Below, piece by piece: positions 1 to 64,000 of a DNA stretch of 64,000 nt. The DNA lies in NCBI RefSeq assembly GCF_000384315.1, contig NZ_ARVW01000001.1:1-64000 (forward strand). Reading direction: 5' to 3'. This DNA is from Amycolatopsis nigrescens CSC17Ta-90 (GTDB taxonomy: Bacteria > Actinomycetota > Actinomycetes > Mycobacteriales > Pseudonocardiaceae). The stretch's first letter is position 1, and the number at the start of each line of letters is the position of its first letter. Position numbers and translations under genes: made by a program. Below the pieces are notes generated by a model. It saw nothing but the letters and a program-made list of their open reading frames with translations. It did not search any database and was not told the DNA's origin.

Positions 1-1
1 G

Positions 2-373
2 GACCTTCCCGGCGGCGGAGCGAACCCCGGAGAAGATCTCACCGACACCGCGCGCCGAGAGTTGGCCGAAGAGACAGGCATGGTCATTGACGCGCTCGGC
101 CCGCACCTGTGGGATCGGGAGGTCCGCTTCCGCTTCCGAGACCGGTGGCACCACCGCCGCGACCGCGTCTTTTTCGCGCGGGTGTCGAACATCAGTCCGT
201 CCCGTACGCCGTCGCACACGGCCAACGAGCAAGCGAACCTCATCGAGACCCGCTGGTGGTCTCTGGCGGAACTGGAGAGCAGTTCGGCTAAGTTCCTGCC
301 GCCGAATCTCCCGGCCCTGCTGGCCGACCTCCTCAGCGGCGAACTGCACGCGCCGATCTTCCTCAACGCCTGA
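2..373 (+). CDS. Nudix hydrolase, 5' end outside the window
   Basis: The reading frame is already open at base 2, so the start codon lies upstream. The visible part carries a complete Nudix box (G-x5-E-x7-REL-x-EE-x-G-M) encoded by bases 14-82, including the R-E-L-A-E-E core that binds the catalytic metal. Nudix enzymes hydrolyse nucleoside diphosphates linked to another moiety; the substrate cannot be told from this fragment. The rest (about 95 residues, with an ETRWWSLAEL stretch) is the usual C-terminal half of a small Nudix domain, so only the N-terminal strand region is missing. The gene is followed by a strong hairpin and faces the minus-strand gene that ends at 528. Confidence 0.9.
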   Translation, partial: DLPGGGANPGEDLTDTARRELAEETGMVIDALGPHLWDREVRFRFRDRWHHRRDRVFFARVSNISPSRTPSHTANEQANLIETRWWSLAELESSSAKFLPPNLPALLADLLSGELHAPIFLNA

Positions 374-403
374 CGCACTAGATGGCGCGTTGTACTCAGT
401 CCA

Positions 404-436
404 CCGGTCTCACCGTGCTATCCACGGTGAGACCGG
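404..436. terminator. 13-bp perfect hairpin, bidirectional terminator candidate
   Basis: CCGGTCTCACCGT (404-416) and ACGGTGAGACCGG (424-436) pair perfectly around a 7-nt loop. It sits 30 nt after the Nudix stop and between two convergent genes. There is no T-run on either side, which is common for actinomycete terminators. Confidence 0.75.
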
Positions 437-502
437 CCAAGCGTGGCCTACGAGGGATCGCGCAGGTCACAAGTAGGTAACCAATTGCACCTTGGCTCCA
501 GC

Positions 503-524
503 AACACTTTTCACTCACGACGTC
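503..524 (-). repeat. Single arm of the GTCGTGAGTG intergenic element
   Basis: On the minus strand GACGTCGTGAGTGAAAAGTG follows the stop codon of the VWA gene by 3 nt. The same 19-nt arm occurs at 25672-25690, where it has a pairing partner. Here I see no matching second arm, so this copy cannot fold in the same way. Confidence 0.55.
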
Positions 525-527
525 GAG

Positions 528-2192
528 TTAGCAGGACGGGGGTTGACAGGCAAGCTTGCCCAGCGCCGCGTAGAACACGTCCCCGATCTTGGTGGGGTCC
601 GGGGTGGTGAAGGCCTTGCCGCCGGTGGGCGTGGTGATCGCGTCCAGCTCGGCCGGGTCGATGTCCGGCCCGATGCCGATGCCGATGATCGACACCGGGC
701 GCCGCGGGTCGTGCAGCCCGGCCAGCTCGGCCAGCAGCCCTTCCCGGCTGATCCCGCCGGGGTCCTCGTTGCGGCCGTCGGTCAGCACCACCACCACGTT
801 CAGCCGTCCCGGCTCCCATTCCTGCCTGGCCTGCCGGTAGGCGGCGAGCACGCTGTCGTACAGGCCGGTGCGCCCCTCGGCGGTGGCCTTGACCGCGCGG
901 AGCTTCGCGGACACTTCGTCGAGGTGCTCGCCGATCGGCGCCATCGGCACGATCTCGCGGTAGTCCTTGTCCCCGTCCAGCTCGGTGGAGAAGGTCCAGA
1001 TACCGATCTTCGACGTGGCCTTGAACAGCCGCAGCCCGCGCTCGGCGGCCTCCAGGGTGATGCCCATCCTGGTCTTTCCCGACCCCGGCACGGCGGCGTT
1101 CATCGATCCCGAGACGTCCACCAGCACCCTGGCCCGCGAGCTCAGGTTCACCCCGGCCCACTGGTTGAGCACCTCGTCCACCGCGGTGCCCGGCGGCAGC
1201 GGGACGGCCGGCTTGTACTGCGCGGAGATCCGCTGGTCCACCGAGCGGTCGCGGAGCATCCGGCCGTCCGGGGTGCGGAAACCCGCGTCGCCCAGCGCGG
1301 TGGCCCCCTCCTGGCCGGCCAGCGCGCGCAGCAACCGTTCCGCGCCGGCCTTTTCGCTGCCGCCGATGCCGTCGAGCACGGCGAACGGGTAGTCCAGCGC
1401 CGGGATCGCGGCGGCCGAGTAGGCCGCGATCAGCCCGGCTTCGCTCTGCTTCGCGTTGTGGCGCAGCACGGAGTTCTCCGAAGCCGGGAACGCGGTGACC
1501 GGGCGTTCCTGGGTGGCCGAACCCGGCAGCCTGCCGAAGAGCGCGGCCGAGCCGTCAGTCGCGTTCGGCGTGAACCGGCGCAGCGCGGCGGCGTAGGCCG
1601 CGGCGGGGTCGCCCGCGGTCTTGGTGGCCTCCCGCACGCCGAGCAGCGCGGAGACCCCGACCGGGTCGCGGGCCGGGTCCGGGATGCCGAAGACCACGTC
1701 GCTCTGGCCCAGCACCTCGGCCCAGCCCGGCGAGCTGTCCGGCCAGCCGAGCGTGGTGGCGGTGTCCTTGGCCAGCGCGAGCACGACCGGCGAGCTGGCC
1801 ACCGACGTGCCGGACTCGGGCACATCGGTCGCGCCCGCGTCCCGGGCGCGGCGCAGGTTCAGCGTGGAGTCCGGCAGCCACACGTGCGGGCGCTCGGAAC
1901 CGTCGGAGACCGCCAGCGACTCGGCCACCGTTGCCGACTCGCGGTCCCGCACCTCGATCCGGTAGCAGCCGTCCTCGGCCAGTGCCCGCCCCAGCTGGGT
2001 GACCACCGGCGCGATGTCCGGCGCCGCCGCGACCCGGACCACGGTCGGGGTCACGCAGTCCCCGTCGCCGGTGTTGGCGCTGACCAGTTCCACGGTTGCC
2101 CAGCCCGCGCCGGCCAGTACGACCACCGCCACGAGGGCCGCCAAAGGCTTGCGAGAGCGCTTCTTTTTCGCACTCGGGGAATGCCGCCCCAC
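528..2192 (-). CDS. Membrane-anchored substrate-binding / von Willebrand factor A protein
   Basis: 554 residues. A basic N-terminus (SAKKKRSRK) is followed by one hydrophobic segment at about 16-37, a signal anchor or uncleaved signal peptide, so the bulk should be outside the membrane. Residues about 50-320 resemble a periplasmic solute-binding domain (SBP_bac_11-like); residues about 350-545 form a VWA domain with an intact MIDAS motif D-V-S-G-S at 359-363 and a later LTDGRNED segment. Proteins of this architecture are common in actinobacteria; their ligand is not known to me. The GTG start is supported by AGGAGG 8 nt upstream. The gene stands alone between the Nudix gene (convergent) and the terminator of rnj. 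Confidence 0.85.
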   Translation of the reverse strand: MGRHSPSAKKKRSRKPLAALVAVVVLAGAGWATVELVSANTGDGDCVTPTVVRVAAAPDIAPVVTQLGRALAEDGCYRIEVRDRESATVAESLAVSDGSERPHVWLPDSTLNLRRARDAGATDVPESGTSVASSPVVLALAKDTATTLGWPDSSPGWAEVLGQSDVVFGIPDPARDPVGVSALLGVREATKTAGDPAAAYAAALRRFTPNATDGSAALFGRLPGSATQERPVTAFPASENSVLRHNAKQSEAGLIAAYSAAAIPALDYPFAVLDGIGGSEKAGAERLLRALAGQEGATALGDAGFRTPDGRMLRDRSVDQRISAQYKPAVPLPPGTAVDEVLNQWAGVNLSSRARVLVDVSGSMNAAVPGSGKTRMGITLEAAERGLRLFKATSKIGIWTFSTELDGDKDYREIVPMAPIGEHLDEVSAKLRAVKATAEGRTGLYDSVLAAYRQARQEWEPGRLNVVVVLTDGRNEDPGGISREGLLAELAGLHDPRRPVSIIGIGIGPDIDPAELDAITTPTGGKAFTTPDPTKIGDVFYAALGKLACQPPSC

Positions 2193-2216
2193 CCGTGCCG
2201 CCTCCTGCCGATCGAA

Positions 2217-2239
2217 GTGGCCCGCTGCGGAAGGGCCAC
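2217..2239 (-). promoter_or_regulatory. 5'-leader hairpin of the VWA gene
   Basis: GTGGCCC (2217-2223) and GGGCCAC (2233-2239) pair perfectly with a 9-nt loop. On the minus strand the hairpin ends just upstream of the AGGAGG box of the VWA gene, so it could affect initiation or be part of the promoter-proximal leader. No ligand or regulator is suggested by the sequence. Confidence 0.4.
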
Positions 2240-2480
2240 GTTTTCGCAGCCTTCAGGCTAGACGTAAATCAGCATCCCTTTTACTGCGTTCGGAGCAGCC
2301 CGATCTAGCCCGTGTGCCGTTTTTCTCGTCCTCTCGCCTTCCATCCCCAGGTGGAGGCGGACAAGACCGCAGCGGGAGGACGGCGTGACCCCCGACACGA
2401 AAAACTCGGCCATACCAAAGGAACTGCCAGTGAAAGGGAAACAAGAGCCGGTCACCGGAATACACCAACAATGATCATGA

Positions 2481-2531
2481 AAAACGGCCGTCGCTTTCTC
2501 CGCACTGAGGGTGGGGAAAGCGACGGCCGTT
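2481..2531 (-). terminator. Intrinsic terminator of rnj
   Basis: Arms AACGGCCGTCGCTTTC (2483-2498) and GAAAGCGACGGCCGTT (2516-2531) give a 16-bp perfect stem. Read on the minus strand the stem is followed by TTTTTCA, a short U-tract. The hairpin starts 10 nt after the rnj stop codon. This is the most classical terminator in the window. Confidence 0.9.
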
Positions 2532-2540
2532 GTCGGCGAA

Positions 2541-4238
2541 TCAGACCGGAATGACGGTGGGCACGATCATCGGTTTGCGCCGGTAGGTGTCCGCGACCCA
2601 GCGGCCGACCACGCGGCGCACCGACTGGGCGATCCGGTGCATGTCCGTGATGCCCTCGGACTCGGTCCGGGACAGCTCCATCTCCACCAGCGGCACCACG
2701 GCGTCCAGCGCCTTCGGGTCGTCGGAGAAGCCGCGACCGGAGACCTTCGGCGGGGTCACCGCGCGACCGGTCTTCGAGTCCACCGCGACGCTGATCGCGA
2801 TGAACCCGCCCTCGCCGAGCACCAGCCGGTCGGACAGGGTCGACTCGCCGACATCGCCGACCGAGAGGCCGTCCACGTAGACGTGCCCGACCTCCACCCG
2901 GCCGGTCCGGCGGGCGCGGCCGTCGACGAGGTCGACCACCACGCCGTCCTCGGCGATCACCACGTTCTCCGGCGCGACCCCGGTGCGCACCGCGAGCGCG
3001 CCGTTGGCCATCAGGTGCTTCCACTCGCCGTGCACCGGCATCACGTTGCTCGGCCGCACCGCGTTGTACAGGTAGAGCAGCTCGCCGGCCGAGGCGTGCC
3101 CGGAGACGTGCACCTTCGCGTTGCCCTGGTGCACCACCTGCGCGCCGAGCCGGACCAGGCCGTTGACCACACCGAACACCGCGGTCTCGTTGCCGGGGAT
3201 CATCGAGCTGGCCAGCACCACGGTGTCGCCGGCCCGGATGGAGATCTGCCGGTGCTCACCGCGCGCCATCCTGGACAGCGCGGACAGCGGTTCGCCCTGC
3301 GAGCCGGTGGAGACGAACAGCACCTTGCTCTCCGGCAGGTTGCTCGCCTGGTCCAGGTCGACCAGCAGCCCGTCCGGCACCACGAGCAGGCCGAGCTCGG
3401 CCGCGATGCCCATGTTGCGGACCATCGAGCGGCCGACGAAGGCCACCCGCCTGCCGTGCCGCACGGCCACGTCCAGCACCTGCTGCACGCGGTGCACGTG
3501 GCTGGCGAAGCAGGCCACGATCACCCGCTGGTTCACCCGCCGGATCACGTCGTCGAGCACCGGCCCGATGTCGCGCTCGGGCATCACGAACCCGGGCACC
3601 TCGGCGTTGGTCGAGTCCACGCAGAACAGGTCCACGCCCTCGTCGCCGAGCCGAGAGAACCCGGCCAGGTCGGTCAGCCTGCCGTCCAAGGGCAGCTGGT
3701 CCAGCTTGATGTCCCCGGTGTGCAGCACCACCCCGGCCGGGGTGCGGATGGCCACCGCGAGCGCGTCCGGGATGGAGTGGTTGACCGCGAAGAATTCGAG
3801 GTCGAAGGTGCCGACGGTCAGGCGCTCGGCTTCGCGCACCTCGATCAGCTTGGGCCGCTGCTTGTGCTCCTTGCACTTGGCCGCGAGCAGCGCCAAGGTA
3901 AACCGGGAGCCGTAGATCGGCAGGTCGGGCCGCATCCGCAGGAGGAACGGGACCGCACCGATGTGGTCCTCGTGCCCGTGCGTGAGCACCAGCGCGTCGA
4001 TGTCGTCGAGCCGGTTCTCGATCGCCCGGAAGTCGGGCAGGATCAGGTCGACACCGGGCTGGTCGTCCTCGGGGAAGAGCACCCCGCAGTCGACGATCAG
4101 GAAGCGGCCGGCGTGCTCGAACACGGTCATGTTGCGGCCCACCTCGCCGATGCCGCCGAGCGCGACTACGCGCAGGCCGCCTTCCGGCAGTGGGGGTGGT
4201 GCGTTGGTCGGTCCTGGGCCGGTGGGAACGGGGTTCAC
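2541..4238 (-). CDS. rnj: Ribonuclease J (metallo-beta-lactamase RNase)
   Basis: 565 residues, the usual length for RNase J. The HGHEDH zinc motif of the beta-CASP metallo-beta-lactamase fold is at 87-92, preceded by GGIGEVGRN at about 28-36, the typical RNase J signature. The enzyme is a 5'-3' exo- and endoribonuclease for mRNA turnover and rRNA maturation. The proline-rich first 17 residues are not part of the conserved fold. It starts with GTG inside the dapA stop (GTGA, 4-bp overlap), so the two are translationally coupled; the dapA-rnj order is conserved in actinobacteria. The operon ends in a strong terminator at 2481-2531. Confidence 0.97.
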   Translation of the reverse strand: MNPVPTGPGPTNAPPPLPEGGLRVVALGGIGEVGRNMTVFEHAGRFLIVDCGVLFPEDDQPGVDLILPDFRAIENRLDDIDALVLTHGHEDHIGAVPFLLRMRPDLPIYGSRFTLALLAAKCKEHKQRPKLIEVREAERLTVGTFDLEFFAVNHSIPDALAVAIRTPAGVVLHTGDIKLDQLPLDGRLTDLAGFSRLGDEGVDLFCVDSTNAEVPGFVMPERDIGPVLDDVIRRVNQRVIVACFASHVHRVQQVLDVAVRHGRRVAFVGRSMVRNMGIAAELGLLVVPDGLLVDLDQASNLPESKVLFVSTGSQGEPLSALSRMARGEHRQISIRAGDTVVLASSMIPGNETAVFGVVNGLVRLGAQVVHQGNAKVHVSGHASAGELLYLYNAVRPSNVMPVHGEWKHLMANGALAVRTGVAPENVVIAEDGVVVDLVDGRARRTGRVEVGHVYVDGLSVGDVGESTLSDRLVLGEGGFIAISVAVDSKTGRAVTPPKVSGRGFSDDPKALDAVVPLVEMELSRTESEGITDMHRIAQSVRRVVGRWVADTYRRKPMIVPTVIPV

Positions 4239-5248
4239 CTATGAATGGTCCCTACGCTGGTATGGGTGGTCGGGGCGACGTAAGCCGCCGCCGAGTCGGT
4301 CTGGGCGACCCTGGAGCTGTGCCAGTCGGTCGACGGCGAATCGTCGAGCGGCACGCCGGCCTGGGTCAGGTCGGCCGCGATCGCCTGGATCTGCTCCTCG
4401 GTGGCGGGCACGATCGGCAGGCGCGGCTCGCCGACATCGTAGCCCCGCATGCGCAGCGCCGTCTTACCGAACACCACTCCGCCCACCCGGGAGAAGGCGC
4501 GGTACACCGGGAGCATGCCGCGATGGTTGGTCCTGGCGGTGGAGGTGTCGCCGTCCTCGTATGCCTCGATCATGGCCTTTATCCGGCCCGCGACCACGTG
4601 CCCGACCACGCTGACCACCCCGGCCGCGCCGACCGACAGCCACGGCAGGTTCAGCCCGTCGTCGCCGGAGTAGTAGGCGAGGTGGGTGTTGGCGATGACC
4701 TCGCTGCCGGCCAGCAGGTCGCCCTTGGCGTCCTTGACCGCCACGATCCGCGGGTGCTCGGCGAGCCGGCGCAGGGTGTCCACCTCGATCGGCACGATCG
4801 AGCGCGGCGGGATGTCGTAGAGCATCACCGGCAGCCCGGTCGCGTCGGCGACGGTGGTGAAGTGCGCGTACACCCCGGCCTGACTCGGCCGCGAGTAGTA
4901 CGGGGTCACCAGCAGCACGCCGTGCGCGCCGGCCTTCTCGGCAAGGCGGACCAGTTCGACGCTGTGCGCGGTGTCGTAGGTGCCGGCACCGCTGACCACG
5001 GTGACCCGGTCGCCGACGGCCTCCACCACGGCGCGGATCAGGTCGGACTTCTCGGCGTCGCTGGTGGTCGGGCTTTCGCCGGTGGTGCCGTTGACCACCA
5101 GGCCGTCGTTGCCGAGGTCGACCAGGTGCGCGGCGAGCTCCTGGGCCTTGTCCAGGTCCAGCGCGCCATTCGCGTCGAAGGGAGTGACCATGGCGGTAAG
5201 CACGCGCCCGAAGGGTCTGCCCGGCGCGGCGGAAGGAGGAGTGGACAT
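4235..5248 (-). CDS. dapA: 4-hydroxy-tetrahydrodipicolinate synthase
   Basis: Condenses pyruvate with aspartate semialdehyde in the lysine/diaminopimelate pathway (cytoplasm). Recognised by GTTGES (54-59), the catalytic tyrosine in LYDIPPRS (Y144) and the Schiff-base lysine K172 in AVKDAKG. At 337 residues it is longer than the usual 290-300: the last about 30 residues (after AGVPLDD) are a Ser/Thr/Ala-rich tail outside the TIM barrel. The ATG at 5246-5248 has an AAGGAGG box 13 nt upstream and a second GGAG almost touching the start. It overlaps rnj by 4 bp. dapB lies 12 kb away on the same strand. Confidence 0.97.
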   Translation of the reverse strand: MSTPPSAAPGRPFGRVLTAMVTPFDANGALDLDKAQELAAHLVDLGNDGLVVNGTTGESPTTSDAEKSDLIRAVVEAVGDRVTVVSGAGTYDTAHSVELVRLAEKAGAHGVLLVTPYYSRPSQAGVYAHFTTVADATGLPVMLYDIPPRSIVPIEVDTLRRLAEHPRIVAVKDAKGDLLAGSEVIANTHLAYYSGDDGLNLPWLSVGAAGVVSVVGHVVAGRIKAMIEAYEDGDTSTARTNHRGMLPVYRAFSRVGGVVFGKTALRMRGYDVGEPRLPIVPATEEQIQAIAADLTQAGVPLDDSPSTDWHSSRVAQTDSAAAYVAPTTHTSVGTIHR

Positions 5249-5340
5249 GCTCCTGACGTTACCTCCTTACCCCCATGATCCCGGCGACGACCTGGCAGAA
5301 CGTCATGATCGTCGCACGCGCCGCCACCGGGCCGCAGGAT

Positions 5341-5357
5341 CGCCCGCGCGACGGGCG
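5341..5357 (-). terminator. Weak GC hairpin after the kinase gene
   Basis: CGCCCG (5341-5346) and CGGGCG (5352-5357) pair with a 5-nt loop, 20 nt downstream of the kinase stop on the minus strand and in front of dapA. Short stem and no U-tract, so only a candidate. Confidence 0.35.
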
Positions 5358-5376
5358 CGTCGCCGGAACTTCTCCG

Positions 5377-6909
5377 CTACTTGACCGGCTTCACGGCCTG
5401 GTCGGTGCGCTGGCCGCCGGCCTTGTCCACCACCAGGCAGATCACCTTCCGGATCTGGTCGCCCGAGGCGGTTGCCGGCGGCTTCGCCCACTCCTTCTCG
5501 GTGGGATAGAGGGCCAGGAACTTCAGCTGCGGCCGCTTGCCGGCGTCGATCTTGTTCGAGTAGAAGCTCGCCAGGCACTTGCTCTCGCCGAACTGCCGCG
5601 CCCGGTCCTGGCCGGGATAGCTCGCGGCCACCGCGTCGCTGTCGTTCGAAGCGCCGACCACCACCGCGGCCTCGTACCACTCCGCGTCGTGCCGCTCGTC
5701 GCACTCCACCCAGTTGTTCTTGGTCAGCGTCCTGCCCTTGACCAGTGGCGTGTTGAGGCAGTAGTCGCTGCTGCTCTCGTTCAGCGCCGGGATGTCACCA
5801 CCGTCGCCGTAGGACAGCGAAGGCAGCATCGCGTCGTCCACCGGCGTGCTGCCCCACCAGTTGCCGAGGAAGAACCCGCCGACCAGCAGCAGCACCCCGA
5901 GCACCGCGCCGCCGCCGATCAGCAACCCCTTGCGGTTTCCCTTGGGCTGCACCGGCTGCGGCTGCTGTCCATAAGCGACAGAGGTCGGGGCCTGGCCGTG
6001 GTACATCGCGGTCCGCTGGCCGCCGGGCGGGGTCTGCTGCCCGGACGGCGACCTGGCCATGGTGAGCAGCCCGCGCGCCTGCGCCGGCGAGATCCTGGCC
6101 TCCGGACTGCTGATCAGCAAGCCCATGATCGCCGACGCGAGCGGCCCTTGGCCGCGGGTCAGGTAGGGCACCTCGGTCATGATCGCGTGCAGGGTGGCCG
6201 CGGTGCTGGTCCGCTCGAAGGCGACCACGCCCTCCACCGCGAAGAACAGCGTGACGCCGAGGGACCACAGGTCCGAGGCCGGCATCGCCTCGCGGCCTTC
6301 GACCCGCTCGGGCGCCATGAACGCGGGTGAGCCGACGATCATCCCGCTGGTGGTCAGCCTCGGATCGTCCACCGCGTGCGCGATCCCGAAGTCGGTCAGC
6401 TTCACCCGCCCGTTCGGCGCGACCATGATGTTGCCCGGCTTGACGTCCCGGTGCACGATGCCGGCCTCGTGCGCGGCCTGCAGCGCGCTGAGCACCTGCT
6501 CACCGATCGAGGCGACCTGCTCGGCGGGCAGCGGGCCGTGCTGCCGCACCAGGTCGGACAGCGTGGGCGCCTCCACCAGCTCCATCACGATGTAGGTCCG
6601 GGCGGTGCCGTCCGTGCTGGTGTCCTGTTCGGACACCACGTCGTACACGGTGACCACCGCCGGGTCGTTCAGCCTGCCGCCGGTCCGCACCTCGCGCAGC
6701 ACCCGCTCCTGGAAGACCCCCTCGGCCTCCCGCAACTCCTTGATCGCGACGTGCCGCCCGATCACCTTGTCCTCGGCGCGCCAGACGATGCCCATGCCAC
6801 CGCGGCCGATCTCGCCCAGCAGGACGTAGCGCCCGGCGATCACCCGTGGCCCGGCGGCGGGCTGGGTGGGCTGGGTCTGCTGCGCGTACTGGGCCTGTTC
6901 CTCGGTCAC
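5377..6909 (-). CDS. Transmembrane serine/threonine protein kinase
   Basis: 510 residues. The N-terminal kinase domain has the glycine loop GRGGMG (35-40), the ATP lysine K57 in VAIKELR, the catalytic loop HRDVKPGN (153-160) and DFG (173-175), so it should be active and of the PknB (Hanks) class. A Gln/Pro-rich linker (about 288-325) leads to one membrane segment at about 329-349 and a roughly 160-residue extracellular part with several cysteines, not a PASTA repeat domain. It would sense something outside and phosphorylate cytoplasmic targets. It starts with GTG behind GGGGAGG (11-nt spacing). It lies 77 bp downstream of mntH on the same strand and may be cotranscribed. Confidence 0.93.
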   Translation of the reverse strand: MTEEQAQYAQQTQPTQPAAGPRVIAGRYVLLGEIGRGGMGIVWRAEDKVIGRHVAIKELREAEGVFQERVLREVRTGGRLNDPAVVTVYDVVSEQDTSTDGTARTYIVMELVEAPTLSDLVRQHGPLPAEQVASIGEQVLSALQAAHEAGIVHRDVKPGNIMVAPNGRVKLTDFGIAHAVDDPRLTTSGMIVGSPAFMAPERVEGREAMPASDLWSLGVTLFFAVEGVVAFERTSTAATLHAIMTEVPYLTRGQGPLASAIMGLLISSPEARISPAQARGLLTMARSPSGQQTPPGGQRTAMYHGQAPTSVAYGQQPQPVQPKGNRKGLLIGGGAVLGVLLLVGGFFLGNWWGSTPVDDAMLPSLSYGDGGDIPALNESSSDYCLNTPLVKGRTLTKNNWVECDERHDAEWYEAAVVVGASNDSDAVAASYPGQDRARQFGESKCLASFYSNKIDAGKRPQLKFLALYPTEKEWAKPPATASGDQIRKVICLVVDKAGGQRTDQAVKPVK

Positions 6910-6986
6910 GGTTTCCGGTGCCTCCCCATCGAAGTTGGCCAGGATGGTAGTCCGACCGCTTCGGTGGGCGTGCGGTTCCCGCCCGG

Positions 6987-8228
6987 TCAGCCGGCGAACG
7001 TGAGATAGATCAGCGCCACGTTCAGCGAAATGATCACCCCGGCGATCAGCCAGGCCAGTGTGGTCGTCACCCGGTGGTTGGCGTCCTCACCCATCAGGCC
7101 GCGGTCGCTGGTCAGCCGCACCAGCGGGACGAGCGCGAACGGGATGCCGAAGGAGAGCACCACCTGGGACACCACCAGCGCGCGGCTCGGGTCGGCGCCG
7201 AGCGCGAGCACCAGGATGGCCGGGGTCAGCGTGACCAGCCGCCGCAGCAGCAGCGGGACCCGCTTGCGCAGCAGGCCCTGCATGATCATCGCACCGGCGT
7301 AGGCGCCGACCGAAGTGGACGCCAGCCCGGAGGCGAGCAGGCCGATCGCGAACAGCAGCGCCAGCCCGGGGCCGAGCGCCTCGCCAACCGCCGCGTGCGC
7401 CCCCTCGATCGAGTCGACGCCCTCCTTGCCCTGCAGGTTGGTCGCGGCCAGCAGCACCATGGCCAGGTTCACCGCTCCGGCCAGCAGCATGGCCAGCCCG
7501 ACGTCGAACCGGGTCGCCTTGAGCAGCCGGCGACGGCCCTCCCCCGCGCCCGGGTGCCCGTGGCGGTCACGGGCCAGGCCGGAGTGCAGGTAGACGGCGT
7601 GCGGCATCACGGTGGCGCCGAGCATGGCGGCGGCGATCAGCACGCTTTCCGCGCCGTCGAAGCGCGGCACCAGTCCCCCGAAGGTCGCCGAAGCCGACGG
7701 CGGTTCCACCACCACGCTGGCCAGGAAGCCGACCGCGATCACCGCGAGCAGACCGGTGATCACCCGCTCGAACGGGCGCTGCCCGCGTTTGTCCTGCACC
7801 AGCAGCAACAGCATGGACACCGCGCCGGTGATCAGCCCGCCCAGCACCAGCGGCAGGTCGAACAGCAGGTACAGCGCGATCGCCCCGCCGACCACCTCGG
7901 CCAGGTCGGTGGCGATGGCCACCGCCTCGGCCTGCACCCAGTAGCCCAGCCGGACCGGCCGCGAAGTCCGCTCCCGCACCGCCTCCGGCAGCGACAGGCC
8001 GCTGACCAGCGCGAGCTTCGCCGACAGGTACTGCACCAGCCCGGCCATCAGGTTGGCCGCCACGATCACCCAGACCAGCAGGTAACCAAACTGGGCCCCG
8101 GCGCTGATGTTCGAGGCGACGTTCCCGGGATCGACGTACGCGATCGCCGCGACGAAGGCCGGGCCGAGCAGCAGGGAGCCGGCCCGCACCTTGGCGAGCT
8201 TGGGCCGGACAGTCTCCGCCAGTGCCAT
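6987..8228 (-). CDS. mntH: Nramp family Mn2+/Fe2+ transporter
   Basis: Proton-coupled divalent metal importer with about 11 membrane segments. DPGN at 33-36 and the MPH motif in ATVMPHAVYLHS are the metal-binding signatures of Nramp transporters. I place the start at the ATG at 8226-8228 (413 residues, the usual family length), which has GAGAGG 9 nt upstream; the frame stays open further upstream (ATG at 8283-8285 and beyond), but those starts lack an RBS and add non-conserved residues. An MntR/DtxR-like palindrome lies about 70 bp upstream of the start. The kinase gene follows on the same strand. Confidence 0.93.
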   Translation of the reverse strand: MALAETVRPKLAKVRAGSLLLGPAFVAAIAYVDPGNVASNISAGAQFGYLLVWVIVAANLMAGLVQYLSAKLALVSGLSLPEAVRERTSRPVRLGYWVQAEAVAIATDLAEVVGGAIALYLLFDLPLVLGGLITGAVSMLLLLVQDKRGQRPFERVITGLLAVIAVGFLASVVVEPPSASATFGGLVPRFDGAESVLIAAAMLGATVMPHAVYLHSGLARDRHGHPGAGEGRRRLLKATRFDVGLAMLLAGAVNLAMVLLAATNLQGKEGVDSIEGAHAAVGEALGPGLALLFAIGLLASGLASTSVGAYAGAMIMQGLLRKRVPLLLRRLVTLTPAILVLALGADPSRALVVSQVVLSFGIPFALVPLVRLTSDRGLMGEDANHRVTTTLAWLIAGVIISLNVALIYLTFAG

Positions 8229-8299
8229 TGCGGCCCACCTCTCGTCAGCAAGGCCAACGCTGCCAGCGCTCGGCGTTGTCGCCATGGCCAACTCGAAGT

Positions 8300-8313
8300 T
8301 TAGGTGCGCCGAA
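8300..8313. promoter_or_regulatory. DtxR/MntR-like palindrome upstream of mntH
   Basis: TTAGGTGCGCCGAA has the symmetry TTNGGNGCNCCNAA, flanked by AAGTT and AACTT outer arms (8296-8316). The half-site TTAGG is like that of actinobacterial metal repressors of the DtxR family. With the mntH start at 8228 the site lies in the promoter region. Manganese or iron repression is inferred only from the motif and its position. Confidence 0.5.
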
Positions 8314-8375
8314 CTTTGCCGGACAAGGTGACATGTGGCACTAGTCGGCAACGAATGCGCCACGAACCGCGAACC

Positions 8376-8774
8376 TCAGGCGTCCAGCGCTACCTCGTGC
8401 CCGGACGCGCGCAGGGTGTCCACCGCGCGGGCCAGCTCCTCGGCCTTCACCAGCAGATGGTCGGTCTCGAAGGTGGACAGCGAGAACAGCGCGACCCCGG
8501 CCGCGGCGAGCTCGCCGGACAGCGCGGCGATGATCCCGGTGAGGGTGAAGGCCAGCGGGCCGCGCACGGTCAGCAGCCGCCAGCCGGACTCCACCTTCGC
8601 CCCCGCCGGGGTCAGCTCCGCCGGGCAGATCACGGACAGCTCCTGCGGCGTCCTGGTGACCGAGACCAGCGCCGGCTCCCGTGGGTCGAGCAGACCGGCC
8701 GGGGTCGGCGCGTCCGGCGCCAGCCGGGCGACCACGTACTCGCCCGGCTGGACGTCGACGGCGAGACGGCGCAT
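8376..8774 (-). CDS. ACT-domain protein
   Basis: 132 residues starting at the ATG 8772-8774, which overlaps the thyX stop by one base (TGATG), so it is translated by coupling. The last about 70 residues (LTVRGPLAFTLTGIIAALSG ... VALFSLSTFETDHLLV) show the ACT pattern of a small ligand-binding fold: beta-alpha-beta with the G-I-I-A-A-L-S loop. ACT proteins of this kind (CASTOR/DUF-like stand-alone ACT) usually bind amino acids; no enzyme domain is attached. The N-terminal part (QPGEYVVARL) fits the same family. Placed directly after thyX; no functional link is known to me. Confidence 0.8.
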   Translation of the reverse strand: MRRLAVDVQPGEYVVARLAPDAPTPAGLLDPREPALVSVTRTPQELSVICPAELTPAGAKVESGWRLLTVRGPLAFTLTGIIAALSGELAAAGVALFSLSTFETDHLLVKAEELARAVDTLRASGHEVALDA

Positions 8775-9526
8775 CAACCTTCCAGCACCTTCGGGCTCGA
8801 GGCGACCTCGGTGCCGTCCGGCAGCGTGGAGATGGTGAAGTCGGCGAACACGTTCTCCGCCGCCTTTTGCAGCTGCCGCAGGCATTCCACGGCCAGCGCG
8901 CGGATCTCCACGTCAGCGTGCTCGGTCGCGCGCATGGCCACGAAGTGCCGCCAGGCGCGGTAGTTCCCGGTGACCACGATCCTGGTCTCGGTGGCGTTCG
9001 GCAGCACCGCGCGGGCCGCCTGCCTGGCCTGCTTGCGGCGCAGCGTGGCGCTCGGCGCGTCCGCGAACTTGTCCTCCAGCCCGGCCAGCAGGTCGGTGTA
9101 GGCGTCCACACTGGCCTGCGCAGCGGCCACGAACTTCTCGTGCAGCTCGGGATCCTGCGCGATCACCTCGGGCTCGACGAAGGCCGCGTTGCGCTCGGGC
9201 ACGTAGCGCTGGGACAGCTGCGAGTAGGAGAAGTGCCGGTGCCGGATCAGCTCGTGGGTCAGCGAGCGGGAGATCCCGGTGATGTAGAAGCTGACCGAAC
9301 CGTGCTCGAGCACGGACAGGTGGCCGACCTCGATGATGTGGTCCACGTACCCGGCATTGGTGGCCGTCTTCGGGTTCGGCTTCTTCCAGGACTGGTAGCA
9401 GGCCCGGCCGGCGAACTCCGCCAGCGCCTGTCCCCCGTCGGCGTCGGTGGACCATGGCACGTCCTCCGGCGGGAAGAACTCGGTCTTCGCGATCAACTGA
9501 ACCTTGGGCGACACCGTTTCGGCCAC
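8774..9526 (-). CDS. thyX: Flavin-dependent thymidylate synthase
   Basis: Makes dTMP from dUMP using FAD, NADPH and methylene-tetrahydrofolate. The ThyX signature RHR-x7-S is intact (R95-H-R ... S105, followed by QRY), and the 250-residue length is normal. I use the GTG at 9524-9526, preceded by GAAGGAG with 7-nt spacing; an in-frame extension to 9598 has no RBS and overlaps the upstream regulatory region. The ACT gene is coupled to its stop codon. dapA and dapB are on the same strand in the neighbourhood, the thyX-dapA proximity being common in actinobacteria. Confidence 0.96.
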
Positions 9527-9607
9527 GCTCGCACTCCTTCTCCCCGCACCTGCGCTGAACACGGGCAGCGTAACCGGCCACCACGACCATTCCCGCACGA
9601 CACCGCG

Positions 9608-9662
9608 ATGACACCACGGTCTCCTTGACCGATGTCAGAAGTGACGTCATAGTGGTGTCATG
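9608..9662 (+). promoter_or_regulatory. Leaderless promoter with flanking inverted-repeat operator
   Basis: TTGACC (9625-9630), a 17-nt spacer and CATAGT (9648-9653) form a -35/-10 pair; the ATG of the ribbon-helix-helix gene starts at 9660, six bases after the -10, so transcription should begin at or beside the start codon. ATGACACCAC (9608-9617) and GTGGTGTCAT (9652-9661) are a perfect 10-bp inverted repeat around the promoter, and TGACGTCA (9642-9649) is an additional palindrome. Autoregulation by the RHH protein is inferred. The thyX promoter must lie in the same 133-bp gap. Confidence 0.65.
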
Positions 9663-10169
9663 GACCTGACGCCCTACATCACCAGCCTCCGGGAGGATCT
9701 GGCCGCCACGGCCTCCGCCGGCGACGAACAGACCCAGCGCGCGGCGGCCGTGCTGGCCGGGGCGCTGGAGCCCGCGGTGCGGCTCACCCTGATGAACGCG
9801 CTGGCCGACCTGGCCGCGGAGGTCACCGCCGGGCTGCCCGGTCAGGTGGTCGAGGTGCGGCTGGACGGCAGGGACGTCCGGGTCGTGGTCACCGGGGACC
9901 GGCAGCCGGAACCGCCGCGTGAACCGGAACGCCCGCGGACCCCACCGCCGATCGACGGCGACATCAGCCGGCTGACGCTGCGCCTGGTGGAGCAGATCAA
10001 GGGACAGGCCGAGCAGGCCGCCGCGTCGCAGGGGGTGTCGCTGAACACCTTCATCTCCCAGGCCGTCCAGGGCGCGCTGCACGCCAAGTCCCAGTTCCAC
10101 CGGCCGGAAAACACCGCACAGCAGGGCAACCAGACCGAATCGCAGCTGCACGGCTGGGTAAGGGGATGA
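9660..10169 (+). CDS. Ribbon-helix-helix DNA-binding protein (HicB/Arc type)
   Basis: 169 residues. The C-terminal part (about 103-145) reads as an Arc/HicB-like ribbon-helix-helix: LTLRLVEQIKGQAEQAAASQ followed by GVSLNTFISQAV, where a beta strand is followed by two helices with the conserved S-L-N-x-F. The N-terminal 80 residues form a separate helical and beta region (repeated Ala/Leu helices, then VVEVRLDGRDVRVVV) that I do not recognise. No toxin partner is adjacent; instead its stop overlaps the start of the DUF4097 gene by 4 bp (ATGA). A leaderless, palindrome-flanked promoter precedes it, suggesting autorepression. Confidence 0.8.
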   Translation: MDLTPYITSLREDLAATASAGDEQTQRAAAVLAGALEPAVRLTLMNALADLAAEVTAGLPGQVVEVRLDGRDVRVVVTGDRQPEPPREPERPRTPPPIDGDISRLTLRLVEQIKGQAEQAAASQGVSLNTFISQAVQGALHAKSQFHRPENTAQQGNQTESQLHGWVRG

Positions 10170-11089
10170 CCGGAATGACCGAGACACCTGACACCGCTGA
10201 ACCTTCAGGTACCGAGAACGAGCTGGTGCGCAGCGAGTCGTTCCCGGTCGAAGGCCCGGTGGAACTGGATCTGGGCATCACCCTCGGCAAGATCGACATC
10301 CGGCTGACCGAGCGCACCGAGGCCGTCGTGGAGCTACGGCACGACGCGTCCGAACAGGTGCCCTGGGCCGAAGGCGTGACGAACCTGCTGAGCTGGGTGA
10401 GCGACCGGTTCGGCGCCGACCTCCGCGGCTCGGCCACCGACGCGGTGCAGCAGAGCCGGATCGAGAAGACCGGCGCACGGATCGTGGTGCGCGCCCCGGA
10501 TGCCTTGCCGCTGCACAAGATTCCGCTCGCCGTGCGGGTGTACGCGCCTTCGGGTTCTCAGCTCAAGGTGCGGGCCGGCGCCGCCGAGGTGACCTCGACC
10601 GGGACTGCGGGCCGGGCCGACGTGGTCAGCGGCTCCGGCGATGTCGCGCTGGACAAGGTCGACGGCCCGGCCTCCGTGCGCACCGGTTCCGGCGACATCC
10701 GGGTCGGCGGCGCGCTCGCCGGGCTCCAGGTGAAGACCGGCGGCGGCAACGTGGAGGCCTCGGAGCTGACCGGCTCCGGATCGATGGTGACCGGCACCGG
10801 GGACGTCTGGCTCGGCGCGGTGTCCGGGGACGTGATGGTGCGCAGCGGCAGCGGGGACGTGGCGATCGCCGACGCGTCCTCCGGCACCCTCGAGCTGCAG
10901 ACCGGTTCCGGTGAGATCCGGGTCGGCGTGCACTCCGGGGTGGCCGCCGAAATCACCCTGTCCTCCAGCGCGGGCCGGGTGTCCAGTGAGCTCGAAATGG
11001 CCGACCAGAAGCCGGAGGGCGAGGTCCCGCTGCGAGTGCAGGCCAGGACCGGCCTCGGCAACGCGGTGGTGACCCGCTCCGCGCTCTGA
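10166..11089 (+). CDS. DUF4097 beta-strand-repeat protein
   Basis: 307 residues, no signal peptide or membrane segment. From about residue 130 it consists of short repeats of the type SGSGDVALDKV, TGSGDIRVGG, TGTGDVWLGAV, SGSGDVAIAD and TGSGEIRVGV, each a G-S/T-G-D/E turn between beta strands, the hallmark of DUF4097, which should fold as a right-handed beta solenoid. The function of the family is unknown. It overlaps the RHH gene by 4 bp and ends at a 7-bp hairpin, so the two form a closed two-gene operon. ATG at 10166 is used; a second ATG three codons later is possible. Confidence 0.85.
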   Translation: MTGMTETPDTAEPSGTENELVRSESFPVEGPVELDLGITLGKIDIRLTERTEAVVELRHDASEQVPWAEGVTNLLSWVSDRFGADLRGSATDAVQQSRIEKTGARIVVRAPDALPLHKIPLAVRVYAPSGSQLKVRAGAAEVTSTGTAGRADVVSGSGDVALDKVDGPASVRTGSGDIRVGGALAGLQVKTGGGNVEASELTGSGSMVTGTGDVWLGAVSGDVMVRSGSGDVAIADASSGTLELQTGSGEIRVGVHSGVAAEITLSSSAGRVSSELEMADQKPEGEVPLRVQARTGLGNAVVTRSAL

Positions 11090-11091
11090 GC

Positions 11092-11109
11092 TGGGGGCGC
11101 ATGCCCCCA
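11092..11109 (+). terminator. Terminator of the RHH-DUF4097 operon
   Basis: TGGGGGC (11092-11098) pairs with GCCCCCA (11103-11109) across a GCAT loop, starting 2 nt after the stop codon. TTGAT follows, a minimal U-rich end. Confidence 0.65.
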
Positions 11110-11227
11110 TTGATCGGGTGCGGGTGTCCCGCAAGATTCTGAGGGCCATCGCCCAGGGGATGAAGGGGCTTCGGCACGGGGCGACCCGCGCCGGAGCCCC
11201 TTCTGCTTTCCGTCGGACGCAGGCCGT

Positions 11228-12436
11228 TCAGAGCTGCTTGCGCAGGACGGGTGCCAGGTCGCCGCGGCCACCGACCGCGACCCCGTCCAGGCCGAGCCAT
11301 TCCGCCATCGCCCGCAGTTCCGCGGCCAACTCGGCGGCGACCCGGCCGCGCTCGGCACCCGGCTCGGCGAACGCGCCCGGCACCCGCAGCAGCCCGGCCG
11401 CGCGGTCGGCCTTCAGGTCCACCCTGCCGACCAGCTCACCGTCGAGCAGGAACGGGAAAACGTAGTAGCCGTGCACCCGCTTCGGCTCCGGGACGTAGAT
11501 CTCGATGCGGTAGTGGAAACCGAACAGCCGCTCGGTCCTGGCCCGCTCCCAGATCAGCGGGTCGAACGGGCAGAGCAGCGCCCTGCCGGTGATCGACCTC
11601 GGCGCGCCGGTGCCGGTGCGGCGGTAGGCCTGCGCCGGCCAGTCGCGCACCAGCACCGGTTCCAGCACCCCGTCCTCGACGAGCTCGGCGACCGCCTTGC
11701 GGCTCACCTCCGGCCCGATCCGGTAGTAGTCGCGCAGATCCGGTTCGGTGGCCACCCCGAGCGCGGTGGCAGCGCGGGTGATCAGCGCACGCGCGCCCTC
11801 GTCCTGGTCGACCCGGCGGGCCAGCACCTCCGGCGGCACCACCCGCTCGGTCAGGTCGTATAGCCGCTCGAAACCGCGGCGGGTACCGGTGGTCAGCCGT
11901 CCGGTGCCGAACAGCCACTCGCAGATCCGCTTCACCTCGGACCGGTCCCACCAGGCCCCTGGGGCGCGCTTGGCCGGGCCGGTGAGCTCGCGTTCGATGC
12001 CGCCGGCACCGATCGGGCCCAGCTCCTTGACCACCCGCAGCACGTCCTCGGCCAGCGACGGGGAATGGTCCAGGATCTGCTCGTAGCGGCGCCACCAGCC
12101 GGGGCGCTTGGCCCCGGAGTGCAGCAGCGGCCAGTCCTCCACCGGCACCAGGCTGGCCTCGTGCGCCCAGTTCTCCACCAGCAGCCGCGGCCGCTTGCTG
12201 CTGTGCGTCCAGGCGGCATCGTCGACCAGCGCCTGGTCGTAGCCGCCCAGCCGGGCGAACAGCGGGGCGTAGTGCGCTCGCACCGCCACGTTCACCGAGT
12301 CGAGCTGGATCAGCTGCACCCTGGACAGCACCCGCCGCAGGTGCCGCCTCGTCGGCTCACCCGCCGGCCTCGGATCCGCGAAACCCTGTGCGGCCAGCGC
12401 CATCCGCCGCGCCACCGCCGAACTGATCGTCTGCAT
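11228..12436 (-). CDS. YcaQ/AlkX-like winged-helix DNA glycosylase
   Basis: 402 residues of the HTH_42 (YcaQ) family, of which Escherichia coli YcaQ is a glycosylase that unhooks interstrand cross-links and Streptomyces AlkZ protects against azinomycin. The catalytic QxD triad element is visible as Q44-L45-D46 in LIQLDSVNV, the variant of the YcaQ branch rather than the QxQ of AlkZ. Conserved tryptophans and the FDPLIWERARTERLFGF segment (about 295-312) are typical of the family. ATG start at 12434-12436, 2 bp after the stop of the exporter gene, so the two are an operon. A self-resistance role is possible but not shown. Confidence 0.87.
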   Translation of the reverse strand: MQTISSAVARRMALAAQGFADPRPAGEPTRRHLRRVLSRVQLIQLDSVNVAVRAHYAPLFARLGGYDQALVDDAAWTHSSKRPRLLVENWAHEASLVPVEDWPLLHSGAKRPGWWRRYEQILDHSPSLAEDVLRVVKELGPIGAGGIERELTGPAKRAPGAWWDRSEVKRICEWLFGTGRLTTGTRRGFERLYDLTERVVPPEVLARRVDQDEGARALITRAATALGVATEPDLRDYYRIGPEVSRKAVAELVEDGVLEPVLVRDWPAQAYRRTGTGAPRSITGRALLCPFDPLIWERARTERLFGFHYRIEIYVPEPKRVHGYYVFPFLLDGELVGRVDLKADRAAGLLRVPGAFAEPGAERGRVAAELAAELRAMAEWLGLDGVAVGGRGDLAPVLRKQL

Positions 12437-12438
12437 GA

Positions 12439-13380
12439 TCAGTCCATCCTGCCAGCGGGCACCGACATTTCCGCCTTCGCTCCCGCCGGTGCCCGTTCGG
12501 CGCGCACCACGACCACCACCGCGGCGATCACCAGCACCCCGCCGGCCAGCTGCGCCGGCCCGAACCGCTCACCGGCGAAGAGCACCCCGAGCAGGACCGC
12601 GATCACCGGGTTCACGTAGGCGTAGGTGGCCACCGTGGACACCGGCAGCCGGGACAGCACGAAGACGTAGGAGCTGTAGCCGATCAGCGAACCGGCCACG
12701 ATCAGGTAGCCGAGGCCGAGCCAGGACGCCCCGCTCGCCGCGCCGGGGTCCAGCCGCTGCCCGGTGGCGAGCCCGACCGCACCGAGCGCCGCACCCGCCA
12801 CGCACAGCTCGACGGCGGCCGCGGCGAACGGGTTGGCCGGCATCGGCAGCCTGGTGCTGGCCACCGTGCCGGCGGCCCAGCTGAACGCGGCGAGCAGCAT
12901 CACCCAAGGCGCCCAGGCGGCGGTGCCATGCGCGCCTTCGGCCGGCCCGCCGAGCAGCACCAGCAGCGCGATCCCGGCCAGGCCGAGCAGCACGCCGATC
13001 AGCGTCACCGCGGGCGGACGGTGCCCCAGCACCCGGCGCATCATCAGCACGAACAGCGGCACCGACGCGACCAGCAGGGCGGCGAGGCCGGAGGAGATCT
13101 TGGTCTCCGCCACGGTCAGCAGGCCCTGCCCGCAGCCCGCCATCAGCAGCCCGGCCAGTGCCGCCGAGCCGAACTGCGCGCGGCTCATCCGCAGCGCGCC
13201 GCGGCCGCTGGCGACCAGGACGACCAGCAGCAGCACCGGGCCGGCAACGCCGAACCGCAGCGCCGCGCCGAGCAGCGGTGGAATCGACTCGACCAGGTAC
13301 CGGATGGCCAGGTAGGTGGAACCCCAAACCACGTACACGATGCCGAGAGCGGCCACCGGAAGCCAAGATCTACTACCCAT
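12439..13380 (-). CDS. EamA/DMT family transporter
   Basis: 313 residues, ten hydrophobic segments in two homologous halves, with the family pattern VVWGSTYLAIR near the N-terminus and AYVNPVIAVLLGVLFAGE in the second half. Members export amino acids, metabolites or drugs; the substrate is not visible. Start taken at ATG 13378-13380, just before the first membrane segment; 17 more in-frame codons upstream are not conserved in type. It is two bases ahead of the YcaQ-like glycosylase gene and divergent from the acetyltransferase gene. Confidence 0.9.
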   Translation of the reverse strand: MGSRSWLPVAALGIVYVVWGSTYLAIRYLVESIPPLLGAALRFGVAGPVLLLVVLVASGRGALRMSRAQFGSAALAGLLMAGCGQGLLTVAETKISSGLAALLVASVPLFVLMMRRVLGHRPPAVTLIGVLLGLAGIALLVLLGGPAEGAHGTAAWAPWVMLLAAFSWAAGTVASTRLPMPANPFAAAAVELCVAGAALGAVGLATGQRLDPGAASGASWLGLGYLIVAGSLIGYSSYVFVLSRLPVSTVATYAYVNPVIAVLLGVLFAGERFGPAQLAGGVLVIAAVVVVVRAERAPAGAKAEMSVPAGRMD

Positions 13381-13473
13381 GGGCCGACTGTCGCACGAAC
13401 CACCGACAGAAGAACAGTGGTTATTCGCCACGGCCTAGCCACCGCCATCGCCGCCGGCCGATAGGTTGCCGGA

Positions 13474-14034
13474 ATGAGCACCGCGGACGTCCACCGGGCA
13501 CAGGCCGACCAGGCCGCCGAGATCGCCAGGATCCAGCGGGTCACCTGGCGCGCGGCCTATGCCGACCTGCTCGGCGAGCACGCACTCACAGCGCTGGAAG
13601 CGGCGGACGCGGAAGCGCAGTGGACCGGCGCGATCGAGCACCCCGGCACCCTGGTCTACGTGGCCACCGAAGGCAGCTTCACGGTCGGCTTCTGCGTGGC
13701 AGGCCCGGCACCGGAGCCGGAAGCGGCCGCGGCGGACGGCAGCCTGCCCCCGGACGCGGACCGGCTCGGGCTGATCGCCTCACTGCTGGTCGAACCCCGC
13801 TGGGGCCGCCGGGGACACGGCGGGCGGCTGCTCGCCACCGCGGCCGAGGGCCTGCGCGTGCAGGGGGCCGAGCGCGGCATCGCCTGGGTGGCGCAGTCCG
13901 ACGCGGCGTCACTGGGCCTGTTCCGCCGGGCCGGCTGGAAACCGGACGGCACCGTGCGCACCCTGGACACCGGCGAGCGGACCGTCCGCGAACTGCGGCT
14001 GACCGGCGGCCTGGAGCTCAAGCTCGCGGAGTAG
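13474..14034 (+). CDS. GNAT family N-acetyltransferase
   Basis: 186 residues with the acetyl-CoA binding motif A in IASLLVEPRWGRRGHGGRLL (about 105-124, R-R-G-H-G-G) and the later AWVAQSDAASLGLFRRAGW motif B region. N-terminal half has the substrate-side helices of the GNAT fold. Substrate unknown. The ATG has no good Shine-Dalgarno sequence. Its 3' end overlaps the convergent GtrA gene by 17 bp. Confidence 0.88.
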   Translation: MSTADVHRAQADQAAEIARIQRVTWRAAYADLLGEHALTALEAADAEAQWTGAIEHPGTLVYVATEGSFTVGFCVAGPAPEPEAAAADGSLPPDADRLGLIASLLVEPRWGRRGHGGRLLATAAEGLRVQGAERGIAWVAQSDAASLGLFRRAGWKPDGTVRTLDTGERTVRELRLTGGLELKLAE

Positions 14035-14554
14035 CCCGGTCGGTGAACACGACCCAGCGCATCACCGAGTACATGAACGCGCCCTCGCAGGCGCCCGCGA
14101 TGATCCTGGACAGGTGGTACTGCACGCCCAGCGCGGCCAGCCCGCTGCCGACGCCGAGGATGAACGCCAGGTAGTTGATCACCACGGCCACCGCGTAGCG
14201 CCATGCCTGTCCGCCGACCGGCGCGTGCGAGCGGAAGTTCATCTTCCGGTTGAGCACGAAGCTCAGCCCGAAGGCGCAGACGTACGCGAGCGTGACGCTG
14301 ACCGCCACCGGGAGTCCCCACCAGCCGTGCAGCACGGTCAGCAGGGCGAGATCGACCCCGAAGGTGAAGCCGTTGATCAGCGCGAAGCCGAGGAAACTGG
14401 GGGCCACCCACCGGCTCAGCCCGAACGGCAGCCGCGCCACCACGGCCGCGCAGAATCCGGCGAACTTCTCGGCCGAAGCCGGCCCGGTGCGCAGGGCTAG
14501 ATCCTCGGCCACGGCGTCGAGAATGCCATCGCCAGGTGACCGGGAGCCGACCAC
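14018..14554 (-). CDS. GtrA family membrane protein
   Basis: 178 residues, four membrane segments from about residue 50 onwards, with FALINGFTFGVDLALLTVL and the conserved FVLNRKMNFRS motif of GtrA-like flippases, which move polyprenyl-linked sugars for cell-wall glycosylation. The first about 45 residues are hydrophilic and may be an N-terminal extension. GTG start with GGAAG 8 nt upstream. Convergent overlap with the GNAT gene. Confidence 0.88.
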   Translation of the reverse strand: MVGSRSPGDGILDAVAEDLALRTGPASAEKFAGFCAAVVARLPFGLSRWVAPSFLGFALINGFTFGVDLALLTVLHGWWGLPVAVSVTLAYVCAFGLSFVLNRKMNFRSHAPVGGQAWRYAVAVVINYLAFILGVGSGLAALGVQYHLSRIIAGACEGAFMYSVMRWVVFTDRATPRA

Positions 14555-14669
14555 CAGGTGATCTTCCGGTGTGCACGGTGTCTCCCCTACGGGAGCAAAC
14601 CCGGGGGTTTACCCCACCGACTGCCGATCGCACGGCTGCTAGCTTGGCAAGAGTTCCCCTGGAGGTCCC

Positions 14670-15191
14670 ATGTTCGGCTGGCTGTGCGTGACGCTCGGTG
14701 TCGCGTTCGGCTCGGCACTGCTCCCCCTGATCAGCGTCGAGGTCTGGGTGCTCGGCCTGGTGTCCAACCAGCCGGGGGTGCACTGGCTGGCGGTCGGCGC
14801 CGCGGTCGCGGTCGGCCAGGTGGCCGGGAAGCTGCTCTTCTACCTCGCCGCGCGCGGTTCGATCAGGTTGCCGGCCGTGCTGCACGACCGGCTGCACCGC
14901 GAGCACCAGCCGTCGGCACGGCGGGATCGCTGGCGGGCCAAGACGAAATGGCTGCGGGCGAAGCTGGAGGCGTTGCGTGAACGCTGCCACCGGCATCCAC
15001 ATTGGATGAACGGCACCTACTGGGTCAGCGCGGTAGTCGGGCTGCCACCGTTCATGGCCACCACCGTGCTGGCCGGTCTGGTGCGGATGCGGCTGTCCAC
15101 TTTCCTCACCGCCGGCCTGCTCGGCCGCTGGGTGCGCTACAGCCTGCTCGCCGCGGCTCCCGCGGTCTTCGCCGGCTGGATGCACCTCTAG
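14670..15191 (+). CDS. Small VTT/DedA-like membrane protein
   Basis: 173 residues. Two hydrophobic hairpins at about 1-60 and 110-170 flank a basic hydrophilic loop (KTKWLRAKLEALRERC). The layout, a GQVAGKLLFYLAARG segment and a VVGLPPFMATTVLAGLVRM segment are like the re-entrant repeats of VTT/DedA proteins, but the protein is shorter than usual, so the family assignment is tentative. ATG with GGAGG 4 nt upstream. A hairpin-rich 115-bp gap separates it from the divergent GtrA gene; it ends 4 bp inside the convergent cupin gene. Confidence 0.7.
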   Translation: MFGWLCVTLGVAFGSALLPLISVEVWVLGLVSNQPGVHWLAVGAAVAVGQVAGKLLFYLAARGSIRLPAVLHDRLHREHQPSARRDRWRAKTKWLRAKLEALRERCHRHPHWMNGTYWVSAVVGLPPFMATTVLAGLVRMRLSTFLTAGLLGRWVRYSLLAAAPAVFAGWMHL

Positions 15192-15514
15192 TTCCCGTAC
15201 TGGCTCGTCTCCGGACGCTCGACCAGCACCACGTGCGAGGGCTCCTCGGCCACCGGGCGGTGCTCGATTCCCTTGCGCACCACGAAAATCTCCCCCGCGT
15301 TGAGCGTGACCGGCCGCTGCCCCGCGAGGTCGAGCCGGAAGCTGCCGTCCCAGCAGAGGAAAAGCTCGTCCTCGTCGTGCCAGTGCCACGGGAACTCGCC
15401 CTCCAGCCTCGCGACCCGCAGCACGGCGTCGTTCACCACCGCCAGCTCGCGCTGCTGGAAGGGGCCGGGCAGACCGGCGATGATCTCGTCGACCGAGACG
15501 GGTTCGTTCGTCAT
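15188..15514 (-). CDS. Cupin-domain protein
   Basis: 108 residues. WHWHDEDELFLCWDGSFRL has the H-x-H-x4-E pattern of cupin motif 1 and EIFVVRKGIEHRPV the G-x5-H of motif 2, so a metal-binding double-stranded beta helix is expected. Substrate unknown. ATG at 15512-15514 with AGGATGG upstream. Divergent from the MocR regulator with only 64 bp between starts, which suggests that the regulator controls it. Confidence 0.88.
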   Translation of the reverse strand: MTNEPVSVDEIIAGLPGPFQQRELAVVNDAVLRVARLEGEFPWHWHDEDELFLCWDGSFRLDLAGQRPVTLNAGEIFVVRKGIEHRPVAEEPSHVVLVERPETSQYGN

Positions 15515-15553
15515 GCGAGCCATCCTGCGCGGGACGGGGTCGCCGGCCCAGAG

Positions 15554-15571
15554 CCAATCCGGCAGAATTGG
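15554..15571. promoter_or_regulatory. Short inverted repeat between cupin and mocR-type genes
   Basis: CCAAT (15554-15558) and ATTGG (15567-15571) are inverted 8 nt before the start of the MocR-type gene. Arms are short; candidate operator only, by position in the divergent promoter. Confidence 0.3.
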
Positions 15572-15578
15572 ACCGGAG

Positions 15579-17002
15579 ATGGAACCATTTGCGCTGACCG
15601 AGCGGCTCGGTCGCTGGTCCTCCGGCCGCGGGCCGCTGTACCTGCTGCTCGCGGCCAGGCTGCGGCGGCTGATCGACGACGGCGAGCTGCCGCCGGGGAC
15701 CGCCCTGCCGCCCGACCGGGTGCTCGCCGCCGCGCTCGCGGTGGGCCGCGGCACGGTCGTCGCCGCCTACGACCTGCTGAGCCAGGAGTCGCGGATCGTC
15801 CGGCGCCAGGGCAGCGGCACCAGGGTCGCCGGAGCAGCGGCCACCGGGCCGGACACCTCGGACTCCCCCTCCACACCGGTGTTCCTGCACCTGCTGGAGC
15901 CACCGGACGACGTGCTCGTGCTCGCCTGCGCGGCACCCCGCTGCCCGCCGGAAGTGGCCGAGGCATACTCGCGCGTGCTGCCCGAACTGGCCGCGACCGG
16001 GGACGACATCGGTTATCACCCTTCGGGCACGCACCGGCTTCGGCTTGCCGTCGCCGAGCACTACGCGGCGCGGGGCGTGCCCACCGAACCGGCGCAGATA
16101 CTGGTCACCAACGGTGCCCAGCAGGCGCTTTCCCTGCTGGCCCGCGCCTTCGTCCGGCCCGGTGACCAGGTGCTGGTGGAGGCGCCGACCTACCCCGGCG
16201 CGCTGGAGGCCTTCCGGGAGGAGGCGGCCGTCCTGCGCGGGCTGCCGGTCGGGCTCACCGGGTTCGAGGCGGCGCTGCGCGAGCACCGGCCCGCGCTCGC
16301 CTACCTGATACCGAGCTTCCAGAACCCGACCGGCTCGGTGCTGCCGGCACTGCTGCGGCGGCGGCTGGCAGCGGCGGCGACCGCCGCCGGTGTCCCGCTG
16401 ATCGACGACGAAGTCCTGGCCGGGCTGGGTTTCCCGGGCCAGGAGACCCCGCCTCCGCTGGCGGTCTACGGGGACTCGGTGCTCTCGGTCGGCTCGCTGA
16501 GCAAGCTCGTCTGGGGCGGGCTCCGGGTCGGCTGGGTGCGGGCACCGGTGCCGGTCGTGGCCAGGCTCGCCCGGTTGCGCGCGGTGCACGACCTCGGCGG
16601 TGACCTGCCCGCCCAGCTGGTCGCGGCCGAACTGCTGCCACGGCTGGCGGAACTGCTGGAGAGGCGCGCGGTGCGGCGGCAGGCCGGGCACGACCACTTG
16701 CGCGCAGAGCTGGCCAGGCTGCTGCCGGACTGGGAGGTGCCGCCGGTGCCCGGTGGGCAGACCCTGTGGGTGCGGCTGCCGCACGGCGACGGCACCTCGT
16801 TCGCGCAGGCAGCACTGCGCCACCGGGTCGCCGTGCTGCCGGGCACCGGCCTCGACGTCACCGGCGGCAGCACGGCCTACCTGCGCCTGCCTTTCCTGCT
16901 GCCGCAGGAGGAACTGACCACGGCGGTGAGCCGGCTCGCCGGGGCCTGGCAGGACTACCGCCCGCCGCCGGCCAGGGTCACCGCGGCACCGGTCATGGCG
17001 AT

Positions 17003-17006
<4 letters not shown>
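15579..17006 (+). CDS. MocR-type regulator (GntR wHTH fused to aminotransferase fold)
   Basis: 475 residues. An N-terminal GntR winged helix (about 15-78, with PLYLLLAARLRRLIDDGEL, VGRGTVVAAYDLL and a QGSGTRV wing) is joined to a fold-type I aminotransferase domain (about 105-460). The PLP lysine is K309 in SVGSLSKLVW and the F-Q-N-P-T-G motif is at 247-252. Such regulators use PLP chemistry as an effector sensor. Start is the ATG at 15579 with GGAG close upstream; the open frame extends far 5' but into the divergent cupin gene. The last 4 bp overlap the convergent TPR gene. Confidence 0.92.
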
Positions 17007-19597
<2,591 letters not shown>

Positions 19598-19636
19598 GAG
19601 TCCTTTTCCACGCGGAAACTGCTTCAGATACAGCGA

Positions 19637-19673
19637 AGGACGCCTCCAGTGCATGAGGCACTGAAGGCGTCCT
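19637..19673 (-). terminator. Hairpin between pnp and the M16 gene, CAGCGAAGG family
   Basis: Arms 19637-19652 and 19658-19673 form a 16-bp stem with a 5-nt loop; the single non-Watson-Crick position is a G-U pair on the minus strand, the direction of pnp transcription. The flank CAGCGAAGG (19631-19639) is shared with the larger palindromes at 32370 and 40393. Likely terminator or processing site of pnp. Confidence 0.75.
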
Positions 19674-19689
19674 CAGCTCACTTCTCGGG

Positions 19690-21930
19690 TCAGGCGTCGG
19701 CCTTCTCGGCGGCGGCCGCCGGCTCGGCGGCCTTCTCCTCGTCGTCCTGGACGACGATCAGGCTGATCTTGCCCCGGTTGTCGATGTCCGCGATCTCCAC
19801 GCGCAGCTTGTCGCCGACGTTCACCACGTCCTCGACCTTGCCGATGCGCTTGCCGTTGCCCAGCTTGGAGATGTGCACCAGGCCGTCCTTGCCCGGCAGC
19901 AGCGAAACGAACGCGCCGAACGCGGCCGTCTTCACCACGGTGCCGAGGAACCGCTCGCCGACCTTGGGCAGCTGCGGGTTCGCGATCGCGTTGATCTTGT
20001 CGATCGCGGCCTCCGCGGACGGGCCGTCCGCGGCACCGACGTAGATCGTGCCGTCGTCCTCGATGGAGATGTCGGCGCCGGTCTCCTCGGTGATCGAGTT
20101 GATCATCTTGCCCTTCGGCCCGATCACCTCGCCGATCTTGTCGACCGGGATCTTCACGCTGGTGACGCGCGGCGCGAACGGGCTCATCTCGTCCGGCTCG
20201 TCGATCGCCTCGGAGATCACGTCCAGAATGGTCAGCCGGGCGTCCTTCGCCTGCTTCAGCGCGGCGGCCAGCACCTCGGACGGGATCCCGTCCAGCTTGG
20301 TGTCCAGCTGCAGCGCGGTGACCACGTTCTTGGTACCGGCGACCTTGAAGTCCATGTCGCCCATGGCGTCCTCGGCACCGAGGATGTCGGTCAGCGCGAC
20401 GTAGCGCGTCTCACCGTCGACCTCGTCGGAGATCAGGCCCATCGCGATGCCGGCCACCGGCGCCTTCAGCGGCACGCCGGCGTTGAGCAGCGCCATGGTG
20501 GACGCGCAGACCGAGCCCATCGACGTGGAACCGTTGGAGCCCAGCGCCTCCGACACCTGACGGATGGCGTAGGGGAACTCGTCCCGCTTCGGCAGCACCG
20601 GCACCAGCGCGCGCTCGGCGAGCATGCCGTGGCCGATCTCCCGCCGCTTCGGCGAACCGACGCGGCCGGTCTCACCGGTGGAGAAGGGCGGGAAGTTGTA
20701 GTGGTGCAGGTACCGCTTCGTGGTCTCCGGGGACAGCGAGTCGATCTGCTGCTCCATCCGCAGCATGTTCAGCGTGGTGACGCCAAGGATCTGGGTCTCG
20801 CCGCGCTCGAACAGCGCGGAGCCGTGCGCCCGCGGGATCACCGAGACCTCGGCGCCGAGGGAGCGGATGTCGGTCAGGCCCCGGCCGTCCATGCGGATCT
20901 TGTCGCGCAGGACGCGCTCACGCATGACCTTCTTGCTCAGCGCCTTGAACGCGGCACCGATCTCCTTCTCCCGGCCTTCGAAGGCTTCGCCCTCACCGAC
21001 GCCGACCTTCGCCAGCACCGAGGCCTTGACCTCGTCGGTGGCGTTGTCGCGGTCCTGCTTGCCGGCGATGGCCAGCGCCTTGGCCAGGTCGTCGGTCGCG
21101 ATCGCGGCCACCGCGTCGAAGGCGTCCGGCTGGTAGGCCAGGAACACCGGGAACTCGGCGGTCGGCTTGGCGGCCACGTCGGCCAGCTCGCGCTGGGCCT
21201 CGCAGAGCACCTTGATGAACGGCTTGGCGGCCTCGAGACCGTCGGCGACGGCCTGCTCGTCCGGCGCCTTCGAACCGGCGGCGATCAGGTCCAGGGTGTT
21301 CTCGGTGCCCTCGGCCTCGACCATCATGATGGCGACGTCATCCCCGACGATCCGCCCGGCCACGACCATGTTGAAGGTCGCGCTCTCCAGCTGCTTCCAG
21401 GTCGGGAACGCCACCCACTGGTCCTCGATCAGCGCGACGCGGACGCCGCCGATCGGGCCGGAGAACGGCAGGCCGGAGATCTGCGTGGACGCGGAGGCCG
21501 CGTTGATGGCCAGCACGTCGTAGGGGTCTTCCGGGTTCAGGCTCTGCACCGTGATGACGACCTGGATCTCGTTGCGCAGGCCGTCGGCGAACGACGGGCG
21601 CAGCGGCCGGTCGATCAGCCGGCAGGTCAGGATCGCGTCGGTGGAGGGGCGGCCCTCGCGGCGGAAGAACGCGCCCGGGATGCGCCCGGCGGCGTACATC
21701 CGCTCCTCGACGTCCACGGTCAGCGGGAAGAAGTCGAAGTGCTCCTTCGGGTGCTTCGACGCGGTGGTCGCCGAAAGCAGCATGGTCTCTTCGTCCAGGT
21801 AGGCGACGACCGAGCCGGCGGCCTGCTTGGCCAGCCTGCCGGTCTCGAACCGGACCGTACGGGTGCCGAACCGGCCGTTGTCGAGCACGGCTTCGGTTTC
21901 GTGCACGGTGACTCCGTTGGAGTCGGTCAT
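19690..21930 (-). CDS. pnp: Polyribonucleotide nucleotidyltransferase (PNPase)
   Basis: 746 residues, normal length. Two RNase PH-like domains, the second with [14 protein letters not shown] and EMVGSP-like [15 protein letters not shown], followed by a KH domain (about 585-645, [17 protein letters not shown]) and an S1 domain (about 655-725, [26 protein letters not shown]). It degrades RNA 3'-5' by phosphorolysis and in actinobacteria may also polymerise tails. The C-terminus ends in an Ala/Glu-rich tail. Located downstream of rpsO as in most bacteria, with 266 bp between them. Confidence 0.98.
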
Positions 21931-22153
21931 ATGGTGTATCTCCTCTTTGTTCCTCAGGCAGCGCGGCGGGAAACCAACCCTTGGTGTCCCACACCCGAGA
22001 AGCGAGGCCGGTCTTCGATCGAAGCCCCCGGGACGTTCCCGGAGACCACTACCGAGGACCGGCGCTGCGTTTACGGCGCCTCAGCGGAAAAGTGCTTCGG
22101 CACTAGCTCTCGCGCGCTTCGCGCTGACCTCTTGTGTGGTTTGCGTTTCTGCG

Positions 22154-22189
22154 CCGAGGGGGAGCGGCCGTGCGGCCACTCCCCCTCGG
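22154..22189 (-). terminator. Hairpin downstream of rpsO
   Basis: CCGAGGGGGAG (22154-22164) pairs with CTCCCCCTCGG (22179-22189), and inside, after one mismatch, GGCCG pairs with CGGCC around a 2-nt loop. It begins 7 nt after the rpsO stop. It probably attenuates or processes the rpsO-pnp transcript; a second dyad (CCGGGA-CGT-TCCCGG) lies near 22028-22043, nearer pnp. Confidence 0.75.
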
Positions 22190-22196
22190 GCTCAGG

Positions 22197-22466
22197 TCAT
22201 CGGCGCAGGCCGAGTCGCTGGATCAGCGACCGGTACCGCTCGATGTCCACCTTCATCACGTAGTTGAGCAACCGGCGGCGACGGCCGACCAGCAGCAACA
22301 GACCGCGACGGGAGTGGTGGTCGTGCTTGTGCACCTTGAGGTGCTCGGTGAGGCCCACGATCCGCTTGGTCAGCAGGGCGACCTGGGCCTCGGGGGATCC
22401 GGTGTCCGAGTCGTGCACGCCGTACTCGGTCAGGATCGACTTCTTCTCGTCAGTGGACAGTGCCAC
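22197..22466 (-). CDS. rpsO: 30S ribosomal protein S15 (uS15)
   Basis: 89 residues with the S15 signature ([36 protein letters not shown]). Binds 16S rRNA early in 30S assembly. The GTG at 22464-22466 has AAGGAG 7 nt upstream and gives the standard length; a TTG two codons earlier would disturb that spacing. Confidence 0.98.
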
Positions 22467-22583
22467 TATCAATCTCCTTGTTCACTGTGCCGTGCGGCCC
22501 GGACACGCCACGTGCCGGGTGAGTCGGTCACGGCCGCCACGGACTGCAGCCGGACCCGGTTGGCCAGCCTAGCAGCCGCCCTT

Positions 22584-23093
22584 TCACCTGCCGTGTTCGA
22601 CGCCCAGTGACCAACGCCCGACCACGGTGTATTCGACCCCGCCGGCGCCTCGCTCGCTGGACATCAGCACCGCTTCGGTGGCGGTCCACGGACCGCCGCG
22701 GAACCCGGCAAGCCGCTCCGGCCAGTGCTCGGGCACTCCGGCGCTCGCCCTGGCGAGGGTCAGATGCGGCCGATACGGCCGGTCCATTCCGACCGGTGCG
22801 ACGCGCCCTGCCAACGCGGCAAGGCCCTCGGCGTCCACCCCTGCCCAGAGTACGCCGGGAAAGGTGCCGGCCCCGGCCAGCCGGACGGTCGGTGCCGCGC
22901 AGCCGGCCAGTCGCGCACCCAGCCAGTCCAGTCGTTCGCCGAGGTCGTCCTCGCCGTAGAAACCGAGCGTGAGGTGCCAGCGCGCGGCGGGCTCCCAGCG
23001 CAGGCCGTCCCCGCCGGCGCCGAGCCGGACCAGCTCGTCGCGCAGTTCGCCGACCGCCCCGGCCGGCGGCAGCAGCGCGCTGAACAGCCGCAT
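22584..23093 (-). CDS. thpR: RNA 2',3'-cyclic phosphodiesterase (2H family)
   Basis: 169 residues with both H-x-T motifs of the 2H phosphoesterase fold: HLTL at 40-43 and HLTL at 110-113. Family members open 2',3'-cyclic phosphates (or in reverse make 2'-5' RNA bonds). The gene starts 2 bp after the stop of the HTH regulator gene, so they are cotranscribed. Confidence 0.93.
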   Translation of the reverse strand: MRLFSALLPPAGAVGELRDELVRLGAGGDGLRWEPAARWHLTLGFYGEDDLGERLDWLGARLAGCAAPTVRLAGAGTFPGVLWAGVDAEGLAALAGRVAPVGMDRPYRPHLTLARASAGVPEHWPERLAGFRGGPWTATEAVLMSSERGAGGVEYTVVGRWSLGVEHGR

Positions 23094-23095
23094 GT

Positions 23096-23584
23096 TCAGG
23101 ACGCCGTGGCCGCCCGGCGAAGCAGGTCGGCGACCACCGGGAAGTCGTCCTCCAGCCGCTTGGCGGCCGCACCGAGATCTTCCTCTTCGGCGATCTCGCG
23201 CAGGGTGGCCAGCACGGCCTGGTCGGCCTGGTCGGTGTGGCCATCAGCCACCGGGAAGTTGTCGCGGCCCACCGTCGGCCGGGCGTCGCGCACGTCCTCC
23301 AGCGCGGCCAGCAGGGCCTCCTTGTGCCCGGCGGCCACCGCCGGGGTGAGGCACTTGCGCTCGAGCATGATCATCTTGGCCAGCACGACCGGGTTGCCGA
23401 TCTTGGCCCGGCGGCCGCTCATCACCTGGCTGAGCATCGGGGCGCTGATGCCGAGCACCTCGGCGAGGAAGGCCTGTGAGACGTCGAAAGCCACCACGAG
23501 CCGGCGGACCCTGTCTCCGAGCGGCTCGCCGTACCATTGTTTCTGCAGGGCGATGTTGCGCTGGACGATCTTGTGGTCCTCCAC
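23096..23584 (-). CDS. XRE-type helix-turn-helix regulator
   Basis: 162 residues. Helix-turn-helix in VAFDVSQAFLAEVLGISAPMLSQVMSGRRAKIGNP, with the recognition helix around residues 48-57; residues about 65-160 are an acidic helical domain that I do not recognise. GTG start at 23582-23584. Operon with thpR (2-bp gap). Regulatory target unknown; thpR is the obvious candidate. Confidence 0.85.
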   Translation of the reverse strand: MEDHKIVQRNIALQKQWYGEPLGDRVRRLVVAFDVSQAFLAEVLGISAPMLSQVMSGRRAKIGNPVVLAKMIMLERKCLTPAVAAGHKEALLAALEDVRDARPTVGRDNFPVADGHTDQADQAVLATLREIAEEEDLGAAAKRLEDDFPVVADLLRRAATAS

Positions 23585-23713
23585 TGTTGCCTGCTCCCCT
23601 AACAGCTCTGTGCTACGCGCCCGGTCCTGGGTATCTTGCCAGGTGGCACCGGGTGGCCGTGGCGAAATGGCCGAGTGCTTCGCATTTGCACCCGTCCGGA
23701 CCCCCGGCCCGGT

Positions 23714-24706
23714 TCAGGTCGGCAGGCCCAGCGTCTGCCTGGTGCGGACCACATCGTCATCCATCTGGGCGACAAGTCCGGCTGGCTCGTCGAAGCGGAT
23801 CTGGTCCCGCAGCCGCTGCACGAAGTCCAGTGCCACGTGCTGGCCGTAGAAGTCCTCCTCCACGTCCAGCACGAACGCCTCGACGGTGCGCTCACGGCCG
23901 GAGAAGGTCGGGTTCGTGCCCACCGACACCGCCGCCGGCAGCCGGCGACCAGGTTCGCTCGAACGAGTGAACCAGCAGCTGTAGATCCCGTCCGCGGGGA
24001 CCGCCGCGAACCGCGCGGTCGACAGGTTGGCGGTGGGGAAGCCGAGCCCGTGCCCGCGGCCGGCGCCGCGCACCACGATGCCCTCCAGCCGGTGCGGGCG
24101 GCCGAGCGCCTCCGCGGCGGCCACCACGTCGCCCGCGTCGATGCAGGACCGGACGTAGGTGGAGGAGAAGGTGATCTCCCCCGCCGGCTGGGCTTCGGCG
24201 GATCCGGGCTCGTCGGCCCCCGTCGGCAGGGCACCGACTTGAAGCTCGGCTCCGTACGCGGCGAAGCCGAACCGGCGGCCCAGCGTGCGCAACAGGGCGA
24301 CGTCGCCGGCCGCCTTGTGCCCGAAGGTGAAGTTCTCCCCCACCACCACGGCCGCCACGTGCAACCGGTCCACCAGCACCTCGTGCACGAACTCGTGCGG
24401 CGAGAGCCGGGACAGCTCCAGGGTGAACGGCAGCACCGCGAACACGTCCACGCCGAGCTGCTCGACCAGCTCCGCCTTGCGGCGCAGCGTGGTCAGCTGG
24501 GCCGGGTGGCTGCCTGGCCGGAGCACTTCGGACGGATGCGGGTCGAAGGTGAGCACCACGCTGGGCAGGCCGCGGGACCGGGCGGCCGCCACGGTACTGG
24601 CGATCAGCGCCTGGTGCCCTCGGTGCACCCCGTCGAACACGCCGATGGTGATGACACAGCGGCCCCAGCCGCTGGGGAGATCGGAAAGTCCACGCCAACG
24701 CTGCAC
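23714..24706 (-). CDS. ribF: Bifunctional riboflavin kinase / FAD synthetase
   Basis: 330 residues. N-terminal nucleotidyltransferase domain with GVFDGVHRGHQ (about 22-32) makes FAD; C-terminal flavokinase domain (from about residue 205) with GRGHGLGFPTANL carries the P-T-A-N metal/ATP motif and the catalytic glutamate region in RERTVEAFVLDVEEDFYG. An insert GADEPGSAEAQPAGE of low complexity separates the domains. It lies 9 bp after truB, the usual truB-ribF arrangement. Confidence 0.97.
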   Translation of the reverse strand: MQRWRGLSDLPSGWGRCVITIGVFDGVHRGHQALIASTVAAARSRGLPSVVLTFDPHPSEVLRPGSHPAQLTTLRRKAELVEQLGVDVFAVLPFTLELSRLSPHEFVHEVLVDRLHVAAVVVGENFTFGHKAAGDVALLRTLGRRFGFAAYGAELQVGALPTGADEPGSAEAQPAGEITFSSTYVRSCIDAGDVVAAAEALGRPHRLEGIVVRGAGRGHGLGFPTANLSTARFAAVPADGIYSCWFTRSSEPGRRLPAAVSVGTNPTFSGRERTVEAFVLDVEEDFYGQHVALDFVQRLRDQIRFDEPAGLVAQMDDDVVRTRQTLGLPT

Positions 24707-24715
24707 GAGCCCACC

Positions 24716-25630
24716 CTATGCGGGCAGCAGCACGACCACCGAGCGGGCCACGCCCTCGGTGTCCACCGCGAGCGCGAGCGCCCTGCCCTCCGGGGAGAAC
24801 AGGCCGTAGGTGCCCTCGATCCCGCCGGCCGGCACCCGCTGTCCATATTGGACCGCCCTGGCGGTGGCCGCGTCCACTTCCCGGCGGGGGAAGGCGAGCG
24901 CGACGGCCGCGTCCAGGTCGTAGGACAGCACCGGGTCCTGTTCCAGCCGGTCCAGGGTGCGGGCCGCGGCGAGCGCGAACGGGCCGACCGTGGTCCGGCG
25001 CAGCGCGCCGAGATGACCGCCGACGCCGAGTGCGGCACCGAGGTCGCGGGCGAGCGCGCGGACGTAGGTGCCCGAAGAGCACTCGACCACCGCGTCCAGC
25101 TCGATCCGGTCCGCCTCGCGCCGCAGGCCGAGCAGGTCGAACCGGTACACCGTGACCGGCCGGGGCGGCAGCTCGACCTCTTCCCCGGCGCGCACCATGG
25201 CGTAGGCGCGTTTGCCAGCCACCTTCACCGCGCTGACCGAACTGGGCACCTGCTGGATGTCGCCGGTCAGCGCCGCGATCCCGGTGGTGACGGCCTGGTC
25301 CGGCACGGCTGCCAGCTGCTCACCGGTGGCCGCCGACAGCCGCTCCCCCTCCGCGTCGTCGGTGGTGGTCGACGCGCCGAGCACGATGGTGGCGAGATAG
25401 GTCTTGCGGTCCAGCGCCAGGTGCCCGAGCAGCTTGGTGGCCCGCTCGATGCCGAGCACCAGCACTCCGGTGGCCATCGGGTCGAGCGTGCCGGCGTGGC
25501 CGACCTTGCGGGTGCCCATGATCCGCCGGACCCTGGCCACCACGTCGTGCGAAGTCATACCGGCCGGCTTGTCCACCACCAGCAGGCCGGGCGGGGGCGG
25601 GGGACGACGGGACTGCTGCTGGGGAGACAC
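24716..25630 (-). CDS. truB: tRNA pseudouridine(55) synthase
   Basis: 304 residues from the GTG at 25628-25630. The catalytic aspartate is D50 in HAGTLDPMATGVLV; KPAGMTSHDVV and the C-terminal domain beginning near residue 240 fit TruB. It makes pseudouridine 55 in the T-loop of tRNA. No strong Shine-Dalgarno sequence is seen; the frame is open further 5' but passes through the terminator of the MFS gene. Followed closely by ribF. Confidence 0.96.
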   Translation of the reverse strand: MSPQQQSRRPPPPPGLLVVDKPAGMTSHDVVARVRRIMGTRKVGHAGTLDPMATGVLVLGIERATKLLGHLALDRKTYLATIVLGASTTTDDAEGERLSAATGEQLAAVPDQAVTTGIAALTGDIQQVPSSVSAVKVAGKRAYAMVRAGEEVELPPRPVTVYRFDLLGLRREADRIELDAVVECSSGTYVRALARDLGAALGVGGHLGALRRTTVGPFALAAARTLDRLEQDPVLSYDLDAAVALAFPRREVDAATARAVQYGQRVPAGGIEGTYGLFSPEGRALALAVDTEGVARSVVVLLPA

Positions 25631-25671
25631 GATCGCACTGTAGCGACGCCCCGGCCGGCACCCGCCTCGAG

Positions 25672-25717
25672 GTCGTGAGTGAAAAGTGTTGTTCCAGGAA
25701 CACTTTCCACTCACGAC
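25672..25717 (-). terminator. GTCGTGAGTG hairpin, terminator of the MFS gene
   Basis: Arms 25672-25690 and 25699-25717 (19 bp, one mismatch) with an 8-nt loop. It starts 4 nt after the MFS stop on the minus strand. The arm sequence GTCGTGAGTGAAAAGTGTT is the same as the single arm at 503-521, which marks it as a recurring element. Confidence 0.75.
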
Positions 25718-25721
25718 GTCT

Positions 25722-27050
25722 TCAGGCGGCGACCGGGACCGGCCGGTGGCGGGAGTCCCAGATCCGGCGCCGGATCCGCACCGGGACCTCTTCGCCACGA
25801 GCCTCCGCGGCGAAGAGCTCGGCTCGGGCGCGGCGCCACCAGACCAGTACCCGGAACGTGCCGAGCGCGAGCACCACGACCACGGACAGCAGCGCGATCC
25901 GGAAGTCGCCGCCGGTCCAACCGAGCAGCAGGCCGACGCTGAGCGCGGAGATCGTGGTGGCGCAGAAGCCGCCGACGTTGACCACCCCGGTCGCGGTGCC
26001 GACCCGGTGCATCGGGTTGTAGTCCCTGGCCAGCGCGAAACCGATCATCGACGCCGGCCCGCCGAGGGACAGGAAGGCGAACCCGGGCAGCAGCACCGCC
26101 ACCGGCACCAGCCCCGGCCAGCCGAGCAGCATCGCCCATACCACGGCGGCGCCGGCCAGGTACCCGGCGACCAGCGGCATCCGCAGCGCGGGCCACCTGG
26201 CGATCACGTTGCCCAGCAGCGGGCCGCCGATCATCGAGCCGAACACGAACACGGTCAGCATCGCGCTCGCCGTGGCCACCGGCAGCCGCTGGCCCTGCAC
26301 CAGGAACGGCACGCCCCAGAGCAGGGTCAGCACGTTCGGCGCGAACATGGTGGTGAAGTGCACCCAGAAACCGAGGCGGGTGCCGGGCACCCGCCATGCC
26401 TCGACGATCCGCCTGCTGAGCAAGCGCGCGGACACCGGTTCGCCGGAGACGGTGCGCACCCGGCCGGGCGCGTCCTCCACCCGCCGGAGCACGAACGCCG
26501 CGTAGCCCGCGGTCAGCAGCCCGGCCGCCAGGAAGGTCGGCGTCCAGCCCGGCCCGGCGAGCAGCAGGGCCAGCGGGACCGTCGCGCCGAGGTTGCCGAT
26601 GTACCCGATCGCGGTGGTGAACGAGGTGACCACGGCGTACTGACGGCCGGGGAAGTGCGCGGCGACCAACCGGAGCACGCTGACGAAGGTGAGAGCGTCG
26701 CCGAAGCCGAGCGTCGCGCGGGCGAGCAGGCCGAGCGGATAGGACCAGGAGACCGACAGCAGCACCTGGCCGAGGCCGAGGAACAGCAGGGCGGCGGTGA
26801 GCACCCGGCGCGAGCCGAAGCGGTCCACCAGCACCCCGGCCGGGATCTGCATCGCCGCGTACACCCCGACCTGCAGCACGGTGAACGTGCCGAGCGCGGC
26901 CACCCCGACCCCGAACCGGTCCGCGGCCTGCAGCCCGGCCACCCCGAACGAGGTGCGGTGGAACACGGCCAGCAGGTACACGGTCGCGGCGGCCAGCCAG
27001 ATCAGCCAGGACCGGCCGGTGGCTCGCGCGGTGGCCGCTTGAGGCGACAC
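25722..27050 (-). CDS. Major facilitator superfamily transporter
   Basis: 442 residues, twelve hydrophobic segments, with the loop 2-3 motif VDRFGSRRVLT (about 75-85) typical of MFS. Similar to the metabolite/H+ symporter (nitrate/sialate-like) branch by general pattern; substrate unknown. The GTG at 27048-27050 has GGAGGAA 6 nt upstream and is preferred to the longer open frame to 27143. It sits between truB and the MATE gene on the same strand, ending in a strong hairpin. Confidence 0.9.
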   Translation of the reverse strand: MSPQAATARATGRSWLIWLAAATVYLLAVFHRTSFGVAGLQAADRFGVGVAALGTFTVLQVGVYAAMQIPAGVLVDRFGSRRVLTAALLFLGLGQVLLSVSWSYPLGLLARATLGFGDALTFVSVLRLVAAHFPGRQYAVVTSFTTAIGYIGNLGATVPLALLLAGPGWTPTFLAAGLLTAGYAAFVLRRVEDAPGRVRTVSGEPVSARLLSRRIVEAWRVPGTRLGFWVHFTTMFAPNVLTLLWGVPFLVQGQRLPVATASAMLTVFVFGSMIGGPLLGNVIARWPALRMPLVAGYLAGAAVVWAMLLGWPGLVPVAVLLPGFAFLSLGGPASMIGFALARDYNPMHRVGTATGVVNVGGFCATTISALSVGLLLGWTGGDFRIALLSVVVVLALGTFRVLVWWRRARAELFAAEARGEEVPVRIRRRIWDSRHRPVPVAA

Positions 27051-27205
27051 GGGTGTTCCTCCCGGTGTTCGAGGGTGGGTTCGGGGTTCGGGTCCGACGC
27101 GGACGCCCGCGCTGCCGCCCAGACAGTTGTAACGCGTAAGCAAGCCCGAAACCTAGTTGTTATCCCGTGCAATTCCCCACACCACGTCCCCACACCGCCC
27201 CGCGA

Positions 27206-28522
27206 TCAGGCCCGGACGGCACCGACCACGGCCCATTTGCCGGAGCGCCAGCGCACCAGCACCGCGGCCAGCCGCAGCACCATGAACAGCGACAGCCCGG
27301 TCCAGATCCCGGCCAGTCCCCAGCCGAAGCCGAGCGACGCCCAGATCAGCGGCAGGAAGCCGATCGCGGCGCTGGCCAGCGTCGCGGTGCGCAGGAAGGC
27401 CGCGTCACCGGCGCCGAGCAGCACCCCGTCCAGCGCGAACACCACCCCGGCGATCGGCTGCAGCGCGACGAAGAACCACCAGGCGTGCGGTATCTCCCCC
27501 AGCACCCCGGGATCCGAGGTGAACGCGTGCGGCAGCACCTGGGACACCGCCGCGAACAGGGCGCACAGCACGCAGCCGAACACCAGCCCGTACCGGGTGA
27601 TCTGCCCGGCGACCCCGAGCGCCCGCCGAGCCGAGCCCGCGCCCAGCGCGGCACCGACCAGTGACTGCGCGGCGATCGCGACCGAGTCCAGCACCAGCGC
27701 GAGCAGGGTCCACAGCTGCAGCACGATCTGGTGCGCGCCGACCGCCTCGGTGGAGGTGCGCGCGGCGACCGCGGCCGCGGACACGAAACAGGCCTGGAAT
27801 GCCAGGCTGCGCAGCACCAGGTCGCGGCCGAGGCCGAGCTGCGCGCGCATGACCGCTGGCCGCGGCCGCAGCGGCACCCGTTCGCGGACCAGCGCGCGCA
27901 CGAACAGCGCCGCCGAGATCACCTGCGCGACCACGTTGGCCACCGCCGAGCCCTCCAGCCCCCAGCCGGCCGCGTACACCAGCACCGGGCACAGCACCGC
28001 GGAGATCCCGTTGCCCGCCAGCACATAGCGCAACGGCCGGGACGCGTCCTGCACCCCGCGCATCCAGCCGTTGCCCGCCATCGTGATCAGGATCAGCGGG
28101 GCGCCGAACAGCGCGATGCGCAACCAGGACACCGCGGCCCCGGTGATCTCGTCGTCACCGGAGAGCATCCGTGCCAGCGGGCCGGCCAGCAGCTGCCCGG
28201 CCACCAGCAGGATCAGCCCCACCGCCATCGCCAGCCAGGTCGCCTGCACGCCCTCGCTGACCGCCTCCGCTCGCCGCCCGGCCCCGTGCAGCCGCGCGGT
28301 GCGCGAGGTGGTGCCGTAGGACAGGAAGGTCAGCTGGCTGGAGATCTGCGACAGCAGCACCCCGCCGAGCGCCAGCCCGGCCAGCGGCAGCGCGCCGAGA
28401 TGCCCGACGACGGCGGTGTCCACCAGCACGTACAGCGGCTCCGCGGCCAGCACGCCCAGCGCGGGCACCGCGAGGCCGAGCACCTTGCGGGGCGGCACGC
28501 GTTCGTCGACGGAATTCACCAC
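27206..28522 (-). CDS. MATE family efflux transporter (DinF-like)
   Basis: 438 residues, twelve membrane segments; AEPLYVLVDTAVVGHLG in helix 1 and MAGNGWMRGVQDASRPL are typical of the DinF branch of MATE exporters, which move drugs or lipids with Na+ or H+. A dinF-like gene close to rbfA is usual in actinobacteria. GTG start. Divergent from the ArsR gene, with a 63-bp shared promoter region that contains an imperfect dyad. Confidence 0.92.
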   Translation of the reverse strand: MVNSVDERVPPRKVLGLAVPALGVLAAEPLYVLVDTAVVGHLGALPLAGLALGGVLLSQISSQLTFLSYGTTSRTARLHGAGRRAEAVSEGVQATWLAMAVGLILLVAGQLLAGPLARMLSGDDEITGAAVSWLRIALFGAPLILITMAGNGWMRGVQDASRPLRYVLAGNGISAVLCPVLVYAAGWGLEGSAVANVVAQVISAALFVRALVRERVPLRPRPAVMRAQLGLGRDLVLRSLAFQACFVSAAAVAARTSTEAVGAHQIVLQLWTLLALVLDSVAIAAQSLVGAALGAGSARRALGVAGQITRYGLVFGCVLCALFAAVSQVLPHAFTSDPGVLGEIPHAWWFFVALQPIAGVVFALDGVLLGAGDAAFLRTATLASAAIGFLPLIWASLGFGWGLAGIWTGLSLFMVLRLAAVLVRWRSGKWAVVGAVRA

Positions 28523-28565
28523 GGTCGCACCCTAACCAGCACCCCCGACGGTCTCGACGAACCAT

Positions 28566-28586
28566 TTGACAGGAAAAGCTGTCCAA
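28566..28586. promoter_or_regulatory. TTGACA box and dyad in the MATE/ArsR divergent promoter
   Basis: TTGACAG (28566-28572) and CTGTCCAA (28579-28586) form an inverted repeat with one bulged base. TTGACA is also a perfect -35 for the plus strand; 17 nt downstream GATGCT (28589-28594) is a poor -10, six bases before a GTG at 28601. A likely operator of the ArsR-type regulator. Confidence 0.45.
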
Positions 28587-29191
28587 TGGATGCTGAGTGC
28601 GTGCCGTCACATGATCTGCTCGAAGAGCCCGAGCGCCTGCGCCACGCGCTCTCCCCGCTGCGCCGCCGGCTGCTGACCCGGCTGCGCACTCCGGCCTCTG
28701 CCCCCGAGCTGGCGGCCGAGCTGGAGATGCCGCGCCAGCGGGTGGGCTACCACCTGCGCCAACTGGAGGACGCCGGCCTGGTCGAGCTGGTCGAGCAGCG
28801 GCAGCGGCGCGGATGCGTGGAACGCGTGCTGCGCGCGACCGCGGACGCGTTCGTGGTTGATCCGGCGGTGCTCGACCGGCACACCGAGCGGCGCTCCGAC
28901 GACCGGCACGCGGCCGAGCACCTGATCGACGTCGCCTCGCGCACCGTCCGCGACCTGGCCCGGATGCAGGCCGCGGCCGAGCGGCAGGACACCAGGCTGC
29001 TCACCTTCACGCTGGAGACCGAGGTCCGCTTCGGCGCCCCGGCCGACGTGCACACCTTCACCGAAGCGCTGGCCGACGCCATTGCCGGTGTGGTGGCCGC
29101 TTTCGACACCCCGGAGGGCAAGCCCTACCGGCTGATCGGCGCGGGGCATCCCGCGCCACGGACAGGAGCGTCTGATGACCGAAGCAGCTGA
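28586..29191 (+). CDS. ArsR-type winged-helix regulator
   Basis: 201 residues from the ATG at 28586 (AGGA 11 nt upstream); the GTG at 28601, 196 residues, is an alternative that would match a leaderless promoter. A winged helix spans about residues 16-75 (LSPLRRRLLTRLR, ASAPELAAELEMPRQRVGYHLRQLEDAGLVEL), without the metal-binding cysteines of classical ArsR. The remaining residues are a ligand or dimer domain. It overlaps the SRPBCC gene by 17 bp; ArsR plus SRPBCC/AHSA1 is a common actinobacterial pair. Confidence 0.88.
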   Translation: MDAECVPSHDLLEEPERLRHALSPLRRRLLTRLRTPASAPELAAELEMPRQRVGYHLRQLEDAGLVELVEQRQRRGCVERVLRATADAFVVDPAVLDRHTERRSDDRHAAEHLIDVASRTVRDLARMQAAAERQDTRLLTFTLETEVRFGAPADVHTFTEALADAIAGVVAAFDTPEGKPYRLIGAGHPAPRTGASDDRSS

Positions 29192-29909
29192 CCCACCCCC
29201 GATCGAGGTCACGATTTCCGCCCCACCCGAGGAGATCTGGCGCGCCCTGCGCGAGCCGGAGCTCATCCGGCGCTGGCACGGCTGGCACTACGACGGGCTC
29301 GACGAAGAGGTGCGCCAGATCTTCGTGGACGGCGTCACCGAAGACCCCGAGGCACGGACCTTCGTCGCCGGGGGCAACGACCGGTTCAGCCTGCACCCCG
29401 CCGGCAGCGGGGGCACCACGGTCCGGATCACCCGTGGCCCGCGCGGCACCGATCCCGATTGGGACGCGTACTACGACGACATCACCGAGGGCTGGCGGAC
29501 CTTCCTGCTGCAGCTGCGATTCGGCCTCGAACGGCACGCCATGGCCGAGCGCCGCACGCTGTTCCTCAACGACGCGCTGGCGGCCCCCGGCCGGAAGCTC
29601 GTCGACCACCTCGGTCTCGCCGAGGCGGGCGAACAGCCGGTGGGCACCCGCTACCGCGTCGCGCTGCCGACCGGCGACGAGTTCCAGGGCGAGCTGTACT
29701 TCAGCAGCGAGCACCAGCGGATCTTCACCGTGGACGGGCTGGGCGATGGCCTGCTCGTGGTGGCGCACCAGCCCATCGCCGAGCACCGGCCGATGCCGGC
29801 CGGGCTGATCGTGCTCACCGCCTACGACGTCGCCGAGAACCGGTTCGCCGAGCTCGAACAGCGGTGGCGGAGCTGGTGGGAGACGACGCGCCACCAGCCG
29901 ACGTCGTGA
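29175..29909 (+). CDS. SRPBCC (AHSA1-like) domain protein
   Basis: 244 residues. The N-terminal 140 residues begin IEVTISAPPEEIWRALREPELIRRWHGWHYD, the standard entry of a START/AHSA1 hydrophobic-ligand fold; a second half (about 150-240) looks like an additional related domain (VGTRYRVALPTGDEFQGELY). Ligand unknown. Translated by overlap with the ArsR gene; its stop TGA lies inside a GTCGTGAGTG element. Confidence 0.87.
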   Translation: MTEAADPPPIEVTISAPPEEIWRALREPELIRRWHGWHYDGLDEEVRQIFVDGVTEDPEARTFVAGGNDRFSLHPAGSGGTTVRITRGPRGTDPDWDAYYDDITEGWRTFLLQLRFGLERHAMAERRTLFLNDALAAPGRKLVDHLGLAEAGEQPVGTRYRVALPTGDEFQGELYFSSEHQRIFTVDGLGDGLLVVAHQPIAEHRPMPAGLIVLTAYDVAENRFAELEQRWRSWWETTRHQPTS

Positions 29910-29930
29910 GTGACCGCACGTTACGCTCAC
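29903..29930 (+). repeat. Short GTCGTGAGTG element with dyad
   Basis: GTCGTGAGTG (29903-29912) includes the SRPBCC stop codon. GTGAGTG (29906-29912) can pair with CGCTCAC (29924-29930) with one wobble. A shortened relative of the elements at 503 and 25672. Confidence 0.45.
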
Positions 29931-29935
29931 CGGCC

Positions 29936-30976
29936 ATGCCTCACTACGCGATCCTGGTGTACCCGGCCGCCAACCGGGTGTACGCCGACGCCTCCCGCCG
30001 CCTGCTCCGTGCCGAGCTGGCCGTCTTCGGTGACGCGCTCAGCACGCCGCTTCGGGAACTGGCCGAGGAAACCCTCGGCGGCGTCGGCTATGTCACCTTC
30101 ACCACCGGCGAGCCACTGTCCGAAGAGGACATCGCGCTGCTGTCCAACCTGTCCGCGCTGTACGCCCTGTTCGAGACCGGGGACGGGCTGCTGAAACCGG
30201 TCGAGCTCAGCGCGCTGGCCAGGTTCGACTCGGACCTGCTGACCATCCAGAAGTACTCGGGCAAGACCAACGAGCTGTTCACCAAGCTGCTGCTGAACGT
30301 CACCGTGCTCGCCAGCGACGCCGGCTCGGCGCTGCTCGGCGGCCGGCTGCACGTGCTCGACCCGCTGTGCGGCCGGGGCACCACGCTGAACCAGGCGATG
30401 ATGTACGGGTTCGACGCGACCGGGCTCGACGTGGACGGCAAGGACTTCGAGGCCTACGGCCAGTTCATCAAGACCTGGCTGCGCACCAAGCGGGTCAAGC
30501 ACACCGCGGAGTCGATCGCGGTGCGCCGCAACAAGGTCCGCCTCGGCAAGCGGCTGGACATCGAGTTCGGCCTGAGCAAGGAGCAGTACAAGGCGGGCGA
30601 GGTCAGGAAGCTGACCTACCTCAACTGCGACACGCTGACCACCGACGAGCTGCTCCGGCCGAACTCGGCGGACGTGATCGTCACCGACGCGCCCTACGGG
30701 GTGCAGCACGGCAGCCACCGCACGCAGGACGCCAGCCTCTCCCGCAGCCCCGCCGACCTGCTGGCCGCCGCGATCCCGGGGTGGAACAGGGTGCTGCGCC
30801 CCGGCGGCGCGATCGGCATCTCCTGGAACACGCACGTGATTGGCCGCGACGAGCTGGCCGGCCTGCTTTCCGGCGCCGGGCTGGAAGTCCGCGAAGGCGG
30901 TGCCTACGAAGACTTCCAGCACCGGGTGGACCAGGCGATCGTGCGCGATCTCGTGGTCGCCGCGAAACCGCGCTAG
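29936..30976 (+). CDS. TRM11/THUMP-type RNA methyltransferase-like protein
   Basis: 346 residues. A Rossmann-fold SAM-dependent methyltransferase with DPLCGRGT at 142-149 (motif I) and TDAPYGVQHG (motif IV, D251-A-P-Y) in place of the usual D-P-P-Y, the catalytic N-methylation loop of the TRM_RNA family. The first 120 residues may be a degenerate RNA-binding domain. Probably methylates a guanine in tRNA or rRNA; the exact target is not visible. ATG at 29936 without a clear RBS. Confidence 0.85.
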   Translation: MPHYAILVYPAANRVYADASRRLLRAELAVFGDALSTPLRELAEETLGGVGYVTFTTGEPLSEEDIALLSNLSALYALFETGDGLLKPVELSALARFDSDLLTIQKYSGKTNELFTKLLLNVTVLASDAGSALLGGRLHVLDPLCGRGTTLNQAMMYGFDATGLDVDGKDFEAYGQFIKTWLRTKRVKHTAESIAVRRNKVRLGKRLDIEFGLSKEQYKAGEVRKLTYLNCDTLTTDELLRPNSADVIVTDAPYGVQHGSHRTQDASLSRSPADLLAAAIPGWNRVLRPGGAIGISWNTHVIGRDELAGLLSGAGLEVREGGAYEDFQHRVDQAIVRDLVVAAKPR

Positions 30977-30988
30977 CACCCCGCCGCG

Positions 30989-31696
30989 CTAGAAGCCGAC
31001 CGTCTCCTCCGGCCGGTCCCGCTCGGTGTAGAGCCGCCAGTACCGCTCGGCCAGCTCGTCCGGGTCCACCAGCTCCGGTTCGAGCCCGCGGGTCGCCCCG
31101 GCATCGGTGTCGAAGAGCTTCTGCGCGTCGCTGCGCTCGACCAGCGCGCCGATGGTCAGCATGCCGGCGTAGACCCCCTTGGCCGCGAGCTCGCCGTGCG
31201 CGGCGAGGACGTAGTTGCGCAGGCCCGCGCCGGCGACGCCGTAGCCGCCCAGCATCGGGATCGGGATCTTCGCCGAGGCGCCGAGGCCGAACAGCAGCCC
31301 GCCGTTGCCGCGCTCGACCATGCCGGGCAGCAGCCGCAGCGCCAGCGCGAGCGGGGTCCGCAGCCCGCCGTCCAAAGTGGTGTTCAGGTTGTCCAGGTCC
31401 ACGTCCAGGATCGGCCGGATCGCCGCCTGGTCGAGGAAGCCGTTCAGCACGGCCACCTCGATCGGGCCGAGTCGCGCGGTGATCTCGGCGAGCACCTCCG
31501 GATGGCCGTCGCGGTCGGACAGGTCGGCCGGCACGGCGACCGCGGTCACCCCGTCCGCCGCAAGTTCATCCACATAGGACTTCAGCCGGTCCTCGCTGCG
31601 GGAGACCATGGCGACCGCGTACCCCTGCCTGCCGAACCGCCGCGCGGTGGAGATCCCGGCGCCGGGACCGGTGCCGAAAATCGCGAGTGTTTTCAT
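30989..31696 (-). CDS. Short-chain dehydrogenase-like protein with altered active site
   Basis: 235 residues. The nucleotide-binding G-x3-G-x-G loop is present as GTGPGAGIS (8-16), and the fold pattern (ADLSDRD, VLNGF) is that of SDRs. At the catalytic position the tyrosine Y152 is kept but the lysine four residues on is glycine (Y-G-V-A-G), so normal SDR proton relay should fail. ATG 31694-31696 has GGAAGG 7 nt upstream. Divergent from the TetR gene across a dyad-rich promoter; convergent with the methyltransferase gene. Confidence 0.85.
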   Translation of the reverse strand: MKTLAIFGTGPGAGISTARRFGRQGYAVAMVSRSEDRLKSYVDELAADGVTAVAVPADLSDRDGHPEVLAEITARLGPIEVAVLNGFLDQAAIRPILDVDLDNLNTTLDGGLRTPLALALRLLPGMVERGNGGLLFGLGASAKIPIPMLGGYGVAGAGLRNYVLAAHGELAAKGVYAGMLTIGALVERSDAQKLFDTDAGATRGLEPELVDPDELAERYWRLYTERDRPEETVGF

Positions 31697-31709
31697 CTGC
31701 CAGCCTTCC

Positions 31710-31780
31710 AGATAAGTTGAGGAACCCCTCATGTTTCTCAACCTACCCGAACTTGAGGACACCTTCAACTTATCTATAAT
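31710..31780. promoter_or_regulatory. Divergent SDR/TetR promoter with inverted repeats and consensus -10
   Basis: AGATAAGTTGA (31710-31720) and TCAACTTATCT (31765-31775) are a perfect 11-bp inverted repeat 44 nt apart. Inside is TGAGGAACCCCTCA (31718-31731). TATAAT (31775-31780) is a perfect -10 on the plus strand, with TTGAGG (31753-31758) as -35 and a 16-nt spacer. The TetR ATG starts six bases after TATAAT, so the message should be leaderless. Confidence 0.7.
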
Positions 31781-31786
31781 CGGTCC

Positions 31787-32368
31787 ATGCCCACCGAACC
31801 GCGTCCCCTGCGCCGGGACGCGCGGCGCAACCGCGAGCTGCTGATCGCGGCCGCCAGGGAGATCTTCGGCAGCAAGGGCCTGGACGCGCCGCTGGACGAG
31901 GTGGCCCGGCGGGCCGGGGTGGCCATCGGCACCCTGTACAACCGGTTCCCGACCAGGATCGAACTGGTCGAAGCCGCCTTCAGCGACCTGTTCGACCAGG
32001 CGGCGGCGATCGCCGAGGAAGCCGCCGCGATCGAGGATCCATGGCAGGCGTTCGTGTTCTTCCTGGAACGGACCTGCGAGCTGCAGGCGATGGACCGGGG
32101 TTACGCCGAGCTCTGCACCCGTCCCCTGCCGGACGCTCCCCTGCTGGAGGCCGGCAAGACCCGCAGCGTGCAGGTGCTGTCCGGGATCATCGACAGGGCC
32201 AAGGAGGCCGGGCGGCTACGGGCCGACTTCCGGCTGGAGGATGCCGCACTCGCCTTCACCGGCACCACGGGCACCGCGACCTACGGCGTCGAACCGGAGG
32301 CGTGGCGGCGCCATCTGGCCTTCCTGCTCGACGGCTTCCGCGCGGAGAACGCCCATCCCCTGCCCTGA
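31787..32368 (+). CDS. TetR/AcrR family regulator
   Basis: 193 residues. N-terminal helix-turn-helix in LDEVARRAGVAIGTLYNRFPTRIEL (about 36-60). The C-terminal ligand domain has a SBP-like FTGTTGTATYG segment near the end. Likely autoregulated and controlling the divergent SDR-like gene via the dyads at 31710-31775. Followed within 2 bp by the large palindrome at 32370. Confidence 0.92.
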   Translation: MPTEPRPLRRDARRNRELLIAAAREIFGSKGLDAPLDEVARRAGVAIGTLYNRFPTRIELVEAAFSDLFDQAAAIAEEAAAIEDPWQAFVFFLERTCELQAMDRGYAELCTRPLPDAPLLEAGKTRSVQVLSGIIDRAKEAGRLRADFRLEDAALAFTGTTGTATYGVEPEAWRRHLAFLLDGFRAENAHPLP

Positions 32369-32369
32369 C

Positions 32370-32422
32370 GCAGCGAAGGCCACCTTGCCTGCGTTGAACG
32401 CAGGCAAGGTGGCCTTCGCTGC
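32370..32422. terminator. 53-bp near-perfect palindrome, CAGCGAAGG family
   Basis: Arms 32370-32395 and 32397-32422 are 26 bp each and perfectly complementary around a single base; as RNA it gives a stem of about 24 bp with a TTGAA loop. It fills the gap between the convergent TetR and esterase genes, so it can terminate both. The outer part GCAGCGAAGGCCACCTT is shared with 40397-40412. Confidence 0.85.
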
Positions 32423-32432
32423 ATACCGCCGC

Positions 32433-33278
32433 TCAGGGCAGGGTGGCGATTTCGCCGCCGACGAAGCGCACGATGTCGGGCAGCACGCGCTTCCAGTACT
32501 TCTCGTTGTGCGCACCCGGCGAAAGCCCCGTCTCGGCGGGGTGCGCGGTCTGCACGAACTTGCGGGTGGCCTTGATGAACGGGTCGAAGGTGCCGCACCA
32601 GACCCCGACCGGCACCGGCTTCAGCTCGTCGATGTGCAGCAGCGGCTCGTCGCGCTCCCAGTGCGGACGGTCGATGAAAACCTTGCGCGCCTTCGCGTCG
32701 TTCCAGCTGACGAACAGCGCCGGGCTGCACACCGCGACCGCGCGCAGGCCGTCGTGGTCGCGGGCGTAGCGCAGCGCGCCGAACCCGCCCATCGAGATGC
32801 CGAAGGCGGCCACCGGATCCGGCCTCAGATCGCGGCGCGCCAACCAGCCGGGCAATTCGGTGTTCAGCATCCGCTGCGGATCGTCACCGGCGGAGTCGGT
32901 AACCCAGTAGTGCGCGCCGTCCACGGCGGCCACCGCGAACGGCGGCATCCCGGCCCGCACCGCCTCGGTCAGCGCCGCCGGCAGGCCGAGTTCGAGGAAC
33001 ATCCGGGCGTTCGAACCCCGACCGTGCAACGCGACGCACACCGGCAGACCGGCCGTCGGCACTCCTTCCGGAGCGACCAGCACCAGGTCCAGGTCCGCAC
33101 CGCGGGCCGCCGAGTGCACCCGTTCGACGGTGACCGGCTCGGTCAGCCGGACCCTGGCCGGTGGCGGCGGGCCCGCCGGAGGCCCCGGCTGCCGCTCCGG
33201 CTCGGGTTCGCGCGCGCAGCCGCCCGCGGACAGCGCCACCGCTGCACCGCCGAGCAGGAGCCCGCGCCGGGAGACCAC
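32433..33278 (-). CDS. Exported alpha/beta-hydrolase (esterase D-like) lipoprotein
   Basis: 281 residues. N-terminus has a Tat-like SRRGLLLGG followed by a hydrophobic stretch and a lipobox LSAGGC (C21), so it is probably exported and lipid-anchored; a Pro-rich linker follows. The nucleophile elbow is GISMGG (S162), with the oxyanion HGRGSN and a C-terminal histidine near 256 (SPGAHNEKYW). Resembles the putative esterase/antigen 85-like family; substrate unknown. GTG start only 5 bp after the rbfA stop, so it is cotranscribed with rbfA. Confidence 0.85.
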   Translation of the reverse strand: MVSRRGLLLGGAAVALSAGGCAREPEPERQPGPPAGPPPPARVRLTEPVTVERVHSAARGADLDLVLVAPEGVPTAGLPVCVALHGRGSNARMFLELGLPAALTEAVRAGMPPFAVAAVDGAHYWVTDSAGDDPQRMLNTELPGWLARRDLRPDPVAAFGISMGGFGALRYARDHDGLRAVAVCSPALFVSWNDAKARKVFIDRPHWERDEPLLHIDELKPVPVGVWCGTFDPFIKATRKFVQTAHPAETGLSPGAHNEKYWKRVLPDIVRFVGGEIATLP

Positions 33279-33283
33279 CGGTG

Positions 33284-33760
33284 CTATCCGCGTGACTCGG
33301 GCTCGGCGAGCGAGTCCTCGTCCACCTCTTCGCGAGGTGCCCGATACGGGTCCGGGTCGCCGGCCGGCTGTGCGCCGCTGGCGCGGCGCGCCACCTCGGC
33401 GTCCGCCTCCCTCGCCTTGGCCAGCAGATCTTCGATCCGCTTGGCGTCCTCGGGGATGTTGTCCGCAACGAAGGTCAGGGTCGGCGTGTACCGGACCCCG
33501 GTGCCCTGTCCCACCTTGCTGCGCAGCACCCCGCGCGCGGACTCCAGCGCGGCCGCGGCCGCGTTGAGGTCGGGCTCCGCGTCCAGCTTCTCGCCGAGCA
33601 CGGTGTAGTACACGGTGGCGTCGTGCAGGTCCGCGGTGATCTTGGTGTCCGTGATCGTCACGTAGTTCAGCCGCGGGTCCTTGATCTCGTGCTCGATCGC
33701 GGAGGCCACGATCTGCGAGATCCGCTTGGCCAGCTTGCGTGCGCGAGCCGGGTCGGCCAT
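33284..33760 (-). CDS. rbfA: Ribosome-binding factor A
   Basis: 158 residues. KH-like fold with [15 protein letters not shown] and [15 protein letters not shown], the RbfA signatures; the last 35 residues are an acidic tail. Needed for 30S maturation at low temperature. ATG 33758-33760 behind AAGAGGA. 18 bp downstream of the DUF503 gene in the infB operon. Confidence 0.96.
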
Positions 33761-33778
33761 GGGATTTCCTCTTCTTCC

Positions 33779-34078
33779 TTAGTCTTCAGGTCCGAGCAGC
33801 CGGCGGTGGGCGGAGAGGAACTCCAGCTCCGGCCTGCCCGCGACGAACCGCTCGACCGCGTCCAGCACGTCCCGGACGTGCTCACCGTCGGCGGCAACCA
33901 CGGCGGCCCCGATCAGCGCCCGGCGGTGCAGGTCGAGATGGCCCGCCTCGGCCACCGACACCTCGAACCGCTTGCGCAGCTCGGCCAGCACCGGCCGGAC
34001 CACCGAACGTTTCTGCTTGAGTGAGTGAACATCGCCGAGCAGAACGTCCAGCTCGAGCGCACCAACGAACATCGGCAT
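33779..34078 (-). CDS. DUF503 (YlxP-like) protein
   Basis: 99 residues of the DUF503 family, recognised by GDVHSLKQKRSVVRP and the ferredoxin-like alternation of strands and helices. Family members lie next to infB and rbfA in Gram-positives; a role in ribosome assembly has been suggested. ATG 34076-34078. Confidence 0.93.
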   Translation of the reverse strand: MPMFVGALELDVLLGDVHSLKQKRSVVRPVLAELRKRFEVSVAEAGHLDLHRRALIGAAVVAADGEHVRDVLDAVERFVAGRPELEFLSAHRRLLGPED

Positions 34079-34134
34079 CAGTCTCGTAAAGGGCGCGCGG
34101 CGCCTGGTTCGGGGTGGACGGGCACGAGTCCGGT

Positions 34135-34167
34135 GCGGGGCCGGTGGCGAACAGCCACCGGCCCCGC
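34135..34167 (-). terminator. Strong hairpin after infB
   Basis: GCGGGGCCGGTGGC (34135-34148) and GCCACCGGCCCCGC (34154-34167) pair perfectly (14 bp) around GAACA, starting 11 nt after the infB stop. DUF503 and rbfA follow on the same strand, so this would separate them partly from infB unless read through. Confidence 0.8.
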
Positions 34168-34177
34168 CCGGTCGTGA

Positions 34178-37100
34178 TCAGGCGCGAGGCTTCTCGCGCT
34201 GCTCGTACGTCTCGATGACGTCGCCCACCTTGAGGTCGCTGTAGGACCCCAGGGTCAGACCGCACTCGAAGCCCTCGCGGACCTCGACCGCGTCGTCCTT
34301 GAACCGGCGCAGCGAGCTGATCGGCAGGTTCTCCGCGACCACATTGCTGTCCCGGAGCAACCGTGCCCGCGCGTTGCGACGGATCTCGCCCGAGGTGACC
34401 AGGCAACCGGCGATGGTGCCGATCTTCGAGGACTTGAAGACCTCGCGGATCTCCGCCTTGCCGAGCTCGACCTCTTCGTACTCCGGCTTGAGCATGCCCT
34501 TGAGCGCGGCTTCGATCTCGTCGATCGCCTGGTAGATCACCGTGTAGTAGCGGACGTCCACGCCTTCACGCGTCGCACGCTCGGTGGCCTTGCCCTGCGC
34601 CCGGACGTTGAAGCCCAGCACGATCGCGTCGGAGGCGGTGGCCAGATCGATGTCGCTCTCGGTGACCCCACCGACGCCGCGGTGCACCACGTTGAGGTCC
34701 ACCTCGTCGCCGACATCCAGCTGCATCAGGGATGCTTCGAGCGCCTCGACGGTACCCGAGTTGTCACCCTTGATGATCAGGTTGAGGCTGTTGGTCTCCT
34801 TCAGCGCGGAGTCCAGGTCCTCCAGGCTGACCCGCTTGCGCCGCGAGGCGTTGAGCGCGTTCCTGGTACGGGCCGACCGGCGTTCGGCGATCTGCCGCGC
34901 CACCCTGTCCTCGTCCACGACGAGGAAGGTGTCACCGGCGCCGGGCACCGAGGTGAACCCGATGACCTGCACCGGCTGCGACGGGGTCGCTTCGGTGACG
35001 TCCGCGTTGTGCTCGTCGACCATCCGGCGCACCCGGCCGTAGGCGTCGCCCGCCACCACCGAGTCGCCGACCCGCAGCGTGCCGCGCTGCACCAGCACCG
35101 TGGCCACCGGACCGCGGCCGCGGTCGAGGTGTGCCTCGATCGCGACACCCTGGGCCTCCATGTCCGGGTTGGCCCGGAGGTCCAGCGTGGCGTCCGCGGT
35201 CAGCAGGATCGCCTCCAGCAGGCCGTCGATGTTGATGTTCTCGCGGGCCGAGATCTCCACGAACATCGTGTCGCCGCCGTACTCCTCGGCGACCAGGTTG
35301 TACTCGGTGAGCTGCTGGCGGATCTTGTCGGGGTTCGCCCCCTCCTTGTCGATCTTGTTCACCGCCACCACGATCGGCGCCTTCGCCGCCTGGGCGTGGT
35401 TGATCGCCTCCACCGTCTGCGGCATCACCCCGTCGTCGGCGGCGACCACGATCACCGCGATGTCGGTGGAGTTCGCACCACGGGCACGCATGGCGGTGAA
35501 CGCCTCGTGACCGGGGGTGTCGATGAAGGTGATCAGGCGCGCGGTGCCCTCGAGCTCGGTCTCGACCTGGTAGGCACCGATGTGCTGGGTGATGCCACCG
35601 GCCTCGCCCTCGCGCACCTTCGCCTTGCGGATGGTGTCGAGCAGCCGGGTCTTACCGTGGTCGACGTGACCCATCACGGTCACCACCGGCGGCCGGACCT
35701 GCAGGTCCTCCTCATCACCGGCGTCCTCGCCGTAGGTGATGTCGAAGGTCTCCAGCAGCTCGCGGTCCTCCTCCTCGGGGGAGACCACCTGGACGGTGTA
35801 GTTCATCTCCGAGCCGAGCAGCTCGAGCACCTCGTCCGACACCGACTGCGTGGCGGTGACCATCTCACCGAGGTGGAACAGCACCTGCACCAGCGAAGCC
35901 GGGTTCGCGTCGATCTTCTCCGCGAAGTCGGTTAGCGAGGCACCGCGCGGCAGCCGGATCGTCTCGCCGCTGCCCTTGGGCAGGCGGACGCCGCCGACGC
36001 TGGGCGCCTGCATGTTGTCCATGTACTCCTGGCGCTTCTGCCGCTTCGACTTGCGGCCCTTGCGCGAGGGGCCACCGGGACGGCCGAAGGCACCGGCGGT
36101 ACCGCCGCGGCCACCGGGACCACCACGACCGCCGCCACCGCGGAAGCCGCCACCGCCGGCTGGCGCGCCGCCACCGGGACGGAAACCGCCGCCGCCACCG
36201 CCCCCACCGGGACCGCTGCCGCCGCCGGGACCGCCGCGGAAACCGCCGCCGCCACCACCGGGACGACCGCCGCCGCCACCGGGACCGCCACGACCGGCGC
36301 CGGGTCCGCCACCGGGGCCACCTCGACCGGCACCGGGACCACCACGGCCACCGGGACCGCCGCCGGGGCGGGCGGCCGGACGACCGGGCATCATGCCCGG
36401 GTTCGGGCGAGGCGGCATGTTGCCGGGACTCGGCCGGTTGCCGCCGGGCGCACCGCTGCCGGGACGCGGGGCCGGACGGTCGCCACCGGGCCGGTCACCG
36501 CCGGGACGCTGGGACCGGTCGGGACGGTCGCCGCCCTGCTGGCCGCCGCCGGGACGCGGTGAGGCCGGACGCGGGGCCGGCGAACCGGAGCCGACGCCGA
36601 ACGGGTTGTTGCCGACCCGCGGGGTACGCGGACCGGGCTTCGGGCCGCCGGGCTTGGGGCCCTGCGGCTTCGGCGGAACCACCGATCCACCCTGGGCCGC
36701 GGCCGCGGCCGGGTTCTCCTGGGCGGGAGCGGGCTCCGGCTTCTGCGGCTTCTGCGGTGCGGCCGGTTGCTCGGCCGCAGCCGGCTTTTCCACCGGGGCC
36801 GGCTTCTCGGCCGGAGCCGGGGAAGGCGCGGGAGCCGGCGGCTTCGGGCCCGGCCTCGGGCCGGGCACCGCGGACGGCTTGGCGGCCGGCCGCTCGGCCG
36901 GCTTCTCCGCCGGCGGAGCCTGCTCGGTAGCCGGCTTCGGGGCGGACGGGGCCGGCGCGGGGGCCGGGGACTTGGCCGCCGGGGGCGCCGGGGCCGGCCG
37001 CTTCGAACCGGACCGGCCGGACTCCTTCTTGGGGTACGCGTCACGCAGCCGACGGGCGACCGGGGCCTCGACGGTGGAAGACGCGGACTTCACGAACTCG

Positions 37101-37186
37101 CCCTGCTCTTTCAGCTTGGCGAGAACTTCTTTGCTGGTAACTCCGAGCTCCTTGGCGAGCTCGTGTACGCGGGCCTTGCCTGGCAC
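34178..37186 (-). CDS. infB: Translation initiation factor IF-2
   Basis: 1002 residues. After an IF2_N motif ([22 protein letters not shown]) comes a very long low-complexity region (about 50-375) rich in Pro/Ala then in Gly/Arg/Pro repeats. The GTPase domain has G1 GHVDHGKT (about 505-512), DTPGHE (G3) and NKID (G4), followed by domains that bind initiator tRNA. GTG start with AGGAG 4 nt upstream. Long N-terminal extensions are normal in actinobacteria, but the Gly-rich block here is extreme in composition. Confidence 0.97.
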
Positions 37187-37307
37187 AGCACTCCTATTCT
37201 GGGGAGGCCGGCGGCAGACCCGCAGACCTCGTCCTATTGTCGCGCGTTCATGGCTTCAGCTTCACGGCTGACTCATGACGGGTCGACCTGCTTCCTTGAT
37301 TCCGACT

Positions 37308-37327
37308 GGCCGGGGAAACTCCCGGCC
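37308..37327 (-). terminator. Small hairpin between ylxR and infB
   Basis: GGCCGGG (37308-37314) pairs with CCCGGCC (37321-37327) around a 6-nt loop in the 175-bp gap between ylxR and infB. Perhaps an attenuator or processing site rather than a full terminator, since infB has no evident own promoter. Confidence 0.4.
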
Positions 37328-37361
37328 CCTGTTCCACGAGCCTCGGGCTCACACCCTCGGC

Positions 37362-37673
37362 TCACCGTTCGAGATGATCACGCACGCCGTGCGCGTCGAG
37401 CATTCCAGAAACCCGTAACGCCCTGGGAAACGCCCTCCGCCGCTCGGCGACGGACAGGCATTCCGGCTCGGGGTGCAACCACGCTCCCCGACCCGGCAGC
37501 CGCCGACGTTCGTCGACGACCAGCCGCCCGTCCACCGCGACCACTCGCAGCAACTCGCTGATCGAAGCTCGCCGCCGGCACCCCACACACATGCGCACCG
37601 GGCGGACCCGGTGCTCCGCGGGCGCGGTACCCGGTTGCGAGCTTCGATCAGAGTCTAGCTCGTCGCCCCTCAC
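37362..37673 (-). CDS. ylxR: YlxR/RnpM family RNA-binding protein
   Basis: 103 residues; MCVGCRRRA (about 28-36) and [13 protein letters not shown] match the YlxR (DUF448) fold, a small RNA-binding protein of the nusA-infB operon known in Bacillus to modulate RNase P. The GTG at 37671-37673 overlaps the nusA stop (GTGA). The first 25 residues are not conserved, so initiation further inside is possible. Confidence 0.9.
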
Positions 37674-38707
37674 TCAGCCGAACCGGTTGTCGCGGCGGGC
37701 CGCTGGTGTTCCCCCTCGGCCTCGTCGGGCTCGACCGCCGCGTCGCTGCGGATGTCGATCCGCCATCCGGTCAGCCGCGCGGCGAGCCGCGCGTTCTGCC
37801 CTTCCTTGCCGATGGCCAGCGACAACTGGAAGTCCGGCACCACGACCCTGGCTGTCTTGGCGCGCTCGTCCACCACCCGGACCGATACAACCTTCGCCGG
37901 GGACAGCGCATTCCCGACGAACCTGGCCGGTTCCTCGGAGTAGTCGATGATGTCGATCTTCTCGCCGGCCAGCTCGCTCATCACGTTGCGCACCCTGGCC
38001 CCGACCGGGCCGATGCACGCGCCCTTGGCGTTCACCCCGGCGACGGTGGAGCGCACCGCGATCTTGGACCGGTGACCGGCCTCACGCGCCACCGCGGCGA
38101 TCTCCACGGTGCCGTCGGCGATCTCCGGGACCTCCAGCGCGAACAGCTTGCGCACGAGGTTCGGGTGCGTCCGGGACAGGGTGATCTGCGGGCCGCGGTT
38201 GCCCCGCGAAACGCCCACCACGAACGCCTTGATCCGGCTGCCGTGCTCGTAGGACTCACCGGGCACCTGCTCGGCCAGTGGCAGCACGCCCTCGGTGTCG
38301 CCGACCTGCACCACCACCATGCCCCTGGCGTTGGCGCGGGCGTCGCGCTGGATCACCCCGGCGACGATCTCGCCCTCCTTGGCGGAGAACTCGCCGTAGG
38401 TCTTCTCGTGCTCGGCGTCGCGCAGCCGCTGCAGGATGACCTGGCGCGCGGTGGTGGCGGCGATCCGGCCGAAGCCCTCGGGCGTGTCGTCCCACTCCTC
38501 GGCGACCGCGCCGGTCTCGTCCAGGGTGTGCGCGAGCACCCGCACGTAGCCGTTCTTGCGGTCGATGTCGATCTTGGCGTGCGGCTGGTGGCCCTCGGTG
38601 TGCTTGTAGGCGGTGAGCAGCGCGCTTTCGATGGCCTCGAGCACCGTTTCGAAGGGGATGTCCTTGTCCCGTTCGATCGCGCGCAGAGCCGCGATGTCGA
38701 CGTTCAC
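37670..38707 (-). CDS. nusA: Transcription termination/antitermination factor NusA
   Basis: 345 residues: N-terminal RNA-polymerase-binding domain, S1 domain (about 110-180), then KH1 and KH2 domains with [18 protein letters not shown] and [19 protein letters not shown]. No C-terminal acidic repeats, as usual outside proteobacteria. GTG start with AAGGAGGA 6 nt upstream and 4-bp overlap with rimP. Confidence 0.97.
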
Positions 38708-39246
38708 TTCGACTCCTCCTTCGGGGATGTCCGGGCGGCGTCGATCATGCCGCAGGAGTCCTCTTCCAGCAGCTTGAGCTCGTCCGTCGGCGGCTGCTTG
38801 AACTCGATCTCGATCACGGCCTTGGCCACGTCCCGGTAGGCGACGTCGCGGATCGAACCGGCCACGAGCACCCTGGCGGACTCTTCGCCGGCGTGCCCGA
38901 CCCGGCCGGCGAAGGGCGCGCCCTCGGTGGGGGTGATCCGGACCAGCCGGAACCTGGCCCGCCGCCAGTGCCGGGGTCTGCGCAACGGGCGGTCCACCCC
39001 TGGCGAGGTGACCTCGAGCGTGTAGGCGCCCTTGATCAGCTCCTCGTTGGCGTCCAGCACGGCCGAAACCGCGCGGCTGATCTTCGCGACCTCGTCGAGC
39101 CCGACCCCGTCGTCCCCGTCCACGACCACCTTGACCAGCTTGCGGCGACCCGCCTGCTGGACATCGAGCGCGTCGAGGTCGAAACCCGCGGTTCCGACGG
39201 CGTCGGCCACGATCGGCTCGAGCCTGCCGGCGAGTTCTCCTGGCAC
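38704..39246 (-). CDS. rimP: Ribosome maturation factor RimP
   Basis: 180 residues from the GTG at 39244-39246 (CAGGAG 9 nt upstream); the longer frame starts with TTG at 39273 and swallows this [23 protein letters not shown] is the RimP signature; the C-terminal SH3-like domain ends in a tail. First gene of the rimP-nusA-ylxR-infB operon; the promoter lies in the 163-bp gap to the divergent lipoprotein gene. Confidence 0.95.
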
Positions 39247-39409
39247 CTTGGCGCTCTCCTGTATCTGATTCAAATGTCTGGTTCGTGCTGCGTTGGCTGC
39301 TCCGCCGTGGCCGGCCGCCGCGTGCGGCGCCGGTCGGTGGTGGTTCAGCTTATCTCCTACCCGCCGGGTACCGCCGATGGTCGAGGCTCACCTGGCAGGA
39401 TGGGCGCAC

Positions 39410-40378
39410 GTGAAGCCCCGCACCGACCACACCGGACCCGCCCCGGCCCCTTTCGCCCCGTCCCGGCGCACCGTGCTGCGCGCGGGTGCGCTGGCCGCGC
39501 TGGCGCTGCCACTGGCCGCCGCCTGCACCACCGGCTACCAGGACGGACCGGATCCGCTGGCCGCGCTCGCCGCGCAGGCCAGGGCGGACGCGGCGGCGGC
39601 AACCGCGCTGGCGGGCGCCGGCGGGGAGCAGGCCAAGCTTGCCGAGCAGGTCGCCGCGGCCCGCACCGCGCAGGCCGCGGCCCTTCAGTCCGAAGTGGAC
39701 AGGCAGAACTCGCCGAAGGCGGGCGACCCCGCCGACACCGGTGGCGGTGAAGGGATGAACGGGCTCAAGCAGCGACTCGCCCAGTCCCGGCGCCATGCCG
39801 AGGCGCTGGTGCCGGACCTGCCCCGGTACCGGGCCGGGCTGGTGGCCGCGGTGGCCGCCGGCTGCGCCGCCCTGCAGCGGCTCTCCGACCAGCTCGGGCC
39901 CGGTGAGGATCCGCAGCCGGTCGAGGCGGGCAAGGCCGGCGCCATCCCGGCCGAAGCGGTCGACGCGATGCAGCAGGCGCTGGCCGCCGAGCATGCCGCC
40001 ATCTGGGTGTACGGGCTGGTCAGCGCGTTCCTGCCGGCCAACTACACGGCCGCTACCGGGGAGGGCGCCACCGAGCACCGCGACCGCCGGGACGCCTGCA
40101 TCCGGATGCTCGCTTCGGCCGGCGCCACCCCGGCTCCGGCCGAAGCCGCCTACGTGCCGCCGAAGCCGGTCACCGACGGCAAGTCCGCGATGAGCGTGGT
40201 CGGCCTCGCCGAAGGGGACGCGGCGGCCGCGTGGCGAGGGGTGCTCGAGCACACCGACGCCAAGGAGCTGCGCACGGTGGCGGCCGGCGCGCTGACCGGT
40301 TCCGCGCGGCGCGGCACGCGCTGGCGGATAGCCGCCGGTGACGAGCCCGCCGCCCTCCCCCTCCCCGGCTCCCCCTAG
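39410..40378 (+). CDS. Tat-exported ferritin-like (DUF4439) lipoprotein
   Basis: 322 residues. N-terminus SRRTVLRAG (18-26) is a twin-arginine motif; the hydrophobic stretch ends at a lipobox-like LAAAC (C39). The mature part has a helical region with heptad-like Ala/Gln (about 50-100) and a C-terminal ferritin-like domain beginning near AVDAMQQALAAEHAAIWVYG, where E and H residues could hold a di-metal site (A-x-E-H-A, then E-H-R-D-R-R-D). Function unknown. GTG at 39410 with AGGATGG upstream; an ATG 33 bp earlier lacks an RBS. Divergent from rimP. Confidence 0.85.
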   Translation: MKPRTDHTGPAPAPFAPSRRTVLRAGALAALALPLAAACTTGYQDGPDPLAALAAQARADAAAATALAGAGGEQAKLAEQVAAARTAQAAALQSEVDRQNSPKAGDPADTGGGEGMNGLKQRLAQSRRHAEALVPDLPRYRAGLVAAVAAGCAALQRLSDQLGPGEDPQPVEAGKAGAIPAEAVDAMQQALAAEHAAIWVYGLVSAFLPANYTAATGEGATEHRDRRDACIRMLASAGATPAPAEAAYVPPKPVTDGKSAMSVVGLAEGDAAAAWRGVLEHTDAKELRTVAAGALTGSARRGTRWRIAAGDEPAALPLPGSP

Positions 40379-40392
40379 CGCGGCTCCTTGCC

Positions 40393-40451
40393 GATGCAGC
40401 GAAGGCCACCTTCGCTGCATTGAACGCAGGCAAGGTGGCCTTCGCTGCATC
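40393..40451. terminator. Palindrome of the CAGCGAAGG family
   Basis: GATGCAGCGAAGGCCACCTT (40393-40412) and its complement (40432-40451) give a perfect 20-bp stem; the 19-nt centre can pair partly. Same outer sequence as the element at 32370, but the inner left arm differs. It lies between two convergent genes and probably terminates both. Confidence 0.8.
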
Positions 40452-40471
40452 CGGGGAGAGGAGCGGGAGGG

Positions 40472-41140
40472 TTAGCGGAGGCGGTTGTTGAGTTGCAGGG
40501 CCTCGGCGCTGATTCGCTGGAGCAGGGCGTCGTCCTGGTGGCCCTGGAAGAACTCGGCCTCCACGATGGTCACCTCGCTGCCGGACACCCGCGAGTCGTA
40601 CTGGCCGCCGGAGATCTTGGGCGCGTCCGGGATCTTGGCGGTGTTGTCCCGGATCAGGTCGTTCACGTTGCCGGTGTCGTCGGTGTCGGTGAGCGCCTTG
40701 AGGTCCACCGCCAGCTGCGGCGTCGGCATGGTCACCAGCGCCACCGACACCAGTGCCCTGGCCCCGCCCGAGGTGACCACGTAGAGCGCCCTGGAAAGAC
40801 GCTGGCACGGATGCCCGGCGAACCACCGCTTGGTCTCGCCGTAGGAGTTGGCCGCGCAGTCGGTCGCCGCCACCGGGCCCTCGGCCGCGGTGAAGGTGAA
40901 CTCCCCCGCCGGCTGGGTCTGCCCGCCCGCCACCGGCGAGGTCGGGTCCTCCTGGCGGACCAGCGTCCAGATCAGCCCGGAGACCACGGCCACCGCCAGC
41001 AGCCCGGCGCCCTGGATCAGGCGCCTGCTCTGCGGCCTGCGCTGCGGGCCACCGCCCGGCGGCGGGCCGGCCTGGACACGCCGCAGCGGCGCGGTGTCAC
41101 CGACACCCGGGGAGAACTGCGCACCACCAACCACGGGCAC
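40472..41140 (-). CDS. Membrane-anchored protein of unknown function
   Basis: 222 residues. Gly/Pro/Arg-rich cytoplasmic head (1-40), one membrane segment at about 41-61, then an extracytoplasmic domain of about 150 residues with two cysteines (AATDCAANSYGET, AGHPCQRLSRALY) that could form a disulphide. I do not recognise a family. Single gene between a terminator palindrome and the class V aminotransferase gene. Confidence 0.7.
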   Translation of the reverse strand: MPVVGGAQFSPGVGDTAPLRRVQAGPPPGGGPQRRPQSRRLIQGAGLLAVAVVSGLIWTLVRQEDPTSPVAGGQTQPAGEFTFTAAEGPVAATDCAANSYGETKRWFAGHPCQRLSRALYVVTSGGARALVSVALVTMPTPQLAVDLKALTDTDDTGNVNDLIRDNTAKIPDAPKISGGQYDSRVSGSEVTIVEAEFFQGHQDDALLQRISAEALQLNNRLR

Positions 41141-41167
41141 ATACGGTAGTTCACGCCCGCCGCGGAC

Positions 41168-42178
41168 TCACCGGAACGCGGACAAAACCTGCTCGACGTC
41201 ACTGAGCGTGTTGTAGAGGTGGAACCCGGCCCTGACCTTCCCGGCCCGCACGCCGACCGCCACCCCGGCCGCCTTCAGCCGCTCCGGGTCACCGGGGAAG
41301 GCCACGATCGCGGACCCCCGTTCCGGCAGGCCGAGGCTGGTCAGCAGCGTGTCGGCCAGGTGCACGCAGTGCGCCCGCACGGCCGCCATGTCCAGCCAGG
41401 ACAGGTACCGCAGCGAGGCGGCGGCGCCGACATGCGAGAGCCAGACCGGTGACAGATCGAAACCGCGGGCCCCTTCGGCCAGCCGCAGCGGCAGCCCGTA
41501 GACGGACTGCCACGGGTCCGCTCCGGCATACCAGTTCGCGGCCACCGGCACGGTGCGTTGGGTGGCCCGCGGGTGCATCGCGAGCCAGGCCGCCCCGCGG
41601 GGCGCGAGCAGCCACTTGTAGCCGGCGGCCACCACCCAGTCGGCCCAGTCCAGCCGCAGCGGGGTCCAGCCGGCGGCCTGGGTGGCGTCCAGCAGCACCG
41701 GCACCCCGGCCGCCCGCAGCGCATCCAGGTCCACCTGCGCCCCGTTCGCGGACTGCACCACGCTGACCGCCACCAGGTCGTGATCCGGCGCGGCGGCGGG
41801 CAGTTCGGCGAGACCGGCCTCGGTCACCGTCACCCCGCGGCCGGCCTGCGCCGCGAACGGGAAGGTCAGGCTGGTGAACTCGCCCTCGGCGACCAGGACA
41901 CTGGCACCGTCCGGCAACCCGGCCGCGACCAGCGAAACCAGCTGCGACACCGTGCTGCCGATGGCGACCCGGTCCGGCGGCACCCCGATCAGCCGCGCGA
42001 ACCCCTCCCTGGACGCGGCGACCACCTCGTCGAAGTCCGCCGGCCTTGCCGCCCCGGTACGCCAGTTCCGCACCGCCTCGGCGACCGCGTCCGCGACCTC
42101 GGTGGTGGGCACACCGATGCTCGGCGTGTTCAGGTATCCGTCGGGAACGTCGAACCCGGCTCCGAAAGCGTTGCGCAT
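41168..42178 (-). CDS. Class V aminotransferase
   Basis: 336 residues, fold-type I PLP enzyme like NifS/kynureninase relatives. PLP lysine K188 in AAGYKWLLAPRG; D164 and Q167 in LLDATQAAGW contact the cofactor. No conserved cysteine-desulphurase Cys loop, so an aminotransferase, lyase or epimerase role is more likely than desulphurase. ATG 42176-42178. It lies 9 bp after the propeller-like protein gene and may be cotranscribed with it. Confidence 0.9.
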   Translation of the reverse strand: MRNAFGAGFDVPDGYLNTPSIGVPTTEVADAVAEAVRNWRTGAARPADFDEVVAASREGFARLIGVPPDRVAIGSTVSQLVSLVAAGLPDGASVLVAEGEFTSLTFPFAAQAGRGVTVTEAGLAELPAAAPDHDLVAVSVVQSANGAQVDLDALRAAGVPVLLDATQAAGWTPLRLDWADWVVAAGYKWLLAPRGAAWLAMHPRATQRTVPVAANWYAGADPWQSVYGLPLRLAEGARGFDLSPVWLSHVGAAASLRYLSWLDMAAVRAHCVHLADTLLTSLGLPERGSAIVAFPGDPERLKAAGVAVGVRAGKVRAGFHLYNTLSDVEQVLSAFR

Positions 42179-42187
42179 ACCGCCAGG

Positions 42188-43477
42188 CTAGCCACCGGCC
42201 GCCGTCTGTCCACTATGGACATCAATGAGCCTGGTGACGAGCAGGCCCCAGTCCTTGGTCCACTCCTCGTCGGCCACCAGGCCGGACGCGATGATGCCGG
42301 CGGTGCCGGGCACCCGCTCCAGGCCCAGGATCGAGCTCTGGCCGTTTTCCCCGGCCTGCGCGGCCACCTCCGGGGGCAGCGGCCCGGTCACCCAGGCCGA
42401 CCCGGACCACCGCGCGAGCACCGAGTGCCGCCCGCCCTGCGGCCAGCCGCCGACCCACAGCGCGCCCGCACCGTCGGCCCCGGCGGCGTTGACCTCGCCG
42501 ACCGGCACGGCCGGCATCGGCTGCCACCGTGCACCGTCCCAGCGCACCGCCATCGTCGCGGACGGAAAGTCCTCATCGGTCTTGCCGAAGGCGTACACCG
42601 AGCCCGGGCCGGCCGCGACCACCCGGTTGACCAGCCAGCCCGCCGGGTGTTCCGACGGGACCGGAGGCGCGGTCTGCTGCCATTCGGTGCCGTTCCAGTG
42701 GTACAGCAAGGGGGCGGGCTTGCCACCGGCGTCCCGCGTGCCGGCCGTGACCCAGACATCGCCGGGACCGGTGCCGTCGATGCCCCACGGCTCGACCGGC
42801 CCGCCGCCGGGAGCCGCGGGCAGCGGCACCGTCCGCCACTGCGCACCGTCCCAGTGCTCCAGCTGGTACCGGTACTCGTTGGCCGACGGGTTCCAGTCCA
42901 TTGTGGTCAGCCAGGCCGAGTCCGCAGCGAAGGACTTCAGGTCGCCGGGAAACTGCAGCCAGCCCTCCGGCGGGGCCGGCCTGGCGACCGTGCTCCATGC
43001 CTTGCCGTCCCAGTGTTCCAGCACGATCGGCGTCCCGGCGGCGGCCACCGCGGCACCGGGCCGCAGCCGTTCCACCCCGGCCGGCGGGGATTGCGGTTTG
43101 GCATCCAGGTAGACCCCCGCCGCCAACGCGCCGTCCGGTGCGTGCGCGCTGACCAACTGGAGCTGCACCGGCCGGCCGCCGGTGTCCGCCGCCGGGACGT
43201 CGGACCACTCCGTGCCGTTCCAGTGCTCGATCGCGGCCTCGAAACCGGTACCGCCCGCGGCGGCCTTGCGGCCGACCGTCCAGGCATCCCGCGGCCCGGT
43301 CGCGGACACGTCGTAGAACAGCCGCGAAGCCGTGTCTCCCAGTGCCTGCCCCAGTTTCCATTCGGAGTCGGCCGGCGAACCGGCCGCCTGCCCGCCAACC
43401 GGCACCAGGAGCACCCCGGCCGTCAAGACCGCAATGAACACCGTGCTCCACCGTTTTCCCGCACCACCGTTCGCCAT
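42188..43477 (-). CDS. Secreted six-repeat beta-propeller-like protein
   Basis: 429 residues. A signal peptide (about 1-33, VFIAVLTAGVLLVPVGGQAAG) is followed by six copies of a Trp-rich unit: IEHWNGTEW, LEHWDGKAW, LEHWDGAQW, LYHWNGTEW, AVRWDGARW and LARWSGSAW, spaced 40-70 residues apart, each followed by strands containing D-V/A-W. This periodicity fits a beta propeller of kelch or sialidase type. No catalytic motif; probably a carbohydrate- or protein-binding surface protein. Confidence 0.8.
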   Translation of the reverse strand: MANGGAGKRWSTVFIAVLTAGVLLVPVGGQAAGSPADSEWKLGQALGDTASRLFYDVSATGPRDAWTVGRKAAAGGTGFEAAIEHWNGTEWSDVPAADTGGRPVQLQLVSAHAPDGALAAGVYLDAKPQSPPAGVERLRPGAAVAAAGTPIVLEHWDGKAWSTVARPAPPEGWLQFPGDLKSFAADSAWLTTMDWNPSANEYRYQLEHWDGAQWRTVPLPAAPGGGPVEPWGIDGTGPGDVWVTAGTRDAGGKPAPLLYHWNGTEWQQTAPPVPSEHPAGWLVNRVVAAGPGSVYAFGKTDEDFPSATMAVRWDGARWQPMPAVPVGEVNAAGADGAGALWVGGWPQGGRHSVLARWSGSAWVTGPLPPEVAAQAGENGQSSILGLERVPGTAGIIASGLVADEEWTKDWGLLVTRLIDVHSGQTAAGG

Positions 43478-43544
43478 GGAATCCCTTTCCGCCGTAGCCG
43501 AGACACCTGGACCTACGGGTGAGGGCCGCGAAAGGTTGAGCGAG

Positions 43545-45080
43545 CTAGGAACGTTCCAGGAACGGCGCCAGCAGCTCGGGCACGGCCTCCTCGGCGAAGG
43601 CCAGGCCGTCGCTCTCCCCCACGTCGTACACCGAATACGCGCCGATGCCCGCGGCCGTGGTCGCGGTCAGCGTGATCAGCCCGGCGCGGCGCTGGAAGAA
43701 CGACTGCTTGACCGTCCAGCCGATCACCCCGGCCCGCTCCAATGCGACCGTGCTGCGCCGCACCGTGCCGTGCCGCGACACCAGATAGCCGCCGGTGATG
43801 CCGTGCCCGAGGTTGCGGTAGGCGTCCAACGCGAGCAGCACGCCGATCGGTAGCAGCGGCACCGCGAGTATCCAGGCCAGGGTCAGCAGCACGTCGGTGA
43901 GCAGCAGGCCGAGCACAGCCAACGCCACCACCGGTACCAGCACCCCCACCAGCCACCAGCGCAGCCGCCTGCCGCGGGCGGCGACCGGATGCCCGGACAG
44001 CCGCACCGCGACGGTCGGCGAGACCGGTTCGGACAGCACGTCGGCGGCCACCTGGTTCGCCACCGCGAGCGGGACGGCGGGCAGCAGCGTGTGGTAGTCG
44101 GTCTTCTCGGAGTCCTTCTGCTGGCGCATCCCGGTGGCCACCGCGTCCACCCTGGCCGCGCCGACCAGCCGGTTGCCGATCGGCTCCACCACGTCCACCC
44201 CGCGCAGCCGCCGCTCCTCCACCGAGATCGACCGGGTGGTAAGCAGGCCGCGGCGGACCCGCAGGGTGCCGCCGGGCTCGCGCTCCAGCCGGTAGTTCCA
44301 CCACATCTCCACGAACAGGCCCAGCGAGCCGATCACCCCGACGCCCAGCGCGACCACCACCAGGATCAGGATCGCGACCACCAGCGGGACACCCCGGAAC
44401 AGGTCGAGCGCCCAGTCGATCACGCCGCGCTCCGCGCCGAACCACTCGGCCACCCGCATCAGCGCGCCGCCGGCCGCGAGACCGATCAGCGGGGCCACGA
44501 AGGAGACCGGCGCGTACCGGATCCAACTCCAGTCCAGCCTGGCCAGCGGCGCGTCCGGGTCACGGTCGCCGGGCCCGGCGGGAGCGGACACCGTGCGTTC
44601 GAGCAGCTCGATCCGCAGGCGCTCGGCCTCCGCCCTTGGCAGCAGGTTCAGCTTCACCCTGGAGTTCTCGGTCTTTTCGTGCTGCCCGGTGCCCACGTCG
44701 AGCACGGCCAGCCCGAACAGCCGTTGCAACGGGTTGGCGGTGACGTCCACGCTGCGGATGCGCTCCCTCGGCAGCGACCGCCGCGACCGGACGACCAGCT
44801 GGAAGCGCAGCTCGAACCGCCGGCCGGTGACCCGGTAGCGGGTCGCGCGCCAGCGCAGCAGCTCGGCCAGCGCGCTGCCCGCGGTGAGCAGCACGGCGAA
44901 CGGCAGCACCCAGGCCAGCGCGACGCCGAAGGACTTGCCGTCCGCGATACCGATCGCGATGGGCACCCCGGCGCCGACGGACACCCCGGCCATGGTGATC
45001 GCGCCGACCGTGACGATCCGCTTGTCGAGTCGTTGCCACGGCTCGGTTTCCGGCGCTTCGAGCGCGTCCTGCTCGCTCAC
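43545..45080 (-). CDS. bPH2-domain membrane protein (YdbT-like)
   Basis: 511 residues with three bacterial PH (bPH2) domains separated by pairs of membrane helices (about 22-75, 175-245, 370-420). The repeated entry pattern is YRVTGRRFELRFQLVVRSRRS, YRLEREPGGTLRVRRGLLTTRS and GGYLVSRHGTVRRST. Bacillus YdbT, paired with YdbS, is linked to membrane stress and bacteriocin resistance. Its start overlaps the stop of the partner gene (45077-45080), so they are coupled. Confidence 0.87.
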   Translation of the reverse strand: MSEQDALEAPETEPWQRLDKRIVTVGAITMAGVSVGAGVPIAIGIADGKSFGVALAWVLPFAVLLTAGSALAELLRWRATRYRVTGRRFELRFQLVVRSRRSLPRERIRSVDVTANPLQRLFGLAVLDVGTGQHEKTENSRVKLNLLPRAEAERLRIELLERTVSAPAGPGDRDPDAPLARLDWSWIRYAPVSFVAPLIGLAAGGALMRVAEWFGAERGVIDWALDLFRGVPLVVAILILVVVALGVGVIGSLGLFVEMWWNYRLEREPGGTLRVRRGLLTTRSISVEERRLRGVDVVEPIGNRLVGAARVDAVATGMRQQKDSEKTDYHTLLPAVPLAVANQVAADVLSEPVSPTVAVRLSGHPVAARGRRLRWWLVGVLVPVVALAVLGLLLTDVLLTLAWILAVPLLPIGVLLALDAYRNLGHGITGGYLVSRHGTVRRSTVALERAGVIGWTVKQSFFQRRAGLITLTATTAAGIGAYSVYDVGESDGLAFAEEAVPELLAPFLERS

Positions 45081-45589
45081 GTGGCATCACCGGGGGTGGC
45101 CTGGGTGGTCTCGGTGAGCTGCTCGGCCAGCGCGGCAGCCAGTTCGTGGTCGAGCCCTTCGATCTTGACCGCGCCCCGCGAGGACGCCGTGGTCACGGTG
45201 ACCGTGGCGAGCTTGAAGGCCTGTTCGAGCGGGCCGCGTTTGGTGTCCACGGTCTGGATCCGCGACATCGGCGCCACCCGCCACTCCTGGAAGAAGTAGC
45301 CGGTCCTGGTGTACACGGCGGTGTCGGTGACCTCCCAGCGGTGCACCCGGAACCACCAGACCGGCATCAGCGCCACCACGAGCAGCCCCAGCACGGCCAG
45401 CACCGCGGCGGGCCCGAGCAGCCAGGCGCGGGCCGGCGCGATGAACAGACCCAGCACGAGCAACGGCAGCACCGGCACCGCGAACAGGATCAGCAGCTGG
45501 ACCCGCCACCAGTTCCTGACCCGATCGTTCAGCTCGTTCCGCGGCGGCCGCAGCCGCACCTGCGGCCGTTCCGATACTTGCCCCGACAC
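45077..45589 (-). CDS. bPH2-domain membrane protein (YdbS-like)
   Basis: 170 residues: two membrane helices (about 33-52 and 55-75), then one bPH2 domain (WEVTDTAVYTRTGYFFQEWRV, SRIQTVDTKRGPLEQAFKLA). GTG 45587-45589 with AGGGGG 5 nt upstream; the open frame continues 5' into the operator and is not real. First gene of a ydbS-ydbT pair that is divergent from a TetR gene over a near-perfect palindrome. Confidence 0.87.
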   Translation of the reverse strand: MSGQVSERPQVRLRPPRNELNDRVRNWWRVQLLILFAVPVLPLLVLGLFIAPARAWLLGPAAVLAVLGLLVVALMPVWWFRVHRWEVTDTAVYTRTGYFFQEWRVAPMSRIQTVDTKRGPLEQAFKLATVTVTTASSRGAVKIEGLDHELAAALAEQLTETTQATPGDAT

Positions 45590-45605
45590 CTGGACCCCCT
45601 GGTTT

Positions 45606-45633
45606 CGTTTACAATGCGAACGCATCGTAAACG
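45606..45633. promoter_or_regulatory. 28-bp palindromic TetR operator
   Basis: The sequence CGTTTACNATGCG-NN-CGCATNGTAAACG is symmetrical at 12 of 13 positions in each arm. It lies between the ydbS-like start (45589) and the TetR start (45680). Size and symmetry are typical of TetR-family operators; its location would repress both genes. Confidence 0.85.
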
Positions 45634-45679
45634 GGGCTGGCCAGAACTGGCAAACCGCACGGCAGACGAGGAGGTGCTG

Positions 45680-46294
45680 GTGCCGAAACAGGTCGACCAC
45701 GACGAACGGCGGCGGCAGCTGGCCGAGGCGCTGCTGCGGCTGACCGCCACCAAGGGGCTGGAAGCGGTCAGCCTGCGGCACGTGGCCGCCGAGGCGGGCG
45801 TGTCGATGGGCTCGGTGCAGCACTACTTCCGGACCAAGGACGAAATGCTGCTGTTCGCCCTGCAGCACCAGGCCGAACGACGGGAAAGCCGGATCAGGGA
45901 GCGGGTGCTCGCGGTCAGCGCCGACCCGAGCCCGAGGACGGTGCTGCGGGCCTGCCTGGTGGAGGTCCTGCCCACCGACGAGCAGAGCACCCAGGAGTAC
46001 CTGGTCGGGGTCGCCTACTTCATCCGGGCGCTGGCCGAGCCTTCGATGCGCGAGAGCTACACCAACGGCTTGCCGGAAGTGATCGGTTTCTTCGCCGACC
46101 AGATCCGCATCGCCCAGCGAGCCGGGGACGCCGACCCCGGCGCCGACCCGGAGCGGGAGGCGGCCATCCTGTGGGCCCTGTCCGACGCGCTGGGCACCTC
46201 CATCCTGCTCGGCCAGCTGCCTCCAGCGGAGTCTGTGTCCACAGTGGACTATTACCTGGACAGGCTGTTCAGTCCCGGACCGCCTCGAACATGA
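45680..46294 (+). CDS. TetR/AcrR family regulator
   Basis: 204 residues. HTH in LRHVAAEAGVSMGSVQHYFRTKDEML (about 35-60). GTG at 45680 has a perfect GAGGAGG box 5 nt upstream. The operator at 45606-45633 lies in front of it. The C-terminal domain resembles the BetI-like TetR_C_6 group. Its 3' end overlaps the convergent DUF1203 gene by 26 bp. Confidence 0.93.
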   Translation: MPKQVDHDERRRQLAEALLRLTATKGLEAVSLRHVAAEAGVSMGSVQHYFRTKDEMLLFALQHQAERRESRIRERVLAVSADPSPRTVLRACLVEVLPTDEQSTQEYLVGVAYFIRALAEPSMRESYTNGLPEVIGFFADQIRIAQRAGDADPGADPEREAAILWALSDALGTSILLGQLPPAESVSTVDYYLDRLFSPGPPRT

Positions 46295-46739
46295 AGCAGC
46301 CGTGCCCGAGGTTGTGGCTGTGCACCCGGACCGCCCCCGGATCGGCGAGCAGCGCCTCGATCACCTTCGCCGGCTCCACCCCGTCGTGCACTTCGGACTC
46401 CAGGATCCAGCCGCGCTCGTCGTAGGAACGGACCGCCTGCGGGCGGCCGAGCCAGCCGGCCGGATAGCCGTCGCCCACCGCGCCGCCGCAGTCCCGCTCG
46501 TGCGCGAACACCGCGCCGATCTGCCGGTACGGGCTGGGGCCGCCGATCTCCTGCTCGTAACCGAACAGGATGAGCTCCTCGCCCGGCGCGGCGTCGCGAA
46601 GGCAGCAGCGCAGCGGCCAGCCGGTCTCGCCGTCGGGCACGGTCATCCGCTGCACGGGGTTGGCGGACGCGTCCAGGCCGGTGCGCCGGACGAGGTCGAG
46701 CGTGGCGGCGGGAATCGGGTTCACCCGGAAAGAAGTCAT
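46269..46739 (-). CDS. DUF1203 family protein
   Basis: 156 residues. MTVPDGETGWPLRCCLRDA, ILFGYEQEI, PYRQIGAVFAHERDC and HSHNLGHGCFMFEAV are characteristic of DUF1203; H, C and E positions hint at a metal or catalytic site but the function is unknown. ATG 46737-46739. Convergent overlap with the TetR gene. Confidence 0.85.
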   Translation of the reverse strand: MTSFRVNPIPAATLDLVRRTGLDASANPVQRMTVPDGETGWPLRCCLRDAAPGEELILFGYEQEIGGPSPYRQIGAVFAHERDCGGAVGDGYPAGWLGRPQAVRSYDERGWILESEVHDGVEPAKVIEALLADPGAVRVHSHNLGHGCFMFEAVRD

Positions 46740-46803
46740 GCGCCCAGCCTTCCCGCTCCTTCCCCCACCTTCTGGCGGTTTCCCGCCTTCACGCTCCCCA
46801 CCC

Positions 46804-46859
46804 GGCAAATAGCCGGCTTTTCGCCCTGGCGCCGAAGGGCAAAAAGCCGGCTATTTGCC
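46804..46859. repeat. GGCAAATAGCCGGC palindrome, terminator-like
   Basis: Arms 46804-46826 and 46837-46859 (23 bp, one mismatch) with a 10-nt loop. Each arm is itself nearly symmetrical about AGCCGGCT. It lies between the DUF1203 gene start and the GPP34 stop codon, both on the minus strand, and probably terminates GPP34 transcription. Same core as 58473-58496. Confidence 0.75.
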
Positions 46860-46865
46860 TTTGGG

Positions 46866-47537
46866 TCAGGAGCCGCCGTGGCCGTTGTTGGCGGCGATGG
46901 CGGCGTTGCGGGCGGCCCGCAGTTCCTTGAGCACCTTCCGCAGCGCGGGCACGGCGCCGCCGCCGCGTTCCTCCAGCGCCCGGAGCCGGTCCGCGTACCG
47001 GCGCCGGTCCCGGCCGGACACCACCGATTTCACCTCGGCGGCGGCGACCAGCGCGGTCAACGCGGCGATCCCGCGCTCCAGCCGTGCCGGGGGCTGCCCG
47101 CCGCGCAGCGCGTCGTCCACCTGGGACCGCAGCCGCCGCACCACGGCCGGATCGGTGACCCGGACCCGGCTGCGGGGGAACAGGCCGAGCACCCTCGAGC
47201 GCCGCACCTCGATCAACGCTGCGGCCGAGAGCTGGTCCTCCACCGAGCGCAGCGCGGACCGGAAGTCCTTGCGCACCCAGTGTTTCCACTTCCTCGGCCG
47301 GTCTGCCCTGTCTTCGACGATCTGCCCGAGCAGTTCGTCGAGCACGTCGTCCCCGGTGGAGCCGCGCCCGGCCGGGCGCGGCGAGCCGCCGTCGTCGGCC
47401 AGCCGGCCGCGGATCAGCAGCTCGGTGAGCCCGGCCGCGCGCACCAGGTAGCCGGTGCGCTGCCGGTCGCGCACCCGCTGCCGGTCCAGGTCGCAAGCCA
47501 GCAGGTAGGCCTGCGTTGGCAGGGCGAGTTCGGTCAT
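46866..47537 (-). CDS. GPP34 (GOLPH3) family protein
   Basis: 223 residues, helical, with LPTQAYLLACD, a LVRAAGLTELLIRGRL segment and the basic C-terminal half (SRDRRRYADRLRALEE) typical of bacterial GPP34, homologues of the Golgi PI4P-binding protein; in bacteria the role is unknown but a phosphoinositide or membrane-binding role is likely. ATG 47535-47537 behind GAGGAAGG. A glycosyltransferase gene ends 40 bp upstream on the same strand. Confidence 0.9.
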   Translation of the reverse strand: MTELALPTQAYLLACDLDRQRVRDRQRTGYLVRAAGLTELLIRGRLADDGGSPRPAGRGSTGDDVLDELLGQIVEDRADRPRKWKHWVRKDFRSALRSVEDQLSAAALIEVRRSRVLGLFPRSRVRVTDPAVVRRLRSQVDDALRGGQPPARLERGIAALTALVAAAEVKSVVSGRDRRRYADRLRALEERGGGAVPALRKVLKELRAARNAAIAANNGHGGS

Positions 47538-47576
47538 GCCGGTACCTTCCTCAGTGTCCACAGTCATTGTTCCCAG

Positions 47577-49073
47577 TCACTGCCGCCGCAGCTCCGGCCA
47601 GATCTCGGCCCACGGCCGGATCCGGTCGTGGAATGTCCACACCAGACCGTCCACGACCGTCGCACTGCCGGTGAAGTACGGCCGGAGCAGTCCCGGATCG
47701 AAGCCGAGAAACAGCACGTTCTCCGCCGACTCCGGTGGTGCGCCGAAGTACCAGTACCCGCGATGTCCACTGTAGACACCCTCGATTCCGTACCGCGGCC
47801 CGAAGTACTCCACGGCGGAGGCGAACGGGTAGATCTCGGAGAAGACCGTGGTGCGCGCCCGCTCCTCCGGCGGCAGCGCCGCGTAGATCCCGCCGACCAG
47901 GTCCGCGAGCTGTTCCTGCTGACCCTCCGCCTTCGCGAAGGTCGAGCCCAGGGTGAACGGGCCGACCGCCGCGGGCATCCGCTCCGCCAGCGCCGGCGGG
48001 TAGACCGGCAGCGCGGCCACGGTGACCACCGCGGACAGCACGAACGCGGGCCAGGCCACCGCCTTCCACCAGCGCACCAGGTTCCGCCGCGACAGCTCCA
48101 CCGCGGCCGCCGCGAACGGCAGCGCGAGCAGGCTGAGCGCGTAGTAGGAACGGCCGCCGGAGAACAGGAAGGCGAGGAAGGTGGCGAGCACGGCCACCCC
48201 GAGGAACCGGAACGGCCGCAGCGCGGGCGCGCGCAGCAGCCGCCAGAGGCCGTAGAGGAAACCGAGCACCCCGACCCCGACCCCGGCGCTGAGCAGTCCG
48301 TCCCGCAGGAACACTCCCGCACCGGGGAACTCGGCCCGCACCACCTCGCCCATCCGGGTGTACGGCCAGTCGTGCGTGGCCTGCCAGATCAACGTGGGTA
48401 CCGTGGCCAGCGCCGCGAACGCCGCCCCGGCCCAGAGCTTCGGCCGCCGCAGCAGCTCGCGCGGGCCGAGCACCAGCGCGCTGAGCGCGATCAGCGCCCA
48501 GTACGCCGGGATCAGGAACTTGGTCTGCAGCGAGACCGCGGTGACCAGGCCGGCCAGCAGCAACAGCCGGTCGTCGCGCAGCCGGACCCAGCGCACCAGC
48601 AGCCAGGTGAGCAGCGTCCAGAAGAACGGGTCGAGCACGTAGGTGCCGATCCAGTGGTTGAGCACCATCAGCCCGGAGGTGGCGCTGAACGCCGCGGCCA
48701 GCACCTGGGCCGTCCGCCGCCCGCCGAGCTCGCGGGCGATCAGCGCGGTGACCACGATGCCGGCCGCGGCGGCCAGGGTGTAGGGCAGCCGCAGCGCGAC
48801 CAGCGAGCCGGGGAACAGCGTGTCCAGCGCGCCGGCCAGCGCCGGCACCAGTGGCGGCTGGTCGAAATACCCCCAGTCCAGGTGATCTCGACCGGCCATC
48901 AGGAAGTACAGCTCGTCGAACCCGTGCCCGTACCGCCCGCTGGTGACCAGCAGGAGCACGCCGGCGAGACCGGCTATCAGCAGGACCGGCGCGGCCGCGA
49001 ACCTCGGCGCCCCGGCCGCCGGCACCCCCGCGTCGGCCGTCCCCCTCGCGCCCACCTCGCCCGCTGTGTCCAC
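47577..49073 (-). CDS. GT39/ArnT-like membrane glycosyltransferase
   Basis: 498 residues with about 11 hydrophobic segments. The first external loop has GRYGHGFDELYFLMAGRDH with the acidic D53-E54 pair that binds metal and lipid-sugar donor in GT-C enzymes; SGGRSYYALSLLALPFAAAA is typical of ArnT/PMT relatives. It would transfer a sugar from a polyprenyl phosphate to a lipid or protein outside the membrane. GTG 49071-49073 with AAGGAG 8 nt upstream. Confidence 0.9.
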   Translation of the reverse strand: MDTAGEVGARGTADAGVPAAGAPRFAAAPVLLIAGLAGVLLLVTSGRYGHGFDELYFLMAGRDHLDWGYFDQPPLVPALAGALDTLFPGSLVALRLPYTLAAAAGIVVTALIARELGGRRTAQVLAAAFSATSGLMVLNHWIGTYVLDPFFWTLLTWLLVRWVRLRDDRLLLLAGLVTAVSLQTKFLIPAYWALIALSALVLGPRELLRRPKLWAGAAFAALATVPTLIWQATHDWPYTRMGEVVRAEFPGAGVFLRDGLLSAGVGVGVLGFLYGLWRLLRAPALRPFRFLGVAVLATFLAFLFSGGRSYYALSLLALPFAAAAVELSRRNLVRWWKAVAWPAFVLSAVVTVAALPVYPPALAERMPAAVGPFTLGSTFAKAEGQQEQLADLVGGIYAALPPEERARTTVFSEIYPFASAVEYFGPRYGIEGVYSGHRGYWYFGAPPESAENVLFLGFDPGLLRPYFTGSATVVDGLVWTFHDRIRPWAEIWPELRRQ

Positions 49074-49168
49074 TGTGGTCACTCCTTTCCGCTCTCCCCG
49101 GCGTGCTGCGCACAGTCCAGCGCAGCGGCGGAGCGCGGCGGGAGCGGAAGAGGAGGCGGGTCCGGTGC

Positions 49169-49205
49169 CGAAAGTTGCCCGGTTCGCGGGCACCCGCAAC
49201 TTTCG
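49169..49205. promoter_or_regulatory. Hairpin in the GT39/kinase divergent gap
   Basis: CGAAAGTTGC (49169-49178) pairs with GCAACTTTCG (49196-49205); inside, CCG and CGG can extend the stem. It lies 69 bp before the histidine kinase start in a 200-bp divergent region, so it is more likely an operator or leader structure than a terminator. Confidence 0.4.
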
Positions 49206-49273
49206 TGGATCACCGGGTGAGCGAAGGTGGTGTTCTCCGGGCGGCGCCCGGCGGCACTGGTTACCGTGACCGG

Positions 49274-50539
49274 GTGACCAGCACGTGCCCTCGGGTGCCC
49301 CGGCGGTTCGCGCTGTGGCCGAGCCGCGTCGAAGGCGTCATCGTGGTGGCGGTCGCACTGGCCTTCGTCGCACTCGACGTCCTGATGAACACGTTCGGCC
49401 CGCCGACCACCGGCTGGGCTGGTCCGCACGCGGCGCTCGTCCTGCAGGTCGCCCTCGACCTTTCGCTGATCGGGATCTTCCGCTTCCCGAAGACGGTCGC
49501 CGCGCTGCTCGTCGCGGGCGCGCTGGCCCTGCTCTACTCCGCACAGGTGGAACCCGGCCTGTTCGCGCCGACCGATCCGCTCAGCCTGTCCACCGTGCCC
49601 ACCATCACCCCGGTGATCTGCGGTCCGCTGATGCGGGTTTTCGACCGCCGGACGGCGCTGGCCGTGCTCGGGGTGCTCACCGTGCTGGCCAGCAGGCCGT
49701 GGGACCCGAGCTGGGCCGTCACCCCGTTCGGGCTGCTCAGCACCGCGCTGCCGGCGGTCATCACGATGTACGTCGAGGCGCGCAAGCAGCTGCTCAAGTC
49801 GCTGCGCGACCGGGCGGAACGGGCCGAACGGGAACAGCAGCTGCTCGCCGAACAGGCCAGGGCGGCGGAGCGCCGACGGCTGGCGGCCGAGATGCACGAC
49901 GTGGTCACCCACCGGCTGAGCCTGATGGTGCTGCAGGCCGGTGCGCTCGGCGTGGTCTCGAAGGAGGAGCCGGTGCAGACCGCCGCGGAACGGATCCGGG
50001 TGGCCGGCACCCAGGCGCTGGACGAACTGCGCGACCTGGTCGGCGTGCTGCGGGACGAGACGGTCGAGGGCGAGGTGGCCAGCCGCTCCGGGTCCGACCA
50101 GGAGGACCGGCCGGACCCGGCGGTGCTGGTCGCCGAATCGGCCTCGGTCGGCATGCCGGTCGAGTTGGTCGTGCACGGCGCCGCCGACGAGCTCTCGCCG
50201 ACCGTGGCCCGCACCGCCTACCGGCTGGTGCAGGAGGCGCTGACCAACGCGCGCAAGCACGCGCCTGGCGGAAAGGTCCGGGTCGAGCTGGACTACCGGC
50301 CGGACGGGGTGCGGGTCAGCGTGCGCAACTCGGCCGGCACCAGCGCCCCCGATCCGGTGCTGGCCGCCAGCGGGTCCGGGGCCGGCCTGCTCGGGCTGCG
50401 GCAGCGGGTCGAGCTGATCGGCGGCAGCCTGCACACCGGCCGCACACCCGGCGGCGGCTTCGAGCTCGGTGCGATACTGCCCGCGTACGTCCCCACGGCA
50501 GAGAGTGCACGACATGATCCGGGTAGCCGTCGTCGATGA
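49274..50539 (+). CDS. NarL-group sensor histidine kinase
   Basis: 421 residues: about five membrane helices (20-170), a coiled-coil linker (LRDRAERAEREQQLLAEQAR), a HisKA_3 domain with phospho-acceptor H208 in AAEMHDVVTHRL, and an HATPase_c domain (VQEALTNARKHAPGG; GAGLLGLRQRVELIGG). Signal unknown. GTG at 49274 without an obvious RBS. Overlaps its response regulator by 26 bp. Confidence 0.93.
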   Translation: MTSTCPRVPRRFALWPSRVEGVIVVAVALAFVALDVLMNTFGPPTTGWAGPHAALVLQVALDLSLIGIFRFPKTVAALLVAGALALLYSAQVEPGLFAPTDPLSLSTVPTITPVICGPLMRVFDRRTALAVLGVLTVLASRPWDPSWAVTPFGLLSTALPAVITMYVEARKQLLKSLRDRAERAEREQQLLAEQARAAERRRLAAEMHDVVTHRLSLMVLQAGALGVVSKEEPVQTAAERIRVAGTQALDELRDLVGVLRDETVEGEVASRSGSDQEDRPDPAVLVAESASVGMPVELVVHGAADELSPTVARTAYRLVQEALTNARKHAPGGKVRVELDYRPDGVRVSVRNSAGTSAPDPVLAASGSGAGLLGLRQRVELIGGSLHTGRTPGGGFELGAILPAYVPTAESARHDPGSRRR

Positions 50540-51164
50540 CGAGCCCATGGTGTGCGCGCATCTGCACACCATCCTCGGCTCGGCCGAAGACATCGACGTG
50601 GTCGCACAGGCGCAGGACGGGGCCGAAGCGGTGGAGGCCGTGGTGCGGCACCGGCCGGACGTGGTGCTGATGGACCTGCGGATGCCGGGGGTGGACGGGC
50701 TGACCGCGATCGAGCGGATCATGCGGCTGCCGGACCCGCCCGCGGTGGTCGCGCTGACCACCTTCGACGCGGACACCTACGTGATGCGGGCGTTGCGCGC
50801 GGGGGCCTCCGGGTTCCTGGTCAAGTCGACCCCGCCGGAGGACCTGATCGGCCTCGTCCGGGTCGCCGCGGACGGGCACACCGTGCTCTCCCCCGAGGCC
50901 GCCCGGCGGCTGGTCGCCGCGTCCAGCGACGGCAAGCGGCGCTCCGAGCACGCCCGGCACCGCACCGCGGAACTGACCGAGCGGGAGATCGACGTGCTCA
51001 CCTGCCTCGGCGAGGGACTGTCCAATGCGGACATAGCGGGCCGGCTGCACCTGTCCGAGGCGACCGTGAAGAGCTACGTCTCCCGGATGCTGGTCAAGCT
51101 GGACTGCTCGAACCGCACCCAGGCCGGGCTGCTCGCGCACGAGGCCGGCCTGGTCACCCACTGA
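50514..51164 (+). CDS. NarL/FixJ-type response regulator
   Basis: 216 residues: receiver domain with acidic D8-D9 and phospho-acceptor D54 (VVLMDLRMPG), and a C-terminal LuxR-type HTH (LTEREIDVLTCLGEGLSNAD, LSEATVKSYVSRML). ATG 50514 inside the end of the kinase gene. Its TGA abuts the TCA of the convergent TetR gene. Confidence 0.95.
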   Translation: MIRVAVVDDEPMVCAHLHTILGSAEDIDVVAQAQDGAEAVEAVVRHRPDVVLMDLRMPGVDGLTAIERIMRLPDPPAVVALTTFDADTYVMRALRAGASGFLVKSTPPEDLIGLVRVAADGHTVLSPEAARRLVAASSDGKRRSEHARHRTAELTEREIDVLTCLGEGLSNADIAGRLHLSEATVKSYVSRMLVKLDCSNRTQAGLLAHEAGLVTH

Positions 51165-51830
51165 TCAGCTTCGCGCGCTGGCGTCCACGGAGCTCATGAG
51201 GGACGCGAAGAGCACGCGAAGGTGACCGCGCGCCCTGCCCCAGCGGGCTTCCAGCTCCTTGGCGTCGCGGGTGGCCCAGCTGGCGATCAGGATGCCGCGG
51301 ACCACGTCCATCGCGGTGTAGACCGCGTGCAGGAACTCCGGGTGGCCGGCGTAGGCGGGCAGCAGCACCTTGCCGAACTCGACCAGGCTGGTGGTGGCGA
51401 TCGGCTCCACCACGGCCATCTGACGGCGCAGGTCCGGATCGGTGCGGGCGGCCACCCACAGCTCCACGGTCGCGGAGAACACCGGCCCCTGGTGCATTTC
51501 CCAGAGCAGCTGGAGCGCGTCGCCGACCGGGTCCGCGGACGCCTTGAGCCGGTCCAGCTCGCCCAGCGCGACCTCGGTGCGCTTGGCGGCCAGGTGCCGG
51601 ATCGCGGAGGTCACCAGGTCCGCCTTGGTCGGGAAGTGGTGCACCTGCGCGCCCCTGGTCACCCCGGCGCGGTCGGCGACCCTGGTGGTCGTGGTGCCCG
51701 CGTAGCCGTACTCGACCAGGCACTCGATGGTCGCGTCCAGCAGCCGCTGGCGCATCGCCGCGCTGCGTTCCTCCTGGGTGCGACCGGTGCGGGTGGCACG
51801 TCCACCGTTCGATTCTCGGGGCGCTGACAT
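51165..51830 (-). CDS. TetR/AcrR family regulator
   Basis: 221 residues. HTH in TRVADRAGVTRGAQVHHFPTKADLV (about 49-74); the H-H-F-x-T-K end is typical of TetR. An N-terminal arm of 25 basic residues precedes it. The stop codon of the neighbouring response regulator and its own are back to back (TGATCA at 51162-51167). ATG 51828-51830. Divergent from the rhomboid-like gene, 108 bp apart. Confidence 0.92.
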   Translation of the reverse strand: MSAPRESNGGRATRTGRTQEERSAAMRQRLLDATIECLVEYGYAGTTTTRVADRAGVTRGAQVHHFPTKADLVTSAIRHLAAKRTEVALGELDRLKASADPVGDALQLLWEMHQGPVFSATVELWVAARTDPDLRRQMAVVEPIATTSLVEFGKVLLPAYAGHPEFLHAVYTAMDVVRGILIASWATRDAKELEARWGRARGHLRVLFASLMSSVDASARS

Positions 51831-51938
51831 GCGGGTAACTCTATGCTGCCGCGACAGTGCTCCACCTGGCTCTACCTCGAGCGCTACCGGGAGTCTTGCT
51901 GGGACCGTCCTCAGGTTCGGCCGGTGATAATCAGCGCC

Positions 51939-52655
51939 ATGCGCCACGGCGACCCGCGACCGGCACCCGATGGCCGGGTCCCGCGCCTGGTCAGGCTGCT
52001 GCCACGGCCGTCGAACACGCCGTTCACCTTCTGGTATCTCGCGGTGCTGCTGGCCACCACGGCGGTGCTGCACCTGGTCCCCCGGCAGGTGACCGACCGG
52101 CTGCTCGCGCTGTCCAGCACCGACGCGCACAACCTGGCGCAGCGGCCGTTGCTGTCGCTGCTCACCAGCGCGCTCTGGCTCGAAGACGCCAAGTGGATCC
52201 CGTACCTGGTGATCTTCGCGCTGACCATCGCGCCGCTGGAGCGCCGGATCGGCCCGTGGTGGACGGCCACGATCTTCGTCAGCGGTCATCTGCTGGCCAC
52301 GCTCGCCACCGAGCTGCCGGTGCTCTGGGCGATCAACGCGCAACTGCTGTCCCCGCAGGACTCCCACTGGCTGGACATCGGCGTCAGCTACGGCTTCTTC
52401 GCCACCTGCGGCGCCCTGCTGCCCACGTTGCGACGCCCGTGGCGGACCTGGACCGTGCTGCTGGTGGAGGGCCTGATCGTGCTGGTGTACCTGACCGACG
52501 GCCCCGGCACGCTGCCGGGAGTGGTCACCTTCGCCGGCCACCTGATCGCGCTGCACCTTGGCATGTTCGCCTGGCGCCCGTGGCTGCGCCGCCGGAACCT
52601 GCTGGATCTGGTCCCGTCGCCCAGCCCGCAGCTGGACCACCGAACCTCCTCCTGA
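51939..52655 (+). CDS. Rhomboid-like membrane protein
   Basis: 238 residues, six hydrophobic segments with a topology like rhomboid (WYLAVLLATTAVLHLV, YLVIFALTIAPLERRIGPWW, FVSGHLLATLATELP). The rhomboid catalytic serine loop G-x-S-G is not evident: the equivalent place reads VSYGFFATCGALL; a histidine is present in FAGHLIALHLG. So it is either a diverged or inactive member. ATG 51939, with GTG 15 bp earlier as alternative. Confidence 0.7.
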   Translation: MRHGDPRPAPDGRVPRLVRLLPRPSNTPFTFWYLAVLLATTAVLHLVPRQVTDRLLALSSTDAHNLAQRPLLSLLTSALWLEDAKWIPYLVIFALTIAPLERRIGPWWTATIFVSGHLLATLATELPVLWAINAQLLSPQDSHWLDIGVSYGFFATCGALLPTLRRPWRTWTVLLVEGLIVLVYLTDGPGTLPGVVTFAGHLIALHLGMFAWRPWLRRRNLLDLVPSPSPQLDHRTSS

Positions 52656-52696
52656 CTGGTCCATCCGGCTGGGCCAGTTCCGCATAGGGTCGGGCC

Positions 52697-53560
52697 ATGC
52701 ATCTGTTCCTGGCCGGGTCCACCGGCGTCATCGGTGAACGGCTCGTGCGCACGCTGACCGGCGGCGGTCACCGGGTCACCGCCCTCACCCGCAGGACGGC
52801 CAAGGCGCCCGGGCTGCGCGCCCTCGGCGCCGAACCCGTGGTGGCGGACGTTTACGACCGGGACGCGCTGATCGCGGCGGTCCGGCTGGCCGCCCCGGAC
52901 GTGCTGCTGCACCAGCTGACCGACCTCGGCGCGGGCGACCTGGCCGGCAACGCCGCGCTGCGCCGGGACGGCACCCGCAACCTGGTCGACGCGGCGCACG
53001 CGGCCGGGGTCCGGCGGATGATCGCGCAGAGCATCTCGTGGGCCTACGCCGGCGGCTACGCACCGGCCGACGAGCAGACCCCGCTCGACCTGACCGCGCC
53101 GGAACCGCGGCAGACCACCGTTTCCGGGGTGGCGGCGCTGGAATCGGCGGTGCTGGAGGTGGCCGAGCCAGTGGTGCTGCGGTACGGCCTGTTCTACGGG
53201 CCCGGTACCTGGTTCGAGCCGGACGGGCTGCGCGCCGAGGATGCCCGCGCCGGACGGCTGACCGTCTGCGACGACATCACCAGCTTCGTGCACATCGAAG
53301 ACGCCGCCGACGCGGCGGTGGCCGCGCTGGACTGGGCACCGGGGATCGTGAACATAACCGACGACGAGCCGGCACCGGCCCGCGAATGGATGCCGGCCTT
53401 CTGCACGGCCGTCGGCGCGCCCGCTCCCGGAGAAACCACCGACACCGGCGGGCGGGCGGACTGGGCGCGCGGCGCGGACAACCACCTGGCCCGCGAAGTG
53501 CTCGGCTGGACTCCGCGCTACCCGAGCTGGCGGGCCGGTTTCACCGACGGGCTCCGCTGA
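52697..53560 (+). CDS. NAD-dependent epimerase/dehydratase family protein
   Basis: 287 residues. N-terminal Rossmann loop GSTGVIG (7-13), then the extended-SDR pattern with LRYGLFYGPGTWFEPDGL and HIEDAADAAVAAL. Catalytic Y-x3-K is not evident in SISWAYAGGYAPADE (Y, no Lys four on), similar to the atypical 'NAD-binding epimerase' branch. Substrate unknown. The 3' end overlaps the convergent HxlR gene by 43 bp. Confidence 0.85.
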   Translation: MHLFLAGSTGVIGERLVRTLTGGGHRVTALTRRTAKAPGLRALGAEPVVADVYDRDALIAAVRLAAPDVLLHQLTDLGAGDLAGNAALRRDGTRNLVDAAHAAGVRRMIAQSISWAYAGGYAPADEQTPLDLTAPEPRQTTVSGVAALESAVLEVAEPVVLRYGLFYGPGTWFEPDGLRAEDARAGRLTVCDDITSFVHIEDAADAAVAALDWAPGIVNITDDEPAPAREWMPAFCTAVGAPAPGETTDTGGRADWARGADNHLAREVLGWTPRYPSWRAGFTDGLR

Positions 53561-53934
53561 GCCAACTCGTCGTGTTTCTGTTGTGCGGCAAAGATCTGCG
53601 GGGCGTGCTCGCCGATCCAGTCGACCAGCTGCCGGTAGGCGTCGGTAAGGCCGTGGCCGAGCGCGGTGAGCTCGTAGCTGACCTGCGGCGGGGTGGTCGG
53701 CTCCACGGTGCGCTCGATCAGCCCGTCCCTGGCCAGCACCCGGAGGTTCTGCGCGAGCATCTTCTCGCTGATCCCCCCGATCTTGTCGCGCAGCTGGTAG
53801 AAGCGCAGCGGCCCGTTCCGCAGTGCGGTGAGCACCAGCGTGGCCCAGCGGGCGCTGACGTGGTCCAGGATCGCGCGGCCAGGGCAGTCGCGATCGAACA
53901 GGTCGTGCCCGCCCAGCCTGATGTCGTCCTTCAC
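53518..53934 (-). CDS. HxlR family winged-helix regulator
   Basis: 138 residues. HxlR pattern: CPGRAILDHVSARWATLVL with the conserved N-terminal cysteine C17, LRDKIGGISEKMLAQNLRVL recognition helix and a YELTALGHGL wing. GTG start. Divergent from the SDR gene, with two dyads in the 97-bp gap, so it likely regulates that gene, perhaps by a redox or aldehyde signal, as HxlR members do. Confidence 0.92.
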   Translation of the reverse strand: MKDDIRLGGHDLFDRDCPGRAILDHVSARWATLVLTALRNGPLRFYQLRDKIGGISEKMLAQNLRVLARDGLIERTVEPTTPPQVSYELTALGHGLTDAYRQLVDWIGEHAPQIFAAQQKHDELAQRSPSVKPARQLG

Positions 53935-53945
53935 GAACCCGAGCT

Positions 53946-53975
53946 TACCTCAAGGTACGTCCTTACCAATGGTTA
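53946..53975. promoter_or_regulatory. HxlR operator candidates
   Basis: TACCTCAAGGTA (53946-53957; TACCT/AGGTA arms) and TACCAATGGTTA (53964-53975), two short dyads one turn apart just upstream of the HxlR start and 56 bp upstream of the SDR start. Confidence 0.5.
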
Positions 53976-54031
53976 GCCGAAGCGCTAGCCTGGCCATCTG
54001 ATCATCGACGTCTGGGGCAGGGAGCGGAAAA

Positions 54032-54805
54032 GTGACCGAACAGCGGAAAATCGCACTGGTCAGCGGGGCCAGCCGGGGTATCGGCGCGGCGACCGCGCGG
54101 GAGCTGGGCCGGCGCGGCCACCACGTGATCGTCAACTACCACCGCAGCGCGGACGCCGCCGCGGCCGTGGTCTCCGCGATCGAGGCCGAGGGCGGCACCG
54201 CGCAGCGGACGAAGGCGGACGTCTGCGATCCCGGCCAGGTCGCCGAACTCGTCGCCGGGGTGCGCCGGGAGCACGGGCGGGTGGACGCGCTGGTGTGCAA
54301 CGCCAACACCGAACAGCCGCCGTGGGAGCCGTTCGCCACGCTGCCATGGGAGACCTTCATCGGCAAGGTGGACCGGGAGCTGGCCGGCAGCTACTTCCTG
54401 ACGCAGGAGGTACTGAAGATCATGAAGGAACAGCGCGGCGGCCGGATCGTCTACCTGTCCAGCATCGCCGCGGACCACGTCGGCACCAGTATCGCGCATT
54501 CCTCGGCGAAAGCGGCGCTGAACGCGTTCGGCAAGCACATCGCCTCCGACGCAGGACCGTACGGGATCAACGTCAACATCGTGGCACCCGGCGCGGTCCG
54601 CACGGACGCCACCAGCGACGTGATCGACGACGCGGTGTCCGAACGGCTGACCGGACGTTCCGTGCTGGGCCGGGTCCTCGAACCCGAAGACCTCGCCAAC
54701 ACGATCGCACTCTTGGTCGACGACGCCTTCCGCGGCGTCAGCGGCGTGGTCCTCCAGGTCGACGCCGGCTTCGACGTCCTCAAACCCGGCCTCCTCAAAC
54801 CCTGA
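54032..54805 (+). CDS. SDR family protein with His at the catalytic Tyr position
   Basis: 257 residues like FabG-type SDRs: SGASRGIGAATA (11-22) nucleotide loop, NAN at about 91-93, S143 in YLSSIAAD and K160 in HSSAKAALNAFG. The canonical tyrosine four residues before the lysine is H156. The rest of the active site is intact, so it could still act with a different mechanism or be a binding protein. GTG at 54032. Divergent from HxlR. Confidence 0.87.
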   Translation: MTEQRKIALVSGASRGIGAATARELGRRGHHVIVNYHRSADAAAAVVSAIEAEGGTAQRTKADVCDPGQVAELVAGVRREHGRVDALVCNANTEQPPWEPFATLPWETFIGKVDRELAGSYFLTQEVLKIMKEQRGGRIVYLSSIAADHVGTSIAHSSAKAALNAFGKHIASDAGPYGINVNIVAPGAVRTDATSDVIDDAVSERLTGRSVLGRVLEPEDLANTIALLVDDAFRGVSGVVLQVDAGFDVLKPGLLKP

Positions 54806-54823
54806 CCGCCCGCTGGTTCCGCC

Positions 54824-54914
54824 GCTCCCGTCCGCGTGTTGGCCGTTCCCGTCCGCGTGTTGGCCCTTCCCGTCACCGAGTTGGCCCAACTCGGCGTCGC
54901 GAACGGCCAACACG
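54824..54914. repeat. Three 21-bp tandem repeats with inverted copies
   Basis: Units at 54824-54844, 54845-54865 and 54866-54886 share CCGTCNNCGNGTTGGCC; the first two differ in two bases. CGTGTTGGCCGTTC (54835-54848) is perfectly inverted at 54901-54914, and CCGAGTTGG (54876-54884) is inverted at 54886-54894. The structure fills most of the 245-bp gap between the SDR and ABC genes; terminator or protein-binding site array. Confidence 0.8.
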
Positions 54915-55050
54915 GTGCCGTGGACGGCAAACACGGCAGCGACCGGAGCTGGAGGGAGCTGACATTCGTCACTTCACGGAGGTGACGGCCATTCACTACC
55001 GGCGGTGACCCCGATCGGCGAACGTTGTCGCAGCGACGAGAGGGGTCATC

Positions 55051-55944
55051 GTGAACACGGTGCTGGACATCCGCTCCGCCAGGCACAGCTACGGGGAGAC
55101 CGTGGCGCTGGACGGGGTGGACCTGACGGTGGGGGCGGGCGAATGCGTGGTCCTGCTCGGGCCGAACGGCGCGGGCAAGACCACACTGGTGAACCTGTCG
55201 ATCGGCCTGCTCGGCACCCAGCAGGGGGAAATCAGGGTGGCCGGCGGTGATCCGCGGGTCGCCGCGACCCGCCACGCGATCGGCGTGGTGCAGCAGTCGC
55301 TCGGTTTCCCGAACACCCTGAAGGTGGGCGAACTGGTCGCCGGGGCCGCGGTGCGCGGCGGCCGGGAGCGGGCCGCGGCCGGGCCGGTGCTGACCGAGCT
55401 CGAGCTGGCCGGGTTGGCGAAACGCCGCGCCACCAAGCTCTCCGGCGGCCAGAAACAGCGCCTGCAGCTGGCCATGGCGCTGGTCACCGAACCGGCGCTG
55501 CTGGTGCTGGACGAGCCGACCGCCGGGCTGGACGTGCCGGCCCGGCGCCGGCTCTGGCAGACGCTCGCGCAGCGCCGCGCCCGTGGCGCCGGAGTGCTGG
55601 TGACCACCCATCTGATCGAGGAGTCGGCGGCGGTCGCAGACCGCGTGGTGGTGCTCGACCGCGGCCGGGTGCTGGCGGCAGGACGGCCCGACGAGCTGAT
55701 CGCCCGGCTGCCGGACCGCACCGTGGTCGCCGAAACCCGGCTCGGGCCGGACCGGCTGGCCAGGCTGACCGGAGTGCTGTCGGTGCACGCCGCCGGGCGG
55801 CTGGTCCGCCTGCGCACCCGCGAACCGGAAGCGCTGCTGCGTGACCTGCTCACCGCGGACCCGGAGCTGACCGGGCTCCGGGTGGAGGACGCCGGGCTCG
55901 AAGAGGCCGTGGTCAGCCTGATCGAGGAAGGAGTAGCGGCATGA
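55051..55944 (+). CDS. ABC transporter ATP-binding protein
   Basis: 297 residues. Walker A GPNGAGKTT (37-45), signature LSGGQKQRL (130-138), Walker B LLVLDEPTAGLD. The C-terminal extension after residue 210 is typical of DrrA-type exporters of antibiotics or lipids. GTG 55051 with GAGAGGGG upstream. 4-bp overlap with the permease gene. Confidence 0.95.
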   Translation: MNTVLDIRSARHSYGETVALDGVDLTVGAGECVVLLGPNGAGKTTLVNLSIGLLGTQQGEIRVAGGDPRVAATRHAIGVVQQSLGFPNTLKVGELVAGAAVRGGRERAAAGPVLTELELAGLAKRRATKLSGGQKQRLQLAMALVTEPALLVLDEPTAGLDVPARRRLWQTLAQRRARGAGVLVTTHLIEESAAVADRVVVLDRGRVLAAGRPDELIARLPDRTVVAETRLGPDRLARLTGVLSVHAAGRLVRLRTREPEALLRDLLTADPELTGLRVEDAGLEEAVVSLIEEGVAA

Positions 55945-56750
55945 CCGCACCCGCGCACACCAAGGAAAACACCGGAGAAATCAGCCTCACCCGGTCCGCG
56001 GCGGGCACCGGCTATCTCGCGCGGGTGTTCCGGGCGGAGGTGGCGGACGAGCTGAAGGGCATCGTCCGGGAGCCCACCGCGCTGTTCTTCTCGGTGCTCA
56101 TGCCGGTTGGTTTCTTCGCCCTTTTCAGCACGATGTTCAGCGGCGACAGCACCGGCGGCATTCCGGCCGCGACCAGCATGCTGGCCACCTTCGGCACCTT
56201 CGGCGTGCTGTCGGTGACCCTGATGAACCCCGGCATCACCGTGGCGCAGGACCGGGAACGCGGCTGGCTGCGGGCCAAACAGGTGTCCGCGGTGCCGATC
56301 GGCGTGACGCTGGCGGCGAAGGTGACCGCCGCGCTCTGCTACGCGGTCGGGGTGCTGCTGGCGATGACCGGCGCGGCCGCGCTGACCGGGTCCATGGGGG
56401 TCACGCCGGTCCAGCTGCTCCGGCTGGACCTGGTGCTGCTGCCCGGCGCGCTGCCGTTCGCGCTGCTCGGTCTCGCGGTCGGCTTCCAGGCCGGGCCCAA
56501 CGCGGCGGCCGCCATCCTGAACGCCTTCCTGATGCCGTCCGCGGTGGTGTCCGGGCTCTGGATGCCGCTGGAGGTCCTGCCCGATGCCTTCGCGCACATC
56601 GCGCCGTACCTGCCCACCTACCACCTGGCCCAGGTCGCGCTGGCGCAGGTCCGCGGCGGCGCGGTCGGCGGGCATCTGCTGGTGCTGCTCGGCATGACCG
56701 TGCTCGCCGCCGCACTGGCCGCGGTGTCCTATCGTCATAGCCGGCCATGA
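55941..56750 (+). CDS. ABC-2 type transporter permease
   Basis: 269 residues, six membrane helices, with the ABC-2 pattern LPTYHLAQVALAQVRGG near the C-terminus and RERGWLRAKQVSAVP in the loop. With the preceding ATPase it forms an exporter. ATG overlaps ATPase stop; its stop overlaps the histidine kinase start by 4 bp. Confidence 0.93.
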   Translation: MTAPAHTKENTGEISLTRSAAGTGYLARVFRAEVADELKGIVREPTALFFSVLMPVGFFALFSTMFSGDSTGGIPAATSMLATFGTFGVLSVTLMNPGITVAQDRERGWLRAKQVSAVPIGVTLAAKVTAALCYAVGVLLAMTGAAALTGSMGVTPVQLLRLDLVLLPGALPFALLGLAVGFQAGPNAAAAILNAFLMPSAVVSGLWMPLEVLPDAFAHIAPYLPTYHLAQVALAQVRGGAVGGHLLVLLGMTVLAAALAAVSYRHSRP

Positions 56751-57856
56751 CGACTTATCAGCACTCCGCGAAAGGCGCCGCGAACCTGCGGCGCCCGGAG
56801 AGCTGGATCCACCTGGTCTACCTGGCGACGCCGTTGTTCCAGCCGGTGTTCTCCGGCGCGACCAGGGACTGGGTGCTGGCCATCGTGACGATCGGCGGAT
56901 TCCTGCCGATGTGGGCGCTCTCCGCGCTGTACCCGGCACGCACGCGCTGGCTGTGCGCCATTCCGGCGACCGTGCTGGGCACCTTGCTCACCCCGTTCCT
57001 CGCCGGCGCGTCCATCCTGTTCGTCTACGTGGCGGCGGCGGTGGGCCTGGCGGAGTCCCGCCGGACCGCGCTGCGCTGTTTCGCCGGGCTGACCCTGCTG
57101 GTGGTGCTGCTGACGCCGGTGACGCAGACCCCGATGCCGTGGCGGCTGTGGGCACTGGCGCCCACCGTGCTGTTCATCTGGATCATCGGCGTGGTCCAGA
57201 TCGGGGAGGCGTGCCGACGGCGCGAGTCGGCCGACCTGCGGCTGCGCCACGCCCGCGCCGAACGCCTGGCCACCCTGGCCGAGCGCGAGCGCATCGCGCG
57301 GGACCTGCACGACCTGCTCGGGCACACGCTGACCGCGGTGGTGATCAAGGCACAGCTGGTGCGGGAGCTGGTGGAGCTGGACCCGGCCAGGGCGCGCACC
57401 GAAGCCGACGGCATCGAGAGCACCGCGCGGGAGGCGCTCAGCGAGGTCCGCGCGGCGATCACCGGCTGGCGGCAGTCCAGCCTGGACACCGAACTGGAGA
57501 CCGCTTCCGGCACGCTGTCCAGCATGGGCGTGACACTGACCGTGCAGCGGGAAGGCGACCTGACCCTGATGGGCCCCGCCGAGCACGAGCTGGCACTGGC
57601 CCTGCGGGAGGTGCTGACCAATGTGGCCAGACATTCCGGCGCGCGCACCTGTCACGTGGCGATCGGCGCGGACTCCGGTGAGCTGCGGCTGGTGGTCGCG
57701 GACGACGGGAGGGGCGGGGACGTCGTGGAGGGCAACGGGCTGACCGGAGTACGGGAGCGGATCACCGCGCTGGGCGGGCAGATCCGGCGTTCCGGCACAG
57801 TGGGCACTTCGGGTACCACGGTGACCATCGGGGTGCCGCTGGAGGTGGCGACCTGA
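56747..57856 (+). CDS. DesK-like sensor histidine kinase
   Basis: 369 residues: about four to five membrane helices (20-155), HisKA_3 with H188 in RIARDLHDLLGHTLTAVV, and HATPase_c (LREVLTNVARHSGA; VADDGRGG). Similar in layout to Bacillus DesK, a membrane-fluidity thermosensor. Coupled to the ABC genes and the regulator by short overlaps. Confidence 0.93.
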   Translation: MTTYQHSAKGAANLRRPESWIHLVYLATPLFQPVFSGATRDWVLAIVTIGGFLPMWALSALYPARTRWLCAIPATVLGTLLTPFLAGASILFVYVAAAVGLAESRRTALRCFAGLTLLVVLLTPVTQTPMPWRLWALAPTVLFIWIIGVVQIGEACRRRESADLRLRHARAERLATLAERERIARDLHDLLGHTLTAVVIKAQLVRELVELDPARARTEADGIESTAREALSEVRAAITGWRQSSLDTELETASGTLSSMGVTLTVQREGDLTLMGPAEHELALALREVLTNVARHSGARTCHVAIGADSGELRLVVADDGRGGDVVEGNGLTGVRERITALGGQIRRSGTVGTSGTTVTIGVPLEVAT

Positions 57857-58461
57857 TGGCGATCAGGGTGGTGCTGGCCGAGGACCAGGGCATGGTGCTC
57901 GGCGCTTTCGCGTCCCTGCTCGACCTCCAGCCGGACATCGAGGTGGTGGCCACCGCGGCCGACGGCGGCCAGGCACTCGCCGCGGTGCGGGAACATCGGC
58001 CGGACATCCTGCTGACCGACATCGAGATGCCGGGGCGGACCGGGCTGGACGTCGCCGCCGAGCTGCACGCGGCCGGCGACGAGGTACGCGTGCTGATCGT
58101 GACCACCTTCGCCCGCAGCGGTTATCTGCGCCGGGCGCTGGAGGCCGGGGTCAGCGGCTACGTGCTTAAGGACGCTCCGATCGGCGAGCTGGTGGCCGCG
58201 CTGCGCAAGGTGCACGCCGGTGAGCGGGTGGTGGCCGCGGAACTGGCGATGGCGGCCTGGGACCACGCGGACCCGCTGACCAACCGGGAACGGGAGCTGC
58301 TGCGCCACGTGGCGGACGGGGCGACGAACGCCGAGCTGGCCGAACGGTTCCACCTGGCCGAGGGCACCGTCCGCAACTACCTGTCCACCGCACTGGCCAA
58401 GCTGGGCGCCCGCAACCGCACCGAAGCCGCGAACACCGCCCGTTCCCGCGGCTGGCTCTGA
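57856..58461 (+). CDS. DesR-like response regulator
   Basis: 201 residues: receiver with E9-D10 and D55 (ILLTDIEMPG), C-terminal LuxR HTH (LTNRERELLRHVADGATNAE). Start ATG shares one base with the kinase stop (TGATG). Likely controls its own ABC exporter operon or a membrane lipid gene. Confidence 0.95.
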   Translation: MAIRVVLAEDQGMVLGAFASLLDLQPDIEVVATAADGGQALAAVREHRPDILLTDIEMPGRTGLDVAAELHAAGDEVRVLIVTTFARSGYLRRALEAGVSGYVLKDAPIGELVAALRKVHAGERVVAAELAMAAWDHADPLTNRERELLRHVADGATNAELAERFHLAEGTVRNYLSTALAKLGARNRTEAANTARSRGWL

Positions 58462-58472
58462 CCCGCTCCCCT

Positions 58473-58496
58473 GGGCAAAAAGCCGGCTATTTGCCC
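58473..58496. repeat. GGCAAATAGCCGGC element overlapping a stop codon
   Basis: GGGCAAAAAGCCGGCTATTTGCCC (split as GGGCAAAAAGCC and GGCTATTTGCCC) is symmetrical except for one position per arm. The same core as 46804-46859. On the minus strand it supplies the last codons and stop (TAG) of the GntR gene, and it lies 12 nt after the response-regulator stop. Confidence 0.75.
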
Positions 58497-59200
58497 GGCC
58501 GGAGGGTGGCGAGCCAGGCGCGGGATTGGGGGGTCGCACCGTCCAGCTGGTCGACGACCTCGGCCAGGAAGTTCTGGTGGCCGTGCTCGGCGAAGGCGGC
58601 GCGGACCGTCGCGGGGTCCCCGGTCTCGATCGCCCGCAGCAGCGCGCGGTGGCGTTCGACGTTGCCGGCCAAGGTTTCGGAGTCCCGCATCGCGCTGCGG
58701 TTCATGCCCATGCACAGCCTCAGTTGCAGGGACATCGCGCGGTAGGCGGCGGTCAGCCTGGTGTGCCCGGCCAGCCCGATGATCGCGAGGTGGAAGGCGA
58801 AGCCCTGCTCGGTGACGGCGCCGTCGTCCCCGGCGGCGGCCGCCGCTTCCAGCGCGGCGAGCGCCTCCCGGCAGGGCCGCAGCAGCAGGGTGTCGCGGAC
58901 CGGCACGCCCAGCCGCACGGCCATCTCCTCCAGCTCGTTGCGCAGGGTGATGATCTCGTAGACGTCGTGCTGGGTCATCGGGGTGACCACCGCTCCCCGC
59001 CGCGGATGCTGCACGACCAGCCCTTCGTGCTCCAGCACCTTCAGCGCCTCGCGCAGCGGCGGGCGGGACACCCCGAGCAGCTCGGTCAGCCGGTTTTCCA
59101 CCACCCGCTCACCAGGGGAAAGCTCGCCGCCGAGGATCATGCCGCGCACCGCGTCCGCGGCCAGCACGGCCATGCTGGGCGGGGTCACCAAGCGGTTCAT
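58487..59200 (-). CDS. GntR/FCD family regulator
   Basis: 237 residues: GntR wHTH (about 15-75, VENRLTELLGVSRPPLREAL) and FCD all-helical effector domain with likely metal-binding D/H residues (FHLAIIGLAGH). ATG 59198-59200 with GGGAG 6 nt upstream. It is divergent from the CoA-transferase operon with a matching operator; its C-terminus is encoded by the GGCAAATAGCC repeat. Confidence 0.93.
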   Translation of the reverse strand: MNRLVTPPSMAVLAADAVRGMILGGELSPGERVVENRLTELLGVSRPPLREALKVLEHEGLVVQHPRRGAVVTPMTQHDVYEIITLRNELEEMAVRLGVPVRDTLLLRPCREALAALEAAAAAGDDGAVTEQGFAFHLAIIGLAGHTRLTAAYRAMSLQLRLCMGMNRSAMRDSETLAGNVERHRALLRAIETGDPATVRAAFAEHGHQNFLAEVVDQLDGATPQSRAWLATLRPGK

Positions 59201-59217
59201 ACCCAACTCCCTAATCA

Positions 59218-59241
59218 TGGTCTATTGTCTACTATAGACCA
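59218..59241. promoter_or_regulatory. GntR operator in the divergent promoter
   Basis: TGGTCTAT (59218-59225) and ATAGACCA (59234-59241) are a perfect 8-bp inverted repeat with 8-nt spacer; inside lies GTCTA-CTA-TAGAC (59227-59239). The nested TTGTCTACTA (59225-59234) has the TNGT...ACNA form of FadR-class operators. Between the GntR start and the CoA-transferase start at 59261. Confidence 0.75.
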
Positions 59242-59260
59242 CACAGGAAGGGGCCGCCGG

Positions 59261-60397
59261 ATGCCCGAGGGACCGTTGCCGCCGCTGGCCGGGTTGACCG
59301 TGCTGGAGGTCGGCGCCTACATGGCCGCACCGTTCGCCACCCTGCAACTGGCCGATCTCGGCGCGCGGGTGCTCAAGATCGAAAGCCCGGACGGCGGCGA
59401 CCAGGTGCGCTCGGTCGGGCCCTTCGTCGACGGCGAAAGCTCCGCGTTCGTCCGGCTCAACCGCAACAAGGAGTCCGTCGCGCTGGACCTGAAGTCGCCC
59501 GAGGGCAACGCCGCGTTCCGGCGGTTGGCGGCCGAGGCGGACGTGCTGGTGGAGAACCTCCGGCCGGGCGCGATGCGCCGGCTCGGCCTCGGCTACGAAA
59601 GCCTGCGAGCGGACAACCCCCGGCTGATCTACGCCTCCGCCTCGGGCTGGGGGCAGGACGGCCCGCTCGCGGACCTGCCCGGCCTGGACATCATGGCTCA
59701 GGCGCGCAGCGGGCTGATGAGCGTGACCGGCTTCCCCGGCGGCGAACCGGCCAAGGTCGGGGTGCCGATCTGCGATCTGACCTGCGCGCTGTACGTCGCG
59801 CTCGCGGTCACCGCGGCCCTGCGCGAGCGGGACCGCTCCGGCGAGGGCCAGTTCATCGACGTGTGCCTGCTCGAATCCGGGGTGTCGCTGGCGGTCTGGG
59901 AGGCCGGGATGTACTTCGGCGACGGGACGGTTCGCGAGGCGAGCGGTTCCGCACACCAGAGCACCGCGCCGTACCAGGCGGTGCGCAGCAGCGACGGGTA
60001 CGTGACCATCGGCGCCAACACCCCGAACACCTGGACCGCCTTCTGCGCCGCACTCGGCCTCGACGCACTGCTGGACGACGAGCGTTACGCGGACGCCTAC
60101 ACCAGGCTGCAGCACCGGGCGGAGCTGATCGCGGAAATCGAGCGGGTCACCGCACTGCGCAGCACGGAGTCCCTTGTGGACACTCTCAACGCGGCGGGGG
60201 TGCCGTGTGCGCCGATCGCCGGTTACGCCGAGGTCTTCACCGATCCGGGACTGCGGGAACGCGACTTCTTCTGGGACGCACCACATCCGGCACTCGGCTC
60301 GGTCCGGCAGGTCGGCTCGCCGATGCGGTTCTCCCGCACCCCGGTGCGCCGCGGCAACGCCGGGCCGCCGCTGGGCAGCACGACGGAGCCGGCGTGA
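59261..60397 (+). CDS. Class III CoA-transferase (CaiB/BaiF family)
   Basis: 378 residues. Catalytic aspartate D143 in LPGLDIMAQARSGLM, preceded by GLTVLEVGAYMAAPFA and RNKESVALDLKSPEG of the family. It would move CoA between carboxylic acids (e.g. carnitine- or formyl-type reactions). ATG 59261 behind AGGAAGGGG. First gene of an operon with an enoyl-CoA hydratase gene (1-bp overlap). Confidence 0.93.
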   Translation: MPEGPLPPLAGLTVLEVGAYMAAPFATLQLADLGARVLKIESPDGGDQVRSVGPFVDGESSAFVRLNRNKESVALDLKSPEGNAAFRRLAAEADVLVENLRPGAMRRLGLGYESLRADNPRLIYASASGWGQDGPLADLPGLDIMAQARSGLMSVTGFPGGEPAKVGVPICDLTCALYVALAVTAALRERDRSGEGQFIDVCLLESGVSLAVWEAGMYFGDGTVREASGSAHQSTAPYQAVRSSDGYVTIGANTPNTWTAFCAALGLDALLDDERYADAYTRLQHRAELIAEIERVTALRSTESLVDTLNAAGVPCAPIAGYAEVFTDPGLRERDFFWDAPHPALGSVRQVGSPMRFSRTPVRRGNAGPPLGSTTEPA

Positions 60398-61167
60398 TGA
60401 GCGGCGAGGAGTTGCTGGTCGACGCCGCCGGCCCGGTGCTCACCGTCACCTTCAACCGGCCGGCCCAGCGCAACGCGATGACCTGGGCGATGTACCAGGG
60501 ACTGGCCGAAGCCTGCGCCCGCGCGGACCGGGACGAGCGGATCAGGGTGCTGGTGCTGCGCGGCGCCGGCGGCAAGGCTTTCGTGGCGGGCACGGACATA
60601 GCCCAGTTCGCCGAGTTCACCGACGGCGCCGACGGGGTGGCCTACGAGCGGCGGATCAGCGAGATCGTCGGCGGGCTGGCCGCCGTGCGGGTGCCCACGG
60701 TGGCCGCCATCGACGGCTACTGCGTCGGCGGCGGCCTCGCCATCGCGGCGGCCTGCGACCTCCGGCTGGCCGGCCAGGACGCCCGGTTCGGCGTGCCGAT
60801 CGCGCGCACCCTCGGCAACTGCCTGTCCACCGACTCCCTTTCCCTGCTGGTGCACCGGTTCGGCGAGTCGCGCACGACGGAGATGCTGCTCACCGCGCGG
60901 CTGCTGACGGCGGAGGAAGCCCGCTCGGCCGGTTTCGTGCTGACCGTGACCGACGAACTGGACAGCGCGCTCGCGCACACCGTCGAACGCCTGCTCGGCC
61001 ACGCGCCGCTGAGCATGTGGGCCACCAAAGAGGGCCTGCGGCGGCTGCGCGACACCGAGCGGCCCGGCGACGAGGACATCATCGCCAAGGTCTACGGCTC
61101 CGCGGACTTCCACCACGCGGTCGAAGCCTTCACCCGCAAGGAGCCCCCGCGCTGGAGCGGCCACTGA
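60397..61167 (+). CDS. Enoyl-CoA hydratase/isomerase family protein with changed active site
   Basis: 256 residues, crotonase fold: KAFVAGTDIAQF (oxyanion hole) and DGYCVGGGLAIAAACDLRLAG. Both catalytic glutamates of classical enoyl-CoA hydratase are replaced: the E in GGG-x-E is A115, and the E in PE is I135 in FGVPIARTLGN. It may be another activity of the superfamily. Coupled to the CoA-transferase gene by TGATG. Confidence 0.88.
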   Translation: MSGEELLVDAAGPVLTVTFNRPAQRNAMTWAMYQGLAEACARADRDERIRVLVLRGAGGKAFVAGTDIAQFAEFTDGADGVAYERRISEIVGGLAAVRVPTVAAIDGYCVGGGLAIAAACDLRLAGQDARFGVPIARTLGNCLSTDSLSLLVHRFGESRTTEMLLTARLLTAEEARSAGFVLTVTDELDSALAHTVERLLGHAPLSMWATKEGLRRLRDTERPGDEDIIAKVYGSADFHHAVEAFTRKEPPRWSGH

Positions 61168-61190
61168 GATGTCGCTCCAACGTGGACTGT

Positions 61191-62030
61191 CTACTTAGGA
61201 TCAGCGCCGCGGGCGACCTCGCGGGTCGGGTCGGTGATCCAGTCGCTCCACGAGCCCACGTACAGTGCGGCGTCGAAACCGGCCAGCCGGAGCGCGAGCA
61301 CCTCGTGTGCCGCGGTCACGCCCGATCCGCAGTAGGCGGCCACTTCGGAGTCCGGCGTGATGCCCAGCCCGGCGAACCGCTCGCGCAGCTCCGGCACCGG
61401 GCGAAAGCGACCTTCGGCGTCGACGTTCTCCGCGGTGGGTGCGGAGACCGCGCCCGGAATGTGCCCGGCGACCGGGTCGATCGGCTCAACCTCGCCGCGG
61501 TAGCGCTCGGCGGCCCTGGCATCGAGCAGGATCCCGTTCCGCGCGAGTCCTGACACCTCGGCCGCGGTCACCATCGGCACCGCACCCGGCCGCACGGTGA
61601 AGTCGCCCGGTTCCACGGCCGGCTCGTCGCCGGTGGCCGAGGGGAAGCCCGCCCGCACCCATGCCTGGTAACCGCCGTCTAGCACCCGCACGTCGGGATG
61701 CCCGTGATAGCACAGCATCCACCACAGCCTGGCCGCGATCGTCGAGTCCCGGCGGTCGCAGACCACGACCGGCCGGTCATGGCGGACGCCCAGCCGGCGC
61801 AGGGTCTCGCCGAACGCGGCCGGATCCGGCAGCGGGTGCCGCCCGCCGTCACCGGGCGGCGCGGCCAGTTCCGTGTCGAGCTCGGCGTACCGCGCGCCGG
61901 GGATGTGCCCCTCCCGGAACTCGCTGATCCCCGGCGGCCCACCGGGCGTCCAGCGCACGTCGAGCACCACCGGCGGCGCCGTCCCGTCGATCGCCGCCCG
62001 CAAGCCCTCCACCGACACCAGCACACCCAT
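61191..62030 (-). CDS. Tandem rhodanese sulphurtransferase
   Basis: 279 residues, two rhodanese domains. The active site cysteine of the second domain is C234 in AAYCGSGVTA. The first domain is structural, though it has C92 in VVVCDRRDS. Probably thiosulphate or 3-mercaptopyruvate sulphurtransferase (SseA-like). ATG 62028-62030 with AGAGGG upstream. The ECH gene ends 23 bp away, convergent. Confidence 0.93.
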   Translation of the reverse strand: MGVLVSVEGLRAAIDGTAPPVVLDVRWTPGGPPGISEFREGHIPGARYAELDTELAAPPGDGGRHPLPDPAAFGETLRRLGVRHDRPVVVCDRRDSTIAARLWWMLCYHGHPDVRVLDGGYQAWVRAGFPSATGDEPAVEPGDFTVRPGAVPMVTAAEVSGLARNGILLDARAAERYRGEVEPIDPVAGHIPGAVSAPTAENVDAEGRFRPVPELRERFAGLGITPDSEVAAYCGSGVTAAHEVLALRLAGFDAALYVGSWSDWITDPTREVARGADPK

Positions 62031-62081
62031 GCGTTCCCTCTCGTTCTTCAGGCTGAAAAGGACAGTACACAATGGACTAAA

Positions 62082-62540
62082 TCAGCCAGCGGTCCGGCGC
62101 TGCCGTTTCGTCACCTGATGCAGGACGTCCTTGAACCGGCCGTAGCACTCCCGGCCCAGCGCGCGGGAGTGCCGCCGCTCGATGGCGCTCATGATCGAGT
62201 CGGCGGTCCTGATCTGGTCCAGCCCGCGCGCGGTCGGACACACCAGCTTGGCCCGCCGGTCCACGGGATCCGGATGCCGTTCCACGTAACCGAGGCGCTC
62301 CAGCTCGTCGATCACCGTGCCGACCACCTGCTTGTGCTGTCCGGAGAGCCTGGACAGCTCACTGGCCCTGATCCCGGCCCGGTCCAGATAGACCATGACC
62401 GCGCCGTGGCGGGGCTGGAGGTCGTCGAAGCCCTTGGCGGCCAGTGACCGGAACAGCTCGTTCTGCACCGAGAAAAGCAGGCGCCCGGCGAGCACGCCCA
62501 GGTTCGGGTCCGCGTCCACACGGTCGGCGCGAGTATTCAA
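62082..62540 (-). CDS. MarR family regulator
   Basis: 152 residues from the TTG at 62538-62540 (GGGAG 6 nt upstream); the longer frame to 62786 is not codon-like. Winged helix in ASELSRLSGQHKQVVGTVIDELERLGYVERHPDPVDRRAKLV (about 54-95). C-terminal helices end KRQRRTAG. Rhodanese gene lies 51 bp downstream on the same strand, possibly cotranscribed; it could also act on the upstream palindrome region. Confidence 0.87.
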   Translation of the reverse strand: MNTRADRVDADPNLGVLAGRLLFSVQNELFRSLAAKGFDDLQPRHGAVMVYLDRAGIRASELSRLSGQHKQVVGTVIDELERLGYVERHPDPVDRRAKLVCPTARGLDQIRTADSIMSAIERRHSRALGRECYGRFKDVLHQVTKRQRRTAG

Positions 62541-62550
62541 GACGGCTCCC

Positions 62551-62580
62551 TGGCACTGCGTCGTTTGGCCCTGCGTCGTC
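62551..62580. repeat. 15-bp tandem repeat in the MarR leader
   Basis: TGGCACTGCGTCGTT (62551-62565) and TGGCCCTGCGTCGTC (62566-62580) match at 13 of 15 bases, directly upstream of the MarR RBS. Confidence 0.7.
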
Positions 62581-62783
62581 TGCTGCCGATGTCGTTGCTG
62601 CCAATGAAAATGTAGTTGTCGCCGGTCCTTGACTCCGGGCAGCCATCCCGCTAGCACGAGACAGGCGATCAGTCTCGTGGCATCCGGGTGATCCTGGCCG
62701 CCGCCGAGGTTCAGACCACCGTCCTCAACGGCCTCGGGCCGCGCATGAGCGGGCCCGCGTGTCACCGTAGCAGTGGTCACCGA

Positions 62784-62798
62784 CACTGACTATCAGTG
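62784..62798. promoter_or_regulatory. CACTGA-CTA-TCAGTG dyad
   Basis: Perfect 6-bp arms with 3-nt spacer, about 245 bp upstream of the MarR start and 420 bp upstream of the IS701-like start. Operator-like; binding protein unknown. Confidence 0.45.
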
Positions 62799-62920
62799 AC
62801 GATGACCGGGTCGACGCCCCCGTTTTTCCGGCATCCGGCGGAACACCGACCGCTGAACCACGGGCAACCGTCCTGTTAAATCCTCGTTTCGCGCCGCCGT
62901 GAAACAAACGGAACTTTTAC

Positions 62921-62933
62921 GTCCATAGTGGAC
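62921..62933. promoter_or_regulatory. GTCCA-TAG-TGGAC dyad
   Basis: Perfect 5-bp arms with 3-nt spacer in the large gap. A similar dyad GTCCA-CTA-TGGAC occurs at 42208-42220, there inside coding sequence. Confidence 0.4.
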
Positions 62934-62966
62934 TGAAAAGACACCGGGCCGGATGTGGACACCTCG

Positions 62967-62984
62967 ACGTCACCACCGTGACGT
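62967..62984. promoter_or_regulatory. ACGTCAC-CACC-GTGACGT dyad
   Basis: Perfect 7-bp arms with 4-nt spacer, about 230 bp upstream of the IS701-like gene: the best operator candidate of the region. Confidence 0.55.
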
Positions 62985-63216
62985 GTTCCGGCTACTCCCG
63001 CAGAAGGCGGTTTTGCGGCTGCTTCGCGGATTCCGCGCCCGGTGAACATCGTTTTGCGTGACGACGAGGACACGGTGCGCTTCCCCCCGTGGCCCGACCA
63101 CCACCCCGGCCCAAAGGCGGGTGTTCCGCACACCTAGGCATGGGACCCTCGACCTAGCACGGTAGAGGAGTAGTTCTTACTGGGGTTGTCTAGCTATCTG
63201 GGGATGAGAGGCACCT

Positions 63217-64000
63217 ATGAGTGGTGTTGCATCGTGTTCGGGGGACTTACGCACGCTGACCACATCCACCTACCGCGGGGTCAACGACGGCGCGCTGGCC
63301 GAGCTGTGCTCGGCACTGTTCGCCTCGCTGCCCCGCAGCGACCAGCGCAAGAAGGGAATCGAGTACATCCGCGGCCTGCTGGAGACCAACGGCCGCAAAT
63401 CCATCCGGAACATCGCCGCCCTGCTCGGCGGGCAGGCCACCGAACAGAGCCTGCACCACTTCATCAGCAGCTCCACCTGGGACTGGGACCCGGTTCGCCG
63501 GGTGCTGGCGCACTACGTCGCGCGCAGCACGCAGCCGCAGGCATGGGTGGTGCGGCCGATGGTGATCCCGAAGGCCGGCCAGCACTCGGTCGGGGTCGAC
63601 AAGCGGTTCTTCTCCACCCTCGGCCAGGTGCGCAACGCGCAGCAGGCGGTCGGGGTCTGGGCCGCGTCGGACGAGGTGAGCTGCCCGGTGAACTGGCGGC
63701 TGCACCTGCCCAAGGCATGGCTGGACGACGCTCCCCGTCGCAGCCGCGCCTCGATCCCGGACGAGATGGGCGCCGAGACCCTCGGCGACTGCGCGCTCGA
63801 GGCCTACCTCGGGATGGCCGCGCGGACGGAGCTGCCGGTCCGCCCGGTGGTGATGGACGCCCGTGAGGCCGACGTGATGAAGACGGTCCGGAAGCTACGG
63901 GCCGCCGGGGTGCCGATGTTGCTGCGGGTCAGCAACACGCTCCGGCTCAAGGTGGCCGATCCCGCACTGCCGGGGCACAGCGCCGACGCCCTGCCCGCGG
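63217..64000 (+). CDS. IS701-like transposase relative, first catalytic Asp lost; 3' end outside the window
   Basis: 261 residues in the window, frame open at the end. ATG at 63217 with AGAGG upstream. RGLLETNGRKSIRNIAALLGG and SLHHFISSSTWDWDPVRRVL match the N-terminal region of IS701-type DDE transposases. Where active enzymes have V-V-D-E-T-G-F-x-K-K-G-x-H-S-x-G-V this protein reads VVRPMVIPKAGQHSVGV, so the first catalytic D is R. A second acidic D is kept in VVMDAREADVM. Codon use is like the host's. Probably a domesticated or regulatory relative. Preceded by a 676-bp palindrome-rich gap. Confidence 0.8.
   Translation, partial: MSGVASCSGDLRTLTTSTYRGVNDGALAELCSALFASLPRSDQRKKGIEYIRGLLETNGRKSIRNIAALLGGQATEQSLHHFISSSTWDWDPVRRVLAHYVARSTQPQAWVVRPMVIPKAGQHSVGVDKRFFSTLGQVRNAQQAVGVWAASDEVSCPVNWRLHLPKAWLDDAPRRSRASIPDEMGAETLGDCALEAYLGMAARTELPVRPVVMDAREADVMKTVRKLRAAGVPMLLRVSNTLRLKVADPALPGHSADALPA

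Follow-up and report, generated by a model that had tools for sequence, protein, structure and literature searches.

A conserved IS701-type gene with a dead catalytic site, probably a gene switch, borders a nitrosuccinate-type biosynthetic cluster of Amycolatopsis nigrescens

The window analyzed here, a stretch of 64,000 nucleotides of Amycolatopsis nigrescens CSC17Ta-90 (contig NZ_ARVW01000001.1, positions 1 to 64,000), ends within the gene of a dead IS701-type transposase. Judging from the gene content of the adjoining chromosome, a biosynthetic cluster of the aspartate-nitrosuccinate type (nitrite-forming, diazotisation-type) lies next to this gene, beyond the window. Many soil actinobacteria keep such a gene, intact but long devoid of its cutting residues and often located next to a regulator and to genes for reactive nitrogen-containing natural products; its product is therefore probably a gene switch and not a mobile element. 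Its fold, its neighbours and an upstream site make it reasonably likely that this domesticated transposase is a cluster-situated DNA-binding regulator of nitrite-dependent diazotisation and chorismate/3-hydroxyanthranilate-type clusters, under the control of a PucR protein. That it belongs to a conserved dead clade under selection can be said with high confidence.

An intact gene with a dead catalytic site

The gene (63217..64000 in the window, continuing to 64437 outside it, forward strand) was delimited by its ORF and its matches to family models. It starts with an ATG at 63217 and its frame is open to the window end, as the preliminary description of this DNA had noted. On the chromosome the frame continues to a last codon ending at 64437, followed by a stop at 64438-64440, and encodes 407 aa with zero internal stops. 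This protein matches the NCBIfam model of IS701 transposases (NF033540) with 333 bits for a cut-off of 150, and also matches Pfam DDE_5. The motif K-x-G-x-H-S-x-G-V is indeed retained, in the form K119-A-G-Q-H-S-V-G-V.

The catalytic positions were read by alignment with relatives retaining D-D-T or D-E-T. R-P-M replaces D-D/E-T at codons 113-115 (63553..63561, forward strand), which confirms the reported absence of the first catalytic Asp. The preliminary description had further equated R-P-M with the whole D-E-T triplet; the change at the first site stands, but R-P-M corresponds only to the surroundings of the first catalytic Asp, not to the three catalytic residues. The second catalytic Asp (codon 214, 63856..63858, forward strand) is retained, as seen in the alignment and in its conservation. 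The third acidic residue, which had been expected past position 64000, turned out to be lost too, with A372 (64330-64332, outside the window, forward strand) in place of Glu. The DDE site therefore reads R113-P114-M115 / D214 / A372, with two of the three acidic residues gone, and the intact triad expected of an IS701 transposase is absent.

By its fold matches, the predicted model is that of a complete Tn5-type transposase, with an N-terminal domain and an RNase H core in one chain. The N-terminal helical domain (codons 27-105, 63295..63531, forward strand) was delimited from the model, from fold matches to the DNA-binding region of Tn5 transposase and from conservation. The model has its fold in common with the Tn5 transposase and inhibitor (PDB 1mus, 1b7e), and its N-terminal domain in common with the transposase. 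The Tn5 inhibitor protein lacks the N-terminal part, and its match starts at residue 89 of our model. The resemblance to Tn5, which is catalytically active, amounts to only 13% identity, and a search of PDB sequences with the window protein gave zero matches at E <= 1. With the IS701 family transposases (NF033540, DDE_5) the protein shares the sequence family over its full length and the modelled Tn5-type fold, but it differs from them in the loss of the first Asp and of the Glu, and in having neither convincing terminal repeats nor a close second copy in the genome.

Mobility of an IS701 element would show in several near-identical copies per genome. A. nigrescens has one full copy of the gene and no close second one, the next being 42% identical over part of its length. 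No convincing terminal inverted repeats were found around the gene among the 22 inverted pairs in 2301 bases, in a search that could miss very short or poor repeats. Only two of these pairs enclose the ORF (16 nt at 88% and 14 nt at 93%); in both, the right arm falls within the coding sequence of the next gene, and we judged them to be due to chance. Given that neither convincing bounding repeats nor close copies were found, a mobile element was rejected. Matches occur in 463 plasmid records, the best of them 43% identical.

The same genome encodes a second IS701-like gene (L034, 8799154-8800170), which has A-E-E at the first site and keeps the D and the Glu. In relatives from that genus the first site reads T-E-A, A-E-A or R-D-A, showing that partly dead IS701-like forms also exist.

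The dead site is the property of a clade

Out of 5.8 billion proteins searched, 7995 candidates were scored and 863 of them matched; the best 120, window protein included, were examined. The preliminary description had asked whether the changed first site is conserved in homologues, and it is: in these best 120 of 863, position 113 is R in 102, Q in 15, H in 2 and S in 1, but never D. Position 214 is D in all 120, and position 372 is A (74), T (34), S (9) or V (3), never E. The picture is similar in 78 loci (our own and 77 from named genomes), where position 113 is R in 64, Q in 12 and H in 2, position 214 is D in 77 and N in 1, and position 372 is A in 29, V in 18, T in 16, S in 13, E in 1 and I in 1. 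Homologues at 54-69% identity have the dead site in common and full-length frames. The dN/dS ratio ranges from 0.05 to 0.42, well below 1, in 16 out of 16 close pairs (hand-picked among close ones).

A quick tree of 97 rows places 88 of them in a clade apart from four D-D-T rows (SH-aLRT of 100). The clade includes two loci with H at the first site and the Glu retained (L059 and L074), as well as six tandem paralogues with other first-site letters. Between the clade and the D-D-T rows, where the tree tool warned of long branches meeting, lie forms that retain the Glu but have an altered first site, among them the second copy of our genome. The tandem paralogues (L050, L061, L062, L079, L086 and L089, at about 8.0-9.8 kb in each locus) directly or nearly adjoin the gene, are 33-42% identical to the window protein, and have a first site of S-S-L, R-P-T, L-P-L, G-S-T or G-A-T, the third being occupied by Ala. 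The relatives with an intact D are a distant outgroup, and the findings that the preliminary description had named as speaking against domestication, i.e., bounding repeats with near-identical copies or homologues showing this to be one decayed copy, were not encountered. As read from these alignments, the changed catalytic site is the property of a clade and not of a single decayed copy.

The gene is patchily distributed. At E <= 1e-60, it was found in 79 of 246 genomes of one genus (probably Streptomyces), in 16 of 296 genomes of the class and in 41 of 346 of the family of A. nigrescens, the last two counts including our own genome. Identity to the window protein reaches 50% in only two others among 100 relatives.

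Genomic neighbourhood in A. nigrescens and other genomes

Neighbouring genes are given in chromosome numbering, which is identical to that of the window. A PucR-type regulator with GAF domains (64511-66520, reverse strand, by domain match) is convergent to the dead transposase gene, and is followed by a methyltransferase (66603-67424, forward) and a nitrosuccinate lyase (67601-69010, reverse). The latter scores 797 bits with NF052556 (cut-off 650) and has CreD as best PDB match (E 2.6e-174). Next to it lies a CreE-like flavoprotein (69007-71796, reverse) with an FAD-NAD(P)-binding domain, which matches PDB 8cp2 ('FAD-binding protein', E 3e-202) and zero NCBIfam models. We infer a CreE-type aspartate N-hydroxylase activity from the neighbouring lyase, and the start of this ORF is probably set too early since the PDB match begins at residue 283. 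Further on are an AMP-binding enzyme (72164-73744, reverse), whose 91 bits with the diazotase model NF058622 (CreM/AvaA6-type) are far below the cut-off of 975, a SRPBCC protein of 180 aa (73796-74338, reverse), a quinone reductase (74453-75529, forward), an asparagine-synthase-like gene (75517-77382, forward) and a KamA-like radical SAM gene (77379-78752, reverse). By its lyase and gene content the cluster resembles the cremeomycin/penzonemycin kind, as far as Table 3 of PMC9323291 describes it. None of the chorismate-pathway genes of the set used were found in 18 kb of this locus.

We compared 81 loci, i.e., our own and the best 80 of at least 502 relatives, a sample skewed to close relatives, with flanks of at most 10 kb and several contigs ending sooner. 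Gene maps were made with a GC-based caller, which lost the gene in three loci (L069, L088, L090) that are hence absent from the 78-locus counts, and neighbours were counted in all 81 by tblastn with one query per family. The preliminary description had also asked whether the gene has fixed neighbours, and recurrent ones were found: PucR (50 loci), class II DAHP synthase (32), isochorismatase (31), a dehydrogenase (23), quinone reductase (20), CreM-like (16), SRPBCC (15), CreE (6) and CreD (5). When grouped, PucR is present in 50 loci, chorismate-pathway genes in 40, CreD or CreE in 7, and none of the three in 12. Chorismate genes occur with neither CreD nor CreE in the stretch examined in 35 of the 81.

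Among the 246 genomes, the gene is present in 79, a nitrosuccinate lyase over the cut-off in 67, and both in 30, which leaves 49 gene-bearing genomes without such a lyase. In the 30 genomes with both, the two are at most 40 kb apart in 15, far apart in 7 and on different contigs in 8; random placement would give 0.53 near pairs instead of 15. One locus of the same family (L150) gathers DAHP synthase, CreD, CreE, CreM, SRPBCC, quinone reductase, the dead transposase gene and PucR within 15 kb. The order in the genome taken to be that of A. xylanica is isochorismatase, dehydrogenase, DAHP synthase, dead transposase gene and CreE, which matches the position of pzm10 in the penzonemycin cluster. 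In Table 3 of PMC9323291, pzm10 is a 'transposase' of 432 aa between the DAHP synthase pzm9 and the nitrosuccinate lyase pzm11, and that table assigns it no role. From its position in the published table, pzm10 may belong to the dead transposase clade.

A conserved upstream site associated with PucR

The region preceding the gene had been described as promoter-rich. This was borne out in part: a motif search revealed a conserved 20-bp site, GGTGTTCCGCACACCTAGGC (63120..63139, forward strand), 97 bases before the start codon, which is a putative PucR operator. The pattern GGTG-N8-CACCTnGGC was found in 45 of 69 deduplicated upstream regions (from 78), four of the matches (L050, L059, L078, L082) being at odd positions and probably false. 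Its log-likelihood was 331, versus 61-63 for three sets obtained by single-base shuffling, with 60 starts versus 250 for the real set. At scores above 13, the site model, fitted on the named loci, has 53 matches within 300 bases before the gene and 11 elsewhere in 1.5 Mb.

The site and PucR tend to occur together. Of the 78 loci, 47 have both, 23 neither, five only the site (weakly in both L059 and L078, in L103 and L106, whose stretches both end soon after the gene, and in L087) and three only PucR (L060, L075, L080). If only an adjacent convergent PucR is considered, 42 loci have both, 21 neither, 7 only the site and 3 only PucR, and 5 of the 78 are not scorable; PucR is three or more genes away in L076 (borderline score), L092, L097, L098 and L112. 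These loci are related, and a sign test on the tree had too few independent pairs for significance. In 30 short loci of the same family, 5 have both, 7 only the site, 3 only PucR (L127, L149, L006) and 15 neither. We extended 20 loci of this family, namely six site-only ones (A. xylanica apart) and another 14 in which no site scored above threshold. All six site-only loci (L150-L155; the named set already included L151 and L153) have a PucR 4.9-9.0 kb away, upstream or downstream. In A. xylanica (L119) a site-like match lies far upstream and the stretch examined contains no PucR, and PucR is present and the site absent in L165, L166 and L121. In the extended family set, 7 of 22 stretches appear to duplicate named ones (L151, L153, L156, L158, L159, L160, L119), and L151, which scores 13.0, just under the numerical cut-off, is tallied as PucR without site.

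A looser form of the pattern precedes the gene in 49 of 78 loci, against 2.4 expected. Of 18 divergent PucR promoters, 9 contain it, against 0.8 expected, but that of our own locus does not. The co-occurrence, including that with PucR genes 5-9 kb off, and these divergent promoters indicate that the site most likely belongs to PucR, whose commonest target in the stretches examined would most likely be the dead transposase gene. Autoregulation by the dead transposase is disfavoured as an explanation of the site, since the 23 loci with neither site nor PucR in the stretch have the gene.

A motif search upstream of ten neighbour families, with too few sequences for PhzE (5) and CreM (6), gave ribosome-binding, coding-frame or promoter-like patterns in several of them. 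Its useful result was the site in PucR/methyltransferase divergent promoters, and it found no motif for binding by the dead transposase itself upstream of cluster genes. The palindrome GATCTGACAGATC occurs in the quinone reductase promoter region of L044, L051, L067 and L077, and is possibly the site of another regulator.

Proposed function and alternatives

The conserved dead first site and the recurrent neighbours lend good support to the domestication that the preliminary description had proposed. Its further suggestion of a DNA-binding regulator agrees with the fold, the neighbours and the upstream site, while a target motif of the protein was not found. In the model we favour, PucR would sense a signal via its GAF domains and act at 63120-63139, as the co-occurrence suggests, and the dead transposase would be made under its control. 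The fold and residues suggest that its N-terminal domain would then bind cluster promoters and not cut them, because the metal site is gone, and the protein may thereby raise or lower cluster transcription. Against this model, 12 of the 81 loci have none of the PucR, chorismate or CreD/CreE markers within at most 10 kb. The 49 gene-bearing genomes lacking a lyase over the cut-off, those where gene and lyase are far apart or on different contigs, the loci with PucR but no site, the lack of the pattern in our own divergent PucR promoter and the failure to find a motif of the protein itself also speak against it. The chances are about even that a whole clade of bacterial IS701-type transposases was domesticated in this way, as a transposase-derived family of bacterial transcription factors regulating diazo/3-hydroxyanthranilate-type clusters and wired under GAF-PucR via a conserved operator.

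The same Tn5-like fold with its DNA-binding domain would also suit a protein that binds DNA without regulating and protects the producer, for instance by shielding DNA or helping in its repair on exposure to nitrous acid or diazo products, being carried and controlled with the cluster. Such a role fits those loci in which the gene is tightly linked to nitrite/diazotisation genes, but the 35 loci with chorismate genes and neither CreD nor CreE show that the link is not to nitrite alone, and with no repair-type domain or partner noticed we consider it unlikely. The Tn5 inhibitor protein works as a dominant-negative inhibitor, and a similar action on active IS701 elements could guard the cluster or the genome from transposition. 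Such an inhibitor would not be expected to have recurrent biosynthetic neighbours or a PucR-linked site, and our genome shows no intact close IS701 partner for it (the nearest copy, at 42% identity, is itself changed at the first site), which makes this reading quite improbable.

The near-invariance of D214 raises the prospect of a non-transposase activity on nucleic acid using this and other residues. There is little chance of it: the first Asp and the Glu were lost together, and their replacement by R/Q and small residues leaves no two-metal site of a known kind. Finally, a lost catalytic site is what a functionless, decaying IS copy would have. Clade-wide loss with frames kept, as in the 54-69% identical homologues, led us to reject this reading, which the low dN/dS of all 16 pairs and the conservation of the upstream site render hardly credible.

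Relation to known systems

Domesticated transposases are known mostly from eukaryotes. The plant proteins ALP1 and ALP2 are reportedly domesticated transposases acting as regulators, with a tested role. Like the window protein, they come from transposase genes kept by the host without transposition; they differ in being eukaryotic, in belonging to other superfamilies and in their role having been tested, that of the window protein being inferred. No described function for the dead transposase clade was found in the literature searched (open-licence papers). Such a gene was not seen in the available text of a review of N-N bond enzymes, where the count of 'transposase' is zero (PMC11705231), in the main text of the crx paper, where 'transpos' is absent (PMC11429834), or in the portion of the cma paper that includes its cluster table (PMC10777205). 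Hence, a bacterial dead-transposase clade tied to diazo-type clusters and with a PucR partner appears undescribed in the literature searched.

Public records label the homologues 'IS701 family transposase', and with this label the genes are easily set aside in cluster analyses. Should they prove to be regulators, they would flag silent clusters for reactive nitrogen compounds, which they may also switch on, and would exemplify in bacteria the conversion of a transposase into a regulator. With the partner gene and the 20-bp site, this idea is open to direct testing.

Other features of the locus

Between the convergent stops of the dead transposase and PucR genes lies a perfect inverted repeat of 15 nt enclosing a loop of 17 nt (64447-64493; L003 2448-2494), which is probably their shared terminator. 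Just upstream of the dead transposase gene, on the minus strand, are a MarR-type regulator (62085-62543) and a two-domain rhodanese (61194-62072). At the thresholds used, a longer ORF over the MarR gene has zero counterparts in the other loci, so the cluster edge is probably between the MarR gene and the dead transposase gene. On the other side, an AMP-binding (NRPS-like) gene (78978-82979) adjoins a second gyrase pair (83002-88885; L117 3002-8885, minus strand), composed of gyrB and of a gyrA-like gene that includes intein and LAGLIDADG domains. The genome's main gyrA lies at 3468117 (1196 bits versus 611), and the second pair could serve the cluster as a target copy for self-resistance.
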